This document shows, in pieces, positions 1 to 64,000 of a stretch of DNA of 64,000 bases (position 1 is its first letter; each line of letters begins with the position of its first letter). The notes under the pieces are model-generated. The model had not been told where the DNA came from. It saw nothing but the letters and a program-made list of their open reading frames with translations, and searched no databases. The position numbers and the translations under genes are program-made. Source of the DNA: Chloroflexota bacterium (GTDB lineage Bacteria; Chloroflexota; Anaerolineae; Anaerolineales; Anaerolineaceae); contig JAKAFP010000004.1 of NCBI GenBank assembly GCA_021825925.1, positions 186,001-250,000 on the forward strand, in the 5' to 3' direction.

Positions 1-753
1 TCAGGTTCGTATATGACATTGTTTGTGGTTGATGCGATCATCAGCGTTTTAGCAGCAATTATTGTGATCTTCGCCTTGCCTGAGACAAAACCGCAAGGCA
101 AGCCGGACGAAAAACCGGAGACCTTAAAACAGACTTTTGTGGGTTACTCTCACGTCTTTAAAGATCTGCCATTTTTACTGTTCATTGCCATAACCGTATT
201 GATGACCCTCGTTTACATGAACATGAACACCACCCTTGGAGTGTTCCTGCGTGACTATCGCGGTCTAAAAGAAGTTTCATACGGAACGCTCTTAAGCATC
301 AATGCAATTATCGTCGTGGTGCTTCAATTCTGGGTCACACGCAAACTTGAGAAATTCAAACCCATGCTCATGATGGCCATCGGAACACTTTTATATGCAG
401 CCGGTTTCGCCATGTATGGGTTTGTCAAAGGATTCGCACTCTTCGTCACTGCAATGGTTGTCATCACCATCGGTGAGATGGTTGTCTCGCCTTTTCAACA
501 ATCCATTGTCGCGGGGTTTGCACCTGAAGACATGCGTGGACGTTATATGGCCGTCTCAGGGTTAACCTGGAGTATTGCTTTCACCATCGGACCATATTTC
601 GCCGGGTTGCTCTTGGATGGCAAAAATCCCGACATGCTCTGGTATGTCAGTGGTTTCATCGGCTTGATCGCCACAATCGGTTTTCTTCTATTTAATAAGA
701 AACAATTTCAAACAAAACCAGTTGAAAGCGAACCTTCATCCGAATTGCATTGA
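1..753 (+). CDS. MFS transporter, C-terminal part (5' end outside window)
   Basis: The reading frame is open to the first base of the window, so this is the 3' portion of a longer gene; the first in-window ATG at 13 is not the real start. About 250 residues remain, with a basic/acidic linker rich in Lys, Pro and Glu (the usual central loop between the two six-helix halves) followed by roughly six hydrophobic segments. This fits the C-terminal half of a major facilitator superfamily permease, probably of the drug/metabolite-export type. The substrate cannot be told. The gene ends tail-to-tail 9 bp before the leftward hydrolase gene, with no obvious terminator between them. Confidence 0.8.
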   Translation, partial: SGSYMTLFVVDAIISVLAAIIVIFALPETKPQGKPDEKPETLKQTFVGYSHVFKDLPFLLFIAITVLMTLVYMNMNTTLGVFLRDYRGLKEVSYGTLLSINAIIVVVLQFWVTRKLEKFKPMLMMAIGTLLYAAGFAMYGFVKGFALFVTAMVVITIGEMVVSPFQQSIVAGFAPEDMRGRYMAVSGLTWSIAFTIGPYFAGLLLDGKNPDMLWYVSGFIGLIATIGFLLFNKKQFQTKPVESEPSSELH

Positions 754-762
754 TCAAGAAAA

Positions 763-1941
763 TCAACTCTGAGTTGGAAGGGTTTTCCTTCCTAGCGGAT
801 TTTTGGGCAACTTTTCTTTGATCTTTTCGGCCAGAACTCTTCTGGTTTCAGTCGTCAGCGAGTCAAACACCTGAGAGAGCAAAGCCTTGGTCTTTTTATC
901 CAGCTTGGAATATTTGATCAGAATATTCTTGATTTCTTTTAAGTTCTCTTGCGGATCGAATCTTAAGGCCGCACCTTCTGAAGCCCCCAAAATGTCAAAT
1001 AACGCTTCAAGGAACATTTCCCGTTCTTCCAAAGAGATATCCGTCAACCAGGTTTTAAGCGTCCGCTCCAACAATTTGGCGTTACTTGACAAAGTTCCAC
1101 CCAAAAACTTTGATCTTTCGACACCCCAATTAAGGGCGTTATGCTGACTCATAAACCTGCCAGAACTTGATACAACAGTCCTTTTCCCGACGGGTTCCAA
1201 CAACATCCCAACCATGGACTCTTCAGGAATGTAACTGAATATTTTATGTTCGCAATTTGAAAAAGACGCCTTTTTAACGATCGAAAAATCAAAACCGGGA
1301 CCATCAAAGTTAAGGATTTTGGTCAATCGGCTTTGCCGTGTGGGATTAAGGTGAGAACCGGCGTACATGGCCAAATTACCACCCTTTGAATGTCCACACA
1401 CAATGAACTGGCTTGAGAACAATCCAATGGTGCGTTCAAGATATTTGCAGGCGGATTCCTGAGCGGGGATTTGCTCCATATATGCCAGCTCAAAATCTTC
1501 CTTCCAGCCGACCAATGAATTGTCAGTTCCTCTGAATGCCACCACTTTGGAGTGTTCTGCATTATGTAAAGTAAAAGTTAAAGCCGCAAATTGTCTGCCA
1601 ATCACAAAATCAGTGTTTTCGTCATAACGCGACAATCGAATATCTGAAAATCTTGGGCAAGAAGCAGCTTGCTTTAATAATTCATCCAACTCAGAGTCAA
1701 ATGAGGAGCTCGCAGTGGGATTGATGTTCGATGGTTTATCCTCGGGTTTTGCTGCCCGCTTAAAATAATGCCTGGAGGCCTCTTTTAACAAGACTTCTTC
1801 TTTTGATTCAATTCCAGGAACGATCTCTTTAAATGGTAGATAACTCAATAATGCCAAAATCAAAGCATCAATATCATTAAACGGATCCTTGGAAAAGCTC
1901 AGATCTCCTCGCCATTGTAGATAATCCTTTGTTTTACCCAT
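763..1941 (-). CDS. DUF2974 (Mbeg1-like) alpha/beta-hydrolase
   Basis: The protein has 392 residues. The central motif GHSKGG, with Ser at about residue 185 as the presumed nucleophile, is preceded by a lipase-3-like stretch (VVAFRGTDNS), which is the hallmark of DUF2974/Mbeg1-like proteins with a lipase-type alpha/beta-hydrolase fold. There is no signal peptide or membrane helix, so it is probably cytoplasmic. The C-terminal 100 residues are helical and charged. The start at 1941 has a GGAGG-containing leader about 10 nt upstream. Substrate and pathway are unknown for the family; esterase or lipase activity is inferred from the fold only. It appears to be monocistronic. Confidence 0.75.
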   Translation of the reverse strand: MGKTKDYLQWRGDLSFSKDPFNDIDALILALLSYLPFKEIVPGIESKEEVLLKEASRHYFKRAAKPEDKPSNINPTASSSFDSELDELLKQAASCPRFSDIRLSRYDENTDFVIGRQFAALTFTLHNAEHSKVVAFRGTDNSLVGWKEDFELAYMEQIPAQESACKYLERTIGLFSSQFIVCGHSKGGNLAMYAGSHLNPTRQSRLTKILNFDGPGFDFSIVKKASFSNCEHKIFSYIPEESMVGMLLEPVGKRTVVSSSGRFMSQHNALNWGVERSKFLGGTLSSNAKLLERTLKTWLTDISLEEREMFLEALFDILGASEGAALRFDPQENLKEIKNILIKYSKLDKKTKALLSQVFDSLTTETRRVLAEKIKEKLPKNPLGRKTLPTQS

Positions 1942-2248
1942 ACTGCCTACCCTCCCATAAATCCCCGTTGCTTGAAATCATCAAACAATAGAGATTGGTT
2001 AAAAATTTGCATTATAGAAACTCATCAATTGCCAGAACCTGGAGTATTGTATCTCAGGTTTTAGCAGTGCGAGGCATTCATTTATTTCACAAAACGAGCA
2101 ATGGCTTGAAATCAAAACGATGATAGGGCAAAATAGCTTGGAAACATATATAATTATTTATTAAGATTAAGGGCAGTTGTTAACAGCAAAAACCCTGGGG
2201 GGTTCAAAAGTTCGTATATATTTGTTGAGTACCAGCGGAGGATCACCT
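1942..2248. other. Intergenic region, divergent promoters expected
   Basis: This AT-rich 300-bp stretch separates two divergent genes. A TATAAT hexamer lies at 2149-2154, about 95 bp before the 2249 start codon, but I see no good -35 box at the right distance. No other structure was seen. Confidence 0.35.
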
Positions 2249-5200
2249 ATGAAAACAACAAAACATACATTGATTGATATCAATACTGCTGATGAAAAAC
2301 TGCTGGTTTCAGAGTTGAAGATCAGCCCCCGTCTGGCTAAACGGATCATTGCTTTCCGCCCTTATAAATCCATTGACCAATTAAATCAAGTGTGGGGCAT
2401 TGACCCCGCCACCCTTGAACGTCTTCAGACATTGATTTGTGTTGCATCTGAAGTTCTGGTTGAACAGGATGAGGCCTCCACTACACCCGAAGAAACAGAA
2501 ATCGAAGTGACCTCCGCTGACCAGGAAACGATAACCGATTTTGAAGAACCATTTCAACCAATAGAACCGAAACCCCAAAAAGTAAAAGAGAAAGACAAGA
2601 CCAACTCAAACCTCAACATTCTGCTCTTCTTTATTATTCTTATTGGAGCGTTTTTCAGATTCAATGGCAACAACTGGGACCTCAATAAACATCAACATCC
2701 TGACGAGCGTTATATAACCTCCGTTGCCAGTGATATCCACTCAGTAGGAAGTTTGAAAGAATACTTCGACACTGCCAACAGCTCATTAAATCCAGTCAAT
2801 CACGGTTCGTATACCTACGGCATGCTGCCGCTCTTCACCACGCGCATCGTCGCCGAGATCATCCACAAAACCACCTATGATCAGATCGTTCTTGTGGGCA
2901 GGGTGGTTTCAGGTGTGTTTGATATGCTTGCATTGTGGATGATCTACCTTTTAGGCAAGAAACTTTACAACAAGAAGACCGGCGTTTTTGCAGCGGGACT
3001 GTATGCCGCCACAGTTTTCCCTATTCAAATGTCCCACTTTTTTACCGTGGATTCCTTCTGTACAGTTTTTGTTATTTTGGCCGTTTATCTCGCTGTCAGT
3101 GCGCTGAAGATCACTGATCCAAAATTCAGACTGGATTGGCAAAAACTGGTTTATTTTGCTTTGTTTGGGCTGGTCGTTGGCATGGCAGGTGCCTGCAAGG
3201 TAAACGCACTGCCTGTTTTCATCGTGATCATCGTGGCGGGTTTCATCCATTTTATGACCGTACGAAAACAAAACGGATTTGGAACCCAGGTGCTCATTCT
3301 TCTGGTGGGAGTGTTCCTTTCCGCTTTAACCATGGCGGTTGGATTCAGGATCTTCCAGCCTTATGCCTTCGTGGGACCCGGGTTCTTTGGGTTGGGATTA
3401 AATCAGAGATGGCTCGACACCATTAAAGAAGTAACCAACCAGGTAGCCGGGTTCTCTGAATGGCCACCCAATCATCACTGGACGAATCGGCCGCTCTCCT
3501 ACGCCTGGGTGAACATGGTGGTGTGGGGCATGGGCATTCCACTGGGAATTGCCGGTTGGGCTGGGTGGATTTGGTCTGCCTGGCGCATGTGGAAAGGCGA
3601 ATGGCGCATCCATATTTTGCCCTTTACCTGGGTGCTGGTCTATTTTGTCTGGCAGAACATGCAATTCTGGCGTTATATGCGTTACTTCCTCATCATTTAT
3701 CCCTTCATCATTATGTTTGCCGCCTGGGCGCTCATGCAAATTTGGGAGAAAACCAAAGAGAGTAGACAGGCACTCTCAGAATTCAAGTTCCAGGTTCGCA
3801 ATCCGCTTTCAGAGCTGCGGCCGATCTGGAAGGGACTTTTCGCCTTTATACTCATTGGTGTCGTGCTTTTGTATTCCTACGGCTACGCATTTGGCTTTTC
3901 ACGGATTTACACACGCCCGCTTACCCGCATCGCCGCCTCCAACTGGATCATAGATCATATTCAAGGGCCGCTCAACTTGAAAGTGGATACCGCCAATGGT
4001 CAGGATAGTTATCCGATCACCATCATCAACCGTTGGACCGTTGAGCCGGGTGACAGCCCTGAAATTGACGTCCACGTGACGGAAGATGGGTCAGTCAACT
4101 CGATAACTTCTTCAGATATTCAACCGGTGGGTGTCAATATTTACTTCAGGATTGCCAAGCAGGAAAATGGAGATGATATCGTTGTTGAGGGTCGCCTGCC
4201 TGTCGCGGATGATGATACATCCACTGCACTGGATATCCCCTTTGGCGGGATCACCTTAAACACTGGCCAAAATTATTATTTCATTTACCGGGTTACCAAC
4301 AGCAGTAACTATTCTCTATCTGATGTATCGCTGCAAAAAGATACAGACGAAAACACCAAAATTCCGCTGGTATGGGAAGCCGTCAACCTCGGCGCCGGAA
4401 CTCCGGCCGAAGGGAAGCTCAAAATTGTTCCCCTTGCTGATGTACCGTTAAACCATTTGACCATCGCTCATTTTGAACAATCCTTTAATGTCACTCAAAC
4501 AACCTTAAAAATAAGCTTGCTTAAAGATGGTGATGAAAACAATCCGCTCAGCAGCACCACCCAAACCATCACCTTTGATCGCCCGGGCATGAGTGTTGCG
4601 CCGACGTTTGCCATGCCAAAAGTGGATCTGCAAGGCGACAATACTTACCAGGTTCGATATGAAATTACGGCAGGTGGTCCTATTAGATTGTTTGCCGAAG
4701 CCTATGCGCTTGAAACTTCCTGGGATGACGCACTTCCTTTGGCGGTCAGGTCGTTGGATGCGCTTGGTGGCATTTATAACCCTCTCAACCTTCAAACGTA
4801 TGATGCAGACACACCTGATAAGCGCGAAAAAATGATCGAGATCCTCGATAAAAGCAATTATCTCGTCATCCCCTCCAACCGCAGTTATGACGCCATGCCG
4901 CGCCTGCCAAACCGCTATCCTCTTACCACACGCTATTACCAGGAGCTATTTGATTGTTCAGGCTGCATTAGCGATGCGCTCGAAAACAAAGCCTATGGCT
5001 TAAATACCGGTTTTGTGAGCCCGCTTGGGTTTGAATTGGTCGCCACTTTTGTCAGCAACCCATCAGTTGGTCCCTTCCAACTCAACGACCAATCAGCTGA
5101 CGAATCCTTCACGGTTTATGACCATCCCAAGGTGTTCATCTTCAAGAAAACCGGCGATTTTTCCATTGAACACGTTAGAGAAGTGCTTAACAGTGTTGAT

Positions 5201-7825
5201 CTTGATAATGTCCTCTTCCAATCACCCATGTCTTACACCAAAGCTCCTACAGCCATGGTGATGCCGCAATTTAAACTGGCAGCTCAAAAAATAGGCGGTA
5301 CATGGTCGGCCATGTTTAATCGCTTGTCAGTCGTCAATACCAGCCAGGTATTTGGAACCACCGTATGGTATTTGCTTTTGTTGATCATGGGATTATTGTT
5401 CTTCCCATTGGTGTTTACAGTCTTTTCAGGTTTGCCCGACCGTGGATATCCGTTGGCAAGAATGGCCGCACTGCTGCTAACAGGTTGGGTTGCCTGGATT
5501 CTAAGCAGCTTGAATCTACTACCCTTCACGCGCTGGTCAATTCTGCTAGCCATTGTTCTGTTAACTGCCCTTTCAGTTTTCTTCGGTTTGCGGAAAAAAG
5601 CTGATCTGATCCAATATTTCAAATCAAACTGGAAGTATTTAGTAAGCGTTGAGATCATCTTTGCCGTGGCCTTTTTGTACATGCTGATCGTCAGGATAAA
5701 CAATCCGGATCTCTGGCAGCCCTGGATGGGTGGCGAAAAACCCATGGACTTTGCCTTCTTCAACACAGTATTGAAATCAGTTTACTTCCCACCTGAAAAT
5801 CCGTGGTTCTCGGGACATTATCTGAATTATTACTATTACGGATACGTCATGGCGGCCATCCCCACAAAGCTGACCGGCATTGTTCCGTCCACTGCTTATA
5901 ACCTGATTTTGCCTGCATGGTATGCCATGTCTGGGATCGGCGTTTTCAGCGTCGTTTTCAACCTGATCACCGGACTAAGTCATTCAAACGGCTTATACGG
6001 GGCTTCACCATTCACTGCTTGGAATATCAAAACTCGCATTCAACAATCCACCCGAAGGTGGGCTTATTTCGCCGGTCTGTTCGCATTGATTGCGGTGATG
6101 TTATTTGGCAACCTTTATGAAAACAAGTTATTCATTAAAGCAATGCCCGAAATGGTACCCACCAACTGGGCGGAAGAGCATCCAGAAAACCCATCCGGGG
6201 GTAAGCTCTCTGGTGCGTTGGATGTAATCCTGGGCAAAGCTGAGCTGCCAGGTAGCAATTCGCAGTGGTATTTTGAAGCATCTCGACCCATTTTGAATGG
6301 CAAAGAAGACACCCCCATCGCCGAGTTCCCCTATTTCACCTTCCTTTACGGTGATATGCATCCACATATGCTCACCATGCTTTATTATGCTCTCGCTTTT
6401 GGATGGATGCTTTCGCTATTGATCTACCCGATCAACAAAATGAAGTGGCCAGAAAGGATCCTCAGCCTTTGTGTCGCGGCTGTTATTTTTGGCAGTTTTT
6501 CAGCCTCACACACCTGGGATTTCTATCCCTTCCTTGGTCTGGCCTGTCTTACACTTGCCTGGAGCATCTGGCAAACAAAAACCGGAACGATTAAAGAGAC
6601 TGTCCAGGCCATTGCCGGTTTTGTGGTGGCGTTTGTGGCCCTTGCGGTTGTTTTCTATGCACCCTTTACTCATTGGTTCAAGACTGCCTACATGTCTGTG
6701 GAATTATGGACCGGAGCCAAAACACCGCTAACTGATTATCTGGTCGTGTTTGGACTTTCATTGTTCATCATGATCAGCTTGTTGGTTAAAGAGAGTTTTG
6801 GTGATCTCAAACGTGCTTATCGTCAATGGCCGGATTATGCAACGGTAACGAAAATTGTGGTCTTGATCTCTTTGGTGTTGATTTATCTTGTTTGCACCTT
6901 GATCTGGAAATCAAACTACCAGGTCTTGCGATTGGGATTATTCATCCTCATAGGCCTTGGTTACCAGGTTTTCTTCAGGAGAGGACAATCGAAATTGAAG
7001 TTGTTCACCTGGATCATATATGGGATCGGTTTCTTGCTTACCCTGCTGGTGGAATTCGTGGTTCTCAAAGGCGACGTAGGCAGGTCAAACATGGTCTTTA
7101 GAATGTATATCGAAGCCTGGTTCTATTTTGGCATTTCAAGTGCTCTTGCACTGACCCTTTTACTCTCAAGTATAAAAAAATGGCCTCAATGGCTATCCAT
7201 CCCGTGGGTGGTGATCCTGGTACTCCTTGTGATCGGTTCATTGAGTTACCCTTACCTGGCCACCGGTAAACGCATCGCGGATCGCTGGCCCAACATCACC
7301 AACCCACCCAAAACTTTGGATGGCATGGCGTTCATGCTGGGAGAAGCCGATGGATCGGCCCCGGCGATTTATGATGATGAAGGCAAACCGCTTGATATCA
7401 GCCAGGATTATGCCGCCATCCAATATATGCAGGATAGTATTCAAGGATCGCCTGTCATCGTTGAAGGAAACACGGTCGAGTATAAATGGGGTTCAAGATT
7501 TTCAGTTCAAACCGGCTTGCCCTCTGTCGTTGGCTGGAGCTGGCATACTCGGCAGCATAATTCACTTATTGACGGCAGCGTGATCACCAAACGGATTGAT
7601 GAAGTTGCAGAATTTTACAATACCGTGGATCTCGAATCTGCAAGAAAATTCATCACCAAATATGATGTCGAGTACATCATCGTGGGTGATCTGGAGCGGG
7701 CGCATTATACCCCGGAAGGTCTGGCAAAATTCCAGAACATGGTTATGGATGGAACACTGAATATCGTTTTTGGAGACAACACGGTGAACACCACTACCAT
7801 TTATAAAGTTGCTTCAACAGAATAA
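2249..7825 (+). CDS. HhH - GT39-like - DUF2298 (Chlor_Arch_YYY) giant membrane protein
   Basis: This is a protein of 1858 residues. I place the start at 2249, where GGAGGA (2237-2242) sits 6 nt upstream; an upstream ATG at 2177 has no such site. Residues 8-62 resemble a ComEA/PsbU-type helix-hairpin-helix (DINTADEKLL and following). A Pro/Glu/Lys-rich linker comes next, then the first membrane helix (about 122-138) and HPDER at 150-154, the acidic loop motif of GT39/PMT-type C-superfamily glycosyltransferases. A hydrophilic, probably extracytoplasmic domain fills roughly 580-990. The C-terminal half (about 1110-1750), with the Tyr-rich run NYYYYGY near 1190, matches DUF2298. The likely role is transfer of lipid-linked sugar to a surface acceptor; donor and acceptor are unknown. 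The fusion of two multi-helix halves plus an N-terminal HhH is unusual. Confidence 0.8.
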   Translation: MKTTKHTLIDINTADEKLLVSELKISPRLAKRIIAFRPYKSIDQLNQVWGIDPATLERLQTLICVASEVLVEQDEASTTPEETEIEVTSADQETITDFEEPFQPIEPKPQKVKEKDKTNSNLNILLFFIILIGAFFRFNGNNWDLNKHQHPDERYITSVASDIHSVGSLKEYFDTANSSLNPVNHGSYTYGMLPLFTTRIVAEIIHKTTYDQIVLVGRVVSGVFDMLALWMIYLLGKKLYNKKTGVFAAGLYAATVFPIQMSHFFTVDSFCTVFVILAVYLAVSALKITDPKFRLDWQKLVYFALFGLVVGMAGACKVNALPVFIVIIVAGFIHFMTVRKQNGFGTQVLILLVGVFLSALTMAVGFRIFQPYAFVGPGFFGLGLNQRWLDTIKEVTNQVAGFSEWPPNHHWTNRPLSYAWVNMVVWGMGIPLGIAGWAGWIWSAWRMWKGEWRIHILPFTWVLVYFVWQNMQFWRYMRYFLIIYPFIIMFAAWALMQIWEKTKESRQALSEFKFQVRNPLSELRPIWKGLFAFILIGVVLLYSYGYAFGFSRIYTRPLTRIAASNWIIDHIQGPLNLKVDTANGQDSYPITIINRWTVEPGDSPEIDVHVTEDGSVNSITSSDIQPVGVNIYFRIAKQENGDDIVVEGRLPVADDDTSTALDIPFGGITLNTGQNYYFIYRVTNSSNYSLSDVSLQKDTDENTKIPLVWEAVNLGAGTPAEGKLKIVPLADVPLNHLTIAHFEQSFNVTQTTLKISLLKDGDENNPLSSTTQTITFDRPGMSVAPTFAMPKVDLQGDNTYQVRYEITAGGPIRLFAEAYALETSWDDALPLAVRSLDALGGIYNPLNLQTYDADTPDKREKMIEILDKSNYLVIPSNRSYDAMPRLPNRYPLTTRYYQELFDCSGCISDALENKAYGLNTGFVSPLGFELVATFVSNPSVGPFQLNDQSADESFTVYDHPKVFIFKKTGDFSIEHVREVLNSVDLDNVLFQSPMSYTKAPTAMVMPQFKLAAQKIGGTWSAMFNRLSVVNTSQVFGTTVWYLLLLIMGLLFFPLVFTVFSGLPDRGYPLARMAALLLTGWVAWILSSLNLLPFTRWSILLAIVLLTALSVFFGLRKKADLIQYFKSNWKYLVSVEIIFAVAFLYMLIVRINNPDLWQPWMGGEKPMDFAFFNTVLKSVYFPPENPWFSGHYLNYYYYGYVMAAIPTKLTGIVPSTAYNLILPAWYAMSGIGVFSVVFNLITGLSHSNGLYGASPFTAWNIKTRIQQSTRRWAYFAGLFALIAVMLFGNLYENKLFIKAMPEMVPTNWAEEHPENPSGGKLSGALDVILGKAELPGSNSQWYFEASRPILNGKEDTPIAEFPYFTFLYGDMHPHMLTMLYYALAFGWMLSLLIYPINKMKWPERILSLCVAAVIFGSFSASHTWDFYPFLGLACLTLAWSIWQTKTGTIKETVQAIAGFVVAFVALAVVFYAPFTHWFKTAYMSVELWTGAKTPLTDYLVVFGLSLFIMISLLVKESFGDLKRAYRQWPDYATVTKIVVLISLVLIYLVCTLIWKSNYQVLRLGLFILIGLGYQVFFRRGQSKLKLFTWIIYGIGFLLTLLVEFVVLKGDVGRSNMVFRMYIEAWFYFGISSALALTLLLSSIKKWPQWLSIPWVVILVLLVIGSLSYPYLATGKRIADRWPNITNPPKTLDGMAFMLGEADGSAPAIYDDEGKPLDISQDYAAIQYMQDSIQGSPVIVEGNTVEYKWGSRFSVQTGLPSVVGWSWHTRQHNSLIDGSVITKRIDEVAEFYNTVDLESARKFITKYDVEYIIVGDLERAHYTPEGLAKFQNMVMDGTLNIVFGDNTVNTTTIYKVASTE

Positions 7826-7858
7826 GAAAACTTTTTAAAACAAGGAAACCATAATCTG

Positions 7859-7896
7859 AAAGCCTGATCCAATCATAAAATCGGATCAGGCTTTTT
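7859..7896 (+). terminator. Rho-independent terminator
   Basis: A 12-bp stem, AAAGCCTGATCC (7859-7870) with GGATCAGGCTTT (7883-7894), is followed by a T run. It ends the 2249-7825 gene. Confidence 0.85.
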
Positions 7897-7944
7897 CGTA
7901 AATAAGGATGGAAAGGAAAAAATTCTTGATTCCTGGGATGCTGT

Positions 7945-10341
7945 TTATTTTTCGGATTGAGCCTCAACACACAAATTGGGGTATTTCTGAGAATACCAGA
8001 ACTGATAATAAGAATAACTTCCCAGTTTATCCTTTACTTCACAAACAGTTTTTCCAGATTGCGCCAATAATGGTTGCCAGGCTAATAATAATTCGGGCTT
8101 TACAGAATATGGAACAATAATGACCAGATCTTCATCTCCATACATTAGCTGCAGCCAATTTTCAGGAATTTCAGGGGATTCCAAGATCAGATTTTGAAGC
8201 TGTGCTTTGGAGTCAGGTACGTTATAAACTTCCACGAATGTTTCGAAAAAATAGAAAGCGAAATTATTGTCGGTCAGGAACAAGTAAGATTTTGTCTCAT
8301 CCGGAGCTGCAAGCGCATCGTGTTGAAACAAGCGTAATACGATGGATTGGATCGGGTACCTTTCAGTGCGTTTATCCAATATGAGAGTGGATTGAACTAA
8401 ATTGAAAAGACCGGCAATTATTAGCACACAAGTGGTTGCCCAAATGTAAAATTTCCCAGGTGTATTTGTGAAACCTGCCATCACTTTCACCATCCAGTCC
8501 AACCCAAGTGCGAAATAGACAGCCCAAAAAGGCAAGAACACAAACATGCGCGTCATGGGGGGTGCGCTATAAGGATTGGTTATGCTCATCACCAGAACCT
8601 CGATTGTCACCAAAATCGTTAAAAAAACAAAAAAGCGGTTCCTACGAATATTAATGATGGACAACCAGAATCCAATGGGGACAAACACTGATAATAATGG
8701 GTCTACCAACGAAGATACGACAAAGTGACTCTCAGAGGGGCTATAAAGATAAGCCAGAGGTGTATAAAGCAAATTATGCAGAATGAATTTTATTGATTCG
8801 TACGCATCAGCAGAAGTTACAAAACTGTGATTATCCTTAAAGAAAGTTGTATTGCCAGCCAAATTTTGCCAATAGTGTGGCTGGAAGATTATGGGTAACA
8901 TGATCAAGAAAAACCCTAAAAGGGCGAACACATACCTTCCCCATGCAGCTTTATGCTTCGCCGAATCGAACATAAGAACAAACAAACCAACCAACGGTAC
9001 AAAATAGATGGCTAGAGCAAAAGTGTAGAAACACACTCCCAGACTTAACCCAAGTAGGAAATAGGACCGGAAGGTTCGTTGTTGTACTGCTTTGGCTGCA
9101 GCCCAGAAGATCAATCCAATAACAAACAAAGACTGTAAATTGTTGTATCCCACTTTGTTGAAATTGATCAAATAATGTGAAAAGACGAGTGGAATGACAG
9201 CAATAAAAGCTATTCGTTCTTGAAGAAAGGATTTGAAAAATTCAAAGAAAAGTGGGATTGATAGTGCCATTAATACAACATTGATGATATGCCATCCAAA
9301 ATAATCTTTGCCGCAAAACAACATCGAAACATAAATAATTAACGAAGAAAAGTAGGGGTGAACTTCGTAGACGCCCTTAATATTGAAGAAGTATTGTGCG
9401 ATTTGAGAAAATGTTTGATGAGCAATAAACTGGGTCGGATAATAATAGAAACTATACTCATCACCTACATAAGCGAATTTCCAGGAGCTCATCCGTAAAG
9501 AATAAAAAACAATAGCCAATAAAACCAACCAGTACACCTTGCTGAGATTCTTCCGCTGCCAAACCAGAGCTCCCGCTACGACCAATAACGGGAGGAAGAA
9601 TAAATAATCCTTTTCCAAACTTAATGAAGTCAGTTCTTTTAAGAAAATAATAAGTGCAAGCAGGCTAAAAATAATTGTTCCATAAACAGGGAGTTTTTGA
9701 AGCCAGCATTTAATATGGATCCTGGTCGTAGTCAGGCTGAACTCTTTTTCACTCAGCTTAACAATGATCAGAAATATGGAAATAATAAGAATTAATTCCA
9801 TCCCGGGGATACGTTTTTTCAGGATGCAAAAAATTGTTTCGGCGAATAATCCCAACACACCTATAATCAAAAGAATATTACGATAGACAAATTGTCTTTT
9901 TTGGATGGAATTCGAGCTTTTTCTGTTGTCGGGAATATGGCCTGCGGGATCCATTTTTCCCAGTGTTCTTGGAGCGAATATGATCATCAAGATTGAGAGC
10001 ATCGCCAAGATAATGAATATGATGCCGAAATAGGATGGAAGCCTTGATGAACATAAAAACTCGACCTTACACCAAACCGTTTTCGGATAATTGACCCACT
10101 GACTCACGCCTAACCAACGATCAAGCATGACAATAAGAGGTGGAATAACACTGAGGATAAGGAGTGGAACTACGAACAAGGCCTTTTTCCACTTTTCGCT
10201 GGTTGAAAATTTAATAAAGCTTGCCTTGAAACTCATCTTATTTCTGAGTACTTGTCTCTTTCGCTCGAGTTCGGAAATTAATTCCTCGTTGTTATTCTTA
10301 TCAATGGGTGTAGCGTCTGTAAACTCATTGTCAGGTGGCAT
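7945..10341 (-). CDS. GT39-like membrane glycosyltransferase
   Basis: The protein has 798 residues. The ATG at 10341 follows GGAG at a 5-nt spacing; an overlapping TTG at 10344 is too close to that site. About 12-14 hydrophobic segments are present. An acidic GDE motif at about residue 295 lies in the first large loop after a helix, as in dolichyl-phosphate-mannose-type (GT39/PMT_2) transferases. The C-terminal 130 residues are hydrophilic and probably extracytoplasmic. It is expected to use a polyprenyl-phosphate sugar donor at the outer face of the membrane; acceptor unknown. It lies convergent to the giant GT39/DUF2298 gene and divergent from another GT39 gene, so it belongs to the same surface-glycan neighbourhood. 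It is AT-richer than the sugar-catabolic genes further right. Confidence 0.7.
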   Translation of the reverse strand: MPPDNEFTDATPIDKNNNEELISELERKRQVLRNKMSFKASFIKFSTSEKWKKALFVVPLLILSVIPPLIVMLDRWLGVSQWVNYPKTVWCKVEFLCSSRLPSYFGIIFIILAMLSILMIIFAPRTLGKMDPAGHIPDNRKSSNSIQKRQFVYRNILLIIGVLGLFAETIFCILKKRIPGMELILIISIFLIIVKLSEKEFSLTTTRIHIKCWLQKLPVYGTIIFSLLALIIFLKELTSLSLEKDYLFFLPLLVVAGALVWQRKNLSKVYWLVLLAIVFYSLRMSSWKFAYVGDEYSFYYYPTQFIAHQTFSQIAQYFFNIKGVYEVHPYFSSLIIYVSMLFCGKDYFGWHIINVVLMALSIPLFFEFFKSFLQERIAFIAVIPLVFSHYLINFNKVGYNNLQSLFVIGLIFWAAAKAVQQRTFRSYFLLGLSLGVCFYTFALAIYFVPLVGLFVLMFDSAKHKAAWGRYVFALLGFFLIMLPIIFQPHYWQNLAGNTTFFKDNHSFVTSADAYESIKFILHNLLYTPLAYLYSPSESHFVVSSLVDPLLSVFVPIGFWLSIINIRRNRFFVFLTILVTIEVLVMSITNPYSAPPMTRMFVFLPFWAVYFALGLDWMVKVMAGFTNTPGKFYIWATTCVLIIAGLFNLVQSTLILDKRTERYPIQSIVLRLFQHDALAAPDETKSYLFLTDNNFAFYFFETFVEVYNVPDSKAQLQNLILESPEIPENWLQLMYGDEDLVIIVPYSVKPELLLAWQPLLAQSGKTVCEVKDKLGSYSYYQFWYSQKYPNLCVEAQSEK

Positions 10342-10599
10342 CAATTCTCCATCAAAAGTAACAATCGTTCTTGAAAAGAAACAATAATTGATTTGGTTAT
10401 GCTTAATTTCTGTGAGTAAAAGCTTTCTTACTAGTCAATACACGTGGTGGAATACTAAAGATCTGAGTATTATTGAAATGGGGGGATTTTTTGTAATCAA
10501 AATCACTGCACGCTTTTTCATCATCATAAGCTCACCCCGCAATCAAACAAATGACCTGATTAAGTTTAATTGTAGCATTTTATTAGCAATCAACATTGA

Positions 10600-10630
10600 T
10601 TGACTTCATTTGTTTTCAAATAGGTATAAT
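10600..10630 (+). promoter_or_regulatory. Probable promoter of the PA14-bearing GT39 gene
   Basis: TTGACT (10600-10605) and TATAAT (10625-10630) are separated by 19 bp, slightly longer than the ideal. They lie about 100 bp before the start codon, inside the 390-bp gap (10342-10731) between two divergent membrane-protein genes. I see nothing else in that gap. Confidence 0.5.
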
Positions 10631-10731
10631 TAATCCATGTTTGGAATCAACTTTAATAGAAGATCAACATTTGCAACACACTATAAATGGATCTGTGACT
10701 TTAAGATTATTGATGAATAATTGGGGATCAA

Positions 10732-13464
10732 ATGAAAATTCAACTGCGACATCAATTACCCACCCTACTTAAAATCCTTGCCATTGTGATTGGATTTATA
10801 GCACAGACTTTAATCCAAAAACACCTCTATATTGCACTCGCGATCTGGCTGGTCGCCTTGGTTGTATTTTTCTTTGGCACACAAAAATCTTCTGATAACG
10901 CTATCCCGATCATCAAGATCAATCCTGTACCCCATGAAAAGGTGTCGCAATGGGGCTATATATTTGCGTTGTTAGCCGTCATCTTTTCCATCGGCTCATT
11001 CTTTTTATTCTCGACCAGTCTTCCCAATATTTACGCGTGGGCGATCCATATTCTTAGCTTGATATTTATTTTCGTCGCAGCCTTCGGGTTTACGACTTCC
11101 AGAAAGAAAAGAGCTGTCAAAAGCGATACCTGGCGATGGTTTGAGATCGCAGTATTAATTGCTGTCTTATTGCTGGCCTTATTTTTACGAATCTATAAAC
11201 TTACGCAATTGCCATATGGATTCTGGTACGACGAAGCGGATGATGGTTTGAATGCGCTTCAAATCTTTGGCAACATGATGAATATTCCTGTTTTCGCCTC
11301 ATCCACCCAATTACCCGCTCACTTAATCTATCTGATCGCTTTGTCCATTAAAGTGTTCGGCCAATCCATTTTTGCTGTCAGGATCGTAAGCGCATTGTTC
11401 GGCGTGGGTACCGCTGCAGCAGCTTTTTTGGTTGGACGTGAATTATTTAACAATCGAAAAATTGGCATCCTTTTCGCCTTATTACTAGCCGTTACCAGAT
11501 GGGATTTGGTATGGAGTCACATCGGTATGCACGGTGTGACCGTTCCATTTTTTGAGCTGCTCTCATTTGGGCTGATCCTTCGGGCATTACGGTTGCAGCG
11601 CTTCAAAGATTATCTATTGGCTGGGCTTGCTTTGGGACTTGGATTGTGTTTTTATGTGCCTTATAGATTATTCCCTCTCGTGATGATCATTTTGCTGGTG
11701 CTGATTTGTTTGGCCCATCACGATTATTTAAAAAAAACCTGGCGTCATTTGATTGTTTTTGTTTTTGGTGCCTTTTTAATCTCAGTCCCAATTTCACAAT
11801 TTGCCGTTTTTCATGCTGACGAATTCTGGGGTCGGACTGATCAGGTTTCCATTTTTTCTGGTCGAACCGTTCAGGAAGGTATTCAAACTGCGTTAAAAAC
11901 TACCGGCCAACATTTGGCAATGTTCACATATAAAGGTGATAGAAACGGACGCCACAACATTCCATCAGAACCCATGTTGGATCTTGTTACTGGAACACTA
12001 TTCATATTGGGAGTCGCTCTTTGTCTTTATCGAATCAAAAAACCTGTTTCGATCTTATTCCTTTTTTGGCTATTAATTATGCTAATTCCAGGCATTTTTT
12101 CACTGGATTTTGAATCCCCGCAAACATATCGTTCAATCGGAAGTATGCCGGCAGCACTCCTCTTCGCGATCGTCCCCATCAGTGCGCTAATTGAAGACCA
12201 GCTTCATATTTTCAAGCGTAAAACCAGTATCTTGATTGTGACTTCGCTTGTACTTGTGTTTTTCTCAATCTGCTCGTTAAATATTTATAACTACTTCGTT
12301 CGTCAAGCCAATTCATCGGCCTCATGGATGGAACACTCAACTCCTGACACCATAATCGCGCGAGAAATGGATCGGTATGGTGATCAAGTTGACTACTTTG
12401 TCAGCACTTTTTATTACAATACTCCAACAGTCCGCTTCCTGGCCCCCAACACCACGGAATATCACCGGGTTGAGACACAAGACACCTTTCCTTTCCTATT
12501 GGATGGAACCCGTGATGTGATATTCTTTCTTGACCGTGATCGAAAACCTGTTTATGAACAAATAAAGAAATACTATCCAAACGCGATTTATACAGAACAT
12601 AAAATGCCGGGTGGATCGGTCGCGCTCTATGAGATCTATTTAACCCAAAAAGACATCCAATCCATTCAAGGTTTGAATGTAAACTATTTTTCCACTCCAG
12701 AAATGAAAGGTAATGGTGATTCAAACACTACAGTAAAGCAGTTGAATCTTGCCTGGACGCCAGAGAACCCTGGTGCTTTGCCTTTTTATTGTGATATTTC
12801 AGGTGTCCTTTTTGTAGATCGCTTTGGCCAATATCAATTTTCAATCGAATCACCTTCCACCTTCGATCTTTATTTTGATGGAAAGCTTGCATTTCATGGA
12901 GAGGGTGGAACTTTTACAGGTTCAACCGAGCTGGCCAAAGGAGTTCATTCCATTGAAATTAAAGCTGTTGGCGAATATGGCAATTTCCATGTGACCTGGC
13001 AGCCGCCAGATGGTGAAATGGGTGAAATTCCAGTGTCCAATCTATTTCTGCCGCCCGTCACCAATAACGGATTACTTGGAAGCTATTACCCAAATGCAGC
13101 ATGGGAAGGTGTTCCCTCCATCATTCAGGTGGATCCATTCATCCATTTCTATTTCCACAATACCCCTCTTCCCCGGCCTTACACCGTAGAGTGGGTAGGC
13201 AAATTACAGATCAGTAAATCAGGAACATACGAATTGGGTCTCGAATCCATTGATGGCTCTCAACTGTATATTGATAATTCCTTGTTACTCGACAATCAGA
13301 CTCCAAACCAATATCAGGGAAAAACCATTGATCTGACTGAAGGTTTACATCCCATAAAAATACGGTTTTCTGATCTGACCGGCTCCACTCATATCAATCT
13401 GTTCTGGAAACCGCCAGATTCGGAACTGCAGAATATTCCTTCGGAAGTGTTATTCCTTCCATAA
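10732..13464 (+). CDS. GT39-like membrane protein with two C-terminal PA14-like domains
   Basis: The protein has 910 residues. The N-terminal ~560 residues hold 12 or more hydrophobic segments, with the acidic loop motif WYDEADD near residue 165 typical of the PMT_2/GT39 superfamily. Two related beta-sandwich units follow: about 650-775 (ending in WQPPDGEMGEIPVSNLFLPP) and about 777-910 (ending in WKPPDSELQNIPSEVLFLP). Their shared endings and the GxYxFxxxSxDxxxLYxD-like core are typical of PA14 domains, which bind carbohydrate in several secreted proteins. The sugar-transfer core is therefore tethered to two probable glycan-binding modules outside the cell. The start is at 10732 after a GGGGA leader. 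The gene is followed directly by a strong terminator. Confidence 0.75.
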   Translation: MKIQLRHQLPTLLKILAIVIGFIAQTLIQKHLYIALAIWLVALVVFFFGTQKSSDNAIPIIKINPVPHEKVSQWGYIFALLAVIFSIGSFFLFSTSLPNIYAWAIHILSLIFIFVAAFGFTTSRKKRAVKSDTWRWFEIAVLIAVLLLALFLRIYKLTQLPYGFWYDEADDGLNALQIFGNMMNIPVFASSTQLPAHLIYLIALSIKVFGQSIFAVRIVSALFGVGTAAAAFLVGRELFNNRKIGILFALLLAVTRWDLVWSHIGMHGVTVPFFELLSFGLILRALRLQRFKDYLLAGLALGLGLCFYVPYRLFPLVMIILLVLICLAHHDYLKKTWRHLIVFVFGAFLISVPISQFAVFHADEFWGRTDQVSIFSGRTVQEGIQTALKTTGQHLAMFTYKGDRNGRHNIPSEPMLDLVTGTLFILGVALCLYRIKKPVSILFLFWLLIMLIPGIFSLDFESPQTYRSIGSMPAALLFAIVPISALIEDQLHIFKRKTSILIVTSLVLVFFSICSLNIYNYFVRQANSSASWMEHSTPDTIIAREMDRYGDQVDYFVSTFYYNTPTVRFLAPNTTEYHRVETQDTFPFLLDGTRDVIFFLDRDRKPVYEQIKKYYPNAIYTEHKMPGGSVALYEIYLTQKDIQSIQGLNVNYFSTPEMKGNGDSNTTVKQLNLAWTPENPGALPFYCDISGVLFVDRFGQYQFSIESPSTFDLYFDGKLAFHGEGGTFTGSTELAKGVHSIEIKAVGEYGNFHVTWQPPDGEMGEIPVSNLFLPPVTNNGLLGSYYPNAAWEGVPSIIQVDPFIHFYFHNTPLPRPYTVEWVGKLQISKSGTYELGLESIDGSQLYIDNSLLLDNQTPNQYQGKTIDLTEGLHPIKIRFSDLTGSTHINLFWKPPDSELQNIPSEVLFLP

Positions 13465-13485
13465 CCTTTCGTGAAAAGAACACAA

Positions 13486-13519
13486 AAAAACACCAATTTC
13501 TTCATGAATTGGTGTTTTT
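13486..13519. terminator. Bidirectional rho-independent terminator
   Basis: AAAAACACCAATT (13486-13498) pairs perfectly with 13507-13519 around an 8-nt loop. A-tract and T-tract flank both sides, so it can serve the rightward GT39 gene and the leftward DUF2142 gene that converge here. Confidence 0.85.
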
Positions 13520-13549
13520 GATTTAACGAAAAACTGTAAAAGACCAGTG

Positions 13550-15397
13550 TCAGGGCTTCTCACATTGATATTTAAAGATGAGATCATTGTCGTTAGTAGA
13601 AGATTTGCCAGTGGTTCCATCTTTGATGAACAACTCGCCTTTGGTGTATTCATTGGTCGGGAATACTCCCAAGGCAAACTGAGACAGATCGGTTCCTTCA
13701 GCCGGCAAGATCTCGATGGTGATGGCCGCCCCTTTCATCCCAACCACATCAGGTATGTCAATGCTATACCATTTGTTTACAGGTATCCCGACCGGTGAAA
13801 ACGTGCTTGATGAAAGCAATTCTCCTGAACCGCTGCGTAAATTCAATATTACATTTCCACCTTCAGGTAGATCGTTTGTCATCGGCCAAATATCCACTTG
13901 GGAGATGGTTTTACAGTCTGCGATGATATTTTGGTTAAGAGCGTTCCCTTTTGCAAGGTTTTCAGCGACAAAAGTCTCTGGTCCCCAATTTTTGTAATAC
14001 GGGAGTCTGCAGGGTTTACCTGCTATCCAAAACCCTCCACACATGACATGATAATCAAAGAAGAGAGTAATCATAGACATAAGGCTGATGAGTGCAATTA
14101 TCACAATGAAGAAATGTCTCATGACTTTTATCGGTTTTACAAACACCATTGGTAAAAGGAATAAAGGTAGAAATGGATTGAAATATCTTCCTGTGATTCC
14201 AATGATGGTGGGTGAGTTCAAGGGCGTATTAGCGACAAAAAAGAGAACAAATATGACAAGAACATTAATTATCCCGGTGAGGATGAGAACAACCCGCACC
14301 TTTGTGGTTTGTATATTTTTCTCCTCCAGAAAAAATGCAAGAAGAATCGCAAACGGGTAGAGTATGTAGACTATTAATGGAAAACGCCAATAACTGTAAC
14401 CAGCAACCCCAATAAATTGTTGCAAATAGGTGGTGATATTAACCGAAAGGGTAAGCGCCAGGGCCTTGAAAAAAATAACCGGATTCTGTATCAAAGTTAA
14501 GAATTGAGGCATGGTATCCGTGGCCAAGTCGAGTTGATTGAAAACCACTTGCGAAGCCAAGTATGACCAACCCAAAGAAATACCAATGCTAATAATACTG
14601 GTAAGGATAATTGCAATAATTTCTTTTTTCTTTAAAAACCCCTTGAAAGGCAAGGTGAAAAGTAGGAACAACAAAAAAATGTAATTTGGTTTTAAGGTAC
14701 CCATGGCGAGTATAAGAATACAGGTAATAATGAGTCGTTTAGGCGTGATAAACGTCTCAGAATTTTTGATCAAGAACAAAATCCATGCAATGAAAAGAAA
14801 ACAAACTCCAAAGATGATCGGGTCAGGCGAAATGGAAGCTGCAGTGATGAGACATGTTGGTGCAACTGCAACCACCCCAAGAAGCCATTTTCCAAACGGG
14901 ATAATTCGCAATGCTGCGTAAACCAACACCAGATAAAGCAGCAGGTAAGAAAAACGGATCATGTAATAAATATAAACAACCGGAATATCGAGGCGAGGTC
15001 CCATAAAACGCATGATGGGCGCCTGTAGAATAAACAAGGTCGGGAAATAAACAGCCCTTGTACGATAGTTGATCAGACTATCAAAATCGCGATTCTGCCA
15101 ATTAATTTTGACTTTTGCTTGTTCCAACCAGGTGGGAACATCAATGGGCCATAAATTTACATCTTGACGATAGGAATCGGTGATGAGTGCAACCGGATAA
15201 TTTCTACCTTCTCCAAGAAATGAATTGGGCATAATGTGACCCAACGACATTTCAAAGATTCTAGCCATATAGGTCTCTTCATCATTATTAGCACCTGTGG
15301 GAATGACCAGGATTAAAAAGAGACCAGCTATCAAGATAATAAGTGGAAAAAAGATTTCAGGCTGGAAAAGGTAAAATTTTCCCTTATCTGATTTCAT
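13550..15397 (-). CDS. DUF2142 family polytopic membrane protein
   Basis: The protein has 615 residues. About 12 hydrophobic helices follow a short cytoplasmic N terminus. The first loop carries PTGANNDEETYMARIFEMS, matching the conserved D/E-E-x-x-H/Y motif region of DUF2142, a GT-C-like family often found in polysaccharide clusters. The last ~130 residues are a hydrophilic beta-rich tail, likely outside the membrane. The start codon is 6 nt after the stop of the GT2 gene, so the two form an operon. It probably transfers or elongates sugars on a lipid carrier; the exact reaction is unknown. Confidence 0.7.
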   Translation of the reverse strand: MKSDKGKFYLFQPEIFFPLIILIAGLFLILVIPTGANNDEETYMARIFEMSLGHIMPNSFLGEGRNYPVALITDSYRQDVNLWPIDVPTWLEQAKVKINWQNRDFDSLINYRTRAVYFPTLFILQAPIMRFMGPRLDIPVVYIYYMIRFSYLLLYLVLVYAALRIIPFGKWLLGVVAVAPTCLITAASISPDPIIFGVCFLFIAWILFLIKNSETFITPKRLIITCILILAMGTLKPNYIFLLFLLFTLPFKGFLKKKEIIAIILTSIISIGISLGWSYLASQVVFNQLDLATDTMPQFLTLIQNPVIFFKALALTLSVNITTYLQQFIGVAGYSYWRFPLIVYILYPFAILLAFFLEEKNIQTTKVRVVLILTGIINVLVIFVLFFVANTPLNSPTIIGITGRYFNPFLPLFLLPMVFVKPIKVMRHFFIVIIALISLMSMITLFFDYHVMCGGFWIAGKPCRLPYYKNWGPETFVAENLAKGNALNQNIIADCKTISQVDIWPMTNDLPEGGNVILNLRSGSGELLSSSTFSPVGIPVNKWYSIDIPDVVGMKGAAITIEILPAEGTDLSQFALGVFPTNEYTKGELFIKDGTTGKSSTNDNDLIFKYQCEKP

Positions 15398-15403
15398 CTT
15401 GGA

Positions 15404-16174
15404 CTACTTCCGATTTGCAATATTTTCATAAATCCAACAGGATAATTCCGCATGTATCTTATGTAAAAACCTTTGCAAAGGAGATGCATAAAGATTTGCG
15501 ACTCTTAATTCATCATCATATTGAGCTCTAGAATTGGAGCTTGTTATTGAAGTTGGATAAATCCGGAATTTTGCCAGGTATTGATTTATGAAATTTAATT
15601 TGTGGTGTTTTGTCACCCTCAGCCAATAGTCATAATCCATCGCGTTACGGAATTGACCATTAAAATAACCGATCGAATGAACAAGTTCCATCCGCCAGAA
15701 AGTGGAGGGTTGAGACACGTAATCAAGAATTGTCAAGCAGCTATCAATTCCCAGCATAAGCCAAAAATTTTTATAAAGCTTGATCATGCGGCGAACCTCA
15801 ATCCCATTTTCATTGATATTCAAACATTTTCCGGTAACGATTTTTGCGTCTGGATGGTCCAGAAAATATTGGCCGACTGTTAAAAGCGTATTCGGCGTGT
15901 AAATATCGTCAGAATTCATATATGCGACTACATCGCCGCTGACCATTTTTAACCCTTTGTTAATTGCATCTACCTGTCCATTATCTGGTTCACTGATCCA
16001 GTTAAGAAAATGCTCGTATTTCTTTAAAATATCAAGCGTATTGTCAGTTGATCCCCCATCCAGGACTATGACTTCCAAATTTGGATAATTTTGGGAAAGA
16101 ACACTTTGAATTGTTTCTTCTATGAACCTAGCTTGGTTAAGTGTAGGTATAACGATGGATATTTTGGGGAGCAT
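15404..16174 (-). CDS. Family 2 glycosyltransferase
   Basis: The protein has 256 residues and is a typical GT-A fold enzyme: KISIVIPTLNQARFIEETI at the N terminus, LDGGSTDNT for nucleotide binding, and NSDD as the metal-binding DxD-equivalent near residue 88. There is no membrane helix, so it is a cytoplasmic or peripheral GT2 that adds a sugar from a nucleotide donor, perhaps to a polyprenyl-phosphate carrier. It is first in a two-gene operon with the DUF2142 protein, which suggests that it makes the substrate used by that membrane protein. Acceptor and sugar are not determinable. Confidence 0.85.
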   Translation of the reverse strand: MLPKISIVIPTLNQARFIEETIQSVLSQNYPNLEVIVLDGGSTDNTLDILKKYEHFLNWISEPDNGQVDAINKGLKMVSGDVVAYMNSDDIYTPNTLLTVGQYFLDHPDAKIVTGKCLNINENGIEVRRMIKLYKNFWLMLGIDSCLTILDYVSQPSTFWRMELVHSIGYFNGQFRNAMDYDYWLRVTKHHKLNFINQYLAKFRIYPTSITSSNSRAQYDDELRVANLYASPLQRFLHKIHAELSCWIYENIANRK

Positions 16175-16356
16175 AAAGTCTCGATTATTTTGGAATATAC
16201 AAATTATAAGGGATAATCTGAATCATAAATTAATAAAAAACAATTAGGTATTATGAAATAAAAAAATCAAAAACCAAGCATAATTGTGATCGAGAATCAT
16301 GTCTGTGACGATATGCTCTTATAATATAATTATCAATCTAGCCGCTGGAGACATTG

Positions 16357-17961
16357 ATGAGGTTTTACATCGCTGGAATAAAAAAAACGATAGCAGAGCT
16401 TAGACTAAACGATTTTATTATCCTATTAGTCTTTAGTTTAGTTTCAACCTTTGTAGTTAAAGATAGCATAACCCCGATACTCCTTACGGGTCGAAGTTTT
16501 GAAGGGAGAAGCCTCTTATTAAAGATCGGCTTACTCACTTTATATTTTATTGTCTTTTTTCTAATATTTTTCTTGATTCATAAGGTTTATCACAATTATG
16601 TCTCAATGAAAAATTCGTTTGCCGTGGATGAATCACTTGGAAAATCTTATAAAACGCTTGTCGTAGCACTGATCACAGTTTCATTTGGGATCTTAACCAT
16701 TTTCATCCTTAACAATTTGATTTCTCTGATTGACACCAATAATTGGAAATTAGCGAATCTGGATTCCATTCCAGTGATCGAACCTATTGGCAATGATTTT
16801 CGAGTTGGACTATATGATCCAGCAGTAAATCTTATTAAAAATGGTTTCAAAGGTATTGCGGCAGACAACTCATACCCTAGTTACTATCCCCCAATTGTGA
16901 ATGTTTTTAGTGTGCCTTACACATTCTTTTACGTCGAGAACGCATTTTTAATTCATACTTTCCTTTTGTTTTGTTTAAATATTCTAGTACTGATAATTGC
17001 CGCGAAAATAGCACAAAAATTTTTCCTTGAAAAAGTGATGAACAATCAGATTGTAATAATACTTACATCAATCATGCTTTTCATCGTCGTGGCATTTTTC
17101 AATTTTAGCAGTTATGGTTTTCTGTTTAGTATTGAAAGAGGAAATGTTGACATCATTGCCATGTTCTTTATCATGCTTTCGATATGGACGTTGATCACCC
17201 AACCAAAAAGAATATGGCTTCAAGTGATTTTCCTTTCAATCGCAACCCACTATAAGATATATCCTGCAATCCTTTTTTTGCTGCTCTTTTATTACCATGG
17301 GAAGAAACTTTTCTTGCCGATGCTGCTTGTAAATCTGGCTTTCTTTTTCGTTTTGGGACCCAAAACAGCTTGGGCGTTTATTTTGTCCTTAACGAACATT
17401 GAAAGTGGCGCAGGTTCCGGAGTAAATTGGACCTGGGTAGGAAACCATAGTGCTTCTTCATTTGCTGAATGCGTGACCAATATCTATGACAGCCTGTCTC
17501 CATATCTAAATGTAATATTCATAGGGTGCTTGCTTGCTCCAATAGCAATTTGGATATTTGGAATCATAAATGTTTTGAAAAAGAAAAAGGAATCCTTGAA
17601 TATTATCTTGTTCTTGATGATCACCCTGCCATTGATGGATTTAATTCCAACCATAAGCAATGATTATCGTCTGGTTATTCAATCAACAACATTTTTATTG
17701 TTCATTGGATTAATCCTCTCTCAGATCTATGAGAACCCAAGAGGGGAACAAATTATTGAGCTGATATTCGTCCTGATCATCATGTTCTTTATTGCACGAC
17801 CGTTTGATCAAGCTGCCCCATACTCTTATAATCTCAAGAGCGGATCTTCCATCTTTTTAAATAATAAATATGTATGGTGTCTGTTGCTAGAAGCATTGAT
17901 GGTGTGGAATATTTTCGCGCATAACAAGCCTAAAAAGAACATCCAAAAACTAAAACAATAA
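16357..17961 (+). CDS. GT87/DUF2029-like membrane glycosyltransferase
   Basis: The protein has 534 residues and about 10-12 hydrophobic helices. I choose the ATG at 16357, which follows CTGGAG at a 6-nt spacing, rather than the adjacent TTG at 16354. A loop after the third or fourth helix contains FRVGLYDPAVNLIKNGF and YPSYYPPIVNVF, with the charged-then-aromatic pattern of GT87 (DUF2029) polyprenol-phosphate-mannose-dependent transferases. A second loop has the motif SIERGNVD, also common in that family. It closes the membrane-glycosyltransferase block. The family call is moderate because the sequence is divergent and AT-rich. Confidence 0.65.
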   Translation: MRFYIAGIKKTIAELRLNDFIILLVFSLVSTFVVKDSITPILLTGRSFEGRSLLLKIGLLTLYFIVFFLIFFLIHKVYHNYVSMKNSFAVDESLGKSYKTLVVALITVSFGILTIFILNNLISLIDTNNWKLANLDSIPVIEPIGNDFRVGLYDPAVNLIKNGFKGIAADNSYPSYYPPIVNVFSVPYTFFYVENAFLIHTFLLFCLNILVLIIAAKIAQKFFLEKVMNNQIVIILTSIMLFIVVAFFNFSSYGFLFSIERGNVDIIAMFFIMLSIWTLITQPKRIWLQVIFLSIATHYKIYPAILFLLLFYYHGKKLFLPMLLVNLAFFFVLGPKTAWAFILSLTNIESGAGSGVNWTWVGNHSASSFAECVTNIYDSLSPYLNVIFIGCLLAPIAIWIFGIINVLKKKKESLNIILFLMITLPLMDLIPTISNDYRLVIQSTTFLLFIGLILSQIYENPRGEQIIELIFVLIIMFFIARPFDQAAPYSYNLKSGSSIFLNNKYVWCLLLEALMVWNIFAHNKPKKNIQKLKQ

Positions 17962-17982
17962 GGCCAATTTATTGGTATACAG

Positions 17983-18014
17983 ATCGCCAATCTCATTCGG
18001 ATTGGCGATTTTTA
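17983..18014 (+). terminator. Rho-independent terminator
   Basis: ATCGCCAATC (17983-17992) and GATTGGCGAT (18000-18009) form a 10-bp stem with a 7-nt loop followed by T-rich sequence, just after the GT87-like gene. Confidence 0.85.
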
Positions 18015-18028
18015 ATATTTTTAAGAGC

Positions 18029-18076
18029 TTGAAAAATGGTAAAAAATCGCTACAATAAACCATATAAACTAGTTTA
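18029..18076 (+). promoter_or_regulatory. Promoter and putative operator of the tetR-PQQ operon
   Basis: TTGAAA (18029-18034), 16-bp spacer, TACAAT (18051-18056). A perfect 12-bp palindrome, TAAACTAGTTTA (18065-18076), lies at about +3 to +14 and could be the autoregulatory TetR site. Confidence 0.6.
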
Positions 18077-18080
18077 GTGT

Positions 18081-18641
18081 ATGGAGTTTATTTTGATCAA
18101 TCTATCCCAACTTTATGCCGAAGCGATGAATCTTTATTGGGAGCAAGGCCTCAAATTCACCATGGATGAACTTGCATCCCGCCTTTGCATCAGTAAAAAG
18201 ACGCTTTATGAAATGGTGCACTCCAAAGAGGATCTGATCGTTCAAGTGATCGAATTTTACTTCGACGGCGTGGCACAACTTCAAAACACCATCCATTCTG
18301 ATATGAGTCTCTCAGCTGTTGAAAAACTAAAGAAACTTTTGTGTGCCACCCCTGATTTTGTGGTGCGCAAAGTCCATCTGCATGAATTAAAAATGAACTA
18401 CCCTGCCACATTCAAAATATTGGATGACAAATTGCGCCTCGGATGGGACAAAACCTTATCTGTGATAGACCAGGCCAGAGCAGAAGGAAGCATCAAAGAA
18501 TTCAACAATCAGCTTTTCAGCAAAATCTATGCCTCTGCCATCGAAGAGATCATTCTCGGCAACGATGCTGAGATCCCCCTGACCTTCAGACAGCAGCAGG
18601 AACAAATGGTTGACATGCTGCTTTTCGGAATTTGTAAATAA
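18081..18641 (+). CDS. TetR/AcrR family transcriptional regulator
   Basis: The protein has 186 residues. The N-terminal HTH (FTMDELASRLCISKKTLYEMV, about 26-46) is the standard TetR DNA-binding motif; the rest is the variable helical ligand-binding domain. The start is uncertain: ATG at 18081 lacks a ribosome site, while an in-frame TTG at 18093 has GGAG (18083-18086) 6 nt upstream, giving a form four residues shorter. It sits 54 bp before a secreted PQQ-propeller gene with no terminator between, so it probably controls that gene and itself. Ligand unknown. Confidence 0.8.
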   Translation: MEFILINLSQLYAEAMNLYWEQGLKFTMDELASRLCISKKTLYEMVHSKEDLIVQVIEFYFDGVAQLQNTIHSDMSLSAVEKLKKLLCATPDFVVRKVHLHELKMNYPATFKILDDKLRLGWDKTLSVIDQARAEGSIKEFNNQLFSKIYASAIEEIILGNDAEIPLTFRQQQEQMVDMLLFGICK

Positions 18642-18695
18642 AGCGTTCACGCCCCAAGTTTCCATATTTATTCAACGAAAAGGAAAACGCCTGTT

Positions 18696-21296
18696 ATGAA
18701 AAAATCAGCAAACATAAAAACACCGTCTAAAGGCAAAGTCAATAAGAATCGCCATTTGGGACTATATATTTTTTGTTCACTTTTGGTGATTGCCGTTGTT
18801 GTCTACATCATCCAGTTTGTGCCGTTCGGTAAATACGACTTCTCTGCAGCCCCGACCACTTCCGTTACTGCAGAGGGTACATTCGATTATGCAATTCCGC
18901 TTGACCCTGCCAGCCCATGGGCCAAGTTCCGCGCGAACGAGCTGCAGAACGGCCGCACGCCAATTCAACCCGCTGCCAACGGCCTTTCTCCATGGTCGTA
19001 TCGTACAGGCAAGGGGATATTTTCATCCCCGGTCGTGGATGGCGACGGCAACGTGTATGTCGGCTCAGCCGACACCAATTTCTATTGCTTCAACCCTAAC
19101 GGTAAAGTTAAATGGTCGGTTAAAACTGGAGAAATAATTGATTCTTCAGCACTGCTTGATGACCAGGGTTTTGTCTATTTCGGATCCGGTGATGCCAATG
19201 TTTACAAGGTCAACCGTGAGACAGGCGAAGTGATCTGGAAGACTCCTGCCCATACGGTTGAAGAAGTTGAAAAAGAGTTCGGAATCAAAACCTACAACGT
19301 CAACTGGTTTGAGGGCAATATTGGCATGCTTCAAGACGGCACCCTGATTGCACCAGATGACAACTACCTCGTTTACTCTCTTGACCGTGATTCAGGAAAG
19401 AAAGGAACGATCTTCACATCAAATGAAATGGTCTGGTCTTTACCTTCGGTGAATATCGAGACGAACAGGCTCTTTTTTGCCTCATGCAATCAAATTCTCC
19501 AAAACGTATTTGGTTATGATCTTTCAGGCGAGCGACAGTGGCTGAGCGGCAGCTTCGGTACTGTTGCAGCCACCACCATGCTCACCAACACCTCTGAAAA
19601 AGGAGCCGTGCTTGTGGGTGGCTTCGATGGCTATCTACGTGCTTTTGCACAAGACTCGGGTAAATTATTATGGAAATTTGGCACCAAAGACCACATCTAT
19701 GCCAGCCCGGCCCAACTATCTGATGGTACGATCATCCAGCCAAGCACGGATGGCACCCTGTACGCCATCAATCCTGAAACGGGTAAATCCATTTGGGAGT
19801 TCGATACACTCGAACCCATCCGCTCCTCCCCGGCCGTGGATGGAAACGACAACATTTACTTCGGCAACGGTGAAGGCAAACTCTACAGCATCAATCCTGA
19901 TGGAACCCTGCGCTGGAGCTATCAACTCATCACAGATGTACGAAATGACCTCAACAGCTCTCCCGCCCTGGGATTTGATGGCATATACATTGCCGGTGAA
20001 AGCGGAGAAGTGTTCTTTGTTCCATACGATTATCCCCTCACAGACACGGGCAAAGCAGATGCGCGCAGTTATTCCGCCGGCGAGAATATGCCTGCTGATG
20101 GAGCAAACCTGATCTACACCAGCTCCTTTGGCGCTTTTCAACTCATCCCTGACAGCGCAATTGACGGCAATGCCCCGATCACACTTTCACTTCTGGTGCG
20201 TCAAAACGGAGACAATCTTCTTGCTGCACTTGATCGAAACAGCGTAAAGGTGGTCATTCCAGGAAATACAGACTTCCGTGTGGAAGTGGGTGCAACCAAT
20301 AAATTCATCAACATTGTCCCCTCTGATACCTGGACACCAGATGCGAACGGAAACATATCGGTTACCGTGTCTGGCATCTATAAAACCAACCTGCAACGTT
20401 TTGGCCTGAAATTCTTTGGCGGTAAAAAAGCCGGAACATTGGAACAAACATTCACTTTCAAGATCAACAAGCCTTCAGGGGTCATGGACCCCTTTGTTAC
20501 AGCAATTGAAGATCACCAGCAGAGCATACTTGAGTTCTCACGTTTGTCGGTGCCAACTCCCTCGATGCTGCCTTCTTACAACCAGATCGGGTTTGACTCG
20601 CTGCATTATGTAGGCGGTGCGGTGATGAAGAACAGTGCAGGTCAGACCGTCGTATGGGTGATCGAAGGCCGCCTGGATGATAACGGTAAAACCAGTATTG
20701 ATCCAAATGCCATCACCCGCTACCCACTCTTGCTTGATTATGACAACGGATTGGTCACCCTGTCTAATTACGAAGGATTCAAGATCAAATTCATTGGTTC
20801 ATGGGATATGCCTTTCGCGACTTATCGCATCAGCAGCGCCATTACTGATGCCGGAAATTTCGAAGACAACGCCACTGTCGTGGCCGTCGCCAACTGCGAC
20901 CAAATAAAATTTTACGGCATCGGCCTTAAATTGGTCGGCATGAGCGAATTCAAAACAGGGCAGATGTTTGTTCGCGGCGGAACGAACCTCACACAATGGG
21001 AAAACGCTACCCAACCCACGGGAACAGGTACTGTTTCAATTACAAGCGATGAAAACAAGGTGATTGCCACCTTTGACGGGTCATCCCTCAAAGCAGATGA
21101 ACATGTCTACAGCCTCATGCTTGCAGACGAGAATGGCAATCCGTTGCCATTTTATTACACCAATAACACCAAGATCGAAGCCAACGCAGATGGAACCATA
21201 AAAACCATCACGTATACCTTTGATAAAGGTGAAGATCCATCGGCAGTAAAGACAACCTACGTGCTCGTGGATACCTATCCCGTGTATGTGAAATGA
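18696..21296 (+). CDS. Membrane-anchored PQQ-type beta-propeller protein
   Basis: The protein has 866 residues. A Lys-rich N terminus and one helix (about 21-41) act as an uncleaved anchor, with the remainder outside. Residues about 75-435 hold repeated PQQ/quinoprotein-like blades, for example YAINPETGKSIWEF and YSINPDGTLRWSY, with the A-x-D/N-x-x-T/G-x-x-x-W pattern. These repeats form a propeller but I see no heme motif or other sign of a redox enzyme, so a structural or binding role (BamB-like or ligand-sensing) is as likely as a dehydrogenase. Residues 450-866 are beta-rich without a recognised domain. It is co-transcribed with the upstream tetR gene and ends at a strong terminator. Confidence 0.75.
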   Translation: MKKSANIKTPSKGKVNKNRHLGLYIFCSLLVIAVVVYIIQFVPFGKYDFSAAPTTSVTAEGTFDYAIPLDPASPWAKFRANELQNGRTPIQPAANGLSPWSYRTGKGIFSSPVVDGDGNVYVGSADTNFYCFNPNGKVKWSVKTGEIIDSSALLDDQGFVYFGSGDANVYKVNRETGEVIWKTPAHTVEEVEKEFGIKTYNVNWFEGNIGMLQDGTLIAPDDNYLVYSLDRDSGKKGTIFTSNEMVWSLPSVNIETNRLFFASCNQILQNVFGYDLSGERQWLSGSFGTVAATTMLTNTSEKGAVLVGGFDGYLRAFAQDSGKLLWKFGTKDHIYASPAQLSDGTIIQPSTDGTLYAINPETGKSIWEFDTLEPIRSSPAVDGNDNIYFGNGEGKLYSINPDGTLRWSYQLITDVRNDLNSSPALGFDGIYIAGESGEVFFVPYDYPLTDTGKADARSYSAGENMPADGANLIYTSSFGAFQLIPDSAIDGNAPITLSLLVRQNGDNLLAALDRNSVKVVIPGNTDFRVEVGATNKFINIVPSDTWTPDANGNISVTVSGIYKTNLQRFGLKFFGGKKAGTLEQTFTFKINKPSGVMDPFVTAIEDHQQSILEFSRLSVPTPSMLPSYNQIGFDSLHYVGGAVMKNSAGQTVVWVIEGRLDDNGKTSIDPNAITRYPLLLDYDNGLVTLSNYEGFKIKFIGSWDMPFATYRISSAITDAGNFEDNATVVAVANCDQIKFYGIGLKLVGMSEFKTGQMFVRGGTNLTQWENATQPTGTGTVSITSDENKVIATFDGSSLKADEHVYSLMLADENGNPLPFYYTNNTKIEANADGTIKTITYTFDKGEDPSAVKTTYVLVDTYPVYVK

Positions 21297-21320
21297 TATA
21301 AATGAAAAATCACTTACACA

Positions 21321-21348
21321 AAAGCCAGCCCAAAAAGGCTGGCTTTTT
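21321..21348 (+). terminator. Rho-independent terminator
   Basis: AAAGCCAGCC (21321-21330) and GGCTGGCTTT (21337-21346) form a 10-bp stem with a T tail after the PQQ-propeller gene. Confidence 0.9.
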
Positions 21349-21388
21349 CTATTAACACTTCCACTAGCTTTTCTGCAAAGTTTTAGCT

Positions 21389-22264
21389 TTATAACCGATA
21401 AGACACAAAGGCTATGGTGCGGTTATCCGGGGACCAGGAGTTCACATTCATGGTACCCTGCCCGCCAAACAACTTCACGATCAACCTGGATTCTCCACCT
21501 TCCGCAGGGATCAGCCGTAATTCAACATTCTTGTTCGCCGGGTGATCGCCTGGTTCGACATCCCCTTTGGCATAGGCAATATAAGAAACCCATTTACCGT
21601 CAGGCGAGACATGCGGGAACCAGCAATTGGCTTGTTCTTTTACCATGTGCTCAGGGTTGGCACCATCTGTGCCCATGCGCCAGACCTGCATCAGACCGGT
21701 GCGGGTCGAATTGAACCAGATATATTCTCCTGAGGGTGAATACTCTGGGCCGTCATCCAACCCTGGCAGATTGGTGAGCTGACGTTCCTCACCGCCATTC
21801 ACAGAAATCGTGTAAATATCATACTGTCCACCGCGTTCGGCACAATATGCCAGTGCCTGTCCATCAGGTGACCAGCCGTGTAAGTAGCTGGGGCCTTTCT
21901 CAGTCACAAGCCTGGGGGTGCCCCCTTCCAGCGGAAGAATATAGATCCTGGAGGCCGCGTCTTTATGAGTGTGATGACTGACTGCAATTTGAGAGTTATC
22001 AGGTGAAAGGACATGGTCGTTGTTGCAGTCAATGGCAAAACCGCTCTCGATTTTATTGATGGCACCACTTGCAAGTTCGTACTTATAAATACACCCCTTG
22101 CTGTTGAAGATCAGGGATTTACCATCCTTCGTCCAGTTGGGCGCTTCAATGACGTAGTCGAATTCTTTTAGTCTCTTTCGTTCGCCAGTAAAAACATCCA
22201 CTGTTTCAAGGATGCTGAAGGAATCACGTTGATTATTCCATTTTCGAAGAGTCTCAATATCCAT
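21389..22264 (-). CDS. TolB-like (PD40/WD40-like) beta-propeller protein
   Basis: The protein has 291 residues. GGAGG (22271-22275) lies 6 nt before the ATG at 22264, which I take as the start in preference to the TTG at 22270. Repeated PD40 blades are visible: SPDNSQIAVSHHT, SPDGQALAYCAE, SPSGEYIWFNSTR, SPDGKWVSYIAY, SPDNRTIAFVSY. There is no signal peptide, so unlike TolB it seems cytoplasmic. It is last in a leftward series merR-VOC-TolB-like with gaps of 6 and 18 nt, which points to one transcription unit. The function is unknown; such proteins may bind protein or sugar ligands. Confidence 0.75.
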   Translation of the reverse strand: MDIETLRKWNNQRDSFSILETVDVFTGERKRLKEFDYVIEAPNWTKDGKSLIFNSKGCIYKYELASGAINKIESGFAIDCNNDHVLSPDNSQIAVSHHTHKDAASRIYILPLEGGTPRLVTEKGPSYLHGWSPDGQALAYCAERGGQYDIYTISVNGGEERQLTNLPGLDDGPEYSPSGEYIWFNSTRTGLMQVWRMGTDGANPEHMVKEQANCWFPHVSPDGKWVSYIAYAKGDVEPGDHPANKNVELRLIPAEGGESRLIVKLFGGQGTMNVNSWSPDNRTIAFVSYRL

Positions 22265-22282
22265 ATCCAACCTCCATTTGCT

Positions 22283-22783
22283 TTATCGAAGTTCATCCAT
22301 AGGATTGGCGGTGCCGGCTTCAAGGTCCTTGAATAAATCGCCATAATCCGCCGTGGTGTTGACGCTGAGTTCAAGCCCAAGCTGTTCCTTGCTTTCCACA
22401 TAGCTATATGAACCCTGGGGAAAGTAGCCGATATGATAGGGCATCCCCACACCGATCTCGGCAAGCGTTTGTTGGAATATGACTCGATCCTCGACAAGGA
22501 GGCAGAAATGAAAAACACCCTGTCCGTGTTTTTCAAGGAAAGCACGCCATGGACTGTCGGTCTTTCCCGGTTGGATCAATTCGAGTATGAATCCTTCCAA
22601 CGTATATTTTGCCACCTGGCAGTCTTTATATTCAGCGGGTTTACCATGCGTATAATGTAGAATTCCTTCTGGAAAGATGGTGACGATCTCGGCTTCTGGA
22701 ACCCCAAGCACCTTTGCCCAGTTGGAATTTACTTGATGCACATCATTTACAACGATGCAGATCTGGGTAATGACACCATTCAT
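22283..22783 (-). CDS. VOC (glyoxalase/bleomycin-resistance fold) family protein
   Basis: The protein has 166 residues. It begins ITQICIVVNDVHQVNSNWAKVLG, continues with a central LELIQPGKTDSPW and ends FHFCLLVEDR...YSYVESKEQLGLELS, the two beta-alpha-beta-beta-beta modules of a vicinal-oxygen-chelate protein. The layout resembles methylmalonyl-CoA epimerase-like or glyoxalase-like members with metal ligands in the His/Glu positions, but the substrate is not identifiable. It is 6 nt downstream of merR and likely co-regulated with it. Together with the neighbouring alcohol dehydrogenase, a role in detoxifying a reactive aldehyde or dicarbonyl is plausible (inference). Confidence 0.75.
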   Translation of the reverse strand: MNGVITQICIVVNDVHQVNSNWAKVLGVPEAEIVTIFPEGILHYTHGKPAEYKDCQVAKYTLEGFILELIQPGKTDSPWRAFLEKHGQGVFHFCLLVEDRVIFQQTLAEIGVGMPYHIGYFPQGSYSYVESKEQLGLELSVNTTADYGDLFKDLEAGTANPMDELR

Positions 22784-22789
22784 TTTTTC

Positions 22790-23218
22790 TCAGCTCTCTG
22801 AATTCATTTTTTCGAATTCTGCTTCACATTGCCCTTTTCGATGCACCGCTTCTGTCCCTGCTGCGACGGCCGTCTGGTAATACCAGATCTTGTACTCGAT
22901 TTTCTTTAAATAAGTTTGCAATTCCTCAATTTGTTTTTCCACTGATGCTTTCTGATGGGTGAAAACTTCGAGACGCTTTTCAAGCGTGGCATCGCCTTCG
23001 AGACAATAATCAATGAACACTTTAATCTGCTTGATGGACATACCCGTGTTCTTAAGACAATTAACCACCGCCAACCACTCAAAATCAGATTCCTTGAAAC
23101 TTCTGATGCCCGATGGCGTGCGATCCACAAAAGGCAGCAATCCTTCTTTATCATAGTATCTCAGCGTATAAGCAGTTACTCCAATCCTTTTCGCAGTTTG
23201 GCTGATGGAATAATTCAT
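22790..23218 (-). CDS. MerR family regulator (AdhR/NmlR-like)
   Basis: The protein has 142 residues. The start is at 23218 (MNYSISQTAKRIGVTAYTLR); the open frame runs on upstream into the divergent dehydrogenase gene, which is a shadow. The winged-HTH is ISQTAKRIGVTAYTLRYYDKEGLL, with the conserved RYYDKEGLL and a coiled-coil dimer helix at about 80-120. The ligand-binding tail is short and has a single Cys near its end (GQCEAEFEKMNSES); there is no mercury-type Cys pair. Members with this layout respond to aldehydes or other electrophiles. It is divergent from an iron alcohol dehydrogenase whose promoter has the MerR 19-bp spacer. Confidence 0.85.
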   Translation of the reverse strand: MNYSISQTAKRIGVTAYTLRYYDKEGLLPFVDRTPSGIRSFKESDFEWLAVVNCLKNTGMSIKQIKVFIDYCLEGDATLEKRLEVFTHQKASVEKQIEELQTYLKKIEYKIWYYQTAVAAGTEAVHRKGQCEAEFEKMNSES

Positions 23219-23265
23219 TTTGGCCTCAATTCTTAATACTGTTTTCGAACATGATAACACAACTA

Positions 23266-23296
23266 TTGACTTAGAGTTAACTGTAAGGTTTAAGAT
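23266..23296 (+). promoter_or_regulatory. MerR-type promoter with operator dyad in a 19-bp spacer
   Basis: TTGACT (23266-23271), 19-bp spacer, TAAGAT (23291-23296). The near-perfect dyad CTTAGAGTTAACTGTAAG (23270-23287, 16 of 18 bases symmetric) fills the spacer. This is the geometry that MerR activators untwist, and it points toward the alcohol dehydrogenase gene. Confidence 0.85.
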
Positions 23297-23347
23297 AAGT
23301 ACACAATTGATCGAAAAAGAAAAAAATATAATTTTGCGGAGAAACCA

Positions 23348-24508
23348 ATGAAAAACTTTACCTATCACAACCCCACCAGGATCGTCTTTGGCAAAGGCAC
23401 AACTGATAAATTGGAAAAGGAAATCAAAGATAAAGGGAACAATATCCTGCTGGTCTACGGTGGTGGAAGTATTAAGAAGAATGGGCTTTACGATCGGGTT
23501 ATCAAGCAGCTGGTCGGAAAGAATGTATTTGAACTTTCCGGGGTCGAACCCAATCCACGCCTGACCACCGCCCATCAAGGCATTAATATCGTCAAAGAAC
23601 AGAAGATTGATTTCATACTTGCAGTCGGTGGAGGTAGTGTCATTGACTGCGCCAAGGCTATTTCGATCGGCGCCAAATATGATGGTGATGTGTGGGATTT
23701 TTATACTGCTAAAGCCTATCCTACCTCTGCAGTCCCGCTTGGCGCGATACTGACCCTGGCAGCCACCGGTACTGAAATGAACGGCAATTCTGTCATCACT
23801 AATTTGGAAACAAAACAAAAAAATGGACTGGCTGGCGTTTTCGTCATGCATCCCGCGTTCTCGATCCTGGACCCGGTGAACACCTATACAGTACCCCCCA
23901 ACCAGATTGCCAACGGTTGCGCGGACACTTTGTCTCACCTATACGAATGTTACTTTTCTTATCCCGACAACACCCCCATTCAGGATGGGCTGGCCGAAAC
24001 GATCATGAAAACTGTTTTCGACCAGGCTTTTGTTGCTCTCAAGAATCCAGAAGACTACGATGCCAGGGCCAACCTGATGTGGTGCGGAACCCTCGCCCTA
24101 AACGACATCATCCCCCTCGGCAAAGAAGGCGACTGGGGCTGCCATGCCATCGAGCATGTTCTCAGCGCGCATTATGACATTGCCCACGGCGCAGGTCTGG
24201 CCATTGTCACTCCCCCATACATGAAATATCTTTGCCAATTCAACCCAAAGAAATATAAACAGTATGCAGTCAACGTACTTGGCATTGATCCAACCGGTAA
24301 AACCGATTACGAAGCAGGGCTCGAAGGCATCCAAAAAACCAAGGAGCTTCTCAAGAAAATGGGAGCTCCAGTCTCCCTCGCTGAAGTGGGGATCGGGCCA
24401 GAAAAACTGGAATTAATGGTCAGCGAGATCGTTACTAATGGCAACCTGGGCAATTATGCCAAGATCGGCAGTAAAGAATTGTTGGGAATTCTAAAGGAAG
24501 CGTTGTAG
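23348..24508 (+). CDS. Iron-containing alcohol dehydrogenase (YqhD/butanol dehydrogenase-like)
   Basis: The protein has 386 residues, the normal length for group III alcohol dehydrogenases. GGGSVIDCAK near residue 97 is the NAD(P)-binding loop. The metal ligands are in place: D193, H197, H266 and H280, the same spacing as in E. coli YqhD (D194, H198, H267, H281). It should reduce aldehydes to alcohols with NAD(P)H in the cytoplasm. GGAG lies 6 nt before the ATG. A MerR-type promoter precedes it, so expression is probably induced by an aldehyde or electrophile. It could serve fermentation or detoxification. Confidence 0.9.
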   Translation: MKNFTYHNPTRIVFGKGTTDKLEKEIKDKGNNILLVYGGGSIKKNGLYDRVIKQLVGKNVFELSGVEPNPRLTTAHQGINIVKEQKIDFILAVGGGSVIDCAKAISIGAKYDGDVWDFYTAKAYPTSAVPLGAILTLAATGTEMNGNSVITNLETKQKNGLAGVFVMHPAFSILDPVNTYTVPPNQIANGCADTLSHLYECYFSYPDNTPIQDGLAETIMKTVFDQAFVALKNPEDYDARANLMWCGTLALNDIIPLGKEGDWGCHAIEHVLSAHYDIAHGAGLAIVTPPYMKYLCQFNPKKYKQYAVNVLGIDPTGKTDYEAGLEGIQKTKELLKKMGAPVSLAEVGIGPEKLELMVSEIVTNGNLGNYAKIGSKELLGILKEAL

Positions 24509-24542
24509 ACCAACCTGTTGTTTTATGCCAGGTAAAACAAAT

Positions 24543-24574
24543 AAAAAAAGAGCCCCATGGACCAGATGGGGCTC
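24543..24574 (-). terminator. Terminator of the arabinoside operon
   Basis: GAGCCCCAT (24550-24558) pairs with ATGGGGCTC (24566-24574). Read leftward it is followed by seven U. A second weaker hairpin (24581-24609) lies just before it. It ends the GH51 transcript. Confidence 0.8.
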
Positions 24575-24677
24575 TCAACTAGACTTTCTTCAAGGAGAAG
24601 GAAAAGTCTACGATGTAATCAGATAACACTCCCTAACTTACCAACATTGCTCACACAATCAAACACAATTACCAATC

Positions 24678-27094
<2,417 letters not shown>

Positions 27095-27095
27095 C

Positions 27096-27989
27096 TTAAT
27101 TGTTCTCCTTTCCAAAACCGCCTGTCAATTTCAATTGAACCAGGTTGGTGCTTAAGACCACTGCCAGCAAAATTAATCCGATGGCAGAAGCGAGGCCCAA
27201 CTGGCCTTGACTGATGCCGTTCTTGTAGAGCAACCCGACAATGGTCAAGCCAATGTTATGTGGAGAAGACTTCCCCGCCCAAAGCATTTGACTTTCGGCA
27301 AACATGGCCAGGCCACCGTAAATACTGATGGTCAATACATAAATGATGGTCGGTTTAAGCATGGGAATGGTGAGATACCTGAAACGCTGCCAGGTATTCG
27401 CTCCGTCAATTTCACACGCCTCATATAATTCCACAGGGATACTGTTTAGACCGGATAAAAAGTAGATAACGTTGATACCCGTCCAACGCCAACAAGCCAG
27501 TGTCACCATAACGGTCATGGCAGGCCACTGCAAGCTCAACCAACGAACCTTATCTCCCCCAAATAGATTGGTGATAACGCTGTTTACCAGAGAGGCGTCT
27601 GTTTCATTAAACATGAACCTAAAAGTAAGACCCGCCACGACCACGCTGCACAGAATTGGCATGAACAGAACTGCCCGATAAAGGCTGCTCGCTCGCATGG
27701 ATTTGCTGTTGAGCATCACGGCAAAGGTTAGCGGAAAAGGGATCAGCAGCAGCAAGGTCAAAGCCGTATAGATCAGGGTGTTGCGAATCGCGATGGGAAA
27801 ATCGGAATTGCTCAACAACACTCTATAATTTTCAAACCCCACAAATTGAATATCTTTGATATTGACACTTTGAAAACTCATTACAATCGTGCTGCCTATG
27901 GAATAAACAAAGAACACCAAAAAAATCAGCACGAAAGGCAGGACGAAAATATAGGGGGCGACCTTTTGAGAGTTCAGTTTTCGTTTCAT
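27096..27989 (-). CDS. Carbohydrate ABC transporter permease (MalF/AraP type)
   Basis: The protein has 297 residues from the ATG at 27989, which has a GAGAAG site 5 nt upstream. A longer form starting at 28052 is possible (318 residues), but that ATG has no ribosome site and lies 3 nt beyond a strong hairpin. Six helices and the EAA loop ELYEACEIDGANTWQRF identify a CUT1-type permease subunit. It is the partner of the downstream permease and receives sugar from the lipoprotein encoded just upstream. Confidence 0.88.
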   Translation of the reverse strand: MKRKLNSQKVAPYIFVLPFVLIFLVFFVYSIGSTIVMSFQSVNIKDIQFVGFENYRVLLSNSDFPIAIRNTLIYTALTLLLLIPFPLTFAVMLNSKSMRASSLYRAVLFMPILCSVVVAGLTFRFMFNETDASLVNSVITNLFGGDKVRWLSLQWPAMTVMVTLACWRWTGINVIYFLSGLNSIPVELYEACEIDGANTWQRFRYLTIPMLKPTIIYVLTISIYGGLAMFAESQMLWAGKSSPHNIGLTIVGLLYKNGISQGQLGLASAIGLILLAVVLSTNLVQLKLTGGFGKENN

Positions 27990-28055
27990 ATTCTTCTCGA
28001 GGGGGTAATCTTCACGGATTTGGCTGCCTGCAAAACTGTTTTGGTTTGACATTCA

Positions 28056-28098
28056 GGAATAAAGCCCTTGTGTTTCACAAAATCAAGGGCTTTATTCC
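28056..28098 (-). other. Intercistronic 15-bp stem-loop between binding protein and permease genes
   Basis: GGAATAAAGCCCTTG (28056-28070) pairs perfectly with 28084-28098. Read leftward there is no U tract after it, so it more likely stabilises the upstream mRNA or attenuates than fully terminates, which would give more binding protein than permease. Confidence 0.7.
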
Positions 28099-28114
28099 CT
28101 TTTGTTAATTATGC

Positions 28115-29488
28115 TTACTTGGATTGGGCCAGAAGTTCGGCTTGTGTTTCATCCAAGACTGTTTGGGGATCTTCTTTGTCTACAAAGATGCGATTCCAGG
28201 TGGTGGCGCTCAGGTAATCATTGATGATGCCTGAATTCTGCATGGTTTTCTGTGTGAACATCTTGTCAGAAACACTGGCCAAAACCTCGAACGGATTGGT
28301 GGCGAAGTATTTGAGGAACTTGTTGTTCGGATCGGTGGTGATTGAAGTGTCGTTGGCAACAAGTTTATTCACGGGATCAAAGCCCAAAACTTTCCAGAGT
28401 CCAGCGCTGCCTTCGGGGCTTAACTTCGCCCAGACCACAAATTGTGCAGCAAGGTCAGCATTGGGGCTGTTTTTATCAACAGTGGTTCCGGTTCCGCCAA
28501 GACCAACGGATTTGTAGGAATTTTCGTCAAACACAGGCAATGGAGCGATGGCGATCTTGCCAGCCAGATCAGGAGCTTCATCAGTGAAGCGGTTCATGTA
28601 CCAGAGGGGATATGCGACTGCTGCAATATCGCCATTCCAAACGGCGGCTTTACCTTCGGGTGTATCTGCATTGCCGGTCGGGATGAAGGCGAGCAGATCT
28701 TCATCAACCCATTTATTGATCAATTCTACAGATTTCAAAGCTTCAGGTCCGTTAAGGGTGGGCATGCCTTTTTCGTCAATCAGGGTGGCGCCCAATTCGG
28801 ACATCAAGATATTGAATTGATAAGCACCGTAGGTTTCGCAATAGAACATATATTTTCCGGTTGCTTCTTTATAGGCCTTCATTGCAGCTTCAAAATCATC
28901 CCAGGTTTTGATGGTTTTGTAATCAACGCCGGCCGCATCCAACAATTCAGTGTTGTAATACATCACGGTAGCGCCAACATGGCTGGGGGCCGCATACAAT
29001 TTGCCGTCTTTGCTGACCATATCCAGGATCGGGGTAACCAGATCTTTGGCATAGGGTTCAATGTAGGGGTTCAAATCAAGGAATTGGACTTCGCCGTTCA
29101 TGAACATCGGCCATTTGCCCATTTCAACATCGGCGATATCGGGTACGCCTTCGCCAGCCATCTGAGCTGCATAGAGCTTGTCATGGAGGGAAGCCCAATC
29201 ATAGAAAACGGGGACGATCTTGACAGGTTTGTCAGGATGCTGCTCGTTCCAAATGGCGGACATTTCGACAAAATAGTCAAGATGCTGCTGAATGAACGAC
29301 CACATTTCCAATTCAACAGGTTCAGCGGCAGCGACGGTGGTCGCAGCAGGTGCTTCAGTGGCGACAGCTTCAGTGGCTGGAGCTGCAGTGGCAGCTGCTT
29401 CAGTGGCAGCAGCTTGAGCACAACCCACCAACAGGGTTGATAACATGACCAGGACGGTTAATATTGAAAGCAAACTTCCTTTTTTCAT
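28115..29488 (-). CDS. Extracellular sugar-binding lipoprotein (ABC family 1)
   Basis: The protein has 457 residues. The signal peptide ends in the lipobox LVGC (Cys about 23), so it is lipid-anchored. An Ala/Thr/Glu-rich linker of about 30 residues with repeated ATEA units follows, of the kind common in Anaerolineae binding proteins. The mature domain (VELEMWSFIQQHLDYF onward) is a family 1 solute-binding protein with the typical WDDFEAAMKAYKEATG and NGDIAAVAYPLWYMN segments. It captures oligosaccharide for the two permeases downstream; the operon suggests arabino-oligosaccharides. AAGGAG lies 10 nt upstream of the start. Confidence 0.9.
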   Translation of the reverse strand: MKKGSLLSILTVLVMLSTLLVGCAQAAATEAAATAAPATEAVATEAPAATTVAAAEPVELEMWSFIQQHLDYFVEMSAIWNEQHPDKPVKIVPVFYDWASLHDKLYAAQMAGEGVPDIADVEMGKWPMFMNGEVQFLDLNPYIEPYAKDLVTPILDMVSKDGKLYAAPSHVGATVMYYNTELLDAAGVDYKTIKTWDDFEAAMKAYKEATGKYMFYCETYGAYQFNILMSELGATLIDEKGMPTLNGPEALKSVELINKWVDEDLLAFIPTGNADTPEGKAAVWNGDIAAVAYPLWYMNRFTDEAPDLAGKIAIAPLPVFDENSYKSVGLGGTGTTVDKNSPNADLAAQFVVWAKLSPEGSAGLWKVLGFDPVNKLVANDTSITTDPNNKFLKYFATNPFEVLASVSDKMFTQKTMQNSGIINDYLSATTWNRIFVDKEDPQTVLDETQAELLAQSK

Positions 29489-29527
29489 CTCGTGCTTCTC
29501 CTTTTTAATATCTTGAAAATCAGCATA

Positions 29528-31399
29528 TTACTTCTCGGTTAACCACACGCGCATCTCGTTTTCGCCACGGTTGCCCCATTGGCTGTAGGGAATGAGCGTT
29601 ATTTCTCGTGATTCATACACACAGGGTTGGGAACTGTAAAGCGCATGATCCCAATCCTTTTCCGACACACTGTATCCAACTGTCTTCAGAACTGGCATGT
29701 TTTCGTCAAGCCAATCAACTTTCTCTTCGCAAAAGACAGCGTCCGCAGGCAATCGAAGTGCACTCAAAGGTATCGCATTATCAGCTTGTTCAGCACAGTA
29801 AACGGTTTCGCCTCTTTGCACACAAAGCTTGCCCGCTGCTGCTGATACACTGGGATGGGCACGTAAAATTCGCACCTGGGGAATCAGGGAATAGGAATAT
29901 TCCTGTTTTCCACCAGTATGTTGAATTATAAAGTATCCATCATCGTTCACATTTATTTGATCGCTCACCAGGTTTGAGTTTTCGGGCAACCGTAAAAAGA
30001 TGCTTCGCGGTTCACCTTCAATCGTGAGTGTGTAGTCATCACCTTTCCGTACAAGATTTACATAGAGCCCTCCTTTTTTGAATGAAGAACCAAGGTGCGA
30101 AAGGATGTACAAACAATCCCCATCAAGTGCGTAAATATATCCAGGGATGGAAGATAATATGCGAGCTAGATTGGGTGGGCAGCATGCCACACTGAACCAC
30201 TTTTGACGTTGCGTTTTGACATGCGAATAGGTGGGATTATGTGCAATGGTCTGGGGAACAACTTCAAGCGGATTCACATAAAAGAAATGGTGACCATCTC
30301 GCCCCATGCCTGATAGAACTGTATTGTAAAGAGCCTGCTCCCAGATGTCATAATTCGTTTTTCTGCCATTCAAAAGCCACATGCGTGAAGAGAACAACAT
30401 CAACCCGATGGAGGCGCAAGTTTCAGAATAGGCGCTGTCAGCAGGCAGATCAAAGTCGCTGGTAAATCGTTCACCCAGCTTTGCCGCCCCCACCCCGCCT
30501 GTAACATACATCTGACGGGTGATGGTATTGTCATAAATTCGTTCGCACGCCTTGATCAGGTCCTGATCATTTGTCAGGCGTGCATAATCCGCCATGGCAC
30601 TGTATAAGTACATGGCCCGCACGGCGTGGCCTGAGGCGCAGCACTGTTCGCGCACAGGCGCCTGGGATTGGAAATAATCGGCATTGAAGTGAGCCATATC
30701 AGGAAAAATAAAGGTGTGGCCTTCCTTCTTGCATTCTTCTTCAAATAAGTTTTCGCCCACACCGCGTTCATTGAGGAAATACCCTGCAAGATCAAGATAT
30801 TTTATGTTCTTGGTCACTTCGTACAGCCTGATCAATGCCAGTTCTATTTCGGGATGCCCTGGATAACCACGCCGTTTATCTTTGCCAAAAGTCTGATCAA
30901 TCAGGTCTGCAAAACGCTGGCTGATCTTCAATAGTTCGTTCTTTCCTGTGGCTTTATAGTAAGCGACCGCCGCCTCGATCAGATGGCCGGCGCAATAGAG
31001 TTCATGCCCTTCCATGAGATTCGACCACCGTTTTTCAGGCGCCATGGATGTGTAATAAGTATTTATGTAACCGTCAGGCTGTTGAGCATCCTTGATCAAA
31101 CCGATGGCATAATCACACAGCGTTTCGAGTTCCTCATGCTTTTCAACGGTCAGGCAATAGGAAACCGCTTCGATCCATTTATAGAGATCAGTATCCAGAA
31201 ACACGACGCCATAATAGCTGTCTGCAGATTTGCCGGCAGCCACCTTGAAGTTTTCAATACAGTGACTTTTTTCTGCATTTTCGATACGGTCATTCAAAAT
31301 TTCCCACATGTAGGGCAAAACGACATCCCGAACCAGGGAAAACTGTTTTGACCACATGACATCATTAAGTTTCACATCCGCAACCTGAACAAATTCCAT
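29528..31399 (-). CDS. GH127 beta-L-arabinofuranosidase
   Basis: The protein has 623 residues, family GH127 (formerly DUF1680). The Zn-thiolate active site is present: SETCAS gives E326 and C328, and VACCPP gives C406 and C407, the same arrangement as E338, C340, C417 (nucleophile) and C418 of Bifidobacterium HypBA1. It releases beta-L-arabinofuranose, for example from hydroxyproline-linked arabino-oligosaccharides of extensin. There is no signal peptide, so it acts in the cytoplasm. It is the first gene of the operon, with a consensus promoter and two LacI-type operators upstream. Confidence 0.9.
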   Translation of the reverse strand: MEFVQVADVKLNDVMWSKQFSLVRDVVLPYMWEILNDRIENAEKSHCIENFKVAAGKSADSYYGVVFLDTDLYKWIEAVSYCLTVEKHEELETLCDYAIGLIKDAQQPDGYINTYYTSMAPEKRWSNLMEGHELYCAGHLIEAAVAYYKATGKNELLKISQRFADLIDQTFGKDKRRGYPGHPEIELALIRLYEVTKNIKYLDLAGYFLNERGVGENLFEEECKKEGHTFIFPDMAHFNADYFQSQAPVREQCCASGHAVRAMYLYSAMADYARLTNDQDLIKACERIYDNTITRQMYVTGGVGAAKLGERFTSDFDLPADSAYSETCASIGLMLFSSRMWLLNGRKTNYDIWEQALYNTVLSGMGRDGHHFFYVNPLEVVPQTIAHNPTYSHVKTQRQKWFSVACCPPNLARILSSIPGYIYALDGDCLYILSHLGSSFKKGGLYVNLVRKGDDYTLTIEGEPRSIFLRLPENSNLVSDQINVNDDGYFIIQHTGGKQEYSYSLIPQVRILRAHPSVSAAAGKLCVQRGETVYCAEQADNAIPLSALRLPADAVFCEEKVDWLDENMPVLKTVGYSVSEKDWDHALYSSQPCVYESREITLIPYSQWGNRGENEMRVWLTEK

Positions 31400-31425
31400 T
31401 AGTTTAAAGCTCCTAACTTAAGTGA

Positions 31426-31441
31426 GGTTAATCGTTTAACC
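31426..31441. promoter_or_regulatory. LacI-type operator 1
   Basis: GGTTAATCGTTTAACC, a near-perfect 16-bp palindrome with the central CG typical of LacI/GalR-family sites. It is located in the GH127 leader, 74 bp from an identical copy. Confidence 0.85.
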
Positions 31442-31499
31442 ATTCAAACTAAAAAAAATTTCGTGTACATCTATTGATTGGGAGTTACGCCCAGTATTG

Positions 31500-31515
31500 G
31501 GTTAATCGTTTAACC
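31500..31515. promoter_or_regulatory. LacI-type operator 2
   Basis: This is an identical 16-bp copy, GGTTAATCGTTTAACC, placed just downstream of the expected transcription start of the GH127 operon (about +8 to +23), a classical repression position. The 74-bp distance to operator 1 is close to seven helical turns and would allow looping. Confidence 0.85.
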
Positions 31516-31529
31516 TAACTGATGTTGAA

Positions 31530-31558
31530 ATTATAGAAGAATTTTTGACCAATGTCAA
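31530..31558 (-). promoter_or_regulatory. Consensus sigma-70 promoter of the arabinoside operon
   Basis: Read leftward: TTGACA (31558-31553), 17-bp spacer, TATAAT (31535-31530), a perfect match to the consensus. The transcript would start near 31523 and carry both operators. Confidence 0.9.
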
Positions 31559-31626
31559 TACCCTATTTTTCATATTTTCTTAATTTCCTATTTAATTCTC
31601 TTGATGAGTTGTTTGTCGCTTCTCAG

Positions 31627-31655
31627 TTGAATAAATTTAAACAACAAGGTATAAA
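31627..31655 (+). promoter_or_regulatory. Probable promoter of the lacI-family gene
   Basis: TTGAAT (31627-31632), 17-bp spacer, TATAAA (31650-31655), about 73 bp before the start codon at 31728. The operators are upstream of it, so autoregulation would need looping. Confidence 0.6.
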
Positions 31656-31727
31656 TACATGGAAGAATTCAACATCCTAAAGTAAAGTGCAGGGATGTTT
31701 TAATCATTGGATCAGAGGGAATTATCC

Positions 31728-32765
31728 ATGACAACCTTGAAAGATATTGCAAAACTTGCCGGTGTTTCAATTGCCTCTGTTTCTTATGTCATTAATGGCA
31801 ACAAACAACTTAGTGAAGAAACCACCAGACGCATCAACGAGGCCATTGCCCAAACCAATTTTGCCCCACACTCCCTCGCCAAATCCCTCCGCATGGGAAA
31901 GACATTGACCATAGGCGTTCTGGTCGAGGACATCCGCGGTATGCCGATTGCGGATATTGTGAACGGCATTGAAGAAAGACTTGAAGAACACGGCTATCAA
32001 ATGATCCTCAGCGATCTGCACATGCTCGAAAAACTCTACAACCAGTACGATCAGATCGCGGATTACAAGAGCTACATCAACAACAGCGTTCAGCAAATGC
32101 TGCGTTCACATGTGGATGGCATCATCTACGTTGGGCTGCACGACCGCCACATTGACAACATTATCAATCCCATAGACATCCCCTTCGTTTACGCCTACTC
32201 ACACGGCTCAAAACACGATTATTACGTCTCCTACAACAACATTGACGGTGCCATGGATGCGGTCAATTATCTGATCAAACACGGCCATCGCGAAATCGCC
32301 ATCCTGGCCGGACACCCCGATTCCTTTCCGACCCACCAACGTATGGAAGGCTTCATTACCTCGCTCAGCAATGCGGATCTACCTGTCAGGGATGAATACA
32401 TTTTCTACGGGGATTGGGAATATCAATCTGGCTATGATCAAATGAAGAGTATTCTGGCGCTTTCAAACCGCCCAACGGCCATTTTCGTCATGAATGACCT
32501 TATGGCTGCAGGCTGCATCAATTCCGCCCAGGAGTCAGGTTTAAAGATCCCCCAGGACCTTTCGATCATCGGTTTTGACAATCGCGAAATTGCCAGCTAT
32601 CTGCCAGTTCCATTGACCACCATCCAGGTACCCAACCGGGAAATTGGCCACGAAAGTGCAAAAATGCTGCTGGATCTGACACAAGGCAGCAGCGTGGATC
32701 AAAACGCGATCATTTTACCTTGTAACCTGATCGAACGCGTATCTGTTGCCAATGTCACCCAATAA
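31728..32765 (+). CDS. LacI family transcriptional regulator of the arabinoside operon
   Basis: The protein has 345 residues. The start at 31728 has AGAGGGA 7 nt upstream and gives the standard N terminus MTTLKDIAKLAGVSIASVSY; the open frame extends seven codons further but without a ribosome site. The HTH and hinge (residues 1-60) are followed by a periplasmic-binding-protein-like sensor domain, ending in the usual IIGFDNREIASYLPVPLTTI. It is divergent from the GH127 operon, which carries two LacI-type palindromes, so it is the likely repressor; the inducer is probably arabinose or an arabinoside. Confidence 0.92.
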   Translation: MTTLKDIAKLAGVSIASVSYVINGNKQLSEETTRRINEAIAQTNFAPHSLAKSLRMGKTLTIGVLVEDIRGMPIADIVNGIEERLEEHGYQMILSDLHMLEKLYNQYDQIADYKSYINNSVQQMLRSHVDGIIYVGLHDRHIDNIINPIDIPFVYAYSHGSKHDYYVSYNNIDGAMDAVNYLIKHGHREIAILAGHPDSFPTHQRMEGFITSLSNADLPVRDEYIFYGDWEYQSGYDQMKSILALSNRPTAIFVMNDLMAAGCINSAQESGLKIPQDLSIIGFDNREIASYLPVPLTTIQVPNREIGHESAKMLLDLTQGSSVDQNAIILPCNLIERVSVANVTQ

Positions 32766-32915
32766 CTTGACGTCTTGGCGGTGGATCAAGAACCCTGAAA
32801 CAAACACACCAGAATAATATATAATTAACAAAATTACTGTTATTCAAGATCATTAGTTTGAGTTTTGCATTCCACTCTTTGAAGTTGGCCTTGCTCCATC
32901 AGATTAGAGGATTGT

Positions 32916-33623
32916 ATGCAGACGATCACTGCCAACCCAATACTCACCAAGAATGAGCGTGATATTCTCATTCTGGCAGCTGTGCATCCCAACCTAAAAC
33001 ATTTGGGCATTTCCGAGATCAGTCAGCGTCTTGGCATCACCGAGACGAGTGTCAAAACGTATATTCATCAGGCTTGTATTAAACTAGGGGCAGATAACAG
33101 AAACGAGGCTGTTTTATTAGCCATGAAATACGGGCTGATCAAACTCGATGAACTGTTATCCCTCGAGGAATTGGCTGAAATCCTTTGCACTCTGGACCCT
33201 GCTGTGCTGTTGAAAATCGCTCAGGTTGTTCGGCAAAACCACGCACCCAAATCCCTCCCTGAGATGGAAGAACCGATCACTTGTTTTGCAAAAAACCCAA
33301 CCGGCCTATTAACCAATAGAGAACGGGATGTTCTTGTCCTTTCAAGCAAAGGTCTCACAAATGTCGAGATCGCAGAAAAATTATGCATGTCCACCAGCGC
33401 CGTCCGGACCTTTCTCAATCGTGCTTTTACCAAGTTGGGTGCTGATAAAAAGGCAGACGCCGTCCAACTGGCGCTCAAGCTAAGAGAGATCAGCGTGGAT
33501 GAAATTTCTTCGTTCACCGAGTTGGCGAATTTTCTTGCTCCCCTGGGCGAAGAATCCATTGAAAAACTCGCAAAACTATTGGAAGCAAAACAAGATTTCG
33601 AGTTGGCTACAAAACCCGCCTAA
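32916..33623 (+). CDS. Regulator with two tandem LuxR-type HTH domains
   Basis: The protein has 235 residues built as a duplication. Residues about 8-70 (LTKNERDILILAA...LGITETSVKTYIHQA) and about 130-190 (LTNRERDVLVLSSKGLTNVEIAEKLCMSTSAV) are both LuxR/GerE HTH domains, each followed by a similar helical tail (LDELLSLEELAEIL, VDEISSFTELANFL). There is no receiver, PAS or ATPase domain. The first HTH is more degenerate. The target is unknown; two direct repeats lie before the next gene. AGAGGA precedes the start and a terminator follows, so it is transcribed alone. Confidence 0.75.
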   Translation: MQTITANPILTKNERDILILAAVHPNLKHLGISEISQRLGITETSVKTYIHQACIKLGADNRNEAVLLAMKYGLIKLDELLSLEELAEILCTLDPAVLLKIAQVVRQNHAPKSLPEMEEPITCFAKNPTGLLTNRERDVLVLSSKGLTNVEIAEKLCMSTSAVRTFLNRAFTKLGADKKADAVQLALKLREISVDEISSFTELANFLAPLGEESIEKLAKLLEAKQDFELATKPA

Positions 33624-33656
33624 CCTATTCACTTGCCTATCTCAATCTGATTTGTT

Positions 33657-33689
33657 AAAGCACCATTGATTAATTCTTGGTGCTTTTTT
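33657..33689 (+). terminator. Rho-independent terminator
   Basis: AAAGCACCA (33657-33665) and TGGTGCTTT (33678-33686) form a stem followed by T residues, after the double-HTH gene. Confidence 0.8.
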
Positions 33690-33717
33690 ACAACTTTCGC
33701 CAAATCCGCCTTACAAA

Positions 33718-33758
33718 AAAAGTAGACAAAAGTTGGATGAAAAGTAGACAAAAGTTGG
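33718..33758. repeat. Two 19-bp direct repeats, period 22
   Basis: AAAAGTAGACAAAAGTTGG occurs at 33718-33736 and 33740-33758. The period of 22 bp is about two helical turns. The copies lie just upstream of a promoter-like sequence (33769-33798), so they may be tandem activator sites. Confidence 0.75.
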
Positions 33759-33768
33759 GGTGCGCTTA

Positions 33769-33798
33769 TTGACCTTGACCGTTCGAAAAGTTTATACT
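33769..33798 (+). promoter_or_regulatory. Probable promoter of the flavoprotein/ferredoxin operon
   Basis: TTGACC (33769-33774), 18-bp spacer, TATACT (33793-33798). The remaining 260 bp to the next start codon hold no clear gene; the leader is long. Confidence 0.5.
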
Positions 33799-34062
33799 TT
33801 TTCTATCAAAATCAATTGCACTTCAGTGAGTTGCCCGAATTAACGAAGGGTAGACCCGTTTACGAATGTGCCACCCTTTGTCAAAATTCCAGCGTTTCGC
33901 ATCCTAATATCGGGCAAGGATTAATTCAAGTCGCTCAGAATACAAATCTCTGAGTGAGTCTATAAATGCACTCTTTCACCAGTCTGACAAAGCAGTATGT
34001 CAGTTTATTTCAATACGATCCGTGGGATAAACAAATTAAGAATGCCAATCAGGAGACAGAAA

Positions 34063-34569
34063 ATGACCGAGACGATAGGTGCAATGTCAAAACAGTTGAA
34101 AGCATTGAAAACCACTGATCTTAGCCCATTTATCCGCATGGCGGGGATGATGGCTCCCAGGGCGATTGGTGTTTTTCTACCCAAATTGGATCAGAAGCAG
34201 AGGCAAGCATTCGAAAAAATGATGCCAGCGGGTGGAAATAAGAAGATCTTTGTCCAGTTGGTCGGCACACCCACCCCCCCCATAGTCATCGGCATGGCAC
34301 AACCTCTGACCATGGAGGTGCTGTCTGAAAAAGAAATCAAAGAACAGGGTATCAAAGGCCTTAGATTACCTGTCGAAAAAACGCTCAAACCGTTGACCGA
34401 AAAACAAATTGGAAAAGTCCTTTGGCTGCTCAAAGGCCAGCTGGGAACCCTGCTCAGTCTTTCAGGACTTGCCATGCCTCTTCTGTTGTTGGGTCCGGCT
34501 GAATTGAAAGATCTAAAAAACAAAGCATTGACCCATTTTAAACCGATGCTTGATCTTCTTCCTCACTAA
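34063..34569 (+). CDS. Hypothetical protein upstream of FixC-like flavoprotein
   Basis: The protein has 168 residues. ATG at 34063 follows AGGAGA at a good spacing; the frame opens earlier but without such a site. I do not recognise the family. It is rich in Lys and Leu, with a central KIFVQLVGTPTPPIVIGMAQPL beta-like section and one hydrophobic segment near the C terminus (about 128-150, LSLSGLAMPLLLLGPAEL). The overall pattern, small, basic, with a lipid-like hydrophobic pocket possibility, recalls SCP2-type sterol/lipid carriers but this is only an impression. It is 115 bp upstream of the flavoprotein and probably in the same transcript. Confidence 0.55.
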   Translation: MTETIGAMSKQLKALKTTDLSPFIRMAGMMAPRAIGVFLPKLDQKQRQAFEKMMPAGGNKKIFVQLVGTPTPPIVIGMAQPLTMEVLSEKEIKEQGIKGLRLPVEKTLKPLTEKQIGKVLWLLKGQLGTLLSLSGLAMPLLLLGPAELKDLKNKALTHFKPMLDLLPH

Positions 34570-34684
34570 TCAACAGTTTCATGGATCATCTTCATTCCGA
34601 AAGGAGGATGGATCAACGACTGAACAGTTGCAACCGAAACGACTTGGGTTAAGGTGCAATATTTTTTTCAAAAAGGAGACCAAA

Positions 34685-36055
34685 ATGTCAGATTATGATG
34701 TGATTGTGGTGGGCGCCGGACCTGGTGGAACTGCGGCGGCAAAGGTCGCTGCGGAGAAAAAATTAAAAGTCCTGCTACTTGAACGAGCCAGAACGCCTGG
34801 CGACAAGAATATGTCAGGCAGCTATCTGTTCAGGAATATTTGTGAAGAGATTTTCCCCGGTTTTCAACAAGCTGAATTTCATAAAGGGCAATGCCGCATC
34901 GGAGGAATTGATTTTCGATGGGCTTATGATAATGACGTCAAACAATACGGTATGGTAGCCGGTGTCGGCGGTGATGCCATGCGGGATATGATGATGGTTT
35001 ACCGTAATGAAAGTGATGCCTGGCTCGCCAATGAAGCGGTGAAAGCCGGTGCTGAACTAAAAACTGCTCTTGCGACAGACCTGATTTGGGAAAACAAAGA
35101 TGGCGAAAATCCCCGCGTGGTCGGTGTGGTCACCGATAAAGGTGAGTTCACCGCTCCTATGGTGATTGATGCGGCTGGTCTTCACTCTCAGTTGGCCAAA
35201 CGATCCGGTCTTGTTCGCTGGGGGCCAGAGAAGATCACCCTGGCCATTAAATACATTTATCGCCTCGATGGCGATATCATGAGAAAAAGATTGACCCCTT
35301 ATATGGATTCTGATGGGGTTGAGGTGGATTGGGGAGCCATGCCAACCATGTGTGGGGATGATCCTTGTTTCTGGGGTTCTCACGCCGTAGGCTGCCCGGA
35401 TCGTGGGATCATCAACATCATCATTTATCATCAATTGGCTCAGGAAATGAAAGCCAAAGTCAACATCCACCAACGGGCACAGTGGTATCTTCAAACAGAT
35501 CAGGTCAAGGCATTGCTCGAGGGGGCTGAACTCGTCCAATTCAATGCTCACTGCCTCAACATTGGAGATACTGTTGGGTATGCACCGAAATCCTATCTAC
35601 CAGGTTATGTTATGGCCGGAGATTCAGGTGGTTTTGGTCAACCGGTCGAAGATTTCGGAGCCAATGTGGCGCAAACCATGGGCAAGATCGCCGCAGAACT
35701 TGCAGCCGAAATGAAAGCAAAAAAGGATTACTCAGAAGCCATGTTCGCCAAATATGAAGAGAGATGGCGTGAAACCTGGATCCTTTCTGATAATGTCCCA
35801 GAAATGAATACATTAATGATCAAGGGATACTTCCAGAAGATCGTCGGATGTGCCGATGAAGCCATGGCCACCTTGTTCAAAATGAGATTCAACAATCACT
35901 CATTCCCGGAAATTGCATTGAACGTCGTTCCAAAGTTTGGTCCGGCCGTCCCGGCAATTGTGGCTGCCATTGGATCATTCAAAGGAATTTTTGAGGAAGC
36001 TGGAAACAAAATTGGCGGCCTCATGGCGTTGATGGGTATGGGTAAAAAAGAGTGA
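34685..36055 (+). CDS. FixC/geranylgeranyl-reductase family FAD-dependent oxidoreductase
   Basis: The protein has 456 residues. AAAGGAGA precedes the ATG at 34685. The N-terminal DYDVIVVGAGPGGTAAAKVA is the FAD dinucleotide fold, and YVMAGDSGGFGQPVEDFGAN near 310 is the second flavin motif. The family includes FixC, ETF-quinone oxidoreductases and GGR-type isoprenoid reductases. I cannot see the aromatic YxWxFP motif usual in archaeal GGRs. A ferredoxin gene follows at 36 bp, as fixX follows fixC, but no ETF (fixA/fixB) genes are present. It either passes electrons from the ferredoxin to a quinone or reduces an isoprenoid chain; the prenyl synthase gene downstream favours the latter (inference). 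Confidence 0.8.
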   Translation: MSDYDVIVVGAGPGGTAAAKVAAEKKLKVLLLERARTPGDKNMSGSYLFRNICEEIFPGFQQAEFHKGQCRIGGIDFRWAYDNDVKQYGMVAGVGGDAMRDMMMVYRNESDAWLANEAVKAGAELKTALATDLIWENKDGENPRVVGVVTDKGEFTAPMVIDAAGLHSQLAKRSGLVRWGPEKITLAIKYIYRLDGDIMRKRLTPYMDSDGVEVDWGAMPTMCGDDPCFWGSHAVGCPDRGIINIIIYHQLAQEMKAKVNIHQRAQWYLQTDQVKALLEGAELVQFNAHCLNIGDTVGYAPKSYLPGYVMAGDSGGFGQPVEDFGANVAQTMGKIAAELAAEMKAKKDYSEAMFAKYEERWRETWILSDNVPEMNTLMIKGYFQKIVGCADEAMATLFKMRFNNHSFPEIALNVVPKFGPAVPAIVAAIGSFKGIFEEAGNKIGGLMALMGMGKKE

Positions 36056-36091
36056 TGGGGCAACCATCCCTAGAGACTAGAGGAGAACAAA

Positions 36092-36433
36092 ATGGCAGAG
36101 AAAAAATTCAAAAGATATGATCCCAGTATCCTATATGGGCCTCAGATTGTAGGCGAAAAAGTCCGAGAACTGCTAAAAGGCAAGTACGAAATGATCCCAA
36201 AGACTCAGGCCAACATTAAAGTCAATCCAAAGAAATGTATCGGCATGACCTGCCAACTTTGCTATATCATCTGTCCGACCGGATCCTACGAAATGGTCAA
36301 CGGCAAAGCCATGTGGAAATTTGGCATGGAAACCTGCTCGGAATGTGGTGCCTGCCAATACGTATGCTCGGTTGGCGCCATTGACTGGTCATATCCAGAA
36401 GCCGGTACAGGCATCGTTCTAAAGTGGAGTTAG
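36092..36433 (+). CDS. FixX-like 4Fe-4S ferredoxin
   Basis: The protein has 113 residues. Two Cys sets are visible: CIGMTCQLCYIICP (spacing 4-2-3) and CSECGACQYVCSVG (the regular 2-2-3 spacing followed by a small residue instead of Pro). The second is a standard 4Fe-4S site; the first has a two-residue insertion and may bind a second cluster. The C terminus ends in a short beta strand as in FixX proteins. It is the likely electron donor or acceptor of the flavoprotein encoded 36 bp upstream. GGAGA precedes the start. Confidence 0.88.
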   Translation: MAEKKFKRYDPSILYGPQIVGEKVRELLKGKYEMIPKTQANIKVNPKKCIGMTCQLCYIICPTGSYEMVNGKAMWKFGMETCSECGACQYVCSVGAIDWSYPEAGTGIVLKWS

Positions 36434-36496
36434 TTTTAATAAGTGAACCGGGTGCAAGTTTTCTTCTTCCAAGACCCGAATAGTTCTGTCACACAT

Positions 36497-36522
36497 GGCA
36501 AGGGGGAGATCTCCCCCTTGCC
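36497..36522. terminator. Perfect 26-bp palindrome, probable terminator
   Basis: GGCAAGGGGGAGA pairs with TCTCCCCCTTGCC without a spacer. It is followed by only three T, so termination may be partial and the prenyl synthase may be partly co-transcribed. Confidence 0.65.
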
Positions 36523-36582
36523 TTTGTACCTGCGGTTGATCTCACCCTGATCAAGAGAGTGCACATTTGAGGCCTGTTCATC

Positions 36583-37674
36583 ATGGAAATTCACGCTAAC
36601 CTACCAGGTCGAATGGATCCGGATACCGCCATCCAACCTCTTGACCGCCTTCCACATTCAAGAGAGAACCAGTTTATCAATCTGCTTGTGGAAAAATCAA
36701 GATCCCTCCCGACCGAGGATACTCAAAAATTTGTAAAAACAGGGCTTGAAAGCGTTGAGCGTTCGATGCTTGCCCAAGTGGAAATTTATCAACCAGATCT
36801 CAAATCCGCTGCAAAAGTGGTGCTTTCCAGCGCCGGCAAGAGACTTCGCCCAAGGATCATCCTGCTGATCGGCAAGTTGCTGGGCGCTAATATTGAAACC
36901 CTGGTGACTTTGGCCTCCTCCATCGAGATGCTGCACTGCGCCACCCTGGTTCATGATGATCTGGTGGATGGTTCACTATTGCGGCGCGGAATCTCCACAT
37001 TGAACGCCAACTGGTCGCCCGCGGCTACCATCCTGACCGGTGATTTTCTATTCGCCGCCGCTTCGGATATGGCTGCCAAAACGAACTCCATCGAAGTCAT
37101 GCGCCTGTTTTCACGTACCCTGATGACCATCGTAAACGGTGAGATCAACCAATTATTTGTCAACCGCTCAAGCCTGGATGTTGAAACCTACTATCACCGC
37201 ATTTATGCAAAAACAGCTTCACTTTTTGAAACCTCCGCCCAGGCAGCTGCCATGATCTGCACCAAAGACACTCAACAAATCGATCTTTTTCGCAAGTTTG
37301 GCTATGAAATGGGAATGGCCTTCCAAATTGTGGATGATATCCTCGATTACACGGGGGATGAATCCAAAGTTGGCAAACCTATAGGCGGCGACCTGCGTCA
37401 GGGCATCATCACTCTGCCCATGATTCATTACCTGAAAGACAATCCCGATGATCCAGCCATCCTCAACCTGACCACAGGTGTGAAAATTCGAAGCGAAAAC
37501 GAAATCCAACGATTAATTCAGGCTGTGTCGTCCAGCAGCGCTATGGAAACAGCTTATAACGACGCAACCTTGTTCGTAGACAGGGCGACAGCCTGTCTCC
37601 AAAGTTTTCCTGATTCATCCGAAAAAGGGGAATTGTTGAACCTGGCCCAATTCGCCTGCAAACGGGAGAAATGA
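36583..37674 (+). CDS. Polyprenyl (all-trans isoprenyl) diphosphate synthase
   Basis: The protein has 363 residues. Both Asp-rich motifs are intact: DDLVD (D125, D126, D129) and DDILD (D251, D252, D255), with GKRLRP near residue 85 for IPP binding. It makes linear isoprenyl diphosphates of medium or long chain from IPP and an allylic primer, for quinone tails or carrier lipid. An N-terminal extension of about 40 residues is unusual; the ribosome site before 36583 is weak, and a start at codon 11 is possible. It lies 150 bp downstream of the flavoprotein-ferredoxin pair, beyond a strong hairpin. Confidence 0.9.
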   Translation: MEIHANLPGRMDPDTAIQPLDRLPHSRENQFINLLVEKSRSLPTEDTQKFVKTGLESVERSMLAQVEIYQPDLKSAAKVVLSSAGKRLRPRIILLIGKLLGANIETLVTLASSIEMLHCATLVHDDLVDGSLLRRGISTLNANWSPAATILTGDFLFAAASDMAAKTNSIEVMRLFSRTLMTIVNGEINQLFVNRSSLDVETYYHRIYAKTASLFETSAQAAAMICTKDTQQIDLFRKFGYEMGMAFQIVDDILDYTGDESKVGKPIGGDLRQGIITLPMIHYLKDNPDDPAILNLTTGVKIRSENEIQRLIQAVSSSSAMETAYNDATLFVDRATACLQSFPDSSEKGELLNLAQFACKREK

Positions 37675-37676
37675 TA

Positions 37677-37715
37677 AAAAGAAGACCTTGCACTGCAAGA
37701 TCTTCTTTTCTTTTC
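37677..37715. terminator. Bidirectional terminator
   Basis: AAAAGAAGACCTTGCA (37677-37692) pairs with TGCAAGATCTTCTTTT (37694-37709) with a mismatch. A and T tracts are on both sides, between the convergent prenyl synthase and GH35 genes. Confidence 0.7.
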
Positions 37716-39448
37716 TATGGTTTTGAGTTGAACCGTGCCTGCAAGTTTCGGGTGCCGTGTAGTTCAAACAGCGTTAACTTGTTTTTTCCGGGTTTCAAAA
37801 CTGTAGCCGGCACATAGAGCGCCTGCTGCGGACCAACCTTCCAGTAGCGGCCGAGGTTGAAACCGTTAACCCAGGCCACCCCTTTCACCCAACCTGGCAG
37901 CTTGAGAAAAGTATCCAATGGCTTTTCAACCACGAACTCCGCATGATAGAAGGCCGGTTCATTAAGCGGATTTTCAATCCCGGCATACTCCAATCCGGAA
38001 ACATCTTGCAGCGACAGGCAGTAGGTTTCCCAGTCAAAAACGTAATGTCCGTTCAAGATCACTCCATCCAGAATACCCTTGCGGTCCACCAGTTCCGGGC
38101 CAAAGTTAACCCGCCCCATGTTTTCAACCAAAATATCCAACTGGGCTCCGGATGCAGGCACGGTCACTTTCAGGCTCTGATTGGGACGGTTGCGGCGTAG
38201 AACTCCGAGCGGCTTTCCATCCAAAAAGACCTGGGCGCGGTCGCGCAAGCCTTTGATGGAAAGTGCTCCACTCTGTGGGCCACTTAAACGGGTTCTATAA
38301 AGGATGAATCCGTAGTTTTGATCGAGATATTCCATCGGTTCAGTATTCGCTGTATGCACTGGTGTCGAAAGCTTGGGCAGCGCCTTCCACAATGAAACGC
38401 CTCCCGTCACTTTCACAGTTTCAAGCTGCAACTTGGGGCTGGGTGCTGGCAGGGGTTCGTCGGGGACAGGTGCAATCTTGCGGATTGCATTGCGCAGCGC
38501 ATGGTATTTCCTGGTAATGTCTCCTGCCTCGGATAGCGGCGCGTCATAATCGTATGAGTTGATGATCGGCAGGTATTTGCCAAAAACGTGATTGGCGCCG
38601 TTCATGAATCCAAAATTTGTGCCGCCATGCCACATGTACAAATTGACCGAAGCACCAAGCTTCAACATTCTTTCGAAGATCCTGGTCACTCCTCCGGCGG
38701 GCCGGATGTTGTGCCAAAGATTCCAATGATCAAACCAGCCATCCCAAAACTCGGAGCACATCAGCGGCCCCTCGGGCTGAAGTTCTCGCAGCAATTTGAA
38801 GGCATGTTCGGGAGCATGGTCGAAGTTAACCGTGGCAAAGGTTCCCTCCAGCATGCCGGCTTTGAGGTTGCGTCCCTGTTCGCCATCCGAAGTGAACAGA
38901 AACTCAACAATACCCATTCTTTTCAGGCTGTCGCGAATATAAGCCAGATAAGCCTTGTCATCGCCGTAACTACCGTATTCATTTTCGACCTGGACCATGA
39001 TGATCGGGCCGCCGTGAGAATACTGCAGCGGAATGAGCGGGTTTAGCAGAACCTCAAAAAAGCGGTCCATGGCGGCCAGAAAAGGAGGATAAGAACAGCG
39101 CACCCGCATATGTGGATCTTTAAGCAGCCAGGCGGGCAGCCCGCCAAAATCCCATTCCGAACAAATGTAGGGTCCGGGACGCAGGATCACTTTCAATCCA
39201 TGCCGGGCAGCAGCTTTAATGAAAGCCTCAATATCCAGATTTCCCTCGAAATGGAATTCACCCGGTTTGGGTTCATGCAGGTTCCACGAAACGTAAGTCT
39301 CAATGGCATTGAGTCCCATCAAGCGTGCTTTTTCGAGACGGTCATCCCAATACTCGCGTGGCACACGGAAATAATGCATGGAGCCTGAGAGAATGCGAAA
39401 GGGTTTGCCATCCAGCATGAACTGGTCTCCAGAGATGGTGAGCGTCAT
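37715..39448 (-). CDS. GH35 beta-galactosidase
   Basis: The protein has 577 residues. It begins GDQFMLDGKPFRILSGSMHY, the GH35 signature, with LRPGPYICSEWDFGGLP, the acid/base Glu in ENEYGSYG (about E157) and the nucleophile Glu in MCSEFWDGW (about E233). The C-terminal part holds two beta jelly-roll domains, as in other GH35 enzymes. There is no signal peptide, so it is cytoplasmic and removes beta-galactosyl residues from imported oligosaccharides. Its start overlaps the GH31 stop codon (ATGA), so the two are translationally coupled. Confidence 0.93.
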   Translation of the reverse strand: MTLTISGDQFMLDGKPFRILSGSMHYFRVPREYWDDRLEKARLMGLNAIETYVSWNLHEPKPGEFHFEGNLDIEAFIKAAARHGLKVILRPGPYICSEWDFGGLPAWLLKDPHMRVRCSYPPFLAAMDRFFEVLLNPLIPLQYSHGGPIIMVQVENEYGSYGDDKAYLAYIRDSLKRMGIVEFLFTSDGEQGRNLKAGMLEGTFATVNFDHAPEHAFKLLRELQPEGPLMCSEFWDGWFDHWNLWHNIRPAGGVTRIFERMLKLGASVNLYMWHGGTNFGFMNGANHVFGKYLPIINSYDYDAPLSEAGDITRKYHALRNAIRKIAPVPDEPLPAPSPKLQLETVKVTGGVSLWKALPKLSTPVHTANTEPMEYLDQNYGFILYRTRLSGPQSGALSIKGLRDRAQVFLDGKPLGVLRRNRPNQSLKVTVPASGAQLDILVENMGRVNFGPELVDRKGILDGVILNGHYVFDWETYCLSLQDVSGLEYAGIENPLNEPAFYHAEFVVEKPLDTFLKLPGWVKGVAWVNGFNLGRYWKVGPQQALYVPATVLKPGKNKLTLFELHGTRNLQARFNSKP

Positions 39449-41697
39449 TTTAACTCCTTGGTATTAAGTTTTAGATTGATCGAGAAAGCTTGATTGGCTG
39501 GAAGTGAGAAGGGCTCCAAGCTAAGCGTATGGGTTTGTGCATCGTACTCACCCGAGATGACTGCCTGGATTGATTGATCAACACCACGCAGATGGATGCG
39601 ATAGGTGCGGTTTTCAGGAATGAACCCCAGATTACCCTTTGCTGCATGGATGGTGAAGAAACCATCAAGCAGCGAGAAGCGTGTAACACAGTGATCGCCG
39701 CGTTGATAATCCGTGGTCAGACCGTCATCTTCATACAATTCAAAGGCATTATCTGCACCTGGGAACACGTGGATATCCAGTATCGCTGGATTATCAACCC
39801 CACCCCAGCCGGTCATCGGCGCCAGCGGGATGATCGCCCCCGGTTTGGCAAAAACAGGGATGTCTTCCAGTTCCGCGGATATGGACTGCCACTGACTGCC
39901 GTTGAATTTTTCGCCACTGAACAAATCTGTCCAGGTGCCTTCCGGCAGCCAGAACCGTTTCTGCACCAGGTTTGTTTCAGGGTTGGCAGGTTCAACAATT
40001 GGTGCTGCAATCAACTCGGAGCCAAAGAAATACTGATCCTTCGCCTGGTAAGCCTGCGGCTCTTCCATGTTTCCGAAATACATGGGGGCGACCAGGCTGA
40101 TACCCGTCTGATGGGCGCGCCAGGCCATGCTGTATATATAGGGGATCAGCGCATGCCGTAATTGAAGCGCTTGTTTGGTTGCTTTATAGATGCGCTCCGG
40201 TTTGTGCCAGGGACGGCGCTCCAGTTCAGCCTTTTTGGTGGAGTGAAACCTGAAGATCGGGCTGAACACACCAAATTGAACCCAACGTAAATAGAGCTCC
40301 GGAGTCAGCTCCTTGACCATGTGCCCACCAATGTCATGGCTCCACCAACCGTAAGCCACGTTGGCCGCGGTGGACGTGAAATAAGGCTGGTAGGCCAGTG
40401 TTTTCCAGCTCACAAAGGTGTCTCCGCTGAACCCGATCGGGTAACGGTGATTGCCAAGCCCACCCCAGCGCGAAAACACGAAAGGACGTTTGCGCCCATC
40501 ACGGCCGAGGTCTTGATAGTGCAGGTGATTCAACAGCCAGAGCGGGTCCAGCCCCGGGATCTTGCTGGATCTCTTCTGTTGATAATCCATCCACCAGAAA
40601 TCAACCCCTTCCACCTTCGTTGAATTTGTAGATTCCTTTTTTGAAACCATCTCTTCATAAGGGTGGTGCAGAAACTTAAAATAACCATCCATGAAATGCG
40701 GGTCGGCGATGTCAAAGTGGATCGGTTTTTTTGAAGCCGGGTCTACGCCCATCCATTCGGCTAATTGGGGATACTGTTCTTCATGCGGGTAAACCCCGTT
40801 GGCGGGATGCAAGTTGAGCGCCGTACGCAGCCCCTGTTCGTGAAGCCATTGGATCAACCCTTCGGGATCAGGAAAAAGCTGCCTGTTCCAGGTGTATCCC
40901 GTCCAGCCATCGGAAAGGTTTCCAGTCTTGGTGATGTGCCAATCCATGTCAATGATGCAGACCGAGAGTGGAACTTCATGCACCTTAAAATCCAGCATCA
41001 ACTCTTTAAGTTCGTCCTGCGAATACTCCCAATACCGGCTCCACCAGTTGCCCAGAATATAGCGCGGGATCATGGGCATGGAACCTGACACGCGGGTGAA
41101 ATCAGCCAGGCAGGCAGAATAATCAGTGCCATAACCAAAGAAGTATAGGTCTTTGCTTTTGTCAAAGAAGCGGGCAGCTATGGAGGCCAACCCCCTTTTT
41201 GATGGAGCGTCTTTTCTTGCCTGTACCCAGCCAGAATCAGTAAACATGGGCGAAGTGGAATCATCCACGACTGCCCAGCCGGATCTCGACAACAGACCAT
41301 TATCCAATCTTGTGTTTCCTGCGTCCCCATCCAATGTGCGGGCGGTACCCTGCAGATTGTCAGATTGTAGTTCGCCATAATGCCAGGTTACATTTGTTTC
41401 CTTCAATTGGATGGACAGGTTGTCTGCACTGAATCCACGGAGGTCAGGTCGGTAATTGAGTCTCAGATAATCCGTTTCGATCTCAACAAGTTGATTTGTG
41501 ACGGTTTTTGTGAAAGCAGGCACGGGCTGCAGGCGGTGCCAGAAAGCCAGCGAAGGCCGATCTTCAAAATGCTTCCCTTTATCAAATTCAAGCCGGATCA
41601 AACGGTCCGTCAGCACCGTAAACCTGGCACAGCCAGCAATAATAACGGATTCTGCTTGCGCAACGGGATGAAACTCAGGAACCGGAGGAAGTGGCAT
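39445..41697 (-). CDS. GH31 alpha-glycosidase
   Basis: The protein has 750 residues. It has the GH31 N-terminal beta domain, the catalytic barrel with nucleophile Asp in WWMDYQQ (about D371) and acid/base Asp in SGDTFVSW (about D426), and C-terminal beta domains. VCIIDMDWH and RWGGLGNHRYPIGFSGD are also typical. The family covers alpha-glucosidases, alpha-xylosidases and alpha-galactosidases; the substrate cannot be fixed. It is the middle gene of tetR-GH31-GH35, so it probably trims the same galactose-containing oligosaccharide as its neighbours. There is no signal peptide. Confidence 0.9.
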   Translation of the reverse strand: MPLPPVPEFHPVAQAESVIIAGCARFTVLTDRLIRLEFDKGKHFEDRPSLAFWHRLQPVPAFTKTVTNQLVEIETDYLRLNYRPDLRGFSADNLSIQLKETNVTWHYGELQSDNLQGTARTLDGDAGNTRLDNGLLSRSGWAVVDDSTSPMFTDSGWVQARKDAPSKRGLASIAARFFDKSKDLYFFGYGTDYSACLADFTRVSGSMPMIPRYILGNWWSRYWEYSQDELKELMLDFKVHEVPLSVCIIDMDWHITKTGNLSDGWTGYTWNRQLFPDPEGLIQWLHEQGLRTALNLHPANGVYPHEEQYPQLAEWMGVDPASKKPIHFDIADPHFMDGYFKFLHHPYEEMVSKKESTNSTKVEGVDFWWMDYQQKRSSKIPGLDPLWLLNHLHYQDLGRDGRKRPFVFSRWGGLGNHRYPIGFSGDTFVSWKTLAYQPYFTSTAANVAYGWWSHDIGGHMVKELTPELYLRWVQFGVFSPIFRFHSTKKAELERRPWHKPERIYKATKQALQLRHALIPYIYSMAWRAHQTGISLVAPMYFGNMEEPQAYQAKDQYFFGSELIAAPIVEPANPETNLVQKRFWLPEGTWTDLFSGEKFNGSQWQSISAELEDIPVFAKPGAIIPLAPMTGWGGVDNPAILDIHVFPGADNAFELYEDDGLTTDYQRGDHCVTRFSLLDGFFTIHAAKGNLGFIPENRTYRIHLRGVDQSIQAVISGEYDAQTHTLSLEPFSLPANQAFSINLKLNTKELK

Positions 41698-41722
41698 TTT
41701 TAACCTTACCTTTCAACAAGAA

Positions 41723-42355
41723 TTACACGGGCAGCGGAAAATGTTCCTCTGACCAATCTGCAACGGTGAATTGATTTAATGTGAAGATCAAGAGTTGATC
41801 CACGGGGGCAACCTTGAGCCGTTCATGCATGGATTGGCCGTCAATGAACAAGCTGGTAAATCCGTGGACGGCGCTCCAGACGCTGACGGCCATGGCGCCA
41901 ACCGGAGCCGGATGCAGAATCCCTGCTTTTTGGCAGGCATCCACAATTTTAATCAATTCGCCCAAAAGGTTGTCGGCCGCGGCGACCAGGTCGGGATAGG
42001 CTTCTTCACGTTCCACCGCATTGGAGAAAGTCACTTTGAAGTGGGCGGGTTTGTTTTGGGCAAACCTCAAATACATGAACGCCGCCTCAACCAACTGCCG
42101 CTGCGCGTCCGCCTGGTGAGTCACGCGAATCAAGACAAGTTGCTCATACAAGGTCCGATATCCCTCGGTGGAGATGGCGGCGATCAACGCCTGTTTATCG
42201 GCAAAGTGAAAATAGGGAGCGTTGTGACTGACACCTGCCTTTTGAGCCACTTTGCGCAAGCTGAGCCCACCCACCCCTTCTTCAGCCAGGATTTCGATCC
42301 CCGCCTGGATGAGGGTGTTTTTGAGATCACCGTGATGGTATTTTTTATTTTCCAT
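41723..42355 (-). CDS. TetR/AcrR family regulator with WHG-type C-terminal domain
   Basis: The protein has 210 residues. The N-terminal HTH (LSLRKVAQKAGVSHNAPYFHF) is the TetR type. The C-terminal region contains VWSAVHGFTSLFIDG, the WHG pattern of TetR_C_33/WHG domains. It heads the leftward tetR-GH31-GH35 operon (25 bp before GH31) and is divergent from the GH38-melA operon. The shared intergenic region has two TTGAC...GTCAA palindromes, so this protein probably represses both directions. The ligand is likely a sugar or sugar derivative. Confidence 0.88.
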   Translation of the reverse strand: MENKKYHHGDLKNTLIQAGIEILAEEGVGGLSLRKVAQKAGVSHNAPYFHFADKQALIAAISTEGYRTLYEQLVLIRVTHQADAQRQLVEAAFMYLRFAQNKPAHFKVTFSNAVEREEAYPDLVAAADNLLGELIKIVDACQKAGILHPAPVGAMAVSVWSAVHGFTSLFIDGQSMHERLKVAPVDQLLIFTLNQFTVADWSEEHFPLPV

Positions 42356-42361
42356 GCCTCA

Positions 42362-42390
42362 ATCCTACCTTCATACCTTGACAGTGTCAA
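42362..42390 (-). promoter_or_regulatory. Probable promoter of the tetR-GH31-GH35 operon
   Basis: Read leftward: TTGACA (42390-42385), 17-bp spacer, TAGGAT (42367-42362). The start codon at 42355 would lie at or next to the transcription start, so the mRNA may be nearly leaderless; the TAGGA could alternatively act as a ribosome site of a longer transcript. Confidence 0.5.
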
Positions 42391-42420
42391 GATTAACACT
42401 ATAATATTGACAGCGTCAAG
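42377..42420. promoter_or_regulatory. Two TetR-type operators flanking a -10 box
   Basis: CTTGACAGTGTCAAG (42377-42391) is a perfect palindrome around a central G. ATTGACAGCGTCAAG (42406-42420) is a near copy. Their centres are 29 bp apart and they enclose the rightward -10 box. Confidence 0.85.
42378..42405 (+). promoter_or_regulatory. Promoter of the GH38-melA operon
   Basis: TTGACA (42378-42383), 16-bp spacer, TATAAT (42400-42405). The -35 box is inside the first operator and the second operator covers about +1, so repressor binding would block it. Confidence 0.8.
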
Positions 42421-42483
42421 ATAATAATCAATTAAATAGTTTCCGTGACAATGGTTTTTAACCAACTTTCCTGGTGAGGTATT

Positions 42484-45159
42484 ATGACGATCGAAACGAT
42501 TTACATGATCCACCACACACATACGGATATCGGTTTTACCAATGACCAGCCCATTTTCTGGGAAATGCAGTACCGGTTTATTGATGATGCTTTACGTTTG
42601 ATTGATCGCTACAAAGACAATCCCCCTGATTCCAGGTTCCGTTGGACGGTGGAAACCACCTGCGGAATTGAAGCATGGCTCAAAACAGCTTCAAGCGCGG
42701 AAATAGACCGCCTGATCGCGGCTGACAAAGCTGGCCTGATCGAAATCATGGCCATGCAGACCAACAACACCCCTCTGCTTAACACAATCCAGTTGATCGA
42801 AAGCCTGCGTCCTGTCGAACGGTTGCGCAGGGAATATGGTCTCGATATCCGCCACGCCATGAACTGCGACATCAACGGCCAGAACTGGAGCCTGCCGGAC
42901 GTGCTCCTGGACGCTGGTATTGAGGCCTTCAGCATGGCCATCAATCATCATTTCGGCGGTCCTCCCACGCCCCGTCCAAATGTCTTTCTCTGGCAGACCC
43001 CCAGCGGGCGGGTTATTCCAACGCATAACGGCTGGCAGTACTCAAAATTGAATGATTTTGGACTCGGAAATGATAATGACGAAGCCTTTAGTGAATGGTT
43101 CCCGAAAATTGAGCAGTACCTGACCGAACATGGGTATCCCCTGCCCTTCATCATGATGGAGGGATTTCATCCTTTTGGCGATAATGGATCTGCCTGGGGT
43201 GCTTTCGCAGAATTTGCCGACCGTTGGAATAAAACCGGAAAAATCCCAAGGCTGGTTTCTGCCACACCCCGCATGTTCTGGGAACAAGTGAAAGGTCACT
43301 CTGCAAAACTTGAAACCATCCGCGGCGACTGGACGGATTATTGGAATTTTGGCTGCATTTCTGCAGCGAGAGAAACAACCATAAACCGCACCTCTCGCAG
43401 CCGCCTCCAAAGGGCTGACGCCCTGTCTTCAGCTTTACAGCTGCTCAAAAATACAGTCTCGGATCCGACCAATCCGGATGTCTCAGCGGTAAGGTGGTCC
43501 GACAGAACGATCGAATTACAGCGTGATAATGCCTGGCTGATGCTCAACTTATATGGTGAACACACCTGGGGAGCAGATACCGCCTCCAATGATCCGCAGC
43601 TGGAAGATTCGTTGGCAATGGATAATCATAAAAAGAACCTGGCTTTTACCGCCCGTTCTCTCAGCCTGCTGCTGGAACGCGATACATTGGCTGATTTCTC
43701 CCATTTCTTGCCGCATACTGACCCCACCGAGATGGTATTGTTCAATTCACTCCCCTGGGAACGCAGTATTTCCGGCACCATTCCAAAAAACCTGCTCATC
43801 CCTCGCGGGTTGAATACTGATCAGACTTCCAGCCGCCATGCGATTGGACGCATGGCGCAGCCGACCGACTTTTGGACGGACCGAAGTTTAAAGGATTTCA
43901 ATGGCGGCATGGGATGGCTGCTGAAACCTGTCACAGTGCCTGCTTTTGGTTATACGGTGGTGGGTTGGGATGCCTTGGACAGCATGTCCGAAGCGGAAGA
44001 AAGCGATGCAAACATCGTGGAAAACAACCGCTACCAGATCACTTTTGATAAAAACAAAGGCGGTATCAGTTCTTTGTTTGACAAGCAACTTAACCACGAA
44101 TGGATGGACTCATCTGCGGGTCACCCAATTCACGGGTTTGTTCATGAAGAGGTCGCTGACCATGAAACGCCAGAACCCCGCAAGAGGCTTTGCACCGTCA
44201 ACTGGACCATTGACCCAGACACCGAAAGAGGATGGCATCCTGATTGGCAAGCCAACCGCACATCACCCTCGAAAGTATTAATGCACAAAGTTTATCACCA
44301 CTCCTTTGGCACCGTGGTTGAACAAATTCTCGAACACGAAAAGATCGGCAAGATCCTGCAGCGGACGTTCATTCCATCCGAGGGCGATCAGATCGAGTTT
44401 CAATCTGAATGGCAGATGGGTACCACCATTCACCCAGAAGCAACCTACCTGCTCTTCCCATTCAACCTTCCCAACGCCCAGGCACGCTTTGATATCGGCG
44501 GCGTTCCCGTCCGCCCACACCTCGATCAAATTGCAGGATCCTGCCGTGATTACTTCACCGTCCAGGGATGGGTGGATTTTAATAACGGGCATCACGGCGT
44601 GACCATCGCCACCCCCGAAAACCCCATGGTGCAGTTGGGCGATTTTCATTTTGCCCACAACCAGGCTGAAGTTACACTTGAACGTGCCATGCTTTTGGGA
44701 TGGGTGACCAATAATTATTGGGAGACCAACTTCCCCGGAGCGCAGCCCGGTGTCGTTACAGCCTGCTACGCCATCCTGCCTTATGCCGGTGAATTTGATG
44801 AATCCCGCGCCCACCGGTTCGCCGCGGAGGTTGAACACGCTCGCCCCGTCTTGCAGCATATGGGCGAAGTTGCCGCAGCGACTCAACTGCCAGGTTCTGG
44901 AACCCTGCTGAACCTGCCACAACCACCCATCCTGACCTTGAGCTTGCGCAGATCTGCTGATAATGGAGTATTGGTAACTTTATTGAATTCAAGCGATAAT
45001 AGCATCAATGCGGCGCTCGCCAGCGGATTATTGAAATTTAGATCGGCCTGGATATGCGACCTGTTTGGCAACCGGCTTGAGAATGTTCAGGTTGTTAACG
45101 GCAAACTGGAAATTTCCATCACTGCCCGCCGCATCATCACCTTACTTTTGGAGGCATAA
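42484..45159 (+). CDS. GH38 alpha-mannosidase-like glycoside hydrolase
   Basis: The protein has 891 residues. It starts [14 protein letters not shown], the GH38 metal-binding N terminus (His-x-Asp), and has the nucleophile Asp in NCDINGQNW (about D129). A long C-terminal beta part follows, as in other GH38 enzymes. It is most like the bacterial subfamily that lacks a signal peptide, so it should act on imported alpha-mannosides; an alternative sugar cannot be excluded because this branch is poorly characterised. GGTGAGG precedes the ATG. It is the first gene of the rightward operon with melA, a small protein and a transporter. Confidence 0.82.
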
Positions 45160-45160
45160 C

Positions 45161-46489
45161 ATGACCAAAATCACCTTTATTGGGGCAGGCAGTCTCGGCT
45201 TCACCCGCGGACTCGTGCGCGACATCCTTACTTTTCCGCTGTTGGCTGACGCCACCATCGCCCTGATGGATATTGATCCCGAACGTCTTGAGTTCTCAAA
45301 AAAAGCCGTCGAGAAGATCATCCAGCTCGGCAATTATCCCGCCAAGGTCACCGCCACACTTGATCGGGTGGAAGCTCTGCGCGACGCGGATGTGGTCCTG
45401 ACCACCATCCTGGCAGGTCAAACGGATGTCTGGCGGCATGATATTGAAATCCCGAAGAAATACGGTGTGGATACCAATGTGGGTGATACCCGCGGACCCT
45501 CTGGCATTTTCCGCTTCTTGCGCACCATCAACCCCATGATGGATATCGTGCGCAACATGGAAAGGGTCTGCCCGAAAGCTGTTTTGCTGAATTACACCAA
45601 TCCCATGGCCATGTTGTGCGGCGCCATTCAACGCAGTTCATTCATCTCCACCACCGGTTTGTGCCACTCCGTGCAGGGGACGGCGCAAATGCTCGGCTGG
45701 TGGATCGGTGCCAGCCCGGAAGAGATCACCTACACCTGTGCAGGCATCAACCACCAGGCCTGGTACCTTGATTTCAAAGTCAACGGCGAAGATGCCTATC
45801 CCCTCATTCATCAGGCCATCACCGAGAATCCCGAAGTCTACGAAAGCGAGATTGTTCGCAACGAAATGTATCTCGCTCTGGGCAAATACGTCACCGAATC
45901 CAGCGGACACAATTCCGAGTACAACTGGTGGTTCCGCAAACGGCCGGATCTGATCGAGAAATACTGCATCCACGGCACAGGCTGGAACCCCGGCGAGTAC
46001 GCTTACATTCTGAAGGAATACCAAAACAACGAAGCCACCTGGAAGGACCAGGCCAAGGAATGGTTTGCCTCAGACACCCCCATCATCCTCGACCGCGGAC
46101 AGGAGTACGCTGCCTATATCATCAACGCGCTCAAGGGCGGTGAGCTGTTCAAATTCAACGGCAACGTGCCGAACACCAATCTCGTTTCCAACCTGCCCCA
46201 AAACGCCTGCGTGGAAGTTCCCGTGCTGGTGGATAAGGACGGTTTGCATCCCATCCACGTTGGCGCGCTGCCCCCGGAATGCGCCCTGCTGACCCAACTC
46301 TCAAGCGGCATCGAAGAAATGGCCATCACCGGCAGTCTGGCTGGCGACCCCACCATGATCTACCGCGCCATCTGCCACGATCCGCTGACAGCCGCCGTGC
46401 TCTCGCTGCAAGAGATCAGAACCATGGTCAATGAAATGTTTGAACAGAACAAGGCTTACCTGCCTCAATTCAAAAACTTCAAAGTATAA
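45161..46489 (+). CDS. melA: GH4 alpha-galactosidase (MelA-like)
   Basis: The protein has 442 residues. GGAGG lies 7 nt before the ATG at 45161, which is 1 nt after the GH38 stop codon; earlier in-frame starts would overlap GH38. [20 protein letters not shown] is the NAD-binding fold. [16 protein letters not shown] (metal-binding Cys) and [11 protein letters not shown] (His) match E. coli MelA closely. GH4 enzymes use NAD+ and Mn2+ and oxidise C3 of the sugar during cleavage. The likely substrate is an alpha-galactoside taken up by the GPH transporter downstream. Confidence 0.88.
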
Positions 46490-46527
46490 GCATTGATTGG
46501 TATTCATCTCATCAAAGGAGAAAAACC

Positions 46528-46887
46528 ATGTTTCCACCCTTCATTCTCGCCAAGTTGTATGTCAAAGGCACCCTCAAAAACACTGCCACCGGTTTCGAAT
46601 TTACTTTGAAAAACATCATTGATTCAACCCTGTTGATCGGCATCGGACCGATAACCGTCGGCAGTAAAGTCTATGAAGGTGCAGCGCTCACCATGACAGT
46701 ACCAGAAAAATCCGTCAGCGGTGCGGAAATTTCAAGCAAGAACTCCATCCCCGCCCGAATGGGCATTCCCATTGTGGTCAGCATCACCGGCGACCCGCTC
46801 GCCCCCGGTCAAAACAAGATCGGCGTGGCAGCCACCACCAGCGATATCGGTGTGATCAAGTTTGAGATCAACGATACGGTTGCGTAA
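46528..46887 (+). CDS. Small beta-rich protein in GH4 operon (possible C-glycoside deglycosidase beta-subunit-like)
   Basis: The protein has 119 residues and GGAGA before the ATG. There is no signal peptide. The sequence alternates strands and turns: LYVKGTLKNTATGFEFTLKN, then IGPITVGSKVYEG, LAPGQNKIGVAATT and IGVIKFEINDTVA. The pattern resembles the small beta-sandwich subunit of bacterial C-glycoside deglycosidases (DUF6379-like), from memory and without alignment. No large (isomerase-like) subunit is present here; the flanking gene is instead GH4, which also works through a C3-keto sugar. It is between melA (38 bp) and the sugar transporter (32 bp), so it belongs to the operon. Confidence 0.6.
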   Translation: MFPPFILAKLYVKGTLKNTATGFEFTLKNIIDSTLLIGIGPITVGSKVYEGAALTMTVPEKSVSGAEISSKNSIPARMGIPIVVSITGDPLAPGQNKIGVAATTSDIGVIKFEINDTVA

Positions 46888-46919
46888 ACGATTAATTGCG
46901 CTTCAAGGGAGGCCGCTTC

Positions 46920-48326
46920 ATGACCGCTAATGCCAATTCGGTGATCACCAGTAGTTTACCTGCGCAAGAGCCTTTCCCAACGTGGAGGATCGTCCTCTGG
47001 GCATTGGGTTACGTTGGCACTGTCATCATCGGCAGCCTGGCTGGTCTGATGACCTATTTTTATATGCCACCAGAGACGACCCAATCCTCATTTCCACAAT
47101 ACCTTTCCAATTCCACGGTTTTTGGCATCACCATCCTGGGCTTGATCGGTTACGTGGGCGGCATTCTGGTGATTTTGATAAATCCTTTCATTGCGCAGTG
47201 GAGCGACCGCTCGACCAACCGCATCGGTCGGCGAAAACTTTTCATGCTGGTCTCCTTTTTGCCGATCTCGATCTTGAGCTATCTCGTTTTTGCACCGCCA
47301 GTGGATCACATCAGCTCCGCCAATGCCGTCTGGCTCTTCGTGATCGTCATCCTGTTGAACATTTTCCGCAGCCTGTTTAATGTCTCGGGCGCGATCATCC
47401 CTGAATTCAGCTCCTCCAGCAGTATTTTGATGAAATTCAACACCTACAATTCCATTGGCTGGGTGTTCGGATTCATCATCGGCTCGCAAGCCATCTACTT
47501 GATCAAGGACGCCTTGATCAATTCGGGCATGAGTCCGGTGGATGCCTTCCGGTTGACGGTCGGCGGGTTGATTCTGGTATCCACTTTATTGGTTGCACTT
47601 CAGATCTGGGTTGTGGATGAACGCCGTTACGGTTCAGGCAAAACCTCTCAGGTTAACCTGTGGACGGCGCTCAAAATGACCTTTTCCAATAAGATCTTCG
47701 TCCTTTATACCCTGACCTGCCAGGTCTATTTTTGGGGCGACGGTCTCTTCCAGGCTGGATTGGTTTACTTTGTCACCATCATTTTTGGATATTCTGACTC
47801 GATGATGGTTGCTTTTGGCGGCACGATCCTGGGATTATCCTTCCTCATTTACCCTTTTGTCGCCACCATGGCTAAACGGACGGGCAAGAAAAACCTGCTG
47901 ATGATCGCCCTGCTGATCATGTCCGTGGTGATGATCGCCCTCGGGTTTGCCGATAAACTGCCCTTCCCGGTGAAGATCACCTCATGGGTCATCGTGGCCA
48001 TCATAGCCCTGCCAGGCGCCATCACCGGCATCATCCCAGGAGCGATCAACAACGAGATCGTACGGGAAGACTGCCTGCGTACCGGCGAAGCCAAGGAAGC
48101 CAACTTTGGCGCGGCAGCCAGTTTGCTGACTGCCATCCCCAGCGGTTTTGTCAGCCTGATCATGCCCTCCATCCTGCTGCTCGGACGAAGCACGGAGAAT
48201 CCGGCCGGAGTGCGTCTGGTCGCCTTCATCAGCGCCGTGTGCATGCTGGCTGCCCTTGCGATGCTCTACTTCCTGTACGATGAAAAGAAGATCCTGGCTT
48301 CTCTCAAGAAATTTGGGTACGAATAA
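46920..48326 (+). CDS. GPH-type MFS sugar:cation symporter
   Basis: The protein has 468 residues. GGGAGG lies 7 nt before the ATG at 46920. It has 12 hydrophobic helices and the loop QWSDRSTNRIGRRKLFML, the D-R-x-x-x-x-x-G-R-R motif of the glycoside-pentoside-hexuronide/SLC45 group. It should import the glycosides cut by GH38, MelA, GH31 and GH35. It is the last gene of its operon, followed by a strong terminator. Confidence 0.88.
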   Translation: MTANANSVITSSLPAQEPFPTWRIVLWALGYVGTVIIGSLAGLMTYFYMPPETTQSSFPQYLSNSTVFGITILGLIGYVGGILVILINPFIAQWSDRSTNRIGRRKLFMLVSFLPISILSYLVFAPPVDHISSANAVWLFVIVILLNIFRSLFNVSGAIIPEFSSSSSILMKFNTYNSIGWVFGFIIGSQAIYLIKDALINSGMSPVDAFRLTVGGLILVSTLLVALQIWVVDERRYGSGKTSQVNLWTALKMTFSNKIFVLYTLTCQVYFWGDGLFQAGLVYFVTIIFGYSDSMMVAFGGTILGLSFLIYPFVATMAKRTGKKNLLMIALLIMSVVMIALGFADKLPFPVKITSWVIVAIIALPGAITGIIPGAINNEIVREDCLRTGEAKEANFGAAASLLTAIPSGFVSLIMPSILLLGRSTENPAGVRLVAFISAVCMLAALAMLYFLYDEKKILASLKKFGYE

Positions 48327-48362
48327 ACACCAAAAACTGAAAACAAGTCATTGGTCGTTTAT

Positions 48363-48397
48363 AACAAATCCAGCTATAGGCTGGATTTGTTTTTTTT
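48363..48397 (+). terminator. Rho-independent terminator
   Basis: AACAAATCCAGC (48363-48374) and GCTGGATTTGTT (48380-48391) with a 5-nt loop and a long T run, ending the GH38-melA-transporter operon. Confidence 0.92.
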
Positions 48398-48485
48398 CGT
48401 ATGCTTGCTTGACACGAAGGTGATACTCCTCCACCTAATTAATTCCAATACTGTAACCCCCTTCGTTAGAAAAACACGCATCAAG

Positions 48486-48556
48486 TAGAGTACTGATGGA
48501 TATGGAAATTCAGGTCCATATGGATATGTTTTTTCATATCAGTAAACAGTACTCTA
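48486..48556. repeat. 71-bp nested inverted-repeat element upstream of doxX-like gene
   Basis: Outer arms TAGAGTACTG (48486-48495) and CAGTACTCTA (48547-48556) are perfect inverts. Inside are the palindrome TCCATATGGA (48515-48524), two direct copies of ATGGATATG (48496-48504, 48520-48528) and the hairpin GATATG-T6-CATATC (48523-48540). It may be a compound operator, an RNA structure or a tiny mobile repeat. Confidence 0.7.
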
Positions 48557-48628
48557 GTCTTGAAGGGAATGAACCCTTACAGGAAGCTGATCAAGTCTTC
48601 TTGAAATCAACTAACAGACAGGAGTGTT

Positions 48629-49201
48629 ATGAAAAACGCTTTATTTGGTCCGATCAATGTTGAAGATGCACCTTTCTTTAAAGCACTTTTTAATAGTTCC
48701 AAATTTGCCTGGTTATGGTTAATTGTCCGAATTTATGTTGGCTATCAATGGGTAACCGCCAGCCTTCATAAACTTTCTGCTCCCGAATGGATGCAAACCG
48801 GAGAAGCACTAAAAGGCTACTGGATGCATGCTGTCTCGATGCCCGAAGCCCCCGCGAAACCTCCGATCAATTATGAATGGTATCGCTCCTTCATTCAATC
48901 CATGCTTGACAATCAGTCTTATGTCTGGTTTGGAAAATTGATCGCAGTGGGTGAATTACTTGTTGGAATCGGATTGATCCTGGGCTGTTTCGTAGGTGTT
49001 GCCGCCTTCTTCAGCGCTTTGTTGAACTTGAATTTCCTTCTTGCTGGAAGTTTAAGCAGCGGCCCCATCCTTTTAGTTCTTGGAATCCTGATCATGTTTG
49101 CCTGGAAATCAGCCGGATACTATGGCTTGGACCGCGCAGTCTTGTATTACATTGGTACTTTTTGGCAACCTGGTAAATGGTTCCAAAAGAAAATAGCGTA
49201 A
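48629..49201 (+). CDS. DoxX family membrane protein
   Basis: The protein has 190 residues. Four hydrophobic helices are visible, with WLWLIVRIYVGYQWVTASLHKL at the first and GKLIAVGELLVGIGLILG at the second, the DoxX/DoxD pattern. Some family members are subunits of thiosulfate:quinone oxidoreductase, others act in oxidative-stress membrane complexes; no partner subunit is nearby. An insert of about 40 residues after helix 1 is outside the membrane. AGGAG precedes the ATG. It converges on a two-component system that may regulate it. Confidence 0.8.
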   Translation: MKNALFGPINVEDAPFFKALFNSSKFAWLWLIVRIYVGYQWVTASLHKLSAPEWMQTGEALKGYWMHAVSMPEAPAKPPINYEWYRSFIQSMLDNQSYVWFGKLIAVGELLVGIGLILGCFVGVAAFFSALLNLNFLLAGSLSSGPILLVLGILIMFAWKSAGYYGLDRAVLYYIGTFWQPGKWFQKKIA

Positions 49202-49217
49202 ACTCACAACATCACCA

Positions 49218-49250
49218 AAAACTGGTGTCCGATGTGGACACCAGTTTTCA
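49218..49250. terminator. Bidirectional terminator
   Basis: AAAACTGGTGTCC (49218-49230) pairs with GGACACCAGTTTT (49236-49248) around a 5-nt loop, between the convergent doxX-like and response-regulator genes. Confidence 0.85.
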
Positions 49251-49251
49251 T

Positions 49252-49908
49252 TTAATCCATATGATCTTTAAGGTGATGGTTTACCGCAAAAGTTGCCAGT
49301 TCAATTCGATTACGCAGTTCTAATTTCGAGAGGATATTGCTCACATAGTTTTTTACGGTTATTTCTGTGAGGTTAAGTTTTTCACCTATTTCTTTGTTGC
49401 CATCACCTTCGGCTACCAAGGCTAAAACATCCATTTCGCGTTGCGAAAGATCTTTAAAAGCGCTTTGTTCCACCTGCGTTTCCAGCTGTTTAAGTCTGGC
49501 CACCATTTGTGAAGTGGTATGGGCATCAAAAGCGTTGTCCCCGTTATATGCAGCCCTGATCGCCCGTACAAGCTCTTCACTACCCACCTTCTTTAAGACA
49601 TATCCAGATGCTCCCCCCCGGAGAGCCTGTTGCAGGAAGCTTTGGTTTGCATAAGAGGTTAGAATGACCACTTTTGTATTGGGGTAATTTGTGGATATTT
49701 CTCGACAGGCCTCAAGTCCACTTTGCCCGGGAAGTTGAATATCCATAATGACTACGTCAGGTGAAAAACTCTTGATCTGGGCCAGCGCCGTTTCTGAAGA
49801 ATCGGCCTCAGCGACAACCTCCAAATCGGCCTCTTCGGCAAGTAAGGCACGAAGACCGGCTCTGACCACTAAATGGTCATCAACAACTAAAAGTCTGATG
49901 CGGCGCAT
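49252..49908 (-). CDS. NarL/FixJ-type response regulator
   Basis: The protein has 218 residues. GGAGG lies 6-7 nt before the ATG at 49908, which is inside the 3' end of the kinase gene (29-nt overlap). The receiver has acidic VVDDH near the start and the phosphoacceptor D56 in VVIMDIQLPG; the C-terminal LuxR HTH is DLSQREMDVLALVAEGDGNK through LTEITVKNYVSNILSKL. It is the partner of the overlapping sensor kinase. The target is unknown, the adjacent doxX-like gene with its inverted repeats being a candidate. Confidence 0.93.
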   Translation of the reverse strand: MRRIRLLVVDDHLVVRAGLRALLAEEADLEVVAEADSSETALAQIKSFSPDVVIMDIQLPGQSGLEACREISTNYPNTKVVILTSYANQSFLQQALRGGASGYVLKKVGSEELVRAIRAAYNGDNAFDAHTTSQMVARLKQLETQVEQSAFKDLSQREMDVLALVAEGDGNKEIGEKLNLTEITVKNYVSNILSKLELRNRIELATFAVNHHLKDHMD

Positions 49909-51301
49909 CCATTTCCTCCATTGGAAGATCAAGATCCACTGTGGTTCCTTCATTGGGGGTTGATTCGATCTTTAATGAACCCCCTAATAATCGGGCACGA
50001 TCCCGCATGTTTTTCAGACCAAACCCGGGGTCGGCAGAAGCTGAGATCCCTTCCCCAAAATCCTTAACCTGCAGGTGAAAATGGTTTTTAGAACAAAAAA
50101 GTCTAATTTCTGCTTTATCAGATTTGGAATGCCGGATCACATTTGATAGTGCTTCACTAATAAAAGCCTTGAAGTGCCTCGTTTGATCTGGGGTTAATGA
50201 GGGTATTTTCTTGGTATTCCAAAAAGTATCAATTATTAAATTTTTACGCGCTTCTTCTATGATCGGGCTGATGGCCCCGATGAGATCAACAGATTCCATG
50301 ATCGGATTATCTTGCGATAAAAATGTGCGAAGTTTTTCAACCGCTTGATCAATGGACTGCATTAGCTGATTCACTTCCGCTTTATTTTCCTGGGCAACAC
50401 GTTTGGATAAAGTTTGCGCCATCAATCCCGAAGCGTACACTTGTTGTAATGCGCCATCATGCAAATCCCTGGCGACACGTTCGCGCTCAGTGGCGATAAC
50501 CTGTCCTATTTCCATCTGGTGAATGATTCGCTCAGTCTCGATATTAAATACCTTCAACGCCCTCCACATGGCAAAAAGAAGAACCAAACCGGCAATGGCC
50601 CGAAACACAAAAGGCGGCAGAATTATCAGAGCAGTGAATGAATCTGAATTAATGATGGAAGCTGGAAAAAAGGTCTCTTTGGGAACGCTTGCACCTTCGA
50701 CAATTCCATAAAAAGCAATTGTCCAAGCTGACATGAGTAACATTTTATTGATTTGCGGCAGGTTCATTTGCCTGATTTGGATTTTTACCTGTCTGACCAT
50801 ACCAATTGATGAAAATATACAAGCAGGAACACACAGCATATAACGGGAAATCGTGTTTGCAAAAGAATGCCATTCTTCAAGATTGTTGAAGAAAATAAAA
50901 CCTGCACCAAAAGGTCCCGCCAACCAAACCAGAAAGACAATCCCTGGTAAGAATCTTATCCATCCCCAATTTTTCGAATAAGGTCGCATTAATTCAATGC
51001 CAAATTGAAACAAAGATCCAAAAGACAAGGCTAAAACAAAAAGGTGGATAATGTCTAAAATGGTTTCAAATCCCATTCCGTGGGCTGCAACCTGGATCGG
51101 AATGAAAATGTCACCCCACTCATACAAGCCATGTAAGATCCCAAAACCGGCCAACCAGGGAAGACTACGTGCCAGATTCAAACGCGAATGTTGACGCGTT
51201 TGAAATAATATGGAAATACCCATAATAAAGAAAACTTGCCCATAAAAGAATTGAAACAATGGACTGTTCGCTGTAAACCAATTGTTTATCGCTGCAACCA
51301 C
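49880..51301 (-). CDS. Membrane sensor histidine kinase, NarL-partner (HisKA_3) type
   Basis: The protein has about 473 residues. The GTG at 51301 has GAGG 5 nt upstream; another in-frame GTG at 51307 overlaps that site. The N-terminal half has about seven hydrophobic helices without a large periplasmic domain, suggesting that it senses within the membrane. The dimerisation/phosphoacceptor motif is RVARDLHDGALQQ (about H281), and the ATPase domain has SNVIRHSK (N box) and GFGLKNMRDRARLLGG. It overlaps the response-regulator gene, so the pair is translationally coupled. Confidence 0.9.
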   Translation of the reverse strand: MVAAINNWFTANSPLFQFFYGQVFFIMGISILFQTRQHSRLNLARSLPWLAGFGILHGLYEWGDIFIPIQVAAHGMGFETILDIIHLFVLALSFGSLFQFGIELMRPYSKNWGWIRFLPGIVFLVWLAGPFGAGFIFFNNLEEWHSFANTISRYMLCVPACIFSSIGMVRQVKIQIRQMNLPQINKMLLMSAWTIAFYGIVEGASVPKETFFPASIINSDSFTALIILPPFVFRAIAGLVLLFAMWRALKVFNIETERIIHQMEIGQVIATERERVARDLHDGALQQVYASGLMAQTLSKRVAQENKAEVNQLMQSIDQAVEKLRTFLSQDNPIMESVDLIGAISPIIEEARKNLIIDTFWNTKKIPSLTPDQTRHFKAFISEALSNVIRHSKSDKAEIRLFCSKNHFHLQVKDFGEGISASADPGFGLKNMRDRARLLGGSLKIESTPNEGTTVDLDLPMEEMDAPHQTFSC

Positions 51302-51391
51302 ATCCACCTCTTATACTTGGCGCATCATTCTTTTATTACTAATTCTATCAGTTTTATGAACATAAAAAAATATGCCAAAATCCCTTTTTGC

Positions 51392-51416
51392 AAAAAACCT
51401 CTCGAAAAACGAGAGG
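51392..51416 (-). terminator. Terminator of the glycyl radical enzyme operon
   Basis: CCTCTCG (51398-51404) and CGAGAGG (51410-51416) form a 7-bp stem; read leftward six U follow. Confidence 0.8.
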
Positions 51417-51453
51417 TCCATTTTTGATCAGATAATATAGTGGGAAATCCTTT

Positions 51454-53838
51454 TTAGAATCCGCCAAAAGCCGTGCGGGTGATGATCTCGTCCTGAAGTT
51501 GTTTGCTGAGGTCGCAGAAGTAATCGCTGTAACCCGCCACACGTACGATCAGGCTGCGGTACTGTTCGGGGTTTGCCTGTGCCGCCTTTAGAGTCTCAAC
51601 ATCCACCACATTAAACTGGATGTGATGCCCATCAAGGTTGAAGTAGCCGCGCACCAATTGCACAAGGCCGTTCATACCTTCTTCGCTCTCCAGCACCTGT
51701 GGGGTGAACTTCTGGTTAAGTAGCGTGCCGCCGGTGCGGACCTGGTCCATCTTGGCCACCGAGCGCACCACGGCAGTCGGCCCATGCTGATCGGCGCCCT
51801 GGACGGGTGAAACGCCTTCTGAAAGCGGTTTACCGGCGAAGCGTCCATCCGGCAGCGCACCGGTAACCGATCCAAAATAGATATGGCAGGTGGTGGGCAG
51901 CATGTTGATGTGATATTCGCCGCCTTTGGTGTTGCGGCGTCCATCCACCGCATTGAAATAGGATTCAAAGACGCGCACCATCAGGTCGTCCGCAGCATCA
52001 TCGTCATTGCCATATTTCGGGGTGCGATTCAAGAGCAGCTGTCGAGACCGTTCTGCGCCTTCAAAATTGGAATCCAGCAGCTTGAGCAGTTCGTCCATGG
52101 TGAAGTTTTTCTTATCATAAACGTGTGTCTTGATCGCCGAGAGTGAATCCGCCATGCTGCCGATGCCCACGCCCTGGATGTAGCTGGTGTTGTAACGCGC
52201 TCCGCCGTTGTGATAATCCTTGCCGGTGGAAATGCAATCATCGGTCAAGAGGGAAAGGAAGGGTGCAGGCATGTAGTTGGCGTACAGGCGTTCGATCACC
52301 TGATTGCCACGCACTTTGATATCCACAAAATGCAGCAACTGCTTCTCAAAAGCGACATAGAGCTGGTCAAAGTTTATAAACTTTATCGCATCTCCGGTCT
52401 GCGGACCGAGCTGCTTGCCTGTACGCGGATCCAATCCGTTGTGCAAAGTTAATTCAAGCACCTTGGGCAGGTTGAAGTAACCGGTCAGGTTGTAGTTTTC
52501 CTTGCCAAAAGCGCCCACCTCCACACAGCCGGAAGATCCCCCGCAGCGGGCATCCACCAGGGATTTGCCCGCGCGCATCAATTCCTGGGCGATCAGGTCC
52601 GCGTTGAAGATGGAGGGCTGGCCAAACCCGGTGCGAATGATCTTCGCCGCCCGCTTGATGAAACGGTCAGGGTTCTTCTTGCTGACCTGGATGGAGGAGG
52701 AGGGCTGCAGCAGGCGCATGTCTTCGATCACGTCCAGCAGCAGGTATGAGACCTCGTTAACCCCATCAGAGCCATCAGGCCTCAGGCCGCCCACGTTGAT
52801 CTGAGCGAAATCCGTGTAGGTACCGCTTTCCGCGGCGGTCACGCCCACCTTGGGCGGCGCAGGCTGGTTGTTGAACTTGATCCAGAAGCAGCACAACAGT
52901 TCTTTTGCCGCTTCGCGGGTCAGCGTGCCATCTGCCAGCCCGCTTTCGTAAAAGGGCTGCAGATGCTGATCCAGCCGGCCCGGGCAGTACGAATCCCAGG
53001 TGTTCAGTTCGGTGGTCACCCCAAGATGAACAAACCAGTAATACTGCAGCGCTTCATGCAGGTCACGCGGCGCGTGCGCCGGAATATGCCTGCAAACGTC
53101 CGCGATCTTTTTGAGTTCCCTTTTTCGGTTCTCATCCTGTTCCTGTTTTGCTAGTTCCTGAGCCAGTTGACTGTAACGCTCCGCAAAGCGGATGAGCGCG
53201 CCGGCAGCGATGCGCATGCCCTTGAGCTCCTCCTGTTTGTCGTAAGCCGCGGGATCGTTCAGAAAATCCAGCTTGGCCAGGCTGTCATCTATCTTCTTTT
53301 GAAAGTCGAGCATACCGTGATGATAGATCTTGTCATCCAACACAGTGTGACCCGGAGCACGCTGTTCCATGAATTCGGTGAAAATTCCCGCATCGTAGGC
53401 ATCCTTCCACTCCTGCGTCATTTCTGCAAACAATAGATCGCGGATGGATTTACCCTGCCAGATTGGGATGATCTTCTCGGCGTAGGCTTTACGGGTTTCG
53501 GGAGATACTTTGAAAGAGGTTAACGGGCGGGTATTTAAAATATCCAAATCTTCAAGCGAGTGGCAGCACAATTCCGGGAAGGAAGGAGCAGACTTGGGTT
53601 GGTCGCCCTTCTCACCCACGATCAATTCGCCGTCAAGGATGGCAATCCTCTTGTGTTCCAATAAATACGCAAAAGACATGGCCCGCTGCACCGGCACCGA
53701 AAGGATGCCCAAATTCTGCTGATAGAAATCCGTCAGTAGTTCAGCCCGCTCGCTCGAAATGGATTCAACCGCGTCCAGCGATTGCTGCCTGAGCCGGTTG
53801 ACCCGTTCACTGAGGTTTTGATTGTGGGTGTTTGTCAT
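51454..53838 (-). CDS. hypD: Glycyl radical dehydratase, trans-4-hydroxy-L-proline dehydratase-like
   Basis: The protein has 794 residues. GGAGG precedes the ATG at 53838. The active-site thiyl Cys is C438 in SGCVEVGAFG, with the C-x-E arrangement of dehydratase-class enzymes rather than the Cys-Cys of pyruvate formate-lyase, and the radical Gly is G769 in RVAGYSDYF. Both positions are offset by four from Clostridioides HypD (C434, G765). Shared segments from memory include FTEFMEQRAPGHTV and GRLDQHL. It would convert hydroxyproline to pyrroline-5-carboxylate; a different small diol or polyol is possible because the residues after CVE differ (VGAFGKE against TGCFGKE), and no pyrroline-5-carboxylate reductase gene is here. 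It is oxygen-sensitive. Confidence 0.75.
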   Translation of the reverse strand: MTNTHNQNLSERVNRLRQQSLDAVESISSERAELLTDFYQQNLGILSVPVQRAMSFAYLLEHKRIAILDGELIVGEKGDQPKSAPSFPELCCHSLEDLDILNTRPLTSFKVSPETRKAYAEKIIPIWQGKSIRDLLFAEMTQEWKDAYDAGIFTEFMEQRAPGHTVLDDKIYHHGMLDFQKKIDDSLAKLDFLNDPAAYDKQEELKGMRIAAGALIRFAERYSQLAQELAKQEQDENRKRELKKIADVCRHIPAHAPRDLHEALQYYWFVHLGVTTELNTWDSYCPGRLDQHLQPFYESGLADGTLTREAAKELLCCFWIKFNNQPAPPKVGVTAAESGTYTDFAQINVGGLRPDGSDGVNEVSYLLLDVIEDMRLLQPSSSIQVSKKNPDRFIKRAAKIIRTGFGQPSIFNADLIAQELMRAGKSLVDARCGGSSGCVEVGAFGKENYNLTGYFNLPKVLELTLHNGLDPRTGKQLGPQTGDAIKFINFDQLYVAFEKQLLHFVDIKVRGNQVIERLYANYMPAPFLSLLTDDCISTGKDYHNGGARYNTSYIQGVGIGSMADSLSAIKTHVYDKKNFTMDELLKLLDSNFEGAERSRQLLLNRTPKYGNDDDAADDLMVRVFESYFNAVDGRRNTKGGEYHINMLPTTCHIYFGSVTGALPDGRFAGKPLSEGVSPVQGADQHGPTAVVRSVAKMDQVRTGGTLLNQKFTPQVLESEEGMNGLVQLVRGYFNLDGHHIQFNVVDVETLKAAQANPEQYRSLIVRVAGYSDYFCDLSKQLQDEIITRTAFGGF

Positions 53839-53865
53839 CTTTCCTCCAGATCCCAAACGGGATGT

Positions 53866-54768
53866 TTAGCTTATCTTTACCTGTAATCCAGCCTGCTCAA
53901 GAATGTGTGCAGAACTGAACAAGTGATATTTATCAGGAGCCTTGATCTTTTTTAACAAATAATCCATCCCCAGCGCCTCATATTTGGCAGCCGCCAGATC
54001 GTGATACCCCATCAGTTCCACGCCGATGATATTCGGCAGCCTGCGGATGAACTCACCCGTTTGGCGCAAATTCTCTTCATCATCATTGATGCCCGGGATG
54101 AGCGGAATCCGAATGTAAACGACTGATCCGCTTTCAGCAAGCTGTGTGAGGTTTTTTAAGATCAGTTTGTTCGAGACCCCGGTGTATAGGATATGGCGGT
54201 CATCATCCATCATTTTCAGATCAAACAGAAACAAATCAACATACTTTCGTAAAGAATCCATCACTTCCCAGGTCGCGAAACCGGAAGTGTCCACCACCGT
54301 ATGCAGATCCCGTTCACGACAGGCGCGCAGCAGATCCAACAAAAAGCGGTGCTGCAAGAGTGGTTCACCACCCGAAAATGTGACCCCGCCACCCGAACCT
54401 TCGTAAAAGGGCGTGTCGCGCAGCACATCAGACATCACCTGCTCCACACTGACGCGATAGCCTGATATCTCGCGCGCACCGTTATAGCAGGCATCCGCGC
54501 AGGCACCGCAAGCCTCGCAGGTGGTACGGTCCGTGGCAGCAAATCCGTTGATGGAAATACTGTGGTGCTCACAAACACCCACACATTCCCCACAAAGCAC
54601 ACAGCGGTTGACGCGGTACATCAACACCGGAGTTCGAGATTGGCTCTCGGGATTGTGGCACCATTGACAGGCCAGCGGACAGCCCTGGAAAAACACCGTG
54701 GTGCGAATCCCAGGTCCGTCGTTGATGGAATATTTCTTGATATCGAAGATCAAGCCTGTTTCTGCCAT
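53866..54768 (-). CDS. Glycyl radical enzyme activase (radical SAM)
   Basis: The protein has 300 residues. It begins GLIFDIKKYSINDGPGIRTT, with the radical-SAM cluster motif CPLACQWC (C-x3-C-x2-C). An inserted ferredoxin-like domain (CVLCGECVGVC and CEACGACADAC) adds two 4Fe-4S clusters, as in activases of dehydratase-type enzymes but not of PFL. It generates the glycyl radical on the enzyme encoded 27 bp downstream. The ATG at 54768 has no ribosome site but lies 7 nt from a -10 box, so translation may be leaderless; upstream in-frame starts would need a longer transcript. Confidence 0.92.
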   Translation of the reverse strand: MAETGLIFDIKKYSINDGPGIRTTVFFQGCPLACQWCHNPESQSRTPVLMYRVNRCVLCGECVGVCEHHSISINGFAATDRTTCEACGACADACYNGAREISGYRVSVEQVMSDVLRDTPFYEGSGGGVTFSGGEPLLQHRFLLDLLRACRERDLHTVVDTSGFATWEVMDSLRKYVDLFLFDLKMMDDDRHILYTGVSNKLILKNLTQLAESGSVVYIRIPLIPGINDDEENLRQTGEFIRRLPNIIGVELMGYHDLAAAKYEALGMDYLLKKIKAPDKYHLFSSAHILEQAGLQVKIS

Positions 54769-54774
54769 AGTTGT

Positions 54775-54803
54775 AATATACGACCAACACACGTTGAAGT
54801 CAA
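54775..54803 (-). promoter_or_regulatory. Promoter of the activase-dehydratase operon
   Basis: Read leftward: TTGACT (54803-54798), 17-bp spacer, TATATT (54780-54775). The start codon of the activase is at about +1. Confidence 0.7.
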
Positions 54804-54822
54804 TATACAAATGGTATACAAT
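54794..54822 (+). promoter_or_regulatory. Promoter and putative operator of the gntR gene
   Basis: TTGAAG (54794-54799), 17-bp spacer, TACAAT (54817-54822). TGGTATACAA (54812-54821) fits the T-N-G-T-x-x-A-C-N-A pattern of FadR-subfamily GntR operators and overlaps the -10 box; it is 9 bp from the opposite promoter's -35 box. Confidence 0.6.
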
Positions 54823-54868
54823 ATGCATATAATAAATTAGTGTCAAATAATGAGATCAGGAGATTAGA

Positions 54869-55534
54869 ATGGCAAACGCCAACCCAAAAACACCCCGTGA
54901 AAGCGACCGCATCGAAGACGAGCTGCGCCGCCTGATCCTGACACTTGAACTTGAACCGGGTTTGGCCATCAGCGAAGCCAGCTTGATGAAAGAGTATGGC
55001 TGGGGGCGCACCCCTCTGCGCGAAGCCTTTCAACGTCTGGCGGAGCAATCGCTGCTACAGATCATTCCACACCACGGGGTGGTGGTGGCCCCGCTAAACA
55101 TCTTTGAATTCGTCGAAGTAATGGATGCGATGAGCATGGTCATCGGCCCGGCGGCTGCACTGGCCTGCAAGCACATGACTAATGCACAGTTGGAAAAACT
55201 GGATGAACTTGTTGAAAAAGGGTCTACCGCCTCACAGACCGGCGATTTTGTGCACGTGGCTGAACTGGATTATGAGTTCCACCGCGAGCTGGCCGACGCC
55301 ACCGGCAACCGCTACCTGCGCGACTACCTCCTGCATTTGCACCGCATCGCCACCCGATTTAACTTCGCCGCCTGGAAGCGGGATAGAAATTCAACCCCCT
55401 CGCTAGAAGAACATCGCCAACTGGCTACTCTTTTCCGACAGAGGAATGTGGATCAGGTCAAAACTGCCATGCGTGAACACATTGAAAATGCCCGTTCACG
55501 TTTGATGGGCAGCCTGGCATTGCCAGAAGATTAA
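54869..55534 (+). CDS. GntR family regulator, FCD (FadR) subfamily
   Basis: The protein has 221 residues. The N-terminal winged HTH (RIEDELRRLILTLELEPGL through WGRTPLREAFQRLAEQSLL) is the GntR type, and the C-terminal domain (from about 85) has the FCD pattern with LDYEFHRELADATGN and a His-rich HRIATRF region for metal or ligand. AGGAGA precedes the start. It is divergent from the activase-dehydratase operon and probably controls it; FCD ligands are usually small carboxylic acids, which would suit a hydroxyproline or related substrate (inference). Confidence 0.9.
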   Translation: MANANPKTPRESDRIEDELRRLILTLELEPGLAISEASLMKEYGWGRTPLREAFQRLAEQSLLQIIPHHGVVVAPLNIFEFVEVMDAMSMVIGPAAALACKHMTNAQLEKLDELVEKGSTASQTGDFVHVAELDYEFHRELADATGNRYLRDYLLHLHRIATRFNFAAWKRDRNSTPSLEEHRQLATLFRQRNVDQVKTAMREHIENARSRLMGSLALPED

Positions 55535-55645
55535 TTATCAGTCCACACCGCCCCGCTACTGAAAACTTCAACTCGTTAAAAAACCGAGTTTGATGGATTT
55601 GGGCTTCATTGTTGGCAAAATTCACCGAGAATACTAATAAGGTGA

Positions 55646-56446
55646 ATGATGCTTGACACACTTCAGCCCTCTACTTTATCCACGCTTTTTCCGATGAGCA
55701 ATTTGAACACCGGAACGCGTGTTAATTTACCCGGAATCCAATTAAAACCAGGCAAAAATGGCTCGACAAGTACAGAAATATCGAACTTATCTTCTTTCGC
55801 GCTATCTATGCAACTGTCGGAATTAAAATATTCAAGCTCCTCCTTTGAGATGTTGTATCGCTCAGACGATAATTCGCTGGCACTTAAAGCAAATCGGTCG
55901 CTCAACGTTGATCTTAAAGTCGAGAAATTCCAATTCGATCTCACCCTCACGGCTGAATCGCTGGGGCTTGATTCCTCTGCATTCGCCGACAAGACAAAAC
56001 CCCTGGTTTTGCAGTTGCAATACACACAAACTGATCTGATGATTTCCAACGACATCCAGATCAAGCCGCATAAAACCTTACGGACTGCAGATGAAATCAT
56101 CCAGGACCTGGTCAAGGGATTAACCAAAGCCTTGCAGGACCCCGACAAGCGATCCATCATGTACACTTTGGATGATGAAGCCGTCCAGGCTTTGGTGCAG
56201 ACTGACCCCAAACTGGCCAAGCTCTTTGGCGAATTGGTCATGATCATGAACACGGTCAACCTGATGAAATCACAAAGTCTCGGAGACAATGATTACACGA
56301 TCGCCTTGAGCGGAAAAGGGAAACCTTATACTGAAATCTTAGAAAATACAGAAATAAAAGGATATGCGAAAGAATACTCCGTCAACATCACCGTCCTGCC
56401 GCCACAAACAGACAATACAGATCAAGTGCCATTAACAACTTCCTGA
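55646..56446 (+). CDS. Hypothetical protein
   Basis: The protein has 266 residues. I do not recognise it. It has no signal peptide or membrane helix, a Ser/Thr-rich N-terminal 60 residues, a central section with LNVDLKVEKFQFDLTLTAE (amphipathic strands) and a helix-rich end (ADEIIQDLVKGLTKALQDPDKRS). The closest impression is the soluble DUF5610-like proteins, but this is weak. Two adjacent ATGs (55646, 55649) could start it; AAGG lies just upstream, favouring 55649. It appears to stand alone between gntR and a terminator. Confidence 0.6.
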   Translation: MMLDTLQPSTLSTLFPMSNLNTGTRVNLPGIQLKPGKNGSTSTEISNLSSFALSMQLSELKYSSSSFEMLYRSDDNSLALKANRSLNVDLKVEKFQFDLTLTAESLGLDSSAFADKTKPLVLQLQYTQTDLMISNDIQIKPHKTLRTADEIIQDLVKGLTKALQDPDKRSIMYTLDDEAVQALVQTDPKLAKLFGELVMIMNTVNLMKSQSLGDNDYTIALSGKGKPYTEILENTEIKGYAKEYSVNITVLPPQTDNTDQVPLTTS

Positions 56447-56479
56447 TTCCTGTTCAGCAACTTTTTCTGCCGTATATAA

Positions 56480-56517
56480 AGCGCCTTTCGATTAATCGAA
56501 AGGCGCTCTGTTTTTTT
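56480..56517 (+). terminator. Rho-independent terminator, 28-bp perfect palindrome
   Basis: AGCGCCTTTCGATT pairs with AATCGAAAGGCGCT without a spacer, followed by seven T. It ends the 55646 gene. Confidence 0.9.
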
Positions 56518-58573
56518 ATTGACCCACCACTTTGAATACTTCTGCCGCCTGTGCTTCAAGCAGCACCCGCACTTGATTACCTTCCTTTTTCACCGGCTCC
56601 TCGCCATCACGTGTCAACCGGGTAAGCGTTTGATGGGCTTCCACCTGCAGATGGGCGGTCGTGCGATCGCCGGCATTGAGCACGATCAGGAGCTGGCCTT
56701 CAGGCAGATCGAGCACCCGCAAGCGCAGATGGGAGGAGGGATTGCCCAATTTGACCACCTGCTGCGGCTGCGGCAAGAGGTTGAGCAGTTTTGAAAACGC
56801 CGTCACATCAGGGTGTCGGAAATAATGCTGAAAAAAAGCCGTCCCCAGCCGGAGCGCCTTGCCCTGGCTGTATTTGGCAAGCGTCAGTGCCGCGCGTGGG
56901 TCACTTTCGTTGTGGGTCGCCAGCACGGAGGTGTCTTTTGTTGTTTCAAGAACGACTTTGAGGAACCAGACCGGTAGATGCAGCATCCCGGTGGTGATGG
57001 TGGTCTTCAATTCAGGCACGGCCTGAATATCTGCCACGGAGGCACCAAACAACGCATTCACCGGATTTGCCGCCACGTCCCGCAGCCAGCCATCGGGCGT
57101 TTTATAGCCGCACAGGCCGTCTGCCAGCAGAGTACCACCGGCTTTAACATATTTCTGCAAGGCGGGAAGGGAAGCGTCTTCAAGGGCAGTGCAGCCAGGC
57201 AGAATCAAGAGCGGGTAACCCGCGGCTGCGCCGTTTTGTAGATCAATCTCATCAATCACATCCACGCTGATGCCTGCATCTGCACAGGCCATCCATGCCC
57301 CGGTGAAGGCATCCGTCGCCATCAACAGGTTGCGCGGCAGCTCGGGGTCTTGGGTTTGACCCTCCACGTTGCCCAGCATCCAACTTGCCTCGCTGAACAA
57401 TATCGCCGTTGAGGCACGGGTTGGAGAGCTTGATTTGAATACGGCTTCGTGCTTATTCAAGAGTGCGGCAATATCTGAAATCTCATTAAGACGCCTCGAG
57501 GGTCTTCCCTGCTGATCCACCAGCCCCCACTCGCCGGCTTCGTAGCCAAAGACGCGGGTATTGAAGCACCAGAAGACCGTCCCCTTGGCGCCCGCCCCGA
57601 TGGACTCCCACACCCACGAGCGCAGATCCTCGCCGGAGGGTCCGAGATAGGTGATGCCTGAATAGATGTTGGTACCGCCCTGCAGTTCGGTCACCCAAAA
57701 ATATTTTTTGGGAGCACGCGTGGCGCCGCGCATCAGATCGGCATAAAGCGCCACGGATTGGTGCAATCGGTCTGGTAAAAAGCGGGTCGAATGCCAGGAG
57801 GGATGGGCCGAACAGCCCAAGAAATCCACCAGACGCCCCTCGGCCCAGATGGATTGTCCCTGGCTGTACATGTCGCTCACCAACCCGTGCGGGTTGACGT
57901 GCATGGGATGGGTGTCACCCGTGGAAATTATGATCTCCTTGATGCGGGTCAACACTTCCATTAAGCGAAAAACCATGAAATTCAACCAATTCAAACGCCC
58001 GGTGTAGGCGCTGAATCCGCCTTCGGCGGCACTGAAGGTGACCTCGTCAAATGAATCCAACTGCTGAAAGGAACGGCGGTTAAGCTGTTCGATATCACCG
58101 TTGTATTTTTGGCTGATGAAGCGTTGATACCTTTTTAGGACAGCCTCGTCTCTTTCCAAAAAGAGCTGCGGCTCATTATTGAGGATCCATGAATGCATGG
58201 CGGGATGTTTGCCGTAACGGGCAGCCACCTGCTTGATGTAATTTGCCGCATGACCCCAGAAGGCTTCATCCTCCAGCGGACCGATATCCTGCGGTCCGAA
58301 GCTGATCTTCATCCAACCAGGTGGATGGATGGCTGTCAGGGTAATGATCACCCCGATGCCTTCCTTGGCAGCCGCATCAAAAAGCGCGTCGTACTGATCC
58401 CAATACCAGCGGCCCTGGAGTGGTTCAACATGCGTCCATTGTAAAAAGATGCGCACCAATTTCAGACCGGCCTTGCCCATGGCGTGGATGCCGGCCTTGA
58501 TCTGCTCAGGTGTGTCTTCCGTATTGACGTAGTACTGACTTCCCAATATTACCCGCGGATCCAGTTCAGTCAT
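56516..58573 (-). CDS. GH42-type beta-galactosidase
   Basis: The protein has 685 residues. AAGGTG precedes the ATG at 58573; further upstream ATGs extend into the promoter. The barrel has ILGSQYYV, the acid/base Glu in NNEP (about E134) and nucleophile Glu in VTELQGG (about E296). After residue 400 a trimerisation-like domain (LLILPGCTALED) and a beta C-terminal domain follow, as in GH42. There is no signal peptide, so it is cytoplasmic. The substrate is likely a beta-galactoside from plant material. It is divergent from the GH39 gene, with promoters close together. Confidence 0.82.
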   Translation of the reverse strand: MTELDPRVILGSQYYVNTEDTPEQIKAGIHAMGKAGLKLVRIFLQWTHVEPLQGRWYWDQYDALFDAAAKEGIGVIITLTAIHPPGWMKISFGPQDIGPLEDEAFWGHAANYIKQVAARYGKHPAMHSWILNNEPQLFLERDEAVLKRYQRFISQKYNGDIEQLNRRSFQQLDSFDEVTFSAAEGGFSAYTGRLNWLNFMVFRLMEVLTRIKEIIISTGDTHPMHVNPHGLVSDMYSQGQSIWAEGRLVDFLGCSAHPSWHSTRFLPDRLHQSVALYADLMRGATRAPKKYFWVTELQGGTNIYSGITYLGPSGEDLRSWVWESIGAGAKGTVFWCFNTRVFGYEAGEWGLVDQQGRPSRRLNEISDIAALLNKHEAVFKSSSPTRASTAILFSEASWMLGNVEGQTQDPELPRNLLMATDAFTGAWMACADAGISVDVIDEIDLQNGAAAGYPLLILPGCTALEDASLPALQKYVKAGGTLLADGLCGYKTPDGWLRDVAANPVNALFGASVADIQAVPELKTTITTGMLHLPVWFLKVVLETTKDTSVLATHNESDPRAALTLAKYSQGKALRLGTAFFQHYFRHPDVTAFSKLLNLLPQPQQVVKLGNPSSHLRLRVLDLPEGQLLIVLNAGDRTTAHLQVEAHQTLTRLTRDGEEPVKKEGNQVRVLLEAQAAEVFKVVGQ

Positions 58574-58604
58574 GGTTGCACCTTTTCTACTCATCGAATA
58601 ATTG

Positions 58605-58613
58605 ATTATATCA
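58605..58613 (-). promoter_or_regulatory. Extended -10 of the GH42 gene
   Basis: Read leftward: TGA followed by TATAAT (58610-58605). A weak TTGATT lies about 19 bp further upstream. Confidence 0.55.
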
Positions 58614-58662
58614 AAGCGAATGTGGTTCAAATCAAAACGAGAACATATGTACTTATTCCAGT

Positions 58663-58671
58663 TGGTATAAT
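58663..58671 (+). promoter_or_regulatory. Extended -10 of the GH39 gene
   Basis: TGG followed by TATAAT (58666-58671). The inverted pair TGTGGTT (58621-58627) and AACCACA (58672-58678) brackets this promoter and may be a regulator site. Confidence 0.5.
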
Positions 58672-58705
58672 AACCACATCTAATAAGTAATTTCGGAGCA
58701 ACCTC

Positions 58706-60172
58706 ATGACTGTGGAATTTTCATTGGACACCCGAATCAAAGGCACCCCCTTTAATCATTATTGGGAGCACTGCGTGGGAAGTTGCCACGCCATCATGGG
58801 CACCCGGCAGGATTGGCGCGAACAGCTTGCCAAGAGCCACCGCGAGCTCGGTTTTCAATTTGTACGCTTTCACGGGCTGCTCAATGATGAGATGAGCATC
58901 GTCACAAAAGAGCGGGATGGCAGTCTGCGTTTCTCCTTTTTCAACATTGACTCGATCTTTGATTTCCTTTTAAGCATCGGCATGAAACCCTTCATTGAGT
59001 TGGGTTTCATGCCTGAAGCACTGGCTTCGGGAACCACGACCTGTTTTCACTACAAGGGCAACATCACGCCACCCGCGGATTATGATCAATGGGCAGACTT
59101 GATCAAAACCCTCACCCGCCACCTCGTGGACCGTTACGGATTGCCAGAGGTGCGTTCGTGGTTCTTCGAAGTCTGGAACGAGCCCAACCTCAAGTTTTTC
59201 TTCGACGGCACCCAGGAAGAGTATTTCAAGCTCTATCGCAGTACCTGTTTGGCGATCAAATCCATTGACAGCCAGCTGCGGGTTGGCGGTCCAGCCACCT
59301 CGATCAATGCCTGGATCCCCGAAATGATTTCCTACTGTCAGCAGACAGGTACACCGCTTGATTTTGTCTCAACCCACCATTACCCCACGGATGATCCCTT
59401 ATGGAAGAACAGCGATCTTTCGATGGAGGAGTTTTTTGCCAATTTCGCGGATCAGTTTGGAACCTACGAACGCGGGATTTTGCACAAAATGACGGCCAAA
59501 GCCAGACAAGAAGCTGGCGATCTGCCGCTTTATTACACCGAATGGAACACCTCGGCCGTGCTTCCTGATCCCATTCACGACGAATCCTATTCCGCAGCGC
59601 TGGTGGCCAAAACCCTCGCAGATAATGACGGTCTGGTGCAAGGCTATTCCTTCTGGACCTTTTCCGACCTTTTTGAAGAAGGCGGCCAGTTTGCCGCTCC
59701 CTTCCACGGCGGATTTGGGCTGCAGAATATTTATGGCATTCCCAAACCCACCTACCGACTGTTTGAAATGCTGCACGGATTGGGCGATGAAAGACTTGAA
59801 GTATCCAGGGGAAACGGGTCCTCGGTAGAGATGTTGGCCGTGAAAAAACCTGGAGAGATTACCCTGCTGGTTTACAACCATGACATTCCCGGCTCGTCCA
59901 TCCGTCAAGAAGAGGTGATCATAAATATCGCCGGGCTTGCTGAAACCACCACCGCTACAATCTCACGGATTGACACAGACCACGCCAATCCCAAACAAAA
60001 ATGGATTGAGCTTGGCAGCCCCGACTACCCTGATCGAAAAGAACTTGATCAGATCAACCAATCCTCACAAATTGTTAAACAACCAATAACAGTTGACGTT
60101 AAAAATGGAAATGGGACTGTTCAATTCAAAATTCCAGAACATGGCGTTGTTTTGATCAAAATTGTGAAATAA
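58706..60172 (+). CDS. GH39 beta-xylosidase-like glycoside hydrolase
   Basis: The protein has 488 residues. The acid/base Glu is E159 in EVWNEPNL and the nucleophile Glu is E279 in YYTEWNTS, both typical of GH39. The N-terminal barrel begins FNHYWEHCVGSCHAIMGTRQDW, the family signature, and a C-terminal beta domain (from about 370) completes the usual two-domain layout. There is no signal peptide, so it acts inside the cell on xylosides or related oligosaccharides. It is divergent from GH42 and converges on an MFS transporter. Confidence 0.88.
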   Translation: MTVEFSLDTRIKGTPFNHYWEHCVGSCHAIMGTRQDWREQLAKSHRELGFQFVRFHGLLNDEMSIVTKERDGSLRFSFFNIDSIFDFLLSIGMKPFIELGFMPEALASGTTTCFHYKGNITPPADYDQWADLIKTLTRHLVDRYGLPEVRSWFFEVWNEPNLKFFFDGTQEEYFKLYRSTCLAIKSIDSQLRVGGPATSINAWIPEMISYCQQTGTPLDFVSTHHYPTDDPLWKNSDLSMEEFFANFADQFGTYERGILHKMTAKARQEAGDLPLYYTEWNTSAVLPDPIHDESYSAALVAKTLADNDGLVQGYSFWTFSDLFEEGGQFAAPFHGGFGLQNIYGIPKPTYRLFEMLHGLGDERLEVSRGNGSSVEMLAVKKPGEITLLVYNHDIPGSSIRQEEVIINIAGLAETTTATISRIDTDHANPKQKWIELGSPDYPDRKELDQINQSSQIVKQPITVDVKNGNGTVQFKIPEHGVVLIKIVK

Positions 60173-60176
60173 TCTC

Positions 60177-60204
60177 AAAGCTCCGAATTTGCATTCGGAG
60201 CTTT
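60177..60204 (+). terminator. Hairpin after the GH39 gene
   Basis: AAAGCTCCGAAT (60177-60188) pairs with ATTCGGAGCTTT (60193-60204). The T tail is short, so termination may be partial. Confidence 0.65.
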
Positions 60205-60236
60205 CCATAATCATCAGTCAACAATCACCTTTTTAA

Positions 60237-61454
60237 TTACCCTGCATTTTCTGCCAACACTTGAGCCTTTGTCTTCGGTTTTTTGATGGCATAGAACAGC
60301 AGCGCCGCCCCAATGAAGGCACCGATCAAGGCAAAGAGCAGCATCGCAAAAACGCCCGAGGTGTCCAGCAGCCTGCCGCCAATGATGTTGCCAAAGAACC
60401 CTCCCAGGGTGCCCATACCGGTGACAAAAGTCTGACCCTTTACCCGGTCTTTCTCGCGCATGATCTCGTTGATGTAATAGACCGAGGCGGGGAGGAAAAC
60501 GGCAAAGGTCAGCCCTTGAAAAATCTGGCCGACATTGATCATCCACACCGTGGTGGCAAAAAGGAACACGATGCTGCGGAATGCGTAAATACCACCCGCT
60601 ATTTTCATCAAGGAACGGGTATTGATCTTGGAAACAAGAAAACTGAACCCAAGGAAAGCCGGCAGCTCAGCCACCGCGGCAATGGTCAATGAAATGCCCA
60701 GGTCGGTGTCGGTTCCTCCCAGAGGCCTCATGATTTGCGCCAAAAAATTATTGATGATCGTATGGAACATAAAAATGAATGCCGCCCCGATCAAAAAGGG
60801 GATGAAACGGTCATAACGGCGTAGAAATCCTACTTTGTCATCCGTTGGGGATGCAAAATTATCCAGTTGGTAGGTCTGGTTCGTGCTTCGCTTCACTTTG
60901 GGAAATGAAATGATCAACAGGATATAGCCGACGAACAAGATCAGGCAGATGATCGGAAGGATGGAAGTTGAATACTTGTTGACCCACAATCCCAGAAGGG
61001 TTGAAAGCACGGCAAAACAAATGGACCCACTGGCGCGGGTTACGCCAAAATTGACATTATGACCAGCGTTGATATATTCAAAGGTCAGTGCACTGACCAA
61101 AGGCTGCATGGTATAGAGCAGAGCCACGATCCCCACATAAAAAACCGCCATCCAGAGCAAGCCCACATTAAGAAAAATTATTCCGACCAGAAATGCTACG
61201 CATAACAAAGACAAAGTACAAATAACGCCTTTAAGTGTAAGTTTTTCAAATTTATCAATCAAAGCTCCGAGCGCCGGTTGCAGCACGATCGCCAAAACGC
61301 TGCTGATGGCCATCACCCAACCGATCTTCTGGTTGGAAAAATTCTTGGAGAGCAAATAAACCGAGGCGAAACTGGCGATCGGACAAAAGATCATCCAATA
61401 AAAACCCTGAAGCCCGGCAACCTGAAGCGAAAGCACCTTGTCTGATCTATTCAT
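60237..61454 (-). CDS. MFS transporter, oligosaccharide:H+ symporter-like
   Basis: The protein has 405 residues and 12 hydrophobic helices. It starts LQVAGLQGFYWMIFCPIASFASVYLL, as in the LacY/NupG-like group of MFS, with the loop QPALGALIDKFEKL as the family motif. GAGGA-type sequence precedes the ATG. It is likely to import oligosaccharides for the GH39, GH42 or epimerase enzymes encoded on either side. The substrate is not determinable. Confidence 0.82.
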   Translation of the reverse strand: MNRSDKVLSLQVAGLQGFYWMIFCPIASFASVYLLSKNFSNQKIGWVMAISSVLAIVLQPALGALIDKFEKLTLKGVICTLSLLCVAFLVGIIFLNVGLLWMAVFYVGIVALLYTMQPLVSALTFEYINAGHNVNFGVTRASGSICFAVLSTLLGLWVNKYSTSILPIICLILFVGYILLIISFPKVKRSTNQTYQLDNFASPTDDKVGFLRRYDRFIPFLIGAAFIFMFHTIINNFLAQIMRPLGGTDTDLGISLTIAAVAELPAFLGFSFLVSKINTRSLMKIAGGIYAFRSIVFLFATTVWMINVGQIFQGLTFAVFLPASVYYINEIMREKDRVKGQTFVTGMGTLGGFFGNIIGGRLLDTSGVFAMLLFALIGAFIGAALLFYAIKKPKTKAQVLAENAG

Positions 61455-61515
61455 GACCCTACCATCCTCAAAACAACCAGGAATTGCTTGACTATATTAC
61501 CATCCAATTTGACCA

Positions 61516-61534
61516 CTCTAATTTACAATTAGAG
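61516..61534. promoter_or_regulatory. Inverted repeat, possible operator
   Basis: CTCTAAT (61516-61522) and ATTAGAG (61528-61534) flank TTACA, between the divergent MFS and epimerase genes. It overlaps a possible -10 box (TACAAT). Confidence 0.5.
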
Positions 61535-61562
61535 CATTCCATCCGAACATGCAGGAGAACCC

Positions 61563-62765
61563 ATGCAATCAATTGAATCAAAAGATCAATTAAGGACCCA
61601 ATTTGAAACCGAATTACGCAGCAACATCCTGCCCTACTGGATGGATAAAACCATGGATCGCCAAAACGGCGGATTCTACGGTGCTTTGACCAATCTCAAC
61701 CAGGTTCACAACGAGGTGGAACGCAGCGCCGTGCTCAACAGCCGCATCTTATGGACATTTTCAACTGCAGCCCGTCTCTACCAGGATGAGGCTTACCTTT
61801 CCACTGCCAAATGGGCCATGCAAGCCCTGAAACAGTATTTCTGGGACCCCAAGCACGAAGGCATTTACTGGTCAGTGGATGCCGCCGGAAATCCAGTGAA
61901 CGACCGCAAACACGTCTATGCGCAGGCTTTTTCCATCTACGGATTGAGCGCCTACTTCCAGGTCACGGGCGACACTGAAGCCCTGCAGCTGGCCAAACGA
62001 CTTTTTGAATTGATTGACCAGCACACCTACGATCCACAGTTCGGCGGCAATATCGAGTGCCGTGCACGGGATTGGAGCCGGCTTGAAGATATGCGCCTAA
62101 GCTCGATTGACCTGAACTCGTCAAAATCCATGAACACCATGCTGCACTTACTTGAAGCCTGCACCGCCTTGACCGGCATCTGGCAGGATGCCAAACTCAG
62201 CAAACGCTTTGAGGATTTGATCAACCTCTTTACGAACACCATCATTGATCCCAAAAGCGGTCATCAACTTCTATTCTTCGATGATCAATGGCGGTCCCTT
62301 TCTAAGAACATTTCTTACGGGCACGATATTGAAACCAGTTGGCTTTTACTTGAAGCCGCCGAGGTTTCAGGCAAGCCAGGGATCATCGAAAAAGCCAAAG
62401 CCAATGCAGTTCGAATGGCACAGGTTGTCTATGATCAATCACTGCAACCTGACCACAGCATCCTTTACGAAGCGGGTCCCGACGGACACAAGATCACGGA
62501 CCGGCACTGGTGGGCACACGCCGAGGCCGTGGTTGGCTTCTACAACGCCTACGAAATTTCTAAGCAGGATCACTTCCTGCAAGCTTCCACCAATGTATGG
62601 AACTATATTCAAGACCATTTCATCAATCGCACCGATGGCGACTGGTTCAAATTGCTGCGAGAAGACGGTTCACCCTATCTGGACCATTACAAAGTTTCGC
62701 CCTGGGAATGCCCTTATCATCATGCCAGGATGTGCTTTGAGATGATCAGACGCCTGGCAGATTAA
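61563..62765 (+). CDS. Cellobiose 2-epimerase / AGE family
   Basis: The protein has 400 residues. It is an alpha/alpha-barrel of the N-acylglucosamine 2-epimerase group, closest to cellobiose 2-epimerases: NTMLHLLEA, SYGHDIETSWLLLEA (catalytic His), WWAHAEAVVGF and WECPYHHARM (second catalytic His). It would convert the reducing-end glucose of a beta-1,4 disaccharide to mannose. AGGAGA precedes the start. Its end overlaps the convergent MFS gene by 4 bp. Mannobiose or cellobiose from plant glucomannan is the likely substrate. Confidence 0.88.
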   Translation: MQSIESKDQLRTQFETELRSNILPYWMDKTMDRQNGGFYGALTNLNQVHNEVERSAVLNSRILWTFSTAARLYQDEAYLSTAKWAMQALKQYFWDPKHEGIYWSVDAAGNPVNDRKHVYAQAFSIYGLSAYFQVTGDTEALQLAKRLFELIDQHTYDPQFGGNIECRARDWSRLEDMRLSSIDLNSSKSMNTMLHLLEACTALTGIWQDAKLSKRFEDLINLFTNTIIDPKSGHQLLFFDDQWRSLSKNISYGHDIETSWLLLEAAEVSGKPGIIEKAKANAVRMAQVVYDQSLQPDHSILYEAGPDGHKITDRHWWAHAEAVVGFYNAYEISKQDHFLQASTNVWNYIQDHFINRTDGDWFKLLREDGSPYLDHYKVSPWECPYHHARMCFEMIRRLAD

Positions 62766-64000
62766 CTGGGTTCCACCAGGGGTTGTTCAACTGCAGGTTT
62801 TCGGATGATCACCCATACCAACAAAGCGCCAATTACGAACAATCCCATATTCATTACAAAGGGCAGCGAACGGTTGATCGCCGAGAGCTGCCCTGCTATC
62901 CAACCAAAAGGTGAAGTGAACAAGATCAATGTCGCATAAACCACCGCGCTGATACGTGCACGTTCCTTGGTTTCCATGGCTACTGCCAGCAAAGATTCTG
63001 TCATCGGGCTGACCAGTGAAACCGCTGCTCCTTCAAGCACGATACTGATCACCAACAGAACCACTGAATGCGCCGGCATGAACACTAGCAATGCCTGGCT
63101 TAAAAAATACATGGCAAACCCAACCCACAGGGGTAATCGAAAATGCAAAAGATTGGTAAGCCGCGGACCGATGACAAAGAACCCCACTGTGGTAATTATG
63201 GATTTCAACATGACAAAGATCGCGATCTGTGAATTAGCGAAACCCAACTTACTGGTGAACAACACTCCCCAAAAACTGCCGTTGACTGTTGAAAAAATGT
63301 TGGTGATTACCATCAACGAAAGAGCACCCAGGATGGGTTTGGAACGAAAGACCTGCTTGATCACACTTCGGTAATCACCCATTAAACTGATGATGGAACT
63401 GCCACGCGTTTCTTCCATACGCTGCACGCCGCGGCCAGTTTCTTTCGAAAAAGCGAAGAGGATCGCCGCTTTGGCTGTGATCATGATCGAACCAAAAACA
63501 AGCAACCCACGCATGGCGGGGATCAGTCCAAATTTTTGGACGATCCATCCTCCCAGCGGTGAAAAGAAAGCTGAACAAACCGCGAAGATCATGATCCAGG
63601 TCCACATGTGCACCACATGCCGTTCTTCGGCGTCTTCGATCAGCAAACAGGTCCAGGCCGTGTGGGCAATGCGGAACAAACCATTGATCATGGCGGCAAT
63701 CACAAAATAGGTCGTGTTTTGGGCAACCGCCCAGATCAGACATGGAATACTCCAGGTGATCAGATCTGTCACAAACAAGGTCAACCGTCGGCCAAACTTA
63801 TCAGTGATCGCGCCGCTGAGGATGGCGCTAATGATCTGAAACACCAACCCGAGACTGGCGATCGTACCGATCCACTGGTCAGTGACCCCAAGCGCCAGCA
63901 TGTACACGGAGAGAAATGGAGCATAAAGATTATAAGGAATGCCAAACAAAGGTTCTGTAAGCACGGTGACGCGTGGATTTCCCCTTAATTCTCCGAGGGA
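62762..64000 (-). CDS. MFS transporter, 5' end outside window
   Basis: The frame is open through the right edge of the window; residues before the GTG at 63964 (GELRGNPRVTV) continue the family pattern, so that codon is not the start. At least 412 residues are visible, with about 12 helices. The opening LTEPLFGIPYNLYAPFLSVYML matches a group of bacterial MFS permeases often beside glycosidases. It converges on the epimerase gene with a 4-bp overlap. The substrate is probably an oligosaccharide. Confidence 0.82.
   Translation of the reverse strand, partial: SLGELRGNPRVTVLTEPLFGIPYNLYAPFLSVYMLALGVTDQWIGTIASLGLVFQIISAILSGAITDKFGRRLTLFVTDLITWSIPCLIWAVAQNTTYFVIAAMINGLFRIAHTAWTCLLIEDAEERHVVHMWTWIMIFAVCSAFFSPLGGWIVQKFGLIPAMRGLLVFGSIMITAKAAILFAFSKETGRGVQRMEETRGSSIISLMGDYRSVIKQVFRSKPILGALSLMVITNIFSTVNGSFWGVLFTSKLGFANSQIAIFVMLKSIITTVGFFVIGPRLTNLLHFRLPLWVGFAMYFLSQALLVFMPAHSVVLLVISIVLEGAAVSLVSPMTESLLAVAMETKERARISAVVYATLILFTSPFGWIAGQLSAINRSLPFVMNMGLFVIGALLVWVIIRKPAVEQPLVEPS

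Follow-up and report, generated by a model that had tools for sequence, protein, structure and literature searches.

The small subunit of the C-glycoside deglycosidases (CGDs) belongs to Pfam family PF19906 (CGDB, formerly DUF6379), whose members include DgpB, DfgB and AgCarC2 and which is represented in the PDB by entries 7bvr, 7bvs, 7dnm, 8qvc, 8umc, 9m3a and 9m3b. According to one report, this beta subunit forms the active site together with the alpha subunit, in assemblies that vary between alpha4beta4 and alpha-beta (PMC8563793). A second report (PMC10628242) describes, for PuCGE, a beta subunit that helps to close the aglycone pocket and a C-C cleavage reaction that requires Tyr39-beta of a YRG motif. 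The alpha subunit by itself has ~1.4% activity on the 3-keto O-glucoside and none on C-glucosides, and replacement of Tyr39-beta by Phe leads to a 2.4-fold (59%) loss on the 3-keto O-glucoside and a >99% loss on 3-keto C-glucosides. The same text already draws the chemical parallel between GH4 enzymes and CGDs, C3-keto beta-elimination with Mn, and the initial annotation of the present locus had likewise pointed to a C3-keto likeness.

The window analysed here, a stretch of 64,000 nucleotides of Chloroflexota DNA, carries a small gene whose product (P0001) resembles CGD beta. The features of the surrounding region are as follows:

37718-39448, minus strand: GH35 beta-galactosidase of the divergent arm (homology/Pfam scan)
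39445-41697, minus strand: GH31 glycosidase of the divergent arm (Pfam)
41723-42355, minus strand: divergent TetR-family regulator (Pfam)
42484-45159, plus strand: GH38-type glycosidase of 891 residues, second candidate partner of P0001
45161-46489, plus strand: GH4 glycosidase, alpha-galactosidase (MelA) subfamily by NCBIfam, first candidate partner of P0001
46514-46520, plus strand: ribosome-binding site AAAGGAG, 7 bases 5' of the P0001 ATG, read from the sequence
46528-46887, plus strand: P0001, CGD-beta-like beta-sandwich protein (PF25653) of 119 residues (ORF, Pfam, fold and profiles)
46920-48326, plus strand: MFS_2 sugar transporter (Pfam PF13347, 3.5e-28)

The initial annotation described a beta-rich protein of 119 residues between a GH4 gene and a transporter gene, and each of these elements is confirmed. 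The P0001 frame starts with ATG and has its stop codon inside 46528-46887, and the single opposite-strand frame translated across this stretch contains two in-frame stops. One base separates the end of the GH38-type gene from the start of the GH4 gene, and the gaps are 38 bases between GH4 and P0001 and 32 bases between P0001 and MFS_2, with all four genes on the same strand. The GH4 enzyme is matched by PF02056 (8.2e-53) and PF11975 (3.9e-48) and scores over the cut-off of NCBIfam PRK15076 (alpha-galactosidase subfamily). Family scores for the GH38-type enzyme are weak (5.5e-13 for PF01074 and just 15 bits for the NCBIfam mannosylglycerate hydrolase), and the transporter matches the GPH model TIGR00792 below its cut-off.

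Orthologues of P0001 are 83% (G013) and 92% (G001) identical within the genus and 65% identical in another family of the same order (G122). The dN/dS values of the gene against five orthologues are 0.03-0.17, a rough estimate with synonymous sites near saturation. The GH38-type gene, the GH4 gene and the small gene are all kept in three genomes of the same genus (G001, G007 and G013), with an MFS gene 3' of the small gene in G001 and G013; the G007 contig stops within the small gene. TetR genes are also present in the loci of G122 (contig L129) and L117. Because its orthologues are conserved and its dN/dS values are low, P0001 is a conserved protein-coding gene under purifying selection and not a chance frame. 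Farther along the window, within 51454-54846 on the minus strand, lies a glycyl radical enzyme (PFL-like and Gly_radical domains, Pfam); the adjoining radical-SAM protein with 4Fe-4S domains is probably its activase.

P0001 matches Pfam PF25653 (HMG-CoA_red_N) at E 6.9e-15 with 56 bits, passing the curated cut-off of 27, and all 49 aligned relatives match this family at E <= 1. PHROGs and NCBIfam hold no family for P0001. An AlphaFold model built on these 49 natural relatives, P0001 counted in, has a mean pLDDT of 93.9 and a pTM of 0.87. Foldseek searches of the PDB with this model return 17 matches at E <= 1e-3, all of them CGDs: either beta chains or, for the single-chain enzyme of Microbacterium testaceum, its N-terminal portion. 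After VIA re-alignment the first 12 rows are CGD chains (Z 11.4-13.4, rmsd 2.4-3.0 over 109-117 residues), followed at Z 8.1 by an archaellum FlaF/FlaG entry as the best non-CGD row. The beta-sandwich of CGD beta is thus matched by the model across its full length. A fold search of BFVD gives nothing at E <= 1e-3, none of eight pattern-matching stretches in viral contigs encodes a relative, and plasmids hold none at E <= 0.1.

Sequence profiles provide evidence for this kinship that is independent of the P0001 structure model. In an hmmsearch of the PDB with a profile built from the 49 relatives, three CGD beta sequences score 1.7e-6, 3.0e-5 and 3.1e-5; DfgB (0.53) and DgpB (1.1) appear in the same search amid unrelated chains (0.35, 1.0 and 1.9), and these two matches are worthless by themselves. 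Direct comparison of the 49 relatives with six CGDB proteins by hhalign yields a probability of 96.0% and a pairwise E-value of 4.2e-9. When a profile of the six CGDB proteins is run over 8232 locus frames at E <= 10, 25 frames are recovered, comprising the six input proteins plus 19 of PF25653 type, whose E-values range from 3.6e-6 to 0.11. The reverse direction is weaker, with a plain HMMER profile of the relatives reaching three of the six CGDB proteins at 0.002-0.03. The Pfam CGDB model is matched by 15 of the 49 relatives at E <= 1 (best 4.1e-6), and its sole match at E <= 0.001 in 201 Chloroflexota genomes (1.3e-4, below cut-off) falls on a PF25653 protein. A PF25653 protein from an archaeal MAG matches it at 5.5e-6, with 26.5 bits against a cut-off of 27.6, in a search run at E <= 10 in which four of 14 control genomes also gave matches, none above cut-off. 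P0001 itself has no match to PF19906 at E <= 1 and does not reach the curated cut-off, and phmmer with P0001 as the sole query finds chance-level matches in the PDB (best 0.24), so that a family profile is required. Since the top Foldseek and VIA matches are CGDs and the profile homology is significant, PF25653 and PF19906 almost certainly share ancestry. The resemblance to the CGD small subunit, which the initial annotation had offered and proposed to check against DUF6379, is therefore right as judged from model and family profiles, and this is notable at 11-22% identity between P0001 and the PDB CGD chains (Foldseek). The literature searched on PF25653, on DUF6379 and on the combined topic, with thin coverage of subscription journals, yielded no report of this link.

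Is P0001 then a CGD subunit in its own right? Its homology to CGD beta and its place in an operon of carbohydrate genes would both suit a true C-glycoside or C3-keto-glycoside deglycosidase subunit with its alpha subunit elsewhere in the genome, a reading that we consider very unlikely. At the column of Tyr39-beta (the first residue of YRG, located by manual counting along DgpB), all five CGDB sequences have Tyr and none of the 112 PF25653-type sequences does; P0001 has Asp32. The sixth CGDB protein (L133), left out of this count and of the domain tree, does have the tyrosine, as YTG. In 44 of the 112 a Tyr stands three columns further on, and an alignment slip is possible for those 44, but P0001 has no Tyr at all in residues 12-47. 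Each of the six CGDB loci has a TIM-barrel alpha-type gene next to the beta gene (identified by Pfam in L132 and L133 and by record annotation in L169-L172), whereas the neighbours of P0001 are the GH4 and MFS_2 genes, and the genes scanned between 37.7 and 54.8 kb of the window include neither an alpha-type TIM barrel nor a Gfo/Idh/MocA or GMC oxidoreductase. One alpha-subunit query found nothing at E <= 1 in the window's own genome, which is 84% complete, in a search with no independent positive control. Because the equivalent of Tyr39-beta is missing and the scanned neighbours include no alpha subunit or C3-oxidoreductase, we take P0001, on the basis of sequence, to be a relative of CGD beta and not a CGD beta subunit itself.

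The enzymes that P0001 does adjoin were examined across its clade, of which the sets searched contain nine members (G000, the window's genome, with G001, G007, G013, G122, L110, L117, G515 and G603) and which has a support of 0.99 in the domain tree, from which the truncated G007 copy was left out. GH4 adjoins the small protein in six of the nine, window included (G000, G001, G007, G013, G122 and L110), and these loci come from two bacterial families and one unplaced MAG. The stretches read for the other three contain no GH4: the L117 member adjoins a GH38-type gene in broken frames, the G515 member precedes a GH29 fucosidase on a 10 kb contig and the G603 member follows a HAD-family gene. A GH38-type gene is likewise found near the small protein in six of nine members (G000, G001, G007, G013, L110 and L117). 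A lipoprotein-like protein (by eye) of ~850-890 residues also lies near the GH4/small-protein pair at L110:6407-8953 and L129:8217-10874, and Pfam yields nothing at E <= 0.01 for the one in L110.

In an alignment of 30 GH4s, the six that have the small protein beside them cluster as a single clade. Just outside it are four GH4s, 70.1-79.2% identical to that of the window, with no PF25653-type protein within ~6-7 kb on each side, and a whole-genome search finds no PF25653 match on their contigs. GH4 also occurs in only two of 43 stand-alone PF25653 loci of a wider named set. Linkage between GH4 and the small protein is thus real but narrow, and GH4s of the same kind occur without it. Linked and unlinked GH4s are cleanly separated at two of 442 positions (F205 and V342), which is uninformative for a docking patch.

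Co-occurrence of the domain with GH4 across Chloroflexota, a check that the initial annotation had put forward, holds as a count and fails as evidence. GH4 is carried by 45 of 59 PF25653-positive and 151 of 341 PF25653-negative genomes (Fisher p 4.8e-6, from two printed lists matched by eye). However, 39 of the 59 positives come from just two families, f34 and f42, and the loci read there place the domain beside a class II aldolase (f34) or on a GH2 (f42), not beside GH4, so we set this association aside.

The window's genome has three PF25653 copies, namely P0001 and the N-termini of a GH32 and of a GH51, and the domain is found in 16 of 61 relatives' genomes at E <= 0.01 and in 59 of 400 genomes of a phylum sample at E <= 0.001. 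It is N-terminal on HMG-CoA reductase (HMGR) in three Chloroflexota loci (L006, L026 and L027) and C-terminal on GH2 in six loci read (Pfam, run on five of the six, scores it below cut-off in two). In the archaeal phylum of MAG L112 it occurs in 12 of 194 genomes, and at least four of the 12 have it on HMGR (L134, L135, L136 and L141). The PF25653 domain is therefore naturally fused to complete enzymes at either end, N-terminal in GH51, GH32 and HMGR and C-terminal in GH2. The AlphaFold model of the GH51 fusion (pLDDT 86.3, pTM 0.81) has a linker at residues 111-120 with a mean pLDDT of 60, and residues 137-630 match whole GH51 structures (VIA Z 43). No CGD chain is among the best 50 VIA rows of this model, which span only residues 131-630 and so exclude nothing.

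Stand-alone copies were collected by a named scan, using a pattern derived from such copies, that gave 43 loci, all stand-alone; by record title, 41 carry Chloroflexota-type names, one is from Bacillota and one from Aciduliprofundum. Single-linkage clusters of their neighbours include class II aldolase (25 loci), FGGY kinase (25), 2-hydroxyacid dehydrogenase (21) and NAD-dependent epimerase (15), and a common run is dehydrogenase, kinase, aldolase, small protein and epimerase (Pfam on the L118 copies). This run is conserved in L118, L119, L120, L122, L123, L128 and other Dehalococcoidia/SAR202 loci, and we would guess that it possibly constitutes an uncharacterised sugar-acid or deoxysugar pathway. 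In the archaeal locus (L112:2-4262, Aciduliprofundum sp. MAG), an FGGY kinase, a RuBisCO-large-type protein, the PF25653 protein and an MFS transporter form one run. Many settings of the domain are sugar-related, but not all, as HMGR and the lipid-kinase-type YegS/DAGK beside the L090 copy illustrate.

The Pfam name HMG-CoA_red_N reflects one fusion partner among several and is misleading for the stand-alone, GH51, GH32 and GH2 copies. Read literally, it would make P0001 part of isoprenoid metabolism, a role in keeping with the clear PF25653 match and with HMGR fusions having the best family score in each PF25653 search. P0001 is a stand-alone protein of 119 residues, however, and not the N-terminal part of an HMG-CoA reductase, its neighbours are glycosidases and a sugar transporter, and the same domain is found on three glycosidase families and in aldolase loci; we regard an isoprenoid role as extremely improbable.

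The fusions share one further neighbour. Of 18 GH51 and GH32 fusion loci, 15 have an MFS gene immediately upstream; in the other three an IS605-type transposase (L016) or an extra gene (L083) comes between, or no MFS is seen (L012/L195). The L016 insertion (L016:262-1425, genome G010) encodes an IS605-type OrfB transposase and separates the MFS gene from a domain-GH32 fusion. In wider loci of unfused GH51, by contrast, none of 10 has a homologue of the tested MFS types, some of these contigs being short (6-8 kb), and five of 10 have ABC permease homologues; a GH51 cut by a contig end (G011, L206) is left out of the fused and unfused counts. The window's genome has both kinds of GH51, one with the domain and one without, with catalytic parts ~31-33% identical. 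The domain-free GH51 is at 24708-25316 of the window (minus strand), with ABC permease homologues at ~26231-27953, whereas the fused one adjoins an MFS gene instead. In the FastTree domain tree (~119 residues, weak deep nodes, and built without G007 and other truncated copies, L007 and L017), the GH32 and GH51 domains group (0.76-0.89, a grouping to be used with caution), the node of GH51 domains alone has 0.42 and the L012 (GH51) domain falls outside both groupings. Because these domains group and the MFS gene is upstream in most of their loci, the catalytic part appears to have been exchanged behind a constant MFS-plus-domain pair. The 18 loci perhaps reduce by shared descent to one or two events.

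This arrangement raises the idea that the domain tethers a glycosidase to an MFS sugar importer on its cytosolic side, where imported oligosaccharide would be cut on entry. The fusion loci, the ten unfused GH51s without an MFS homologue and the grouping of GH32 and GH51 domains all agree with such a tether, as do the MFS genes 3' of both P0001 and the archaeal copy (L112). MFS genes are also present in five of six CGDB loci: L132, L170 and L172 have one directly upstream, in L133 it immediately follows the alpha gene, and in L169 it is three genes further along. The counts are, however, explained by descent from one or two founding fusions, and any intracellular glycosidase needs an importer anyway. 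The tested MFS types are present in only three of the 43 named loci (L095, L112 and L117) and MFS homologues are absent from the G122/L129 locus and from the aldolase-linked copies, the remaining CGDB locus (L171) has no MFS within 8.3 kb, and HMGR fusions have no obvious transporter role. We consider the tether improbable, and the short contigs among the unfused GH51s weaken it further.

Our tentative preference is that P0001 represents, as an unfused protein, a mobile beta-sandwich domain with an accessory, non-catalytic role and common ancestry with CGD beta. It would dock on a cytosolic enzyme from the same operon, in the way that CGD beta docks on the TIM-barrel alpha chain, and there shape the substrate entrance or stabilise the assembly. 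By analogy with that system, docking of this kind is plausible, if somewhat short of probable. What is observed on its side is the common fold, the profile homology, the conserved gene and the same-strand run with the GH38-type, GH4 and MFS genes, and the N-terminal beta part of the single-chain CGD (8un2/8qrz) supports an accessory nature. Gene order makes GH4 the first candidate partner and the GH38-type enzyme the second. That GH4 is the partner is possible and on the unlikely side; against it stand the close GH4 homologues without the small protein and the three clade members without GH4. The host enzymes are very diverse in both fold and chemistry, and a single docking mode is not evident among them. 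In the predicted structure, the low-confidence linker of the GH51 fusion would suit tethering no less than docking.

The domain might instead be a general stabilising or oligomerising element through which a host or partner assembles or stays folded, with no role at the active site. Fusion to enzymes of unrelated chemistry agrees with this, as do the near-invariant positions of the domain (P3, L7, S/T15, L16, G22, N29 and G108), which we read as structural and not catalytic, and the variable assembly of the CGDs. Its weak point is that the one studied relative, CGD beta, lines the active site and binds substrate according to both reports (PMC8563793, PMC10628242), and we rate a purely stabilising function as possible but rather unlikely. 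Joining these strands, the CGD beta and PF25653 superfamily may be a mobile module, present on GH51, GH32, GH2 and HMGR and as separate chains by GH4, class II aldolase and a RuBisCO-like enzyme, so that here GH4 would be an enzyme of two proteins, in which the non-catalytic one lines the active site as in CGD; by analogy this is conceivable, and we doubt it.

For the docked accessory protein that we favour, a catalytic contribution is not expected. GH51, GH32, GH2 and HMGR are enzymes not known to use C3-keto chemistry. Because the CGD tyrosine is missing and the domain is also on hydrolases and HMGR, P0001 should supply no catalytic residues for C3-keto chemistry, and its job would more probably be assembly, stability or leaving-group-side recognition. 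The proposal that P0001 is an accessory to a redox glycosidase thus survives in part: GH4 is adjacent in most of the clade, and a tie to redox or C3-keto glycosidases is not supported in view of the fusions, the class II aldolase loci, the four close GH4s without the neighbour and the absent tyrosine.

More interesting than the redox reading is the hidden kinship of PF25653 with CGD beta, together with the mobility of the domain. DgpB, a CGD beta protein, is described as poorly annotated in a review from 2025 (PMC12141560). Its family is now linked to a domain fused to three glycosidase families and HMGR, in bacteria and archaea, and this link suggests that the CGD beta-type domain is a general accessory module. 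The question thereby raised is what one small beta-sandwich does for enzymes with no fold or chemistry in common, and the fused and unfused GH51 of this genome offer a ready experiment on the domain's job.

How, then, does P0001 compare with the known systems? With CGD beta it has in common a beta-sandwich over its whole length and significant profile homology; both are encoded by small accessory genes of glycoside operons, and an immediately adjoining MFS gene is also seen in three of six CGDB loci. It differs in lacking the YRG tyrosine and a PF19906 match of its own, and in being flanked by GH4 and GH38-type genes and not by a TIM-barrel alpha or, among the genes scanned, a C3-oxidoreductase. 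Its direct family match is to PF25653, and in contrast to the domain on HMG-CoA reductase it stands alone in a glycoside operon. Among GH4 glycosidases (MelA, GlvA and BglT), its neighbour is of the MelA subfamily; related GH4s occur without a small protein, and no GH4 accessory subunit came up in the literature searched, in which subscription journals are thinly covered. The Microbacterium testaceum single-chain CGD (8un2 and 8qrz) has its beta-like part at the N-terminus, like the GH51 and GH32 fusions, and the remainder we take, by homology, to be the CGD alpha part; P0001, by contrast, is unfused.
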